33,162 nt of DNA. Origin: Nitrospira sp. (GTDB lineage Bacteria; Nitrospirota; Nitrospiria; Nitrospirales; Nitrospiraceae). Positions 1 through 33,162 of the stretch are shown piece after piece (position 1 is the first letter of the stretch; each line of letters begins with the position of its first letter). The position numbers were made by a program, and so were the translations under genes. The notes under the pieces were generated by a model. The model did not search any database, was not told the DNA's origin, and saw only the letters and a list, made by a program, of their open reading frames with translations. Location of the stretch: NCBI GenBank assembly GCA_030653545.1, contig JAURZE010000010.1:1-33162 (forward strand). The letters run 5' to 3'.

Positions 1-168
1 CCGCCGTATCAAACTCTCGGCGATGGGCTTTGATGAAGGTGTACTTCAATCGGACGTGCTGCGATCTCCATCGATTCCCCATGAATCCTCCCCCTGTTCT
101 AACGACCACCCTAAGGTGTCCGTTAAAGCCTGGGAAGTCCATCTCCACGCTTCCGTCATATAGGCCCC

Positions 169-816
169 ATGCTCACGCTGATTCAGTTTCCCTGGTCGCC
201 GTTCTGCATCACGATCCGGCACATCCTGAAACGCCATCACATTCCGTTCACACTGCGCAACATTGCCTTTCATGATCGCGCGCCGGTCATCACCGCGACA
301 ACGGGTGCCGGCTACACCGTTCCCTGCCTCGTCGATGGGAAACGCGGGATCTGCGACGTGACGGACTTGGGGCAAGAGGTCGCGCGACATGTCGATCGGC
401 GCTTCACGCTCAACCTCTTCCCGAAGGAGTTCGACGGCCTGCAGCTCATTCTCTCGCGCTACATCGAGCAGGAGTTGGAGATGGTGGGGTTCAAGGTGAA
501 CGATACCTACGTGATCCCGAAGCGCCCGCTGGTTGAACGCACGATGCTCATCCGCCACAAGGAGCGGAAGTTCGGAAAGGGCTGCGTCCGGGAATGGACC
601 GCTCAGCGCCGGCCTCTGTGCGCGCAGTTTGCCGATCTATTGGAGCCGATCGACAACGTGTTGGCGGCCTCGCCGTTTCTCCTGGCTGACCGGCCGCTCT
701 TCGCCGACTACAACCTCTATGGGGTGCTCGAAAACTATCTCTTCAACGGGAAAACCAAACTCCCCGCCTTGAAACACCTCCGCCGCTGGCACCGCGCTAT
801 GACACATGCTCACTAA
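169..816 (+). CDS. Glutathione S-transferase-like (thioredoxin-fold) protein
   Basis: This 215-residue protein has the layout of a soluble glutathione S-transferase. A thioredoxin-like N-terminal domain occupies about residues 1-78, and a helical C-terminal domain about 90-210. The active-site region reads SPFC (residues 10-13), an SxxC version of the CxxC/SxxC motif that follows the first strand. VP at 51-52 fits the conserved cis-proline before strand 3, and the following CDVTDLGQEVARHV fits the glutathione gamma-glutamyl contact region. Substrate cannot be told. The ATG at 169 is the first in frame; no clear Shine-Dalgarno precedes it. The 3' end overlaps the next gene by 11 bases, so the two are probably co-transcribed. 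The fold assignment is fairly safe; true GST activity is an inference. Confidence 0.8.
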   Translation: MLTLIQFPWSPFCITIRHILKRHHIPFTLRNIAFHDRAPVITATTGAGYTVPCLVDGKRGICDVTDLGQEVARHVDRRFTLNLFPKEFDGLQLILSRYIEQELEMVGFKVNDTYVIPKRPLVERTMLIRHKERKFGKGCVREWTAQRRPLCAQFADLLEPIDNVLAASPFLLADRPLFADYNLYGVLENYLFNGKTKLPALKHLRRWHRAMTHAH

Positions 817-1846
817 ACGTCGGCACCGCTTCCGCCCCCTGCGCAAGCTACTCTACATTACAATCGGCTTCCTGCTGCTCGCGCTGATCGGCGTGGGATA
901 TCAGATTGTCGGCATGGTGCAGGACCGGAAGCAGTACCCACCGCCCGGACAGCTTATCGACGTCGGCGGATATAAACTTCACCTCTACTGCACCGGCGAA
1001 GGCAGCCCGACCGTGATCTTGGATGCCATGGGTCCTGGTTGGTCGGTCTATTGGGCAGAGGTCCAGCCGGAGATCGCGAAAATCACACGGGTCTGCTCCT
1101 ATGACCGGGCAGGATTCGGCTGGAGCGATACTGGCCGTCTGCCACGCATCGGCAGACGGATGGCCGATGAGCTTCACCAGTTGCTGACGAACGGCGGCAT
1201 CTCCAGCCCCTACCTGCTCGTCGGCCATTCGCTGGGCGGGTTCGTCGCTCGGCTGTATCGCCAGGCCCACCCGAACGATGTCGTCGGGATGGTGCTAGTG
1301 GATGCGGGGCATGAACGGCAATTCGACCAAGTCGAGTTCATGCGATTCGTCTCACCCGGAAAATCCATGTTCCCGATCATCCGCGCGGTGACGGCCCTAG
1401 GCCTGACCCGGCTGTTGATCTCACGGGATCTTGCGCCGTCGTTCTTTGCCACCCAGGAAGCCGGTGTGCCTGCCGACATCCGCCCGCTCCTCCGCGCCGG
1501 ATGGACGCAGTCGCGCTACTTCAAGACGATGACATACGAAGGTGCGGCACTGGAGGGGACCGCTGGGCAAACCGGGATGGCCGGTTCGCTGGGGAACCTG
1601 CCCTTGACCGTCATCACCGCGACCGGACCAACCTGGTGGCCCGAGATGCCGCCGACGGTGAATCCGGCCAACTTTCGAAAAATGTGGCTGAAGCTGCAAA
1701 CTGACCTCACCAAGCTCTCCACCAACAGCCGCCAAGTCTTCGCCGACCGCAGCAGCCACTTCATTAACTTCGACCAGCCTGAACTCATCATTGAGACCAT
1801 TCGGGAAATGATCGCCTCCCAGACACCCTCTCAAATCCAGAAGTAA
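806..1846 (+). CDS. Membrane-anchored alpha/beta hydrolase
   Basis: This is a 346-residue alpha/beta-hydrolase-fold enzyme. A single hydrophobic segment at about residues 14-36, preceded by a run of Arg and Lys, looks like an N-terminal membrane anchor or uncleaved signal, so the catalytic domain would be extracytoplasmic. The nucleophile elbow GHSLGG places the catalytic Ser at about 142. Asp166 in VLVDAGHE is a candidate acid, and His318 in RSSHFINF is the probable catalytic His. The SYDRAGFGWS segment (98-107) is typical of this family after strand 4. The start overlaps the GST-like gene by 11 bases. A short perfect inverted repeat (1853-1870) follows the stop but has no T-run. Esterase, lipase or haloperoxidase-like activity cannot be distinguished. 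Confidence 0.85.
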   Translation: MLTKRRHRFRPLRKLLYITIGFLLLALIGVGYQIVGMVQDRKQYPPPGQLIDVGGYKLHLYCTGEGSPTVILDAMGPGWSVYWAEVQPEIAKITRVCSYDRAGFGWSDTGRLPRIGRRMADELHQLLTNGGISSPYLLVGHSLGGFVARLYRQAHPNDVVGMVLVDAGHERQFDQVEFMRFVSPGKSMFPIIRAVTALGLTRLLISRDLAPSFFATQEAGVPADIRPLLRAGWTQSRYFKTMTYEGAALEGTAGQTGMAGSLGNLPLTVITATGPTWWPEMPPTVNPANFRKMWLKLQTDLTKLSTNSRQVFADRSSHFINFDQPELIIETIREMIASQTPSQIQK

Positions 1847-1934
1847 TCCATCTCAACGCCCTTGCGTTGATCGGAACGGCAGCCTGCATTTTGACACCCT
1901 CATGTCTACCGACTTTGCTATACTCCCTTGCATC

Positions 1935-2333
1935 ATGGCCTCAGATACACCGGCTTCGCCGCCGTCAGGAAGAGATCGCCGCGAATTTTATCGAATTACC
2001 GTCACCCTGCCCGTCCGCATTCAGCCCGAAACGGATACGACGGAGGGTGCGCTCATCGAGCAATCCGTCAACATCAGCGGCGGCGGCTTCGGCATCACGG
2101 TCGCCACGGTCTATCAACCCAACGACATCCTTGCGGTCACGCTTCGCCTGCCCGATCATGGCCTCTTCACATCCTTCGCCGAAGTATTGCGGCTCGATCC
2201 CATCCCCTTTCCGGGAGGGACCTATCGCCTCCACGCTCGCTTCGTCAGAATGCCCTCACAGGACCGGGAAGTGTTGATCAGACATATCCTGCGGTTTCAG
2301 CGGGACCACCTGCAAGAACACTATTCCGCATAA
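1935..2333 (+). CDS. PilZ domain protein
   Basis: This is a short single-domain protein of 132 residues from the chosen start. The PilZ c-di-GMP signature is visible: an Arg cluster RDRREFYR just after the start, followed about 35 residues later by NISGGGFG, which fits the [D/N]xSxxG motif. PilZ proteins bind cyclic di-GMP and act as effectors of motility, exopolysaccharide or secretion; the target here is unknown. An in-frame ATG exists 33 bases upstream (1902). I prefer 1935 because a TATACT hexamer ends 10 bases before it, the same arrangement as at the PilZ gene starting at 6728. Neither ATG has a Shine-Dalgarno. The protein has no membrane segment. It is one of three PilZ-type genes within 5.2 kb. 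Confidence 0.8.
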   Translation: MASDTPASPPSGRDRREFYRITVTLPVRIQPETDTTEGALIEQSVNISGGGFGITVATVYQPNDILAVTLRLPDHGLFTSFAEVLRLDPIPFPGGTYRLHARFVRMPSQDREVLIRHILRFQRDHLQEHYSA

Positions 2334-2404
2334 CCTAGAGCAACATCCGCGCGGCACCCGGGCAAAGACCACAGTTTCCCTCGCGTGCAATCCCACTGCA
2401 TCAG

Positions 2405-2442
2405 AGCGCGGGAAGACCATCCGTCGACAGTCCTCCCGCGCT
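2405..2442. repeat. Inverted repeat / stem-loop between convergent genes
   Basis: AGCGCGGGA at 2405-2413 is exactly complementary to TCCCGCGCT at 2434-2442, giving a 9-bp GC-rich stem with a 20-base loop. It lies between the convergent PilZ gene (ending 2333) and the minus-strand small membrane gene (ending 2468). It could act as a transcription stop for either side, but there is no T-run on either strand. Confidence 0.45.
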
Positions 2443-2467
2443 GCATGGCTCACGTGCCCGATGGGGC

Positions 2468-2644
2468 TCACGCTGCTTTGGGCAGTGACGCCAGATCGAC
2501 TGACTGCCGAACCGTCTCGACCGGCGGAGTGGAGATGGACACGGTGCTGGACTCGGCAGACAACGTCCAGAGTCCCATGAGCAGCACCGCTATCGCTCCA
2601 ATCACAACCAGCCCGGCATCAATCACCGAACTCAAATCCATCAT
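2468..2644 (-). CDS. Small single-span membrane protein (58 aa)
   Basis: This tiny gene stands out for its translation signal. AAAGGAGGTG at 2651-2660 (minus strand) is a near-perfect Shine-Dalgarno, and ATG at 2644 follows after 6 bases. An in-frame GTG at 2653 overlaps the Shine-Dalgarno and is not the likely start. The protein begins MMDLSSVIDAGLVV and has one strong hydrophobic segment at about residues 8-27. A Ser/Thr/Pro-rich polar tail follows. No family is recognised. It is on the same strand as, and downstream of, the basic small protein and the Hsp20 gene. An inverted repeat lies 26 bases after its stop. The signal and membrane span make it likely to be real; function is unknown. 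Confidence 0.6.
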   Translation of the reverse strand: MMDLSSVIDAGLVVIGAIAVLLMGLWTLSAESSTVSISTPPVETVRQSVDLASLPKAA

Positions 2645-2650
2645 CGTGTT

Positions 2651-2660
2651 CACCTCCTTT
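2651..2660 (-). promoter_or_regulatory. Strong Shine-Dalgarno deciding the start at 2644
   Basis: The minus strand reads AAAGGAGGTG, almost the full anti-16S complement, 6 bases before ATG 2644. It supports the short membrane ORF as a translated gene and rules against the GTG at 2653, which lies inside the signal's spacing. Confidence 0.7.
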
Positions 2661-2690
2661 CTTTAGCGTGTAACGACGCCCGGATATCTG

Positions 2691-2897
2691 TCAAAAGAGG
2701 CCATGCGCCAACGGCCCCGTCTTGTGCTCCGCCGAAGATTCCGTGGAACCCCGCCGGTAGCCTTCCGATGACTCACGCCGCCAGCGCCATGGCACCCGGC
2801 CGCGTTTACCGTCACTGCGCCGCCCCTCATAGCGATTCTCTTCCTTCTCCGCATTATCATCACGTCGCCGTTTCGCAAACCACCTTGATTGTCTCAT
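2691..2897 (-). CDS. Small arginine-rich hypothetical protein (68 aa)
   Basis: This is a 68-residue, very basic and hydrophilic protein with no hydrophobic span. It is dense in Arg, Glu and Gly, for example RRRDDNAEKEENRYEGRR near the N-terminus. The start ATG 2897 is preceded by AGAAAGGAA with 8 bases between GGA and the ATG, and a TATAAC -10-like hexamer lies at 2916-2921. The composition suggests a disordered, possibly nucleic-acid-binding peptide, but that is inference. An overlapping frame starting at 2878 is less convincing because it has no ribosome site. It sits between the Hsp20 terminator and the small membrane gene. No homologue family is recognised, and overlapping GC-rich frames often mimic Arg-rich ORFs, so confidence is moderate. 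Confidence 0.4.
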   Translation of the reverse strand: MRQSRWFAKRRRDDNAEKEENRYEGRRSDGKRGRVPWRWRRESSEGYRRGSTESSAEHKTGPLAHGLF

Positions 2898-2948
2898 CAA
2901 GCATTTCCTTTCTCTGTTATACCTCCCCCTGCCCTACAGCCGGAGAGA

Positions 2949-2981
2949 AGGCCTCACCGGATGGAGCCATCGGTGAGGCCT
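2949..2981 (-). terminator. Probable terminator of the Hsp20 gene
   Basis: An 11-bp perfect inverted repeat (AGGCCTCACCG at 2949-2959 with CGGTGAGGCCT at 2971-2981) with an 11-base loop lies 69 bases after the Hsp20 stop. On the minus strand the stem is followed by TCTCTCC, a pyrimidine-rich but not pure T tail. The stem is strong; its action as a stop is inferred from position. Confidence 0.55.
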
Positions 2982-3050
2982 CATTGACCGGTCACGATGC
3001 AGGAGGAAGGACGGTTATCCTGTTAGACAGGCAACACTACAGCGATGCGT

Positions 3051-3485
3051 TTACCCTTCGATCATGATGCGCCTGGGTTTCGCCTCTTCCCGCTTAGGAA
3101 AGGTCACGGTCAGGATCCCATTCCTGTGCACAGCCGATGCTTTCTCATGATCCACAAACGTCGGCAACCGGAAGAGCCTGGCGAACTGCCCGCCGGCGAT
3201 CTCACGCAGATGATACGTCCCCTCTGGCCCCCGTTCCTCTCTCCGCTCTCCCTTCACCGCCAACACCTGGTTCTCAATCTCCAATGAGATGTCTTTCGGC
3301 TCCCACCCTGGGAGCGCAACCTCCACATAGAAGCCATTCCCATCCTCCCAGGCATTGCAAGCAGGCGCCCAGGCCTGGCCCGACACGCCGAAAGCACGCA
3401 GGGCTTCGTCGAACATCCGGTCCACCTCGCGATCAAATGATCCGGCCCTGACCGGGGACACGACAGACGGTACATAACTGCTCAT
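3051..3485 (-). CDS. Hsp20 / alpha-crystallin small heat-shock protein
   Basis: This 144-residue ATP-independent chaperone holds unfolding proteins in oligomeric complexes in the cytoplasm. The alpha-crystallin domain spans about residues 42-132. It contains the VEVALPGWEPKDISLEI strands and the signature region ending NGILTVTFPK (122-131, the usual A-x-x-x-N-G-x-L pattern). The C-terminal IMI at about 140-142 is the I-x-I motif used in oligomer assembly. The start ATG 3485 is chosen because GGAGGAGGGA lies just upstream and the protein then has normal family length. A longer in-frame reading back to 3674 begins in non-conserved sequence. A hairpin touches the ribosome site and a strong inverted repeat lies downstream. 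Confidence 0.93.
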   Translation of the reverse strand: MSSYVPSVVSPVRAGSFDREVDRMFDEALRAFGVSGQAWAPACNAWEDGNGFYVEVALPGWEPKDISLEIENQVLAVKGERREERGPEGTYHLREIAGGQFARLFRLPTFVDHEKASAVHRNGILTVTFPKREEAKPRRIMIEG

Positions 3486-3490
3486 AGCTG

Positions 3491-3514
3491 TCCCTCCTCC
3501 TCTCCTCTGAGAGG
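3491..3514 (-). promoter_or_regulatory. Hairpin abutting the Hsp20 ribosome-binding site
   Basis: In the Hsp20 leader, CCTCTC (3509-3514 on the minus strand) pairs with GAGAGG (3499-3504) across a 4-base loop, and the purine-rich Shine-Dalgarno AGGAGGG follows at once. CCTCTC could alternatively pair with the GGAGG of the ribosome site. Such arrangements can act as RNA thermometers in small heat-shock genes, but no ROSE or FourU signature is evident. Confidence 0.3.
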
Positions 3515-3646
3515 TCATATGATGGGTTGATGTTGAGATGGAATGAGAGTCAGGCCGAGGACGATCCGGGGCAATATCTGCCGCCGCTACTCCTCCAGTG
3601 TTGGCCTGGCACCAATCCATCCGGTTTCGTATCAGCAACGAGAAGG

Positions 3647-3674
3647 CAGATAATTTCACCCGGAGCAAAGTCAA
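3647..3674 (-). promoter_or_regulatory. Possible promoter for Hsp20
   Basis: The minus strand has TTGACT (3669-3674) and TATCTG (3647-3652) separated by 16 bases, a fair sigma-70-type pair. It would give a leader of about 155 bases containing the ribosome-site hairpin. A GC-rich inverted repeat, AAGAGGG/CCCTCTT (3673-3688), overlaps the -35 and could be an operator or an insulating hairpin. No CIRCE element is seen. Confidence 0.33.
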
Positions 3675-3902
3675 GAGGGGGCCCTCTTAGCCTTGTTGCA
3701 AATCAACGCAGCCTCCGATTTCACACATTTGCGCAGACTTCCCCCGCGGGTACCCGCCTGAACGCGAGGCGAGCCGGCTGATCCAACAGCGGGCACGGTG
3801 CCCGGTTGTGCACAGCGCGATCGCTATCCGATCTCCACACAACCTCCGGGCACACCCCGTACGCTGAATTCCATGCGCGGCCATCAATAAATGACAAACT
3901 CC

Positions 3903-3931
3903 TTGGCGATCATGCGACCTTCTCATAAACT
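3903..3931 (+). promoter_or_regulatory. Promoter of the M48 peptidase gene
   Basis: TTGGCG (3903-3908) and TAAACT (3926-3931) are separated by exactly 17 bases, as in a sigma-70-type promoter. Transcription from about 3938 would give a short leader containing the AGGAGG at 3945-3950. Confidence 0.45.
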
Positions 3932-3963
3932 GGTTGCGACCCTTAGGAGGAATTCCGATCGCA

Positions 3964-5895
3964 ATGTCCGACACACAGTTCGAGCAATTGGTGCGCCGTC
4001 TCGAGACGTACGCCCATAAACATCCGACACCGTACAAACTGAAGGTCGCGCTGGTCGCCGCTCTCGGCTATGCCTATGTGCTGGCCATCCTGGGCCTGGC
4101 ATTGGCGGTCGGCGCCTGGCTGATTCTCTCACTGAAAGACGGAGGATCAGGCCATCTCAGCTCCATCAAGCTGCTGTTCGGCCTTGGAGTGCTGGCGGCG
4201 ATCATCCTGCGGGCCTTCTGGGTGCGCCTTGCCCCGCCGACGGGCTATGAGGTGTATCGGGAAGACGCGCCGCGCCTGTTCCTCCTCATCGATAAACTAA
4301 CCACGGCGTTGGGCACGCCACTCTTTCACCATGTGCTCATCGTGAACGACCTGAATGCCGCCGTCGCACAGCGACCGCGCCTCGGCATTTTCGGCTGGTA
4401 TCAGAACTATCTGCTGCTCGGCCTCCCCCTCATGTTGGCCATGACACCGGCCCAGTTCCGCGCCGTGCTCGCGCATGAGTTCGGCCACCTGGGCCACTCT
4501 CATGGGCGCTTCTCCGGGTGGATCTATCGCACCCGCATAATCTGGTCGCGCCTGCTGGAAGAGCTGCGCGCCCGCGATCATTGGGGCTCGGTGTTCTTTA
4601 CCAAGTTCCTGGACTGGTATGCCCCCTTCTTCAACGCCTACTCGTTCGTCCTGGCCCGCGCGCAGGAGTACGAAGCCGATCGTCAGGCGGCCCGGCTGGT
4701 CGGCCCGCACGCGATGAAAGACGCCTTGGCATCGCTCCAGATCATCGCGCGTCTGATGGACGAACGGTATTGGCCCGCTTTGAATCGCCGGACCATCACA
4801 AATCCTGCACCGCCCGCCTCCCATCTCGATGAACTCATCACGGTGTTGCAGCGCGTCACGCCTCACGACAGCATTCAGAAGTGGATGCACGAGGCGATGC
4901 AGCAGACGACCGGCTATGCCGACACGCATCCGGCCTTGGTCGATCGACTGGCCGCGTTAGACCGACTTCCGGAAAAACAGAATGCCCCCGAACCGCCGGC
5001 CGATTTTCCCCATCTGCGCGACCCTCACGAGGCCACAGCCGCAAACTATTACCTGGACGCGCATGCCACCGCGACACGCGAAGCCCTCGACCGCAGCTGG
5101 GCGGAGTCTGTGGCGGACGAATGGCAACAGAAGCACGAAGAAATGGCGGCAGCGCGGGCACGCTGCCAGGCCTTAAGCGACCAATCTGCGACCGTCGGGC
5201 TCTCGATCGACGAGCTGTGGGAATATGCGTGCCAAATGGAAGCGCTCGAAAGCGACCGCGCAGCACTGCCGTTGCTGCAACAATTGCTCACGAAGGCACC
5301 CGCTCACGCGGCGGCGAACTTGGCGATGGGGCGCCTCCTTTTGGCGCAAGACGATCAAGCCGGTTTGCAGTATCTGGAGAAGGCCCTGGCGGCGGATCGC
5401 GAGGCGGTGATTCCAGCCTGCCAACTGGCCTCCACTTTCCTGGAACGCCGGGGCAACCATAAAGAATCCATGCGCTACCGCGTCAAGGCGCAGCGGCAAC
5501 GGCAGCAGCTCCTTGAGGCCGAAGCCGAACGCAGCACGATCAAACCCGGGGACTCGTTCGAGCCGCACGGGCTGCCAGCTGAAGTGATTGAGGGGATCGC
5601 CCGGCAACTGGCATCGAGACCCGATATCCAGGCGGCCTACCTGGTCCGCAAGACGGTGCAGGCCCTGACCCGCGTCCCCTGCTATGCGTTGGTCATCATT
5701 CCGCACCGCGCCTGGTACGAGTTGCACGCGGACAGCAGCAATCAGGCTCTCTTGGAGCAGCTCCGCACGACACTGACGCTACCGGAAGACACCTACATCC
5801 TCATCGCCGACCAGCTGATGAAACACCGATGGATTAGCACTCTCAGACCCATCCCTCAATCCGCCATCCTGAGCACCCACACCACCGCTTTATAG
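3964..5895 (+). CDS. M48-family membrane metallopeptidase with repeat-containing C-terminal half
   Basis: This is a 643-residue zinc endopeptidase of the M48 (Ste24/HtpX-like) family. Hydrophobic segments at about residues 27-57 and 68-88 anchor it. The catalytic HEFGH lies at 171-175, with Glu172 as general base. EYEAD at 235-239 supplies the third zinc ligand, followed by RQAARLVG as usual for the family. After the protease domain comes a long hydrophilic region. It includes a segment around 420-510 with alternating Ala/Leu helices (LPLLQQLLTKAPAHAAANLAMGRLLL) resembling tetratricopeptide repeats, then an extra C-terminal domain. The family's likely role is membrane protein quality control. 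AGGAGG at 3945-3950 lies 13 bases before ATG 3964, somewhat long. An upstream TTG at 3934 precedes the Shine-Dalgarno and is rejected. Confidence 0.9.
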   Translation: MSDTQFEQLVRRLETYAHKHPTPYKLKVALVAALGYAYVLAILGLALAVGAWLILSLKDGGSGHLSSIKLLFGLGVLAAIILRAFWVRLAPPTGYEVYREDAPRLFLLIDKLTTALGTPLFHHVLIVNDLNAAVAQRPRLGIFGWYQNYLLLGLPLMLAMTPAQFRAVLAHEFGHLGHSHGRFSGWIYRTRIIWSRLLEELRARDHWGSVFFTKFLDWYAPFFNAYSFVLARAQEYEADRQAARLVGPHAMKDALASLQIIARLMDERYWPALNRRTITNPAPPASHLDELITVLQRVTPHDSIQKWMHEAMQQTTGYADTHPALVDRLAALDRLPEKQNAPEPPADFPHLRDPHEATAANYYLDAHATATREALDRSWAESVADEWQQKHEEMAAARARCQALSDQSATVGLSIDELWEYACQMEALESDRAALPLLQQLLTKAPAHAAANLAMGRLLLAQDDQAGLQYLEKALAADREAVIPACQLASTFLERRGNHKESMRYRVKAQRQRQQLLEAEAERSTIKPGDSFEPHGLPAEVIEGIARQLASRPDIQAAYLVRKTVQALTRVPCYALVIIPHRAWYELHADSSNQALLEQLRTTLTLPEDTYILIADQLMKHRWISTLRPIPQSAILSTHTTAL

Positions 5896-6141
5896 CTCCC
5901 GCGCCTTCGCTGGTCGGCCCCCTCGAAAGGTGGAGGAAATTCTTGCTGCGCAGCGCCGTTTTGCCGTACTTATCCTTGATTCCCTCCGCCCAGCATCATA
6001 GCGATATCCCCCTTCGCTCGATGCTATTCCTCAAAACATCCGCAATCTGACACATCCGGCCGGTCAGGCTGGGCAATCCTCTCGCTGGTCTCCGGCTTGC
6101 ACTGGAACCGGTATCGGCTGTCCACTGAAAGGAGTCCGGCG

Positions 6142-6291
6142 ATGTCGTTCGTCATGGTTGTCATGCTGATCACGCTGCTTCCCTTTCCAATTGTGGTCGG
6201 GGTGCTGGCGCTGGAAGAAATCCGGGCTGATCGCGAACATTCCTCCCACCCCCGCCGATCGCCGCTGAGTCGCCCGGCATCGGATGTCTGA
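6142..6291 (+). CDS. Small membrane protein (49 aa)
   Basis: This is a 49-residue protein with one hydrophobic segment at about residues 2-24 (beginning MSFVMVVMLITLLPFP) and a basic, proline-rich cytoplasmic-type tail. AAAGGAG at 6128-6134 lies 7 bases before ATG 6142, an excellent ribosome site. The upstream in-frame ATG at 6097 has none and would add a non-conserved leader. The stop overlaps the next gene's start by 8 bases, suggesting coupled translation with the PilZ-like protein. No family is recognised; a membrane partner for the PilZ-like protein is a guess from gene order only. Confidence 0.6.
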   Translation: MSFVMVVMLITLLPFPIVVGVLALEEIRADREHSSHPRRSPLSRPASDV

Positions 6292-6640
6292 TCGATCAAA
6301 AAGAAAGGCCACCCATGTGTCCGATCCACGCCGGCACGTTCGCATCCTGGTCAACCGGCGGGGCCTCATGCATCGCAACGGAGCTGCTTGTCTCTGCACC
6401 CTCGTAAATCTCACCGCGCTGGGCCTCCAGATTTCCGCCGAGCTCCCCCTGCTGGTCGGAGACCGAATCGAAATCGAGTGTCAGCTTGAAGGCGAGAGCC
6501 GGATTTACTGTGCACTCAAGCTGACTCATGCCGCAGGGAGACACGGCGGCAGCCGTGTCGTCGACATCACGCCCGAACATCACGGCCTCCTGATGGATTT
6601 CCTGGATGGACAGGACACGCCCGCTCACAACACCCCCTGA
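6284..6640 (+). CDS. Divergent PilZ-like protein
   Basis: This is a 118-residue soluble protein. Its core, DPRRHVRILVNRRG followed by VNLTALGLQI, matches the PilZ pattern of an Arg cluster and then [D/N]x[S/T]xxG. The Ser is replaced by Thr and the following Gly-rich turn is weaker. Binding of cyclic di-GMP is therefore plausible but less certain than for the other two PilZ proteins here. The start overlaps the upstream small membrane gene by 8 bases. A hairpin with a T-run lies about 30 bases downstream. GTG or ATG alternatives are not needed because the next Met is inside the domain. Confidence 0.72.
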   Translation: MSDRSKRKATHVSDPRRHVRILVNRRGLMHRNGAACLCTLVNLTALGLQISAELPLLVGDRIEIECQLEGESRIYCALKLTHAAGRHGGSRVVDITPEHHGLLMDFLDGQDTPAHNTP

Positions 6641-6672
6641 CCGATCCGACTCCGCTCAACAGCAACCGCAGC

Positions 6673-6695
6673 CCCTCCAAGGAGGGATACTTTTT
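6673..6695 (+). terminator. Probable Rho-independent terminator after the PilZ-like gene
   Basis: CCCTCC (6673-6678) and GGAGGG (6681-6686) form a short GC-rich hairpin, effectively 5 bp with a CAAG loop. It is followed 4 bases later by TTTTT (6691-6695). It lies 33 bases after the 6284-6640 gene and would separate it from the next PilZ gene. Confidence 0.45.
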
Positions 6696-6727
6696 CCGTC
6701 TCACACCGCGCTACACTGCACCCTGCC

Positions 6728-7087
6728 ATGGAACAGACCAAACCCTATCAACGTGCGCATTATCGCTTACCCCTTCCAACGGCCTATCCCGTGATGTTTG
6801 CCGGCACCTCGGCGATCGGCGAGGGCACCCTCACCAATCTGTCGGTGTTTGGCTGCACGATCGAATGTACGACGATTCTGCCCCAAGCGACGAACCTGTT
6901 ACTCCGGCTGATTCTGCCGGATCAGAAGGAATCGCTCCCGATCGAAGAAGCGGAAGTGCGGTGGATCGATGAGCAGCGGATCGGAGTGCGATTCAGCAAG
7001 GTGGAGCGTGCGGCCAATCTTCGGCTCCATGGATTTGTGTGGGACCGGATGCTCGAACGCATGCAGGCCATCAAGCAGCGGCGCTAG
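6728..7087 (+). CDS. PilZ domain protein
   Basis: This is a 119-residue single-domain protein. YQRAHYRLPLP near the N-terminus carries the Arg pair. TNLSVFGCTIE follows about 22 residues later and fits [D/N]xSxxG, so cyclic di-GMP binding is likely. The downstream strand region RWIDEQRIGVRFSKV is also typical of the PilZ barrel. No Shine-Dalgarno is present near ATG 6728. Instead, a TACACT hexamer (6712-6717) ends 10 bases before the ATG, which would give an almost leaderless message. The gene converges on the long minus-strand glycan locus 100 bases away. A regulatory link to that locus is attractive but unproven. Confidence 0.82.
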   Translation: MEQTKPYQRAHYRLPLPTAYPVMFAGTSAIGEGTLTNLSVFGCTIECTTILPQATNLLLRLILPDQKESLPIEEAEVRWIDEQRIGVRFSKVERAANLRLHGFVWDRMLERMQAIKQRR

Positions 7088-7188
7088 ATACTATTGGTCT
7101 TCGGCTTGGTCTCCCTGCTGCCTTGTCGTGGGCAAGCGAGCGATTCGTTCACATCCCTCGTAGACACCTCAGTTGCACCTACAACACG

Positions 7189-8748
7189 TTAGAACCGCAT
7201 GGCAACCTTCTGCCACGCCTGCTCCAGAAGTTGTGTGCCGAACAGGACCGGAGGACTTTCCCGCCAGTACCACACCCGTTCGGGATACGTATCGAAGTCG
7301 AGCCGCTCTGAACCCCAATCGCCCGAATAGGCATACCCAATGGCATGCATTCCGATTGAAACGCCCGTCAACCCTACGACCATATATTTGATCCAGCGTC
7401 TCCGATGAATTTGCTCCAGGGCGGGAACCATCAAGAAACAGAGGAAAGGGGCGCTATCCGCCAAAAGCCTTGGACCATACCCATGTCCTCCCCACCAACT
7501 CCCAAGCGTCGCGACCGGGATGAGCAACAAAAGAGTCCCCACGCTCAGATACCTGAGTAGCACCTGTCCCGGCTCTCTCCATGCCACCGCTATCCCGGCC
7601 AGCGAACAGAGAAAGATCGGGGAGTAGATAAACAACCCACGCGCCGGGGAAAATAGCACGCCCGCAATCCCTTCGAGGAAGGGGGTGTTGAACCAGGAAA
7701 GATGGTGCCCCACGAGGGAAGCCGGAGTGACAACGGTCGCACCAAATCCGGTCCGGAGAGGCGAGTCGAAATACGCGTCGTTGTACCACAGAAACAGCAG
7801 CAGTGGAGGAATACCGGCAAGCAAGAACCCAACACATTGCTCCCGATGCTTATGGAGCACATAGAGTGCAACCGGAAGCGCCATGACGAGATTCAACGGG
7901 CGACAGATAACCGCCCAGCCAAGCGCCAGTCCGGCCCACGCAATAAGAGCCGGAGTCTCCCTGCCCCTTACCAGACAGTACAGAGTGAGCGAGAAAAACA
8001 GCTGGCTCGGACCGTGCTGCCACGAGGCTTGACTAATAAGACTCAAGCTGCTTGTTCCAAAAGCATAGACGAAGGCAATGAACCACGCCACGCGCGGCGT
8101 CGTGACCCGCCGTAGCCCGCTAAATAGGGTAAGCACCGATAGCGCTACCATGAGCATACCTGCCCGCTTCTCCAAATCGAAAAGCGTCTCAGCGGCGAGC
8201 CTCGTCCCCACTTTGAGAACGGGAACAATATATACCGGCACGGACAGGACGGCTCCCCATGGGGGATAAGTCGATATCAGATGTCCGTTGATGACCCGGA
8301 CAAAGTATTGTTCATCGTACTGCTCGATGGTAGAGGCATACTCATCGAGATAAAAATCTCGGTCCATGAGGAGGCTGACCGGAAGAAAACGCGCAGGCAA
8401 GGTATCGGCCGTTTCGAAGGTGTGCCCGTTAGAGTAATACACGGTCAACGCCCCGATGAAAAGCAGGAGCGAAGACTGCAACCCTTCTAACACCGATCTG
8501 GCGCCACGCCTCTCTTCCATCCAGGCCTTGCCTAAGGAGAGAGCCAGGCAGAGGGCAAGCCAGTTCCTCAGGGAAGAGGCGTGCAGATGAACAGGACCAA
8601 CGGCAATATCGTAGCCCCCCTGAACGAAAAACAAGACCAGGACGTTGGCACAGGCCACAAAACAAAGCCCCTTGATCAAGGCCTCGAGACGAGATGGCGC
8701 CTTGGTGTCGGCCGGAGCAACCATCTGCAGCAGTTGAGGAAACGTCAC
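7189..8748 (-). CDS. GT-C-like polytopic membrane protein (putative glycosyltransferase)
   Basis: This 519-residue protein has about 11-13 hydrophobic segments. After the first three (about 25-108) comes a periplasm-type loop with DRDFYLDEY (129-137). Its Asp-Glu pair fits the acidic catalytic site of GT-C enzymes, which use polyprenyl-phosphate sugars. The later WWGGHGYGPRLLADSAPF motif is common in uncharacterised members of this class. The start is GTG 8748, preceded by AAGGAGGG with 6 bases of spacing; no ATG fits better. It is the last gene of the minus-strand run, with no obvious terminator behind it. The donor sugar and acceptor are unknown, and a non-enzymatic role cannot be excluded. 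Confidence 0.8.
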   Translation of the reverse strand: MTFPQLLQMVAPADTKAPSRLEALIKGLCFVACANVLVLFFVQGGYDIAVGPVHLHASSLRNWLALCLALSLGKAWMEERRGARSVLEGLQSSLLLFIGALTVYYSNGHTFETADTLPARFLPVSLLMDRDFYLDEYASTIEQYDEQYFVRVINGHLISTYPPWGAVLSVPVYIVPVLKVGTRLAAETLFDLEKRAGMLMVALSVLTLFSGLRRVTTPRVAWFIAFVYAFGTSSLSLISQASWQHGPSQLFFSLTLYCLVRGRETPALIAWAGLALGWAVICRPLNLVMALPVALYVLHKHREQCVGFLLAGIPPLLLFLWYNDAYFDSPLRTGFGATVVTPASLVGHHLSWFNTPFLEGIAGVLFSPARGLFIYSPIFLCSLAGIAVAWREPGQVLLRYLSVGTLLLLIPVATLGSWWGGHGYGPRLLADSAPFLCFLMVPALEQIHRRRWIKYMVVGLTGVSIGMHAIGYAYSGDWGSERLDFDTYPERVWYWRESPPVLFGTQLLEQAWQKVAMRF

Positions 8749-8806
8749 TGATCACCCTCCTTCAGAATCATGTTGCCTTCAACCCTTCAGCAGATGCAGC
8801 ATCAAG

Positions 8807-9751
8807 TCAGTTTCGCGAAGAGGTCAAGGAGATGGCTGCCCACCGTCGCCACTCTTGAGGAATCAGCCAGATGCCCACAAACACAATGCCATCGAGGATT
8901 CCGGGAACCCCATGTCGAAACGCCTCCTTCAGGAGCGGCCAGAACGCCGATCGGTCCCCTTGCTCGATCGCATTGGCGCTGACCCAGGTCAACAAAAACG
9001 ACGCGTAGGCTCGGGAGGTCACGAGGTGGCGGTTCTGCTGTATCCAGGAAAATGAAAACTGCCAGTTCTTGCTACTGCTGATTGTCTGGAGTTTCTCCTC
9101 CCGATGCCAAATGGCAAGTGGTTCTGGGTTCGCGACAAATAGCACGGCGGTTTCGTCACGCATGCTGGCTCGGAGGAGCCAGTCTATGTCATCGTGTCTG
9201 TGCGACTCTGCTCGAAACGGGACCTTCTGCAATACCTGTTTGGTCGTAAGAATCGTAGAGGTCTGCACAAGCCCTTCTCCTCCGAACAGACGGGTTCGGC
9301 GGAACAGATAGTCACTCATGAGCTCACCGGGCGCCGGCAATCTGCGGGGCAACACGACATCGGCGGTTTCACTCCGCTTGATGAAACGGCACGAGATGAT
9401 GGGGTCTTGGAACATGGACTGCTGGGCAGTGCGTAGTTGGATGTCGAGCTTATTGGGAAGCCATTCGTCGTCGTGGTCGAGTAAGGCGACCCATCGTCCT
9501 CGAGCTGTTTCGACTCCTGCGTTGCGAGCCTCTGCAGGTCCCAGATTGTGAGACAGCGGCTTAATTATTAATCTGGGATCTTCTATTGCACCTAGAGCCT
9601 GCACGGTCGCCTCGTCCGGTCCATCGACAACGACAATCACTTCAATCGCGTTCACGGTCTGAGCCAACGCACTACGTACCGCTCGCACAACCAAGTGCGG
9701 CCTGTTCAGAGTCGGGATGACGACCGACACGATCGGCTCACTGATTCCCAC
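8807..9751 (-). CDS. Glycosyltransferase family 2
   Basis: This 314-residue inverting GT-A-type transferase uses a nucleotide-sugar donor. The N-terminal strand SVVIPTLNRP (9-18) is followed by VVDGPDE with Asp at about 43. Next come the RNAGVETARGRW helix (76-87) and LLDHDDEW (91-97) holding the metal-binding acidic cluster. The C-terminal third has a weak hydrophobic stretch and could be membrane-associated. The start is GTG 9751, with TAGGAG six bases ahead. It begins 9 bases after the P450 stop, so the two genes are almost certainly co-transcribed. Acceptor unknown. Confidence 0.88.
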   Translation of the reverse strand: MGISEPIVSVVIPTLNRPHLVVRAVRSALAQTVNAIEVIVVVDGPDEATVQALGAIEDPRLIIKPLSHNLGPAEARNAGVETARGRWVALLDHDDEWLPNKLDIQLRTAQQSMFQDPIISCRFIKRSETADVVLPRRLPAPGELMSDYLFRRTRLFGGEGLVQTSTILTTKQVLQKVPFRAESHRHDDIDWLLRASMRDETAVLFVANPEPLAIWHREEKLQTISSSKNWQFSFSWIQQNRHLVTSRAYASFLLTWVSANAIEQGDRSAFWPLLKEAFRHGVPGILDGIVFVGIWLIPQEWRRWAAISLTSSRN

Positions 9752-9760
9752 GCCTATCTC

Positions 9761-11116
9761 CTACTCCTGAGTTCGTCGAAACACTCGCATCCGGATCCCG
9801 TTCCTCGGCCGCAAGGTCATCTTGGGCTCAGGCACGATCGTCTGCCCCTGGACCAGGGACAACTTGAACCGCTGCGCGATCGAGGCCAGCACTAAGATTG
9901 CCTCCATCTTGGCAAAATGCTCTCCGATACAGACGCGCGCACCGCCACCGAACGGGAAATAGGCAAACTGTGGGCGTTCTTTTTTTTCGGTTTCGGTAAA
10001 TCGTTCAGGGTCGAAGCGCTCAGGATCTGGAAAATACCGGGGATGGCGCTGCATAACGTATTGGCACAGATAAATTTTTGATCCTGCCGGGATGGTGACC
10101 CCGCTCGGTAGCTTGTCCTCCGCCTGCGCAATCCGCACAAAGAGCCAGGTGGGCGGGTACAACCGCATCGACTCGGCTAGTACCATTCCGCAATAACCCA
10201 AGCGAGGAAGATCGTCAGCAGATGGCAGCCGACCACCCAAAACCCTATCCACTTCCGCAAGGAATCTTGCCTCGATTGCCGGATGTTGGGACAGGAGATA
10301 GGAGGTCCAGGTCAACGCCTCGCCGATCGTCTCATAGCCTGTAACCAAGAGGGTTACGACTTCATCGCGGACCTGTTGGTCCGTCATGGCTGTCCCGTCG
10401 TCATATTTCGCGCAAAGCAACAGAGAGAGCAGATCCCTGCCGTCCGTAGGATATGCGCGCCGTGCCTGAATCGCTCGAGCCACGATGGTATCAATACATT
10501 GCATGGCTTGGCGGTACTTCCAGCCAATCCGGCTGGGCACCCATTCAGGGAAGGGAGAGAAGAACACATGCTCCATGTAAAGCCGCCGGATCGTAATGGC
10601 CTCGAGCAATGCGGGCAAGTTATCGTCAGCATCCGCTCCCAACAAGGTCTTAACGATATTCCGTTGGACGAGACCCATCATCTCGCATTCGAGGTCCAGC
10701 TCCATTCCGTCAGCCCACCGGACCAGCATCTCCCCGACCCCCTCGGTGATGATGCGAGAGAAGGATTCCACGGTCTTCCGGTAGAACACCGGCTGCATCA
10801 TCCTTCGCTGCCTCAAATGTTCAGGTCCCACACTGGTGAGCAGGCCCGCCCCCGACAATTTCTTTCCTTTCGCACTGGTCATGCGGGGCGATTTGCCGTA
10901 GTTGTCCGGATTGAGTACCAACACATGTTTGATATCGTCCGGATTATTCAAAAGGAAGGTCGGCTCTCCGATCTTCAATCTGATCACGTCCCCATAGGTG
11001 GCGGCACAGCGCGAGAGAAAACCTAGCTTGTCGTACAAGAACTCCGGCAGATTCCCCACCAGCGGATATCCCGTCGGTCCCCGCGCTATGGTCCTCGTCT
11101 GACTACTGTCGCTCAT
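9761..11116 (-). CDS. Cytochrome P450
   Basis: This 451-residue heme monooxygenase would insert one oxygen atom from O2 into a substrate, with electrons from separate ferredoxin or flavodoxin partners; none is encoded nearby. Diagnostic motifs are all present: the I-helix [13 protein letters not shown] (with the [A/G]Gx[D/E]T pattern), ESMRLYPP as the ExxR of helix [10 protein letters not shown], and the heme loop [16 protein letters not shown] with ligand Cys at about 396. It has no N-terminal membrane anchor. The overall pattern resembles bacterial P450s related to fatty-acid hydroxylases. ATG 11116 is chosen over TTG 11167 because the longer form adds an unconserved basic leader overlapping the GT4 gene. 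It sits between two glycosyltransferases, so it may hydroxylate a lipid or sugar part of the glycan. Confidence 0.95.
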
Positions 11117-11132
11117 ACGGATACGGCTCCCT

Positions 11133-12350
11133 TCACACCCCGACCGCCACACCCTTCTTTTTCCCAATGGTATCGATGACGCGCAGATAGCGAGCTAGGT
11201 ATTGTGCTCGCGTATAGAATCGCTCGTACCCGGATCGGGCCCGCTGCGCGAGTGCCTCTCGTAAGGTCGCGTCCTCCGCGAGCGCGGAGAGAATCTGCCG
11301 GAGCTCCTTTCCGGATCGATACACGAACCCGCCACCGGTTTTTTCGACCGCTTCCCGGTTCCCGCCGGCGTCATGCACCACAGCCGGTGTCCCGCAGGCC
11401 AGCGCTTCGAGCACGGTCAGCGGGAACACTTCCGGCGCCAGCGACGGAAGGATCAAGGCCGTTGCACTTTGATACGTCCCAATCAGCTCACGCTGAGGAA
11501 CCGATCCCAAGAAACGAATATGGCGGCAGCCGGAGTACTGCGTTTGAAGGGATTGTCGCAGGTCTCCGTCTCCAATGACGTTCAGATCGAATTCCGGCAA
11601 TCGCGCGAACTCCTCCAGAAGACCACCGATGCCCTTCGAAGCTGTGATGCGGCCGACGAACACAAAGCGCGGCCTTCCTCCGTCCGCAGGGCGTCCAGAA
11701 GATCCCGGCTCTAGGCTAGAGAACGTCGGTAAGACCTCGATGGGCGTAGTCAGTCCCGCGGCGCGGTGTCGCTGTGCCGTGTATTCGCTTGGAGCTAAGA
11801 GTGCGTCGACATTAGCCAAGCTGCGCTGAATCAAGTTCGTAAACCGCCACAATTGAGGAGGAACCTCTGATCGAAGGCAACAAGTGAAACACTCCGGACG
11901 GTCGCAGGCTTGAGCTTGATTCTTCCAGAAAATATGTGTCGGACAGAGCAGCCAGTGTTCGTGCAGGGTATACAGCGTCACAGGTGCGCGGCTCAGTTGA
12001 AGGACACCGGGTCCTCCGATCAAAGAAATGTTATGGAAGTTGACCACATCGAAATCACAGTCAAGTACCGCTCGCAGCTGTCTCGCCTTTACTCCCGGCC
12101 AGCCTGTTTGTTGGGTGAGCAGCGGAGACAGCTTACCGAAGGGGCTGCGCAGACGATGCACCACCACCCCATCCCGCTCGGCCTGTACAGCCGGCTGCTC
12201 CCTGCCTCGCAGGCGATAGGCATCTTCGCAGTGCACGACTTCGACATGATGGCCTTCGGAGACCAATGCGCGAGCGAGCGCCTGCACAAACGTCGCATCC
12301 CCACCAAAATGATAGGGAGGATAAAATGTGGTCACCATGCAAAAACGCAT
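11133..12350 (-). CDS. Glycosyltransferase family 4 (GT-B fold)
   Basis: This 405-residue retaining transferase has two Rossmann-like domains. The N-terminal domain starts MRFCMVTTFYPPYHFGG, with the GG loop at 16-17. The C-terminal domain (from about 230) has FVFVGRITASKGI and the donor-binding EVFPLTVLE (E307 and E315 of the EX7E motif) followed by ALACGTPAV. A cysteine cluster at C136, C149, C154, C157 and C158 could bind metal or be structural. ATG 12350 has AAGGA eight bases ahead and is preferred over the upstream alternative at 12410, which would overlap the preceding GT2. The gene lies 16 bases after that GT2 and 16 bases before the P450. Confidence 0.9.
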   Translation of the reverse strand: MRFCMVTTFYPPYHFGGDATFVQALARALVSEGHHVEVVHCEDAYRLRGREQPAVQAERDGVVVHRLRSPFGKLSPLLTQQTGWPGVKARQLRAVLDCDFDVVNFHNISLIGGPGVLQLSRAPVTLYTLHEHWLLCPTHIFWKNQAQACDRPECFTCCLRSEVPPQLWRFTNLIQRSLANVDALLAPSEYTAQRHRAAGLTTPIEVLPTFSSLEPGSSGRPADGGRPRFVFVGRITASKGIGGLLEEFARLPEFDLNVIGDGDLRQSLQTQYSGCRHIRFLGSVPQRELIGTYQSATALILPSLAPEVFPLTVLEALACGTPAVVHDAGGNREAVEKTGGGFVYRSGKELRQILSALAEDATLREALAQRARSGYERFYTRAQYLARYLRVIDTIGKKKGVAVGV

Positions 12351-12366
12351 CGAGTCTTTCCTTAGG

Positions 12367-13257
12367 TCAACCGCGTCGTTCCATGGACTCCCACACAAAT
12401 CCAGCTGCATTGGCCACCTGCGAAACTCCGAGCAAGAGTGTCAACTGAACTTTCCTCTTCGTCCGGGCAACGCTCCGGGACGCTCGAAGCAAATTGAGAT
12501 AAAACGACATGGGCTCCAACGACATCTGTCCGTTTCTCGGCGAAGCCTGCATCGTCCGATATCTGAACGTCCCGCGCCCATAGTTGAAATGCTGCCGGAC
12601 AAAAGCTCGAAACGTGAGGGGATGCGCATGCGTGACGATGACTTCGGGAGCATAGACCATGCGATACCCATGGCGAGTCCAACGGTTACAAAACTCGCGG
12701 TCTTCTCCTGTCGCCCTCACAAAGGATTCATCAAATCCGCCGATCGCATGGTAACGATCTGTCGGAACAACCAAGTTGTTTGGGGTGAAGAATTGCGCGG
12801 CCCCAGGCAATGCGTTGTAGTAGGAATACAAGTATTCGATCAACAGATGGGTGGCCATCGAGTAATGATTGTCTGGGAATGCGTTGATAATGGCCCCGCC
12901 CACTGCGGAATCCGGCTCAGCGGCAACGCGCATGGCCAACGTGCTCAGCCAATTCACGGCGGGCATGCAGTCGTCGGCCGTAAAGACAAGATACTCGCCC
13001 TTAGCTTTCACCGCACCGGCATTCCGCGCGCCTGACGGTCCGACATGCGGCTGCCGGAGCAGCGTCACGGGTAGCAAATCTCTGACTGCCGCAACGACAG
13101 CATCGAGGGCTCCACCGCCGCCGTCGTCCACCACAATCACCTCAAAACGGTCGCCGGGATATTCGAGTTTTGCCAATGACGCAAGACATGTCGCAAGTTG
13201 CTGAGTGCGACGATAGGTAGGGACGATAATGGAGAAGAAGGGTTGCGTTCGTTCCAT
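12367..13257 (-). CDS. Glycosyltransferase family 2 (tandem paralogue B)
   Basis: This is a 296-residue GT-A enzyme. SIIVPTYRR (9-17), VVDDGG (42-47), GARNAGAVKAKGEYL (77-90, with the RNAG turn at 78-81) and FTADDCMP (92-99, acidic metal site) are all visible. It is clearly related to its upstream neighbour at 13257-14165. Both share the order VVDDGG, ARN.GA..AKG, a DDC site, HFNYGRG near the C-terminus, and a similar spacing throughout. The ATG at 13257 overlaps the neighbour's TGA (TGATG), with GAGG four bases ahead; a GTG three bases earlier is the other option. A trans-acting role on the same glycan but a different linkage is the simplest reading of the duplication. Confidence 0.9.
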   Translation of the reverse strand: MERTQPFFSIIVPTYRRTQQLATCLASLAKLEYPGDRFEVIVVDDGGGGALDAVVAAVRDLLPVTLLRQPHVGPSGARNAGAVKAKGEYLVFTADDCMPAVNWLSTLAMRVAAEPDSAVGGAIINAFPDNHYSMATHLLIEYLYSYYNALPGAAQFFTPNNLVVPTDRYHAIGGFDESFVRATGEDREFCNRWTRHGYRMVYAPEVIVTHAHPLTFRAFVRQHFNYGRGTFRYRTMQASPRNGQMSLEPMSFYLNLLRASRSVARTKRKVQLTLLLGVSQVANAAGFVWESMERRG

Positions 13258-14165
13258 CACACCTCAATGGGAAAAGGTGTTTGTTCCTGACGCTTCCGGA
13301 TCCATTCCGCCATCATCCCAATCGCGCTGATGGCTTGCGACAAGAAAAGCAAACCGGCCAGCACTGTTGCTTGCGGAAGAGGCAGCCGTGAAAATGGAGC
13401 CTGCAACAGGCTGCGATAATAGTTCGGGTCCGGCGAGAACAGCTTCCAACCCTGATGTTTCCGCGCTCGTTGTAACCGAATGGCCCCACGGCCATAATTG
13501 AAATGCTGCCAACAGAAGGAACGCCACGTCAACCGATGAGCGTGCCCGACCACGGCTTCGGAAGCAGAGATCATGCGGTACCCTCGGTGCAACCAGCGGC
13601 CACAGATGTCACGATCTTCTGAAGCGGTTGTTCCGAACGTCACGTCAAACCCGCCAAGCTCCCGGAAACGATCTGCCGGAATGGCCAGATTGTTAGCTGT
13701 GAAAAACCGCGCCCGCTCGGGGTCGTTATTATGATAGACATGGCCGATATCGACAATCAGTTGGCTTGCAACGGCATACCGGTTGTTCACAAGAAGATTT
13801 TCCACATGGCCCCCCACAATGACCGAATCCGGTGCAGACAGAAATCGCATGGCCAACGTCCGTAGCCAGCCGGACTGCGGAAGACAGTCGTCGTCGGTAA
13901 AGGCAAGGATCTGGCCCTTGGCGTTCTTTGCACCCGTGTTCCGCGCCGAACCTGGCCCTGCATTGGCTTGTCGGATCAGCCTGATCGCAAGCCGTTGCTG
14001 AAATCGATCGACAACTGAGGCCGGCGAAACGGCACCGCCATCATCCACCACCAGCACCTCAAAGCGATCTGGGGGATAATCCAGTTGAACCAGAGCCGCG
14101 AGGCAGTCGGCCAGTTGCCCGGGACGATTGTAGGTCGGAATGATGATCGAAAATACCGGCAGCAT
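13257..14165 (-). CDS. Glycosyltransferase family 2 (tandem paralogue A)
   Basis: This is a 302-residue GT-A enzyme. Motifs are SIIIPTYNRP (6-15), VVDDGG (39-44), SARNTGAKNAKG (73-84) and FTDDDCLP (89-96). The C-terminal region has HAHRLTWRSFCWQHFNYGRG, closely matching its downstream paralogue, followed by a moderately hydrophobic segment and a charged tail. It starts 9 bases after the stop of the upstream GT2 (14174-15169). Similarity with the downstream gene is at protein level; at DNA level the two have diverged, so the duplication is not recent. Confidence 0.9.
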   Translation of the reverse strand: MLPVFSIIIPTYNRPGQLADCLAALVQLDYPPDRFEVLVVDDGGAVSPASVVDRFQQRLAIRLIRQANAGPGSARNTGAKNAKGQILAFTDDDCLPQSGWLRTLAMRFLSAPDSVIVGGHVENLLVNNRYAVASQLIVDIGHVYHNNDPERARFFTANNLAIPADRFRELGGFDVTFGTTASEDRDICGRWLHRGYRMISASEAVVGHAHRLTWRSFCWQHFNYGRGAIRLQRARKHQGWKLFSPDPNYYRSLLQAPFSRLPLPQATVLAGLLFLSQAISAIGMMAEWIRKRQEQTPFPIEV

Positions 14166-14173
14166 GTGCGACG

Positions 14174-15169
14174 TCAGGCCTCCCCCGCCACTTTCAGAGA
14201 CAACGCCTCAAGCTTTGCCCTGTCCCTCCTGGTCAGATACCGCGCCTTGAACAGCTCCATTTTGGCCAGTTCCTCGGTCGCCTGACCTCCCCCAAATAGA
14301 TACCCGACCATTTCCCCTGCGGCACTGACGACCAATCCCAGAACGAGCGGAGGCAATACCAGTGGCCACCGCATCCTCGGAAACGTGGATTGGGAGAGGG
14401 CCTTCAGGGCGCGTGGGACGCGTACGAACGGAATCAACGGAGAGCCTCCGGCATAGAGAAACCGCTTAAACAGGGGCCATGATTGAGCCCGTGTGGCAGC
14501 AAACCGTCGGCCGGTGTAAAACCGTTCCGGCAACCAGAACGCCAACGACGAGATGTTGGCGTGGTACACCCTGGCCTCCGGATCGAGATATAGCTTGTAA
14601 CCTTTGGCTTGCAGATCCCAGTGGAGGAGAATCTCCGAGTCCATCACCGCGTCGAGCTGTTGATCGTAGCGCATCAGGATGTCCCGCTTGTATGCGGTAT
14701 GATGGCCCGGAAGGTATGTCGAGATACCCACAGCTCTTGTCTCCACACAATGTCCGTAGTCGACAAAAAGATTCGCCCAACTGATCATTCCCGGGTTGGC
14801 ATTTCCCATCACAGCCCCCACGGCGGCCCACGGCTGCCGGTGCGCCGCGATCAGCGCCTTCGCCCAACCTGGCCCCGGAAACGCGTGACTTTCAGCCAAC
14901 ACAACCACCGGCGCGCGCGCCTGGCGAACTCCCGCCGAAGTCGCAAGGGCTAATGGAAGAATTGCGGGAACTTCAACCACTCGTACCTGAAAAAAGGCGG
15001 CAGTCTCCTCACAGTCGAGTCCGAGCCTGTCCGACGATTGAGTGACAATCACGAGCTCGAGTTCCTCCCGCCCTGCTTGCGCCTTCAGGTGCCTGATTGT
15101 CTGACGAATCGTCTCGTACTGATCCGCGACAATTACTATCGACATCGCAGGATCTCTATCCCGATACAT
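14174..15169 (-). CDS. Glycosyltransferase family 2-like protein with atypical acidic site
   Basis: This 331-residue protein has the GT2 layout: an N-terminal SIVIVADQYETIRQTI strand-helix, a central VVVLAESHAFPGPGW, LPGHHTAYKRDIL, and a C-terminal hydrophobic segment. At the metal site, where most GT2s have DxD, it reads AESH, so only one acidic residue is obvious. Related GT2 subfamilies have E-D-H here, so activity is still possible. ATG 15169 is preferred because GAGGAGG lies 5 bases ahead. The first in-frame ATG (15199) overlaps the upstream dehydrogenase stop but has no comparable signal. It lies directly downstream of the sugar dehydrogenase, whose product it may use or follow. Confidence 0.8.
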   Translation of the reverse strand: MYRDRDPAMSIVIVADQYETIRQTIRHLKAQAGREELELVIVTQSSDRLGLDCEETAAFFQVRVVEVPAILPLALATSAGVRQARAPVVVLAESHAFPGPGWAKALIAAHRQPWAAVGAVMGNANPGMISWANLFVDYGHCVETRAVGISTYLPGHHTAYKRDILMRYDQQLDAVMDSEILLHWDLQAKGYKLYLDPEARVYHANISSLAFWLPERFYTGRRFAATRAQSWPLFKRFLYAGGSPLIPFVRVPRALKALSQSTFPRMRWPLVLPPLVLGLVVSAAGEMVGYLFGGGQATEELAKMELFKARYLTRRDRAKLEALSLKVAGEA

Positions 15170-15195
15170 CGTTCCCTCCTCTGCCACGGTACACC

Positions 15196-16305
15196 TCATT
15201 CTTCAATCTGATTGCCGGCTGTCGGGGGTACCGCCGGGATCGACGTGACCTGATGTGGCGCCTGGGCCACGAGAACGGGTTGTCCGCGTGACGCAGATGC
15301 CATCGCTGCGAAGACCACCTCTAATGCCCGACGCCCATCGTCCACCGTACAATCCAAAGGACCATCGTGGCGAATCGCTCCAAGGAAGTGTCGCCATTGC
15401 TCACGATACGACGCAAGCACATCACCACCATGCCGCAGCCGCACGAGGCTGCCTGGCAATTCCTTCACGGTCCGCAAGAAGGCATCCACACGGGCTCGCC
15501 CATTGCCAGGAATGCTGCCTTGGGGGAAATACTCCAGGCCGTCGAAACGATAACAGGACACCTGTAGACGGCCTCCCCGTCCGTAGACTTCCACTTCATT
15601 GTTTTCACCTGTCCGCTCCGAACAGGTGGCCGTCGCGAGGACGCCATTCGTCAAGCGCGCAGTGACCGTCACCGTTTCATCTTCCCAGGGCCCTGATCGG
15701 CTGACTGCAAACACGCTTTCGATCTCTGTCTCCAACAAGAATCGCCAGAGGTCGAAGACGTGAATCGCCTGATCGAAGAGCGAACCTCCGCCCGAGGCAC
15801 GATGCAATTGCCACCGGGAGGGTGCTTCGTGCGCGCTTGCAAACACAGTCCGGATCGCCTCCACCTCCCCGACAGTTCCCCGCTGGAGCAAGGCCCGAGC
15901 TTGTCGGATGAGACGATGCCATCGGAAGTTGAAACCCATCAGGACCTTACGATCGACCTGCTTGGCTCGATCTCGAATACGGTCTGCCTCCTCAAGAGTC
16001 GCAGTCAACGGCTTCTCGATGAACACATGCTTCTCTGCGCCAAGCGCAGCCAGAGCGATTTCTGCATGAAACTGAACGGGGACACAAACCGCGATGACGT
16101 CGACCAGGGTGTCGTTCAACAGCGCATGAACGTCGGGATAACGATTCGTGATATGAAATCGGTCTGCAAGCTGTTTGAGGCGAGCGGCATCGGTATCGGC
16201 CAGCGCGACAACCTCTGCGCCAGCCAGCCGGCTCAATGCAGGAAGGTGACGAAGCGCCGTCACCCTTCCGCAGCCGATGACGCCGACTCTAATGGGACGC
16301 CTCAT
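15196..16305 (-). CDS. Gfo/Idh/MocA family NAD(P)-dependent sugar oxidoreductase
   Basis: This is a 369-residue dehydrogenase. The N-terminal Rossmann fold starts RPIRVGVIGCGRVTALRHLP (GxGxxx loop at 11-15). The family's EKP motif appears as FIEKPLTAT (95-103), with Lys98 as the expected catalytic or cofactor-contact residue. GFNFRWHRL and the downstream GGGSLFDQAIHVFDLWRFL (with His in the substrate region) are typical. Family members oxidise nucleotide sugars, inositols or sugar C3/C4 positions; the exact substrate is unknown. ATG 16305 has AGAGG seven bases ahead; a start at 16356 would be longer than the family norm. It probably supplies an unusual sugar for the flanking transferases. Confidence 0.9.
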   Translation of the reverse strand: MRRPIRVGVIGCGRVTALRHLPALSRLAGAEVVALADTDAARLKQLADRFHITNRYPDVHALLNDTLVDVIAVCVPVQFHAEIALAALGAEKHVFIEKPLTATLEEADRIRDRAKQVDRKVLMGFNFRWHRLIRQARALLQRGTVGEVEAIRTVFASAHEAPSRWQLHRASGGGSLFDQAIHVFDLWRFLLETEIESVFAVSRSGPWEDETVTVTARLTNGVLATATCSERTGENNEVEVYGRGGRLQVSCYRFDGLEYFPQGSIPGNGRARVDAFLRTVKELPGSLVRLRHGGDVLASYREQWRHFLGAIRHDGPLDCTVDDGRRALEVVFAAMASASRGQPVLVAQAPHQVTSIPAVPPTAGNQIEE

Positions 16306-16408
16306 GTCTAAGCCTCTTCTCACGCGCCAACTATTGTGGCCTGTTGCCAAAATCAACTAAAGGCCTGGCAAACTCGCATGTGGCGAGCAACCAATCCGTA
16401 TGGCAAGT

Positions 16409-16426
16409 CACAGCAATCGCGCTGTG
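16409..16426 (-). terminator. Stem-loop after the GT2 gene at 16436
   Basis: CACAGC (16409-16414) and GCTGTG (16421-16426) form a 6-bp stem with a 6-base loop, ten bases after the stop of the GT2 gene at 16436. No T-run follows on the minus strand, so it may be an attenuator or RNA-stabilising hairpin rather than a full terminator. Confidence 0.3.
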
Positions 16427-16435
16427 GCACCCCCC

Positions 16436-17392
16436 TTACCGATACTGCGTTCCCATGATGCCGTGACCGCGGTAGGCAGCCAACATCCCCGGGATTTCAA
16501 GGATGTGCGTGACCATGGTCAGCGCAATCGCGAACGGCACCTCGTACCATCTCACGTTGTAGTGGCGAAAACAGCGAACGCAATCGCGAATACTGTCGAA
16601 GGTCTTCCCGGCCACGATCAGGGGAATAGCGATGAGGCCCATGCGAATCAGGCCCGCATATGGCAGTCGATCATCGCGCAGCCTCGTGATGACGGTGCTG
16701 TATCCGTGATTGCGGCGTATGTCCCGCTCCATCGGCCATCCTTCGAAATCGTGCACCACCACCAACTCCGGATCGAACCACAGCGTCTCACCATCCCGGA
16801 GAAAGGCCTCAGACTGTATTCGGGACGCAAACGCTCCCATCCCGACGGGAAGGGGGTGGCGACAATAGACTTTGCGTTTGAATGCCGTGGCGTTGCCGGA
16901 AATGAACCTGCTAGGACCGCTACGACCAGGGTCGAGATACGACCGCGATAACAGACCCAGTATCCGCTCCAGGCGAGACCGGCCCGGGTACAAGGTCCTG
17001 GCGCTGACGGCCGCTGTGTCGGGATGTTCGGTAATGGCGGCGCGGAGCACCCGCAGCCACGACCGGGACGGGATACAGTCGGCATCGACAATGGCCAGCC
17101 AGTCGCCGGAGGCTGCCTCCACCGCTCGGTTCTTCAATTCATACGAAGACTCGGCGTCGACATGGAGCACCTTCATATTGGAGACGAGCCCTAATACGTC
17201 GCTCGGAATCCGGCCCTCGAATCGCGACGACTCAACGAGGATGAACTCCTCGGCCGGCGCGCCCTCCTGCTCTGCCCATGCCTGTAATGCCCGCCGGAGG
17301 TCTTCCCACGACTTCTCCTCGCCGGCCGCATAGTCAGAAACGACGATGACCGAAAGCTTTGTAATCATCTGATCCGTTGCCAACTGCGTCAT
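16436..17392 (-). CDS. Glycosyltransferase family 2
   Basis: This is a 318-residue GT2-like protein. The N-terminus has LSVIVVSDYAAG, with a longer than usual loop before the second strand. ELKNRAVEAASGDW (85-98) and IVDADCIPSRSW (101-112) give the DxD metal site at 103-105. The C-terminal quarter has one or two hydrophobic segments (about 245-262 and 283-300), suggesting membrane attachment. AGAGGAGGGGAGGG lies directly before ATG 17392, a strong though crowded ribosome site. It follows the GT4 gene by 44 bases and precedes the dehydrogenase after a 130-base gap containing a stem-loop. Confidence 0.85.
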   Translation of the reverse strand: MTQLATDQMITKLSVIVVSDYAAGEEKSWEDLRRALQAWAEQEGAPAEEFILVESSRFEGRIPSDVLGLVSNMKVLHVDAESSYELKNRAVEAASGDWLAIVDADCIPSRSWLRVLRAAITEHPDTAAVSARTLYPGRSRLERILGLLSRSYLDPGRSGPSRFISGNATAFKRKVYCRHPLPVGMGAFASRIQSEAFLRDGETLWFDPELVVVHDFEGWPMERDIRRNHGYSTVITRLRDDRLPYAGLIRMGLIAIPLIVAGKTFDSIRDCVRCFRHYNVRWYEVPFAIALTMVTHILEIPGMLAAYRGHGIMGTQYR

Positions 17393-17436
17393 GCCCTCCC
17401 CTCCTCTGAATCACTCACCTCTTGGTGCACGCTGTC

Positions 17437-18636
17437 CTAGCACTCACTTCCGAGAAGCTCCGTAGCGAACAGACCATCTGACCCACACACACAACCGCCA
17501 TGCAAAGAGCGGGAAGCGGAATCCCCAAATGATTCCCACACGAAGCGCCTCAGCTTTTCCGCATGGCGGTCGACAGAGAACTGCCGGCGTAACTCCTCTG
17601 ATGGTAGCTGACGAGCCAATTGATCGGCTTTTGAGGAACTCAAGAAGGCAGCCCAGTCCTCCGCGCTGTCCTTAACCACCAATCCCGATCCGGATGCGCA
17701 GGCGAAACCGCGTACGGCCTGTGTCGTGGCAAGCACCGGCATTCGATTGTGCAGGCTTTCTGCGACTTTAATATTGACGCCGGCGCCCGCACGAGTGGGG
17801 CACACCATGATGTCGACTTGATTCCAGACTGTTGCGAGTTCAGGGACTCTCCCGTGAAGCACGACTCGATCTGACGCGGACAAGCGCTCGCTCCCCCGCC
17901 CAAAGACGTGGACCTGGAGAGGTCTTTGGACCTTCGGAAGAACCTCCTCAATCAGCCACAGCCAATTCCGACGATTCGGCCACCAGGCGAAATCGGCGAG
18001 GTAGCCGAGGCGCAACGGACCACTCACCCGAGGCAGTCGGGATACCGGAGGAGCCACGAAGAGCGGCGGCACATGAAGAGCCCGGACCCCGGGAACCCGT
18101 CCCTTGCCCCAGGCCATCTCGTCGGCTGAAAGAAATATGACCCCGGCGGCACGATGAAAGGCCTCGATCTCATATTGCCGCTGTTTACTCACTTCTCGCT
18201 TAAACAAATTCGAGAGGAGGGGGGAGAGGGACAACTGCTGGGTAAGCACCCGGTGCTCAAGATTGTGGGCAACCAGCAGGACGGGCATCTCTGAGGGAAG
18301 CTCCTCGACTGCCCAAAGCATATCGCTTCCGTTTATCACGACCGCTGCGTAACGACGAGAGCGAACCGCCTCACGGATTCTCACCCGGAACTCTTCCTGC
18401 AGCGCGAAGAGTACTTTTGCAGGATGCTTCGAAACGCACGAATGCGCCAAAGACATGACTTGCCGAATTCGCCTCCAGGGACCCGGCGGCGGATGCAGAG
18501 GGCCCAACAAATCCACATCAAATCTTTGTTCCCCTTGCTGGAGCGCAGCCATCAGTCCTCGCGTATAGGTTCCTGCTCCGCCAGGATGCGTGGCAGGATC
18601 GACCAGCGATACGATGAGAAGGCACGGAGACGCCAT
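17437..18636 (-). CDS. Glycosyltransferase family 4 (GT-B fold)
   Basis: This is a 399-residue GT-B enzyme. The N-terminal domain has LLIVSLVDPATHPGGAGTY, with the Gly-rich loop at 19-22. The C-terminal domain has RLGYLADFAWWPN and the donor-site region AGAGVNIKVAESLHNRMPVL (283-302), where Glu293 is the likely conserved acid. The C-terminus is extended by a Cys- and Gly-containing tail (HGGCVCGSDG) of unknown meaning. ATG 18636 is preferred to the upstream 18675 because it begins directly at the first beta strand; AAGG lies six bases ahead. A 180-base gap without recognisable signals separates it from the flippase. Confidence 0.85.
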   Translation of the reverse strand: MASPCLLIVSLVDPATHPGGAGTYTRGLMAALQQGEQRFDVDLLGPLHPPPGPWRRIRQVMSLAHSCVSKHPAKVLFALQEEFRVRIREAVRSRRYAAVVINGSDMLWAVEELPSEMPVLLVAHNLEHRVLTQQLSLSPLLSNLFKREVSKQRQYEIEAFHRAAGVIFLSADEMAWGKGRVPGVRALHVPPLFVAPPVSRLPRVSGPLRLGYLADFAWWPNRRNWLWLIEEVLPKVQRPLQVHVFGRGSERLSASDRVVLHGRVPELATVWNQVDIMVCPTRAGAGVNIKVAESLHNRMPVLATTQAVRGFACASGSGLVVKDSAEDWAAFLSSSKADQLARQLPSEELRRQFSVDRHAEKLRRFVWESFGDSASRSLHGGCVCGSDGLFATELLGSEC

Positions 18637-18816
18637 CAGCAACCTTGCCTTACACCCAGAGCCCCCGCACAGCACCTGTCTTTGAGCTCAAGGACGGAGT
18701 TCCACATCGCACCCGCCAACCCACCTGCGCGATGCCGCCATGCATTCAGAGTGACTCCCTTTGCAACGCATACGCACTCACTCCCGCGAAACACTGGCTC
18801 CATCATGTCCTCGTCT

Positions 18817-20283
18817 TCAGGCTACTTGAGCCGGCTCCCGCTTTCGAATCAGCATCGAACGCACTGCGGCCAGCTCTCCATAGTGGAATTCCCCGATCAA
18901 CCAATAGCCGAGCACACTGATAATCCCGAGCAGCACCAGCTTGGGAAACACGAGCACCCCGGAGGTCGGCCACCAGAGCGAGACTGCCCCAACGACAAGT
19001 CCGATCGCCAGACTCCGGATCACCGTTCCAACCGGCGGCCACACCTTCCACAAGGCATACACACCTGCCCCCGCCGCAATCGCCCCAAAAGAGGAGACCA
19101 CAACAGTAACCCAGGCGGCACCTTGCTGTCCGAATCGGGGAATCAGTACGAGATGACCGGCCAATGCCAGCAGGACCAACGGGGCCGTAAACATGATCGT
19201 TCTGGCCGGTAATCCCGCAGCCGTCATGATCGTGATCGACACCATTAACATCACATTCGAGACCGCTCCGACAATCAGCAACGCCAACAGCGGGCCGGCG
19301 GGGAGAAACGCGGCGCCGAACACGACTTGCACGATCTCCGGGGCCGCACCGGCGATGATCGCCGCGACCGGAATGAGGAGCATCGTGACACGCAGCGCAT
19401 CACGCGCGAGTTCCCGCGCCCGCTCCTCTTGACAGTCCGCAAGCTGACGACTCAGCGTCGCAAGAAGCAGGGAGGAGAATGTCCAAGAAAACAATCCGGG
19501 CAGGAGCGAAAGACTTTGAGCCGCACTATAAATGCCGGCCTGTGCGGCCGTCCCTCCGAGGATCTTAAGCATGAAGAGATCCATCCCGTTGAAAAAGATG
19601 AGACAGATCGAGGACAGGAACAACAGAGCGCCGTATCGCTGAATCGGGAGAGGCACCGGAGCCTGCTTGACGAACATCCCTTCTCCGAGGTACCAGCGGC
19701 TGAGCAGAAGCTCTGCCAGCGACGAACCGATCACACCGAGCAATGCCCCCGTGATGGAGAAGCCGGCCTGCACAAGCACCACCACGAGCCCCATCCTGAC
19801 CAGCCAGCGGCCCGCCCTGGCGGCTGCTCCGGCCCGGTAATTGCCCATTCCAATCAATACGTTTCGATAGGCCTGTCCGACACATAACATCGGAATATCG
19901 AGCGCGCACACGCGGAGATAGAATGCCAAATCCGGCTCTTTGAACAACGCGCTGAGCGGGTCGGCGAGAATCCAGACAAAGACCATCGCCCCAATACCAA
20001 TCTTCAAACTGAGGCGAATCACCATGGCACCGACCGGTTTCCAATCGTCCGCCTCACCGACAAACTTGATCGTCGCCTTCGTAAAAAATGAGTTGATCGC
20101 ACTTTCGATCCAAATGATCGTGGTCAGCGTCAGAGCCAGCAACCCATAACCCTGGGGACCAAGTTGTCTCGTCAAGAAGCCAGTCGTAACAAGTGCCGTG
20201 AGCGGGAACAGCAGTTCCGCCAGAAATATCCGGGCGGTCCCGTCCATCATGCGACGCCCCGTAGTCGTTGTCAGTAAGCTCAT
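18817..20283 (-). CDS. Wzx-type polysaccharide flippase (MOP superfamily)
   Basis: This is a 488-residue integral membrane protein with about 12-14 hydrophobic segments. It would flip undecaprenyl-pyrophosphate-linked repeat units across the inner membrane. The N-terminus has the family hallmark FLTRQLGPQGYGLLAL (36-51). The central YSAAQSLSLLPGLFSWTFSSLLLATLSR is also typical of MOP-family exporters. AAAGGGTGGA ends directly at ATG 20283. It is the first gene after a 290-base gap containing a promoter and a hairpin, so it probably starts a second transcription unit. Which sugar it transports is unknown, and no Wzy polymerase is recognised beside it. Confidence 0.9.
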   Translation of the reverse strand: MSLLTTTTGRRMMDGTARIFLAELLFPLTALVTTGFLTRQLGPQGYGLLALTLTTIIWIESAINSFFTKATIKFVGEADDWKPVGAMVIRLSLKIGIGAMVFVWILADPLSALFKEPDLAFYLRVCALDIPMLCVGQAYRNVLIGMGNYRAGAAARAGRWLVRMGLVVVLVQAGFSITGALLGVIGSSLAELLLSRWYLGEGMFVKQAPVPLPIQRYGALLFLSSICLIFFNGMDLFMLKILGGTAAQAGIYSAAQSLSLLPGLFSWTFSSLLLATLSRQLADCQEERARELARDALRVTMLLIPVAAIIAGAAPEIVQVVFGAAFLPAGPLLALLIVGAVSNVMLMVSITIMTAAGLPARTIMFTAPLVLLALAGHLVLIPRFGQQGAAWVTVVVSSFGAIAAGAGVYALWKVWPPVGTVIRSLAIGLVVGAVSLWWPTSGVLVFPKLVLLGIISVLGYWLIGEFHYGELAAVRSMLIRKREPAQVA

Positions 20284-20437
20284 TCCACCCTTTCAGACAT
20301 CATGCGCGTAGGACTCTCTATCTCCTCAACAGATTCCGCCCAACTTGCTGGCGCCGACGTGCCCCCTTTCCCATCGCCTACTTGGCTACGCCCAACGGGC
20401 GCCCCCGGGATAAAAGAACTGCATGAGGCTTGGGATC

Positions 20438-20466
20438 AGTATAGAAACAAGATGGCGGGTAGCCAA
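20438..20466 (-). promoter_or_regulatory. Promoter upstream of the flippase gene
   Basis: On the minus strand TTGGCT (20461-20466) and TATACT (20438-20443) are separated by exactly 17 bases. The -10 matches the consensus at five of six positions. Transcription would begin near 20431, leaving a leader of about 150 bases before the flippase ATG. Confidence 0.45.
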
Positions 20467-20537
20467 TACCTCTTACCTCGATCTTCCCCTACCAAAGAGG
20501 GGCGAAGGGAAAGAGGGACCAAGGAGAATCCGCAGCA

Positions 20538-20564
20538 CAGGGCGAACCAGATGGTTGGGCCCTG
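20538..20564 (-). terminator. Strong hairpin after the cellulose-synthase-like GT2 gene
   Basis: CAGGGC (20538-20543) pairs with GCCCTG (20559-20564), and inside it AACC (20545-20548) pairs with GGTT (20553-20556) around a 4-base loop. It begins ten bases after the stop at 20575 on the minus strand. No pure T-run follows, so termination may be partial or Rho-assisted. Confidence 0.38.
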
Positions 20565-20574
20565 GAAGGATGAG

Positions 20575-22149
20575 TTACCGACTCACGCGGCGTCTCAAGA
20601 CCCCGCTCCACTCTGTGACCATCAGGCCCACGGTGAGGACCACAAGCCCCATCGCGCACAACTGGGCTGCGAATGGAAGGGTTCCATGCAAGCTCAGTCC
20701 TATTGCCCACGCCAATCCTACTATCCCCAGGGAAATCAAGTGCGGCCATAGCACGAAGGATGTGCGGCAAGGGTCCACGATTTTTGGAGTCGTGATAAAA
20801 GGGAACTGGCGGTTGACCAAGACATCGACAACGGCCGCTATTTGATACGGCCATTTCGCGAATTGCAGGAGGCCGGCTCGCCAATGAATCCCCTGCTCCG
20901 ATTTCTTATTCAAGTAGAACCCTTGTCGATATCGCTCCCAAAACCGCAATATAACAACCATGAACCCGCCACTGACCAGCGCTTCGGTGGTTGCCAGAGA
21001 GGGAATGTTCCCGGATACCAGCATGAACGCCACAAGCATCATCGCAATAGGAAGCACCATGCTCCAATGGACATAGTTCAATCCGTGCAAGGAGTTCAAC
21101 AATGCGGCAGTCGGCGAGAGGTTCCGGGCTACTGAAGACCCGATCCGTAGCTTCACGTCGAGGACAGAACGGGTCCACCGCCGTTGCTGATTGAGATAGG
21201 CCGGCCAGTCCACCGGAGCCAACCCTCGGGCCAGCACCTCAGGAACATAGACGCCTTCCCACCCACGATTCTGGTACAGGAGCGTCAGCAGCAGATCGTC
21301 GGCATCGTGCGCCGCGAACCCGCCGCACTCGCGCAAGGCGCTGAGACGGTGTGTGTTGTGACACCCGATGATGAGCGGAAACCCTTTCCCATGACAGGCC
21401 ATTTGCACGAGCGAGTAGAACTCATAGGTTTCTTCAGCCGCCCCTCTGGCGATAAAGCTCGCCTCTTGGTTGCCATACACCTGCGGAGCCTGCACATATC
21501 CCACTTTTGCATCATCGAAATACCCGAGGACTTTGGCGAGATACACACGATCAGGCACGTGATCGGGATCAAATGCCGTCAGGATCTCGTATCGATCGAA
21601 TCCGATCTCATGGAGCCAGGCATTAAAGTTTCCATGCTTTGAAGCCTTCCGAAACATGCCGGCCTCGGCCTGATAGCGCGGGAACGACTTGCGGCTGAAA
21701 TGATGGACGCCCAGTGCGGCGCAGACCTGCTTAACCCGCTCGTCATCTCCCTCATCCAGAACCCACGTGTCGTGAGGATAATCGAGGTTCACCAAGGCCT
21801 TCAGGGTCTGTTCCAGCAAATCCAATGGCTCAATCCCCGGCACATACGTGGTCACGACCGCAACCTTCCAGCCCGGTCTCGGCAAAACAGCTCTTGGCCG
21901 CTTCATACTGGGAAGAATCAGCCATCGCCCGAGATTGTTGAGGAGAATCACCGCGAGGATCCCGGAACAGACCGCCATGACAAATGAATGTTCTCCCCAC
22001 GCCTGGAGTTGAAACCAGAGAAAGAGAAACGCCGCGATTGCTGCCACTCCCGACCCCGTCAACAGCCAGTAAACGAACCGGTCTCCCGGCTTGAGAACGT
22101 CGTCACTTACCACTCTGGTCGAAAGACTGTTCCCGGTAGACCGCTCCAT
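20575..22149 (-). CDS. Processive cellulose/hyaluronan-synthase-like GT2
   Basis: This 524-residue membrane transferase resembles the processive branch of GT2. Two hydrophobic segments at about 27-48 and 56-78 precede the catalytic domain, and four or more follow it (about 340-385 and 455-515). The catalytic markers are complete: VLDEGDD (D132), FDPDHVP (DxD at 194-196), HDADD (281-285, catalytic base region) and QQRRW (321-325), the QxxRW motif that holds the acceptor chain. FKHGNFN-type sequence is present as SKHGNFNAW. Such enzymes polymerise and extrude a beta-linked homopolymer or add a single sugar. It lacks a fused PilZ domain, unlike many cellulose synthases. ATG 22149 lies four bases after the upstream fusion gene's stop. 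Confidence 0.9.
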   Translation of the reverse strand: MERSTGNSLSTRVVSDDVLKPGDRFVYWLLTGSGVAAIAAFLFLWFQLQAWGEHSFVMAVCSGILAVILLNNLGRWLILPSMKRPRAVLPRPGWKVAVVTTYVPGIEPLDLLEQTLKALVNLDYPHDTWVLDEGDDERVKQVCAALGVHHFSRKSFPRYQAEAGMFRKASKHGNFNAWLHEIGFDRYEILTAFDPDHVPDRVYLAKVLGYFDDAKVGYVQAPQVYGNQEASFIARGAAEETYEFYSLVQMACHGKGFPLIIGCHNTHRLSALRECGGFAAHDADDLLLTLLYQNRGWEGVYVPEVLARGLAPVDWPAYLNQQRRWTRSVLDVKLRIGSSVARNLSPTAALLNSLHGLNYVHWSMVLPIAMMLVAFMLVSGNIPSLATTEALVSGGFMVVILRFWERYRQGFYLNKKSEQGIHWRAGLLQFAKWPYQIAAVVDVLVNRQFPFITTPKIVDPCRTSFVLWPHLISLGIVGLAWAIGLSLHGTLPFAAQLCAMGLVVLTVGLMVTEWSGVLRRRVSR

Positions 22150-22152
22150 CTC

Positions 22153-23736
22153 TTATCCACCCCTCTCGTTTGGACCTAAAGGGCGAAGCCTTTCGGCATC
22201 GGTGCTCCGCCAGGTCTGCCGCGCTCCTGTCCGAACGACGAGGCCGCGATAGGCCCCCACGCCAAATACGGTACGCAGCCACAGACGGCCCAGGACCCGC
22301 CAATACCCCCATCCCACCTGGGCCAGCTTGAACGAGGACATGCCCATATCCGGCGTGCGATTGATCCAGGAAATCGGGACCTCCTTCACCTGATAGCCCA
22401 TCAACAGAGGCTGCAACCCGGTCTCCGCATTCACCGCGAACCAGGGCTCCACAAGGCAGAGCTGCTCCACGACTTCGCGGCGAAGCAGCTTCAGATTATT
22501 GGTGAGGTCGCGGAAACGGCGGAACAAGAGGATCTGAGCGATCAGGTGGAACCCCCGGTTGGCGAGGATCTTCCCGAATGGGTAGTTCAACAAGACACTA
22601 TGTCGGGAGAACCGGCTCCCGACGACCACGTCATACCCTTTCACGGCTTCGTCGAACAGATCCGCTATTTCCGGCAACAGATGTTGAAAATCGCAATCCA
22701 TGGTGAGGACGTAGCGTCCTGTGACCGCTCGGTAACCATCTGATAAGGCCCGACCGACTCCGTTCGGACCTGTCCGCGAAACCAGCCGTATCCGGTCGTC
22801 GACGGCCGCCATGCGCTTGATGACAGCGGCTGTCTCATCCTTGCTATTGTCGTCGACTAGCACGATCTCGTGAAGATAGTCGTTGTAGAGACGGCGCAAC
22901 CCATCCACAAGGGGCCCGACATTCATCTGTTCGTTGTAGCAGGGAACCACGACGGAAAGGGATCTCCTCAGCGATGCGTGCGAGGCCAACGACACGGCCG
23001 GTCGTTCAACGATGCGGGGAGGCTTTTGGGCATGCACCAGAATGGCGCCTGCTAAGGTTCGAATCACCGGCGCATTCTCCAGAATGATCGAAAGATTCCG
23101 GAAGAACCAAACGAGCCGCGGGGAGAGCGGGGCAAAAACAAAATCGTTAAATACGGCAAACACCCGAATAAAACCCACTTCCGACATGAGTTCGTACAAT
23201 TGGCCACGGCTAAGAAGGGACCGGGGGTCTGCCTTACCGAAGACACGCGCCAGCAACCGGCGAAGCTTCAGGACAACGTTCCACGGATTGCTTTCATAAA
23301 ACACCACCTGTCCACCAGGCTTCAAGAGATCCAGTACATGCTGCAGCACCGCTGCGCAGTTGCGTTTATCGAGCAGATCAATGGCCACGACAAAGTCAAA
23401 TTGCCGTTCTCTCAGAGTATCCGGGAAGACATCTGCAGCGATGAACTCGACGGGATCCTGGATTTGGTCCGGCTTGCCCGCAAGGGAATCGAAGGTCACG
23501 GCGGCAATGGGGTTTCTGCCGTGGGTCACCTGTACGAGCTGCCGTGTAAAGAGGCCCTGGCCGCATCCCAATTCAAGGATGGTTTGCCCAGGCAGAAGAT
23601 GAACCAGATGCCGGAAGGACTGTGCACGCCAACGAAGACGATCACTCGCAATAGGGTCACGCTGCAGAAGATATTCGTCTCGAGTCTTTTCACAAAGCGC
23701 AAGGGTTTGGAGCATCGATTGGTCAGAGGTACTCAT
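22153..23736 (-). CDS. Methyltransferase - glycosyltransferase 2 fusion protein
   Basis: One 527-residue ORF carries two enzymes. Residues about 20-235 form a class I SAM-dependent methyltransferase: TILELGCGQGLF (52-63, motif I), FIAADVF, FDFVVAIDLLDK, and LLKPGGQVVFYESNPWN. Residues about 258-500 form a GT2 of the dolichyl-phosphate-mannose-synthase type: SVVVPCYNEQ (261-270), IVLVDDNSKDET (291-302) and LTMDCDFQHLLP (344-355, DxD at 347-349). VVGSRFSRHS and LTNNLKLLRR follow, in place of the usual DxxSGFR. The linker is short (about 20 residues) and the frame is continuous. A likely job is to attach a sugar to polyprenyl phosphate and methylate it or a neighbouring group. The start lies 9 bases after the epimerase stop. 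Confidence 0.88.
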   Translation of the reverse strand: MSTSDQSMLQTLALCEKTRDEYLLQRDPIASDRLRWRAQSFRHLVHLLPGQTILELGCGQGLFTRQLVQVTHGRNPIAAVTFDSLAGKPDQIQDPVEFIAADVFPDTLRERQFDFVVAIDLLDKRNCAAVLQHVLDLLKPGGQVVFYESNPWNVVLKLRRLLARVFGKADPRSLLSRGQLYELMSEVGFIRVFAVFNDFVFAPLSPRLVWFFRNLSIILENAPVIRTLAGAILVHAQKPPRIVERPAVSLASHASLRRSLSVVVPCYNEQMNVGPLVDGLRRLYNDYLHEIVLVDDNSKDETAAVIKRMAAVDDRIRLVSRTGPNGVGRALSDGYRAVTGRYVLTMDCDFQHLLPEIADLFDEAVKGYDVVVGSRFSRHSVLLNYPFGKILANRGFHLIAQILLFRRFRDLTNNLKLLRREVVEQLCLVEPWFAVNAETGLQPLLMGYQVKEVPISWINRTPDMGMSSFKLAQVGWGYWRVLGRLWLRTVFGVGAYRGLVVRTGARQTWRSTDAERLRPLGPNERGG

Positions 23737-23745
23737 ACCACTCTC

Positions 23746-24801
23746 TCATTCATGCAACCGAACATTCCAAGCCATGATCATGTCCCGGAACACGTCATCA
23801 AGCGATTTGCTCACAGACCACTTCGGATAATGCTTCTGAAATCTGGCGAGATCGCTGATGTAGCAAATATGATCGCCTGCACGCGGCTGATCAAGGTACT
23901 CGTATTGCATTTTCTTTCCTGTCAGCTCCTCGACAATATCGAAAGCCTCTAGTATGGAGCAGGAATTCGCCCGCCCGCCCCCCATGTTGTACACTTCGCC
24001 GGATCGAGGATTCGCATAGATTTCTTCAATGGCCCGAGCCACATCGAAACTGTGGATGTTGTCCCTCACCTGCTTCCCCTTATACCCATAGATTCGATAC
24101 GTCTTCCCGCTCAGCTGCGTCTTGACCAGATACGACAAGAATCCATGGAGCTCGACACCCGAATGATTCGGACCGGTCAGGCACCCCCCACGGAGACAAT
24201 GCGTCTTCATGCCAAAGTACCGGCCGTACTCTTGCGTCACCACATCGGCCGCAACCTTGCTGGCTCCGAAGATTGAATGTTTCGACCGGTCGATCCGCAT
24301 CGCTTCTGTCACCCCTTGGTAGTCCTCCTGTCGAGCGTAATCCCAACGCCGATCCAGCTCTTTCAGCGGCAACTCATTGGGGGCATCCCCGTATACCTTA
24401 TTCGTCGACATGAAAACGACGACGGCCTCCGGGGAATGTTGCCGAGTCATCTCTAAGACATTGAGCGTCCCTGTCGCATTGACGTCGAAATCGTCAAATG
24501 GACGACTGGCCGCCAGGTCATGGCTGGGTTGGGCCGCACAATGCACAATCAGATCGAAAGGTCCTTCGTGCTTGAAGAGACCGGAAAGCCCTTCCCGATC
24601 TCGAATGTCGAGCTGGTGATGAGAGAACCGACGAGTACTCTGGCGCAGCCGTTGAAGATTCCACGTCGTGTCACCTTCCGGGCCGAAAAAGTCCGCTCGC
24701 ATATTGTTGTCAACGCCGATCACGCGAGTAGCACGGCAGTCGAAAAACGTGACGAGCTCAGACCCGATCAGACCGCTCGAGCCGGTGATGAACACTTTCA
24801 T
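23746..24801 (-). CDS. NAD-dependent epimerase, CDP-tyvelose 2-epimerase-like
   Basis: This is a 351-residue extended short-chain dehydrogenase. [12 protein letters not shown] (4-15) is the NAD-binding GxxGxxG loop, and HCAAQPSH and MSTNKVYGD (131-139) are the expected strand motifs. The long stretch [20 protein letters not shown] and [20 protein letters not shown] resembles the CDP-paratose/tyvelose 2-epimerase group, so the substrate may be a CDP- or UDP-linked deoxysugar or hexose. At the YxxxK position it reads FGASK (178-182), with Phe in place of Tyr. ATG 24801 begins the first strand. It lies 25 bases after the polyprenyl GT2 and directly before the methyltransferase fusion. Confidence 0.88.
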
Positions 24802-24826
24802 ACAGTGGCACTCCTTCTCTCGATCG

Positions 24827-25981
24827 TCATGCTTTCTTCATGGACATCGCTGAGATGAAGAGGGAAGAAAACATCGTCCCCCCTCCTATAATGATGAGAG
24901 TGGCGCCCAGCGATACCCATTCGGGACGCGAGAGCGGCAAAAATCCTGACTGTATCCACTCCCATACCAGGAAGGCGAGAAGCGCCATCCCGATGAGCAG
25001 GATGCCCCCGCCGAGCAAGAGCCCGGTCTCAAGGCGAAACCAGTCGTAGAACGCACCGAGTCCCTTATTGTTTCTGTCGAAGCGACGACTCCATGAATAG
25101 GTCTTGGCGTGCAGGCCTAAACTCACGACTTGAAATCCCACCACGCTGAAGATCGTGCCAAAAATTCCTGTCGCGGTCCCGAGGGGCTTCCCGTTGAACT
25201 GGATGAGACCAGCCAGGGAGACAACATGCGCGGCAACCCCAAGCGCCAGCGACAGGAGGCCCGGGAGGAAGAACACCTTGTTGGGACAATAAATCAACAT
25301 CATACGGAGACTTCGCCAGCCATCTCGAAAGGTCCGCAGCTTGGACTCCCCTTTTCGCTCAGCCAGCTGGATCGGCAACTCAGCCGTCTTCAAACCGGCC
25401 AAGCCTGCATTGATGGCCAGCTCGAGATTAAACTCCATACCGGGGCTGACCGGTTGGATCAGGTCGTACGCCCGTCGACTAAAAGCGCGATAGCCACAAT
25501 ACACATCGGTATAGTCGGTCTTGAACAACACATTCAGAATTTTCGTCAGCAAGGGATTCCCGAAGAACCGATGAAGAAAGGGAATCGTGGCATGCCCCCC
25601 TTCGAGATAGCGACTCCCGGTCACGAAATCGTGGCCCTCTTGTAGCTTGTCGAGAAAGATGGGGATCATCGTGAAGTCATAGGTATCATCGGCATCCCCC
25701 ATGACAAGGTATCTGCCCTTGGCGCTCGCAAACCCCTTCAAATACGCATTCCCATATCCCCGTTCCGGCTGATGCACGATTCGGGCGCCCATTGCTTCCG
25801 CAATTGCCACGGATCGGTCCGTCGATCCATTGTCGCAGACGACAATCTCGCCATCGAGCTGCGCCTTGTCGAACGTGTCCCGGATCTTCTGGAGGCAGGC
25901 ACCGATGGCCGCCTCCTCATTGAGGCAGGGGAGCACGACGGAGACCAACGGAAGCAATTCACCCTTAGAAGTGCCGATCAT
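24827..25981 (-). CDS. Polyprenyl-phosphate-type GT2 with C-terminal membrane domain
   Basis: This is a 384-residue protein. The N-terminal GT2 domain (about 10-235) has [10 protein letters not shown] (14-23), [10 protein letters not shown] (46-55), [12 protein letters not shown] and [11 protein letters not shown] (92-102). It also has the signature CGYRAFSR near 160-170, matching GtrB/DPM1-type enzymes that load a sugar onto polyprenyl phosphate. A C-terminal region with four hydrophobic segments (about 243-265, 272-295, 325-350 and 360-380) anchors it. Its product would be the donor for the GT-C proteins encoded just upstream. The ATG at 25981 overlaps the upstream stop as ATGA. The trailing MKKA ends just at the membrane surface. 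Confidence 0.9.
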
Positions 25982-27603
25982 GGTTGAGGCTCCAAGGATA
26001 CGGCCGACGAGATAGCCTTGCTCCTGACAAGGAATAACAAGTGATCATCGACCTTCGCGCGCAATTCAATCGCGACTGGTGCCGATACCAGCTCTGTGAG
26101 AAGCCAGGTGAGATTCCCGTGACGCCCACCGTTTAGATACACAAAGAACTTCGGGTGCGCCTCAAGATATCGAGAAAATTCTTCGATATGAAAACCAAAC
26201 CACGGCCTGAGATCCAAAATCCCTCGATCGACCGTGTCATGCCCGAGATGCCGCAACGATGCTTGAGGATCTGCCAGATAAACCAGTCGGGACGACAGTT
26301 CACGGGGAGCATAGTGAGACAACATCATGAACGAATGAGCATCGGACACCACGACGGGCAAACTCGTAATCGATTCACGTCCGATCAACTCATAGACTTT
26401 CCCAAAGGACGCTTCCATCGCACCTTGCAGGTTGCGAGCGGACAACATGCCGAATCCCGCGCACGACAAAAGAAGAATCGCGACCCCCACAACAGCATGC
26501 CCTTGAAAGAGCCGCGCTATAGCCACGGCCACGAGCACACTGACTCCAAGCACAGCGGGCAAGGCATACCGAAACGTGAATGCCCCAGTCGTCAGCATGG
26601 TCGCCAGTACAGCGATGATCGGGAGTGCGACAAACCCTGCGGCCACCAGACCTTCGTGGACAGGGGCAAGAGAGTAACTGGCGGCAGCCTGAGGGCGCAA
26701 CTTCCCTGAAAGCGAGAGGGAATAGAGCCCACTTAGAATCAAGACGGCCAGCGCCAGCAAGGGCGTCGGCATGAGCAGGGCTGAATAGGCATCCGGGAGC
26801 GACTGCAAACTCGGCCGAGCCCAAAACCCTTGGGAATAGGTTCTCGCTTGTTGAATGAGGGGCGCCAAAAACAGCAACGGGGATAAGGCGCTCATCATCG
26901 AGAACCAGATCGGCCAATCTACACGACGTCGGACCATAGAACGCACCAACTCACCGATTCCAAGCGGGACAAACACAAAAACAGCGTAGTAGTGGCTGCA
27001 CACAGCGGCAGCCAGACTCGCCGCAAGCCCCGCGATGGAAAGTTTCCGGGATCGACCGGACGTTGCCTGTAGCCAGCACAGCCAGGCGAGGGAGGAAAAG
27101 GCCAAAACCAATCCGTACGGCCTTGCTTCGTAGCTGTATAAATTCGCGCCCGTCACAAAGAGAAATACCATCGCGACGAATCCATACAATGCCTCAGTTT
27201 GGCGTGCAACGATGTGAAAGAGACAGAGCCCCGCCACCCACACTCCGATCATTTCCGGCAAACGCAGGGCCCATTCATTGACGCCGAACAAAGCAAGCGA
27301 CCATCGAGTCAACACGTAAAACGGGAATGGAGTCTGATCTGCCCCAGTGAGGAGCGCGGACCAGATGCCGGAGAGCGTAGGTGCCTGGGCGATAAAGTAT
27401 GTGAACAGTTCATCGTTCCACATGGGCTTGCGCGAGGCCAGCAGGCTTGTCGCCGTGAAATACATGAGCGAGACCGCCGCCAACAGCCACATCCTGCGCC
27501 GGTCGCACAGCCCTCGAAAAGCTTCCGCAGAGTCCTCGACCCATTGCCAAGCTTTCACGAAAACCGGCGACGTTTCCGGCGCAATCATATCAGCCGACTT
27601 CAT
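25978..27603 (-). CDS. GT-C-like polytopic membrane glycosyltransferase
   Basis: This is a 541-residue protein with about 11-12 hydrophobic segments. The first periplasm-type loop contains KPMWNDELFTYF, with the Asp-Glu pair at 64-65 at the place of the catalytic acid in GT39/ArnT-like enzymes. DQTPFPFYVLTRWSLALFG and LRLPEMIGVW, then SYEARPYGL, are typical of this superfamily. A soluble C-terminal stretch (about 430-541) follows the last span. ATG 27603 has AAAGGAG four bases ahead; it overlaps the upstream gene by 14 bases. An ORF extending to 27717 runs inside the upstream gene and is rejected. It likely transfers a sugar from polyprenyl phosphate on the outer face of the inner membrane. 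Confidence 0.85.
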   Translation of the reverse strand: MKSADMIAPETSPVFVKAWQWVEDSAEAFRGLCDRRRMWLLAAVSLMYFTATSLLASRKPMWNDELFTYFIAQAPTLSGIWSALLTGADQTPFPFYVLTRWSLALFGVNEWALRLPEMIGVWVAGLCLFHIVARQTEALYGFVAMVFLFVTGANLYSYEARPYGLVLAFSSLAWLCWLQATSGRSRKLSIAGLAASLAAAVCSHYYAVFVFVPLGIGELVRSMVRRRVDWPIWFSMMSALSPLLFLAPLIQQARTYSQGFWARPSLQSLPDAYSALLMPTPLLALAVLILSGLYSLSLSGKLRPQAAASYSLAPVHEGLVAAGFVALPIIAVLATMLTTGAFTFRYALPAVLGVSVLVAVAIARLFQGHAVVGVAILLLSCAGFGMLSARNLQGAMEASFGKVYELIGRESITSLPVVVSDAHSFMMLSHYAPRELSSRLVYLADPQASLRHLGHDTVDRGILDLRPWFGFHIEEFSRYLEAHPKFFVYLNGGRHGNLTWLLTELVSAPVAIELRAKVDDHLLFLVRSKAISSAVSLEPQP

Positions 27604-29416
27604 GACGCTCCTTTTCGCTGCGAGCGTTCTCAGGCATGAGAAGCAGCAATCCCGTCTCAGGCTGCACGATGACTGAGCCAGGACGAACGTGCTCATAAAT
27701 TTCGAACGCCTGCTCATGTCGCGCTCCGGTTTCTGTCACGACGTCATCACTGTAGACGCGTTTCCAGCGATCAGGGAAACCCTCGACTACACTTTTCATA
27801 AAGCGTTTGCTATCAATGGCCAAGCCCTCGTCAAGAATCAGATAGGTGACCGGCACTGACTCCAAGAGTTGCACGGCCTTGATGGGGTCCGATTCAAACG
27901 GGGGCATTACCGACTTGTTTCCCGTTCTTAGATAGACCCAATGGGGCACTGAAACGGCAATGACGTCATGTGGTTTGGTATGCGCCATCAACCAGTCCAC
28001 ACCCCCGTCAAGAGCCCGAAATGAATCCATGTAGAAAAATGAACGATAGCCAACCATATCGCCTTGCCGAGTCTTGAACTGCACCGGAAGGTGGCGCTTC
28101 GTATAGACCGCCACGGTCGTTGCAATCTGCTGCACGAGAATCCCGACCACAAGCAAGTAGGCAAGGACATGGACTACGCTCTTCCATCTGGTTGGCGGAC
28201 GCCTTTGCGCCTGCCTCAATACCCAAGCAATTGCGGTACATAAGGACAAGGCCAACAAGGGAACCGTGGGCATCAGATACCGATTAAATTGGTCCGGCCA
28301 GGGTGTAAGACAGATCACTGAAATGGATGAGAGCACGCAAAGCGGAACAACTATATGTCCTTGGGCTGCAAAAATACCCGTACCAACCAGTACAAGACTC
28401 CCCAAGGCAATCAAAGGAACATCAATAAGCCACTCTGGTTCAGCTTTAATCCCCATTTGTTTTGCGACCTCTTCCCATTCTACTTTCCACACGGGCCGCA
28501 TCGAACTTACGGACTCCCCGATATACCTTGTCACATGGGCCACGTTGTGGAAGTACCGTTCGACCCGATCCGAAAGTGTCGAATACCCCAAGTCGGGATC
28601 AAAGGGGTCGTTGAGCGACACGTTCTTTGCATAACTGACATTGTAGAACATATAGTCGGCACGCTGGTACGCATACGGGGGACGTTGATACTCCGCACTC
28701 GTCTCGACGTAATGCACATACGAAAACCATCCGAGGATGGGAACCAACGAGATCGCGACCCGAATGGCCACAGTCTTCCATTGCCTCCTGACAAGCCCTT
28801 CAGCTATCCAAGCCGCGAACAGAGCAATACCGGCAGTACGCGAAGCAAACGCTGTCATGGCAAAGGCCCCCGCCCATGCCGGAGAGAGCCACCACCCTTC
28901 ACTTGAACAGGCAAGGAGAAATCCAACGGTGAGAAGACCATAGAGCAGGTCAGGAAAACACAAATCGGATAAAAAATACGTCTGTACGTTCAAGAGGCAT
29001 ACTACTGTCCCAAAGAAAGCAAAAGCGCTCGAAAGATACCGTCGCAGTAGCGTATAAATAGCAAAGATATAAGTCGCAAAGACTAAAAATGATGAGAGTC
29101 GGAGAAAGCGGCCAACAACAAGCGGGTCGCTCGTCCCGAGAACGAGTTGATGCGCAGCAATGATCAGCGGAAGTAGCGGAGGGTACTGATTGGCCTGGAT
29201 CTCGCCGGGCTCGTTGAGCAGCCGATATCCCTTCCCCTCGGCGAGCGACGTCCCGAGCACATAGTACACGCCTCCGTCCCAGCGCAAATCGATCGGGCCT
29301 TGGAGGCGAGGCAACCATAGCGCGATGACCAACAATCCGAGGATTGTATACAGAGTCCGCTCCTTGCTTAGCTCACTCCGCAACATCTCCCACATAGCCG
29401 GCACACTTCGGTTCAA
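27590..29416 (-). CDS. GT-C-like polytopic membrane glycosyltransferase
   Basis: This is a 608-residue protein with about 10-12 hydrophobic segments in its first 420 residues and a large soluble C-terminal domain. The first loop has LRWDGGVYYVLG (44-55) with Asp47, then GKGYRLLNEPG and ANQYPPLLPL, the usual pattern of GT-C relatives. The start is TTG 29416, with GAGG seven bases ahead; the first in-frame ATG is 29395 but has no ribosome site. Its stop is inside the next gene by 14 bases, so translation is coupled. Together with the neighbouring GT-C gene and polyprenyl GT2 it forms a periplasmic glycosylation set. The sugar is unknown. Confidence 0.83.
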   Translation of the reverse strand: MNRSVPAMWEMLRSELSKERTLYTILGLLVIALWLPRLQGPIDLRWDGGVYYVLGTSLAEGKGYRLLNEPGEIQANQYPPLLPLIIAAHQLVLGTSDPLVVGRFLRLSSFLVFATYIFAIYTLLRRYLSSAFAFFGTVVCLLNVQTYFLSDLCFPDLLYGLLTVGFLLACSSEGWWLSPAWAGAFAMTAFASRTAGIALFAAWIAEGLVRRQWKTVAIRVAISLVPILGWFSYVHYVETSAEYQRPPYAYQRADYMFYNVSYAKNVSLNDPFDPDLGYSTLSDRVERYFHNVAHVTRYIGESVSSMRPVWKVEWEEVAKQMGIKAEPEWLIDVPLIALGSLVLVGTGIFAAQGHIVVPLCVLSSISVICLTPWPDQFNRYLMPTVPLLALSLCTAIAWVLRQAQRRPPTRWKSVVHVLAYLLVVGILVQQIATTVAVYTKRHLPVQFKTRQGDMVGYRSFFYMDSFRALDGGVDWLMAHTKPHDVIAVSVPHWVYLRTGNKSVMPPFESDPIKAVQLLESVPVTYLILDEGLAIDSKRFMKSVVEGFPDRWKRVYSDDVVTETGARHEQAFEIYEHVRPGSVIVQPETGLLLLMPENARSEKERHEVG

Positions 29417-29436
29417 GCTACAACCTCACATTCACA

Positions 29437-29745
29437 CTACTTCTTGTGGACATCTACCACCGCATTGTAAATCCGCCCAACCAGCCACCCGATCGCCCCT
29501 CCCGTGATGGCTCCGTATAGCAATCCGACAAATGCACCCGGCCAACTCACGGAATACCCGACAAAATAGTTCGAAAGCAGCTGAAGATGCTGCCCCGCCT
29601 GGACACCATCTTTAATGACCAACCACACCGTCATCGTAAAAAGCCCTGCTCCCCCGATCAGCCCGCAAACCACCGCCAGCGCGTCCGCCTTGATCCTGGC
29701 GAGAGCGTGGGTCACTTCTTCCGTCTGCTTCATGTGCGGCTTCAT
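29437..29745 (-). CDS. Stand-alone membrane module (102 aa) homologous to C-terminus of neighbouring flavoprotein
   Basis: This 102-residue protein has two hydrophobic hairpin-like regions (about 22-45 and 68-90) around a short GQHLQLLSNYFVGYSVSWPG segment. The whole core (about 15-93) aligns without gaps to residues 509-587 of the flavoprotein encoded just upstream. By eye about 28 of 79 positions match, including L-L-x-N-Y and W-x-G-A. No known family is recognised. AAGGCGGTGA five bases before ATG 29745 decides the start over GTG 29754. It starts 29 bases after the flavoprotein stop. It may be a membrane-recruitment or partner subunit; this is inference from the duplication. Confidence 0.8.
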   Translation of the reverse strand: MKPHMKQTEEVTHALARIKADALAVVCGLIGGAGLFTMTVWLVIKDGVQAGQHLQLLSNYFVGYSVSWPGAFVGLLYGAITGGAIGWLVGRIYNAVVDVHKK

Positions 29746-29774
29746 CACATTCACCGCCTTTCTTCTGAAATGGA

Positions 29775-31616
29775 TTACATCTTGTCGAGAAGATGGCGAC
29801 GCTCATCCCGCTCTGCGCGCCACCGAACGAATTTTGCATAGCCCGTAAGCGTCCAATTTCTGAGTCCAGCCGCAAGTGCCCCCACCGCAAACCCCAACAG
29901 CCCTGCTTCGACTAACCCGATCACCGCGCCTGCCCACGTGACTTCAAACCCGAACAGGTAGTTCCCGAGCAACGACAAGTTTGGACCAGGCGCAGCCCCG
30001 CCTCTAAGTAACAAGACGGCCGAGGCCAGGAATATTCCGAGACCGCTCACCACACCGACGGCTAGCCCCAAGGCCAGTGGATCGATTTTCGCAAACGCGA
30101 CTTCGATCACGGCGTCTTCAGCTTCCTCTACCGCCTCATCGACCGAGACAGAGACTCGCGTCGGCACAAGCCGATCGCCGGTGTTCGGCTGAGTCGCTCG
30201 TTCTTCTTCGTGATATTCCTTCTCTGTGTTGACGGCCCAGACATCGCGCTTGTCTCCGAGAATGTTCCCGGCCGCATACACGCCGGTCAGCATGGAGTGG
30301 TCTTGATTGTTATAGCGATGCAATCCGTTTCGCCCGATGGTCTGCAGATTCGAGAAGGTCTCTAGATAGCGACGGATCGTGCCGACGCTGTCTTGATACG
30401 TCTGGTCGTAGACCGGATAGGCCTTCTCCATCCGCACGACCGTCCCGTCTTTGACTTCCCGCGGATCGATGAGGCCGATTTGCGCGCATTCACGAATGCC
30501 CAGTTCAATGAGGCGCTCATCCGACCACGTCCACATATCATCCGTATCCCACAAGAAATATTCCAATCCCAGTGAGGTCCGTGAGGCGTCCGGTACCATA
30601 TAGGGACTCCAGTTTTTGTAATTCTGAATCCGCCCGAGCTTGACCTCCGGCGAATGCACGTAGAGCCAATTGTCGGGGAAGACGGACTCGCGATCGATGA
30701 CCAGTACTACCGTCAGGTAATCCCGGTAACGGAGAGCTTGTGCGGCTTTGAGCACATCCTCTGGCGGCAAAGGATCCAGGGCCTGCACCAGTTCACGTAG
30801 CGGCATCGTCGACACGAAATGCCGGCCGTCATACTCCAGCGACTCACCGGCTGCGCCACGCCCCTGAACGCAATCGACCAGCCCGTGACGATGCCGGACA
30901 CGCTCCACTTTCACGCCTTGGATCGTCTGAGAGCCCTGACTTTCGATCAAACCGCGGCATCGTTCCCACATCAACCCCGGGCCAAAGCGGGGATAGTGAA
31001 ATTGCTCGATTAGAGAGGTCAATGTCGACCCGTCCATGCCCTGTTTGGCTCCGAACAGCGCATTCCGCACGGCTTGTTTCAGTGAGAGGTTCTTGATGCG
31101 TTGCGCCGCCCAGTCCGCTGAGATCTCGTGGCACGGAATTCCCCAGACCTTCTCCGTGTAGGTCTTGAAGAAAATGCTGTACAGCCGATACCCGAATCGG
31201 TTGGACACCCACTGCTCGAATGTTTTCTCATCCTGGATGTGGAAGAACTTGGCCTTGATGTAGCTGAGGCCGATCAGAAACGATTCCAACGGGCCGAGAC
31301 CGGTCAGCGCATTCAGCGGTTTGAGAGGGTAGTCAAAGAAGTGTTGATTGTAATAGATGCGGGAGATGCGCGGACGCAGCAAGAACTCCTCTCCAAGAAT
31401 TTCGTGCCACAGTTCATTGATAAGGGGGACTTTGGAGAAGAATCGATGTCCGCCGATATCAAACCGATACCCGCGATAGTTGACGGTTTTCGAGATTCCC
31501 CCGACCTGATCGCTCGCCTCGAGCACGGTAGACGTCATGCCCCGCTTGCCCAACTCGTAGGCGGTCGTGAGCCCTGCCGGCCCTGCCCCGATGATAATAG
31601 AAGACTCTTGGCTCAT
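29775..31616 (-). CDS. UDP-galactopyranose-mutase-like FAD protein with C-terminal membrane module
   Basis: This is a 613-residue protein. Residues about 5-470 form a flavin amine-oxidase/UGM-like domain: [17 protein letters not shown] (7-23, FAD Rossmann loop), [27 protein letters not shown] (50-62), and [17 protein letters not shown] near 427-442, where FAD contacts lie. In related proteins such domains rearrange or oxidise sugars or isoprenoids. A charged linker rich in Glu (about 485-505) leads to a membrane module with hydrophobic segments at about 514-537 and 560-584 and a basic tail. The same module is encoded separately just downstream. The ATG overlaps the upstream GT2 stop (ATGA). 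Exact substrate is unknown; UDP-galactofuranose formation is one possibility, not shown. Confidence 0.87.
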
Positions 31617-32689
31617 TCGCGTTTCTCCACTCGTGATCTTGCGCGTCGTGCGTCTTGCGTGACCAGGGAAGCAGGCCCCTTAAGCTCCCCTTCACCCTTT
31701 GCGAAATAACACACCGTTCCGACGGCGAAGGCGACTCCGCTATACAGAAAATACAACCAGTGCCACGGGACGGTTTGCGCAGCGAATCGGAGTCCGCGCT
31801 TCTCCAGGAAGAATCGGTAGAGCCTGGCATTGAGGGAAAAGAGCATCACCCCCATCATGGCAGCCCCGACCAAGAAAAGTGGCTGCCAGGGAGACAGCAT
31901 GAGTGCGCCGAGCAGTCCAGCTGCCAGCATGACGCTCACGCGCCCGGAGATGCCGATATTCAAATCGTTCACAAAGCCTCGATGCCGGTGAATCAGCTGT
32001 GTCCATGGCACGGCCCGCTGAAAAAAGTCAGCCTGGAGCATCGACCCGATCGTCCAGCGTTTCCAATGTTTGACCTGAATGGATTTACAGAGCCGAATCC
32101 TGTGACCGGCTCGTGTGAGGCGGTAGCCCAATTCAATATCTTCGATGGAGGGCTTGCGATACGTTTCATCGAATCCGCCCATCGCGAGAAAGACCTCCCG
32201 CCGGATCGCCCCACAGGCGCCCCAAAACGTTGAGGCCTCCTCCCGGCCATTCTGATGGACGTAATGGTGCAGGAGATTCCTGTACTGTGAAAGAAAATTC
32301 GCTTCCCCCGGCTGATCGTCATAGGACCCGATCATGGCCGCTATCTCAGGATGCCGAGCAAAGATGTCCCTTACCTGCTCAATCACCTTCTCAGGCACGG
32401 TTACGTCCGCATCGATGAAGAAGAGCAGATCCGAGGTTGCCTTCGATGCGCCGAGATTCCTGGCGCGACCGGGCCCCCCCGGTTGGGGAAAGCGATACAG
32501 GGTCACGCCGGCCGCCTCTGCGTACTGCGAGGACCCGTCGGTATCCCCATCGCCGATTACGATGAGTTCATCCGGCGGAGGCACCGTCTGCCTGATCGAT
32601 TCCAGGCTCGCGCGAAACTTTGCGCCCCCGTTGTAGACGGGAACAATAACTGCGACGGTCAAGGGTGAGAGAGTTAACGTTGTTTTCAC
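31613..32689 (-). CDS. Glycosyltransferase family 2, membrane-associated
   Basis: This is a 358-residue protein from GTG 32689. [11 protein letters not shown] (12-22), [10 protein letters not shown] (44-53), [11 protein letters not shown] and [11 protein letters not shown] (90-100, DxD at 93-95) are the GT2 motifs. [21 protein letters not shown] gives the ED motif of the catalytic base. The C-terminal third has hydrophobic segments at about 250-290 and 320-340, so it is membrane-attached. The start is uncertain. GTG 32689 has GAG six bases ahead, while the first in-frame GTG at 32731 has no ribosome site and adds an unconserved leader. This is the first gene of the 25-kb minus-strand run. Confidence 0.87.
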
Positions 32690-33025
32690 CTTATTCTCGT
32701 GTATCACACGCCCAGGGCCAGAGCGAGTCACCCGTTGTCGCAGGTCGTCGCTTCAGCACTTTAGCCTGCGAGTAGTATGAGCCCGATGAATTGGCAACAG
32801 ACTATAGGATGCGGATTAGCAGAACAATCCCACCTTGATGGGGGGGGAGCATCTACCAAAGAGAGGTCGCCATAAGTGATTTTCATATTGCGCGCTCAGC
32901 ACTTCGCGCATTACTCTGAGTCAAAAATAGTCCCAAGAATAAAAGTAATGGACACAGCCAGACCTTATCAACACACGCCCAAGGGAGCATTAATCTGCCT
33001 TTTCGTTTTCCTTTGTCTTGGCGCG
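32690..33025. other. Gene-free region between the glycan locus and the transposase remnant
   Basis: No convincing gene is seen in these bases. Visible elements are a TATAGT hexamer on the minus strand (32801-32806), a possible -10 of the glycan run with only a weak TTGTTC 15 bases ahead. There is also a run of eight G (32840-32847) just upstream of it, and a visibly AT-richer stretch from about 32870 to 33020. The latter may belong to the end of the insertion element whose transposase terminates at 33026. Confidence 0.5.
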
Positions 33026-33162
33026 CTAGTGTGGTGTCTCAATCATGGCTTTACAATGCTTGATCTTCTTCAGAATGTCGTCGACGGTTTTGGTCCACAC
33101 GAACGGCTTGGGGTTCTTGTTATTGAGCCGAATGAACTCGTCGATCGCCGCAACCAACTCCG
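33026..33162 (-). CDS. IS630-family transposase, C-terminal part (cut by window edge)
   Basis: The minus strand reads open from the window edge to a TAG at 33026-33028, giving the last 44 residues of a protein. They include FIRLNNKNPKPFVWTKTVDD followed by a Lys-rich helix and the end IETPH. The N-x-x-P-K-P-F-V-W-T-K-T pattern is the characteristic C-terminus of IS630-family DDE transposases. It lies after the catalytic Glu, which is outside the window. The codon frame is intact to the edge, so it may be a complete element continuing to the right. The terminal inverted repeat should lie between 33025 and the glycan locus but cannot be fixed from one end. Confidence 0.75.
   Translation of the reverse strand, partial: ELVAAIDEFIRLNNKNPKPFVWTKTVDDILKKIKHCKAMIETPH

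Follow-up and report, generated by a model that had tools for sequence, protein, structure and literature searches.

We identified a gene at 22153..23736 on the minus strand of the window (the whole 33,162-nucleotide stretch of Nitrospira DNA analysed) that encodes one polypeptide, which sequence comparison predicts is probably a methyltransferase (MT) joined to a lipid-sugar synthase. The fusion sits within surface-polysaccharide gene clusters in several bacterial phyla. Its parts are as follows.

22153..23736, minus strand: fusion protein, 527 aa, ATG start; MT at about residues 35-240, linker at 238-259, DPM1-like GT2 at about 258-490, variable tail at 491-527.
23017..23736, minus strand: methyltransferase half (residues 1-240); class I fold, ELGCGQG at 55-61, invariant ESNPWN at 148-153, strand-2 end without an acidic residue.
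22156..22965, minus strand: GT2 half (residues 258-527); VDDNS.D, DCD at 347-349, GSRFSRHSVLLNYP and TNNLK; zero TM-like segments.

A two-domain protein conserved across phyla

The initial annotation had described a continuous frame at 22153-23736. The coordinates hold, with the strand to be specified: the single 527-aa frame is read from the minus strand, and the plus strand is interrupted by stops. The residues it quoted lie in the translation as expected (ELGCGQG at 55-61, VDDNSKDET at 294-302, DCD at 347-349). Pfam searches detect Methyltransf_23 at 38-189 (E 1.1e-11, 45.2 bits against a cut-off of 27) and Glycos_transf_2 at 261-426 (E 7.9e-30, above cut-off). The joint, put at about 20 residues, measures 22 from the last MT strand (231-237) to the first GT2 strand (260-266). 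An AlphaFold2 model, computed from an alignment of 27 sequences (the window copy and 26 relatives), displays two well-formed domains with a mean pLDDT of 83 and a pTM of 0.82.

Relatives were gathered by one short-peptide-pattern scan of a public genome collection, which recovers close relatives only and does not measure the overall frequency of the family. The scan gave 29 loci from Nitrospirota, Rokubacteria, Cyanobacteria, Bacteroidota, Chloroflexota and Verrucomicrobiota, together with single bins labelled Alphaproteobacteria and Deltaproteobacteria. Both halves are present in 27 of these loci, at 59-90% identity over the best segment; the two others, L060 and L064, are partial, with contig ends interrupting the fusion. 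All 27 aligned sequences match both Pfam families, which is beyond chance, and the linker (238-259) is ungapped in every one of them, as anticipated for an architecture that recurs. The alignment holds 127 invariant columns, 50 of them within the MT half. Compared with the window copy, the relatives are 57-91% identical over the MT half and 62-95% over the GT2 half; neither half has decayed among them.

We considered and rejected the idea that a sequencing or assembly error, or a frameshift, had artificially joined two genes. The window is a 33-kb contig in a 39-contig assembly, but the fusion is found in independent genomes, among them the complete chromosome CP019636.1, which carries two copies, and the single-contig genome G022; an artefact has thus been refuted and retains a vanishingly small probability. 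In the genome G025 one TGA was flagged inside the 527-residue match. The ORF of that copy is 538 aa long, with 524 residues matched at 87%, so the flagged TGA sits at the extreme C-terminus.

In a draw of 295 Nitrospirota genomes the fusion occurs in five, all of one genus, and in one cyanobacterial family it occurs in 2 of 118 genomes. This patchy occurrence over several phyla suggests a module moving between phyla. A Nitrospirota-binned contig (L052) carries a copy 64% identical to that of the window, which is the cyanobacterial level and may reflect transfer or mis-binning.

We also surveyed 18 regions for split genes, 16 around SDR copies away from the fusion (the SDR gene is described below) and two around the fusion. 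Outside the two fusion regions, no ORF in this set matched the MT half at E 1e-8. The ORF caller missed one of the 16 SDRs (L113, a 61% match otherwise present), so small or overlapped genes may escape it too. Likewise, when 39 genomes were searched with only the MT half, no close stand-alone relative emerged; three genomes had a match, two of them fusions and one weak (32% over about 100 residues).

Properties of the two halves

Modelled alone, the MT domain adopts a Rossmann-like class I fold, with Z 18.6 to Coq5 (4obw). CmoM and others are tied with Coq5 at Z of about 18, so no particular methyltransferase family is indicated, and such searches report on the fold and not on cofactor use. 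Motif I (E.GxGxG) is largely kept: E55 and G59 are found in all 27 sequences, G57 in 26 and G61 in 24. In class I methyltransferases, an acidic residue ending strand 2 usually binds the SAM ribose. Strand 2 of the fusion (77-81) ends without one, and all 27 aligned sequences read T81-F82 there; residue 83 is Asp in 7 of 27 and otherwise mixed. T81 falls on the Asp of ToxA in the alignment, and the alignment with 5wp5 is shifted by one. The initial annotation had called the MT motif set complete, which was too strong. Since the invariant T81-F82 replaces the ribose-binding acid, SAM binding by the MT half is not certain.

The MT half nevertheless appears to be under constraint. Its invariant polar residues comprise W36, R37, R42, H46, E148, N150, N153, R172, R177, D198, R213, N214, E220 and N221. 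The 50 invariant MT positions, many of them polar, are what a constrained active site would be expected to show. The MT half is either an active enzyme whose SAM site is unusual or a domain put to another use, and its conservation argues against decay.

The assignment of the second half as a DPM1-type GT2 was borne out by structure comparison. Its best solved match is the DPMS of Pyrococcus furiosus (5mlz, Z 25.3, rmsd 2.3 over 228 residues, 27% identity), whose three entries score Z 25.3, 24.8 and 23.7. GtrB (9nyc, Z 22.2) and ArnC (9bhe, Z 22.1) are tied with the soluble mannosyl- and glucosyl-3-phosphoglycerate synthases MpgS and GpgS (Z 21.0-21.5), and only DPMS stands clear of the tie. 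The GT2 half is thus no closer to GtrB or ArnC than to the phosphoglycerate-type synthases. By sequence the order is DPMS (E 3.7e-20), ArnC (1.6e-10) and GtrB (6e-10). Both aspartates of the metal-binding DxD, D347 and D349, are invariant (27/27), and the stretches DxD, GSRFSRHSVLLNYP and TNNLK are invariant or nearly so among the 27 sequences.

C-terminal TM segments are present in GtrB and P. furiosus DPMS, and human DPM1 is not known to have them. A simple hydropathy scan found no TM-like segment in the 527 aa of the fusion. The fusion is like the DPM1, GtrB and ArnC synthases in the fold and DxD of its GT2 half and in having a GtrA neighbour in Cyanobacteria, and unlike them in lacking a TM-like segment of its own and in carrying an N-terminal MT domain.

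Gene neighbourhood

The main genes from 18817 to 32731, including a GT2 and an FAD enzyme upstream of a polytopic pair, all lie on the minus strand, and the cluster contains many other GTs. Neighbour ORFs were called with a simple caller (at least 90 aa, longest start, greedy overlap), so that starts may be too long, and TM counts come from a hydropathy scan and not from a TM predictor. The genes closest to the fusion are these.

18817..20283, minus strand: MOP-superfamily polysaccharide flippase (PF13440/PF01943/MurJ), 12 TM-like segments, two genes downstream of the fusion.
20575..22149, minus strand: cellulose-synthase-like GT2, 5 TM-like segments; begins 3 bp past the fusion stop.
23746..24801, minus strand: SDR of 351 aa, lying 9 bp upstream of the fusion; Phe in place of the catalytic Tyr.
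24827..25981, minus strand: second GT2 (AglJ/DPM-like), 4 TM-like segments.
25978..27717, minus strand: PMT_2 protein (PF13231, GT-C), 10-11 TM-like segments; candidate periplasmic sugar transferase.
27590..29416, minus strand: large polytopic protein, 7 TM-like segments.

The closest solved relatives of the SDR are CDP-tyvelose 2-epimerases (9rl0, E 1.9e-38; 1orr, E 1.7e-31). According to the relevant passages of PMC13098431 and PMC7851689, these enzymes invert C2 of CDP-hexoses and use Thr124, Tyr164 and Lys168 in catalysis. The SDR is like them in keeping the STNKVYGD motif and the active-site Lys: the Thr of the triad is present in 21 of 22 copies (Ser in one) and the Lys in all 22. In contrast, Phe takes the place of the catalytic Tyr in all 22 copies, as it does in all 15 additional ones selected by motif, and Trp207, Trp210 and Phe211, which bind CDP in these epimerases, correspond to Phe, Tyr and Leu in the window SDR. 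Lacking both the catalytic Tyr and the CDP-binding Trp pair, the SDR is TyvE-like and not a member of the CDP-tyvelose 2-epimerases. The Phe-type SDRs (23746-24801 and L110-L127) form a clade related to these epimerases. At four loci (L116, L117, L118 and L120) the Phe-type SDR directly adjoins another SDR of the TyvE-like kind (identity about 28-33%), and such pairs perhaps form a two-enzyme sugar pathway.

An SDR homologue lies near the fusion in 22 of 30 loci (the window and L036-L064), and four of the eight loci without it are cut by contig ends. A whole-genome search of 24 genomes that carry the fusion, representing 24 of the 29 loci, found the SDR in 22, including all four whose loci lack it despite available flank. 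In the Nitrospirota draw, at E 1e-30, it occurs in five of five genomes with the fusion versus 34 of 290 without (hypergeometric 3e-5, uncorrected for kinship). Two of those five genomes, G025 and G309, do not have it beside the fusion: the cluster is kept (L122 in G025, L121 and L123 in G309) with no SDR between the fusion and the membrane GT2, and an SDR lies on another contig, at 51% in G025 and 65% in G309. The position of the SDR varies: it may precede or follow the fusion or lie on the opposite strand. The association is therefore more than inherited gene order. It is also found in sugar-related clusters of Nitrospirota that have no fusion.

Membrane proteins recur around the fusion as well. 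In the window, PF13231 matches 25978-27717 with 39.1 bits (cut-off 26.1). PMT_2 relatives (clusters c9 and c5) are encoded within three ORFs of the fusion in 14 of 29 loci; beyond Nitrospirota, all six scanned score below the Pfam cut-off (17.7-25.0 bits). The protein at 27590..29416 has no Pfam match at E 0.01, and a homologue adjoins the fusion in Verrucomicrobiota loci. This ORF and 25978-27717 overlap by 128 bp in the mechanical ORF list, which suggests that the start of 25978-27717 was probably placed too far upstream. Homologues of the second GT2 (24827..25981) are found near the fusion in the Verrucomicrobiota loci L058, L062 and L064. More broadly, 24 of 30 loci (the window, L036-L063 and L077) encode a polytopic protein with a minimum length of 380 aa within three ORFs of the fusion, and 45 of 154 ORFs near the fusion are polytopic versus 9 of 139 far from it; flippases and membrane synthases fall into this class too, and in L036 nothing else does, so that it is not specific for GT-C enzymes. 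In L041 and L048 neighbouring genes are adjacent and overlap by a few bases.

All eight cyanobacterial loci encode GtrA (PF04138) close to the fusion; Pfam confirms the assignment in seven, and in Gloeothece it comes from the annotation. Members of the GtrA cluster are absent from the other 23 of 30 loci, and a search of the window's own genome found no GtrA. Of 18 further non-cyanobacterial genomes with the fusion, 12 lack GtrA; the remaining six encode one, which was not found close to the fusion. The MOP protein at 18817..20283 is a possible replacement for GtrA as flippase. SDR, GtrA and PMT_2-related genes thus recur near the fusion, as the check on recurrent neighbours had asked, though not in every genome.

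Further features of the window were seen by eye. A 105-aa ORF at 29437-29754 (minus) has two TM-like segments and resembles the C-terminal tail of the FAD-dependent protein at 29775-31616 (minus); that tail matches a holin_4 model with 28.5 bits, far under the cut-off of 70. A cytochrome P450-like gene at 9761-11167 (minus) is placed centrally in the glycosyltransferase cluster, and its relatives, at 39-40% identity, occur near the fusion of a second family, family B, in 9 of 12 loci examined.

A second fusion family and a proposed role

The architecture itself is already known to annotators and is not new. NCBI uses the product name 'Bifunctional class I SAM-dependent methyltransferase/glycosyltransferase family 2 protein' for the Azospirillum proteins WP_014189992.1 and WP_137143692.1, which belong to family B. 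Of 295 Nitrospirota genomes, 50 match family B at E 1e-60 (42 with both halves, eight partial). The rarity implied by the statement that the two domains normally occur separately therefore does not hold. Family B proteins (L065-L076, L089 and L090) have about 500 aa and are also encoded on 16 Azospirillum plasmids. They share the domain order and similar length of the window family, and a profile of 14 of them aligns with it end to end (probability 99.8, 382 columns, 28% identity). Unlike the window family, from which they are distant (25-29% identity), they keep the strand-2 Asp (D104, invariant in 14 of 14) and have a different gene neighbourhood.

A tree of GT2 halves does not unite the two families. 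When they are constrained to group, the tree is slightly better and a common fused ancestor is not rejected (AU p 0.652); for this reason we dropped the idea that the two MT-GT2 families arose separately. The tree omitted L003 (the window's own second GT2), L017 (a family-B fusion), L004, L022 and one of ten rows of the second GT2 group (the script found no start motif in these last three), L032 and L035 (long branches), and L060 and L064 (partial). In the Nitrospirota draw, 5 of 295 genomes carry the window family (family A) and 50 carry family B, with no overlap; chance alone predicts fewer than one genome with both, and for that reason we make no claim of mutual exclusion. Phrase searches of the open-licence literature, which other wordings would escape, yielded no study of an MT-GT2 donor synthase from bacteria.

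The analysis shows a single polypeptide, both folds, their conservation and the gene neighbourhood; what each half catalyses, on which substrate and in which order, and where the methyl group goes, we infer. Our leading proposal, which we hold tentatively and at somewhat less than an even chance, is that the fusion acts as donor synthase in a three-component extracytoplasmic glycosylation system and that its MT methylates the same sugar. The fusion would be cytoplasmic and probably membrane-associated. The neighbouring SDR probably helps to make the nucleotide sugar, from which the GT2 half would transfer a hexose to polyprenyl phosphate. The MT half would methylate the same sugar, most likely by O-methylation, just before or after loading. 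The lipid-linked methyl sugar would then be flipped, by GtrA in Cyanobacteria and by another flippase in Nitrospira, and a GT-C enzyme would place it on a surface polysaccharide. By coupling both activities, the fusion would let only methylated donor leave the cytoplasm. The SDR, PMT_2-related and GtrA neighbours, where present, fit a lipid-linked sugar.

Known systems resemble this arrangement in part. Passages of PMC11127046 on synthase/flippase/GT-C systems indicate that an SDR epimerase can set the identity of the sugar and that other flippase types can serve in place of GtrA. The fusion loci are like the three-component Gtr systems described there for Citrobacter youngae O1/O2 in clustering a candidate synthase, a GT-C-like protein, an SDR and, in Cyanobacteria, a flippase. 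They are unlike them in that the MT is fused to the synthase and that no flippase has been identified in the window genome, and the comparison is one of genes. The PBCV-1 protein A064R, as portrayed in passages of PMC9614988, likewise has GT and MT domains on one chain, and its MT domain O-methylates the rhamnose that its own GT domain adds. A064R differs in having two GT domains and a C-terminal MT, and in being made of rhamnosyltransferases that act on a viral N-glycan; the likeness is one of outline only.

Other readings divide the two halves differently. The GT2 half could make a lipid-linked sugar while the MT acts elsewhere, on the growing glycan, on polyprenyl phosphate or on a neighbouring residue, the fusion serving co-localisation only. 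No observation here links what the MT methylates to what the GT2 half makes, the cluster offers many other GTs, and the different neighbourhood of family B implies that the MT-GT2 pairing is not bound to one pathway. However, an ungapped linker in 27 sequences and the presence of both halves in 26 relatives exceed what loose tethering needs, and A064R, a GT-MT fusion whose activity was tested, acts on one sugar in the account given by PMC9614988; we consider separate substrates unlikely.

It is less probable still that the MT half no longer methylates and now shapes the GT2 active site as a scaffold or sensor that does not depend on SAM. The invariant Thr-Phe at a site where family B keeps its Asp speaks for this, as does the silence of fold searches on cofactor use, yet motif I is largely kept, the invariant polar residues point to a ligand-binding pocket, and the MT half is only somewhat less conserved than the GT2 half and has not decayed. 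We give the lowest standing among these to a GT2 half that is an ordinary cytoplasmic glycosyltransferase, acting like glucosyl-3-phosphoglycerate synthase on a glycan or small molecule and not on a lipid. Such a role would suit a protein without TM-like segments that is tied, at the level of GtrB and ArnC, with GpgS and MpgS, and most non-cyanobacterial fusion genomes searched lack GtrA. Against this, DPMS leads both by structure (Z 23.7-25.3) and by sequence, GtrA stands beside all cyanobacterial loci, and PMT_2-related genes are neighbours; a soluble enzyme of this kind is thus improbable.

We return to the donor synthase with a built-in methyltransferase. A fuller version of this proposal, which we regard as rather doubtful, is that the lipid-linked sugar is already methylated when it is exported and is then attached outside the membrane, that the MT binds SAM without the acidic contact, and that the SDR epimerises without the catalytic Tyr. 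To our knowledge, the timing of sugar methylation in surface glycans relative to export is often unknown in bacteria. If the proposal is true, a donor synthase with its own methyltransferase would settle the order of methylation and export for one pathway and would provide a handle for making methylated glycans.
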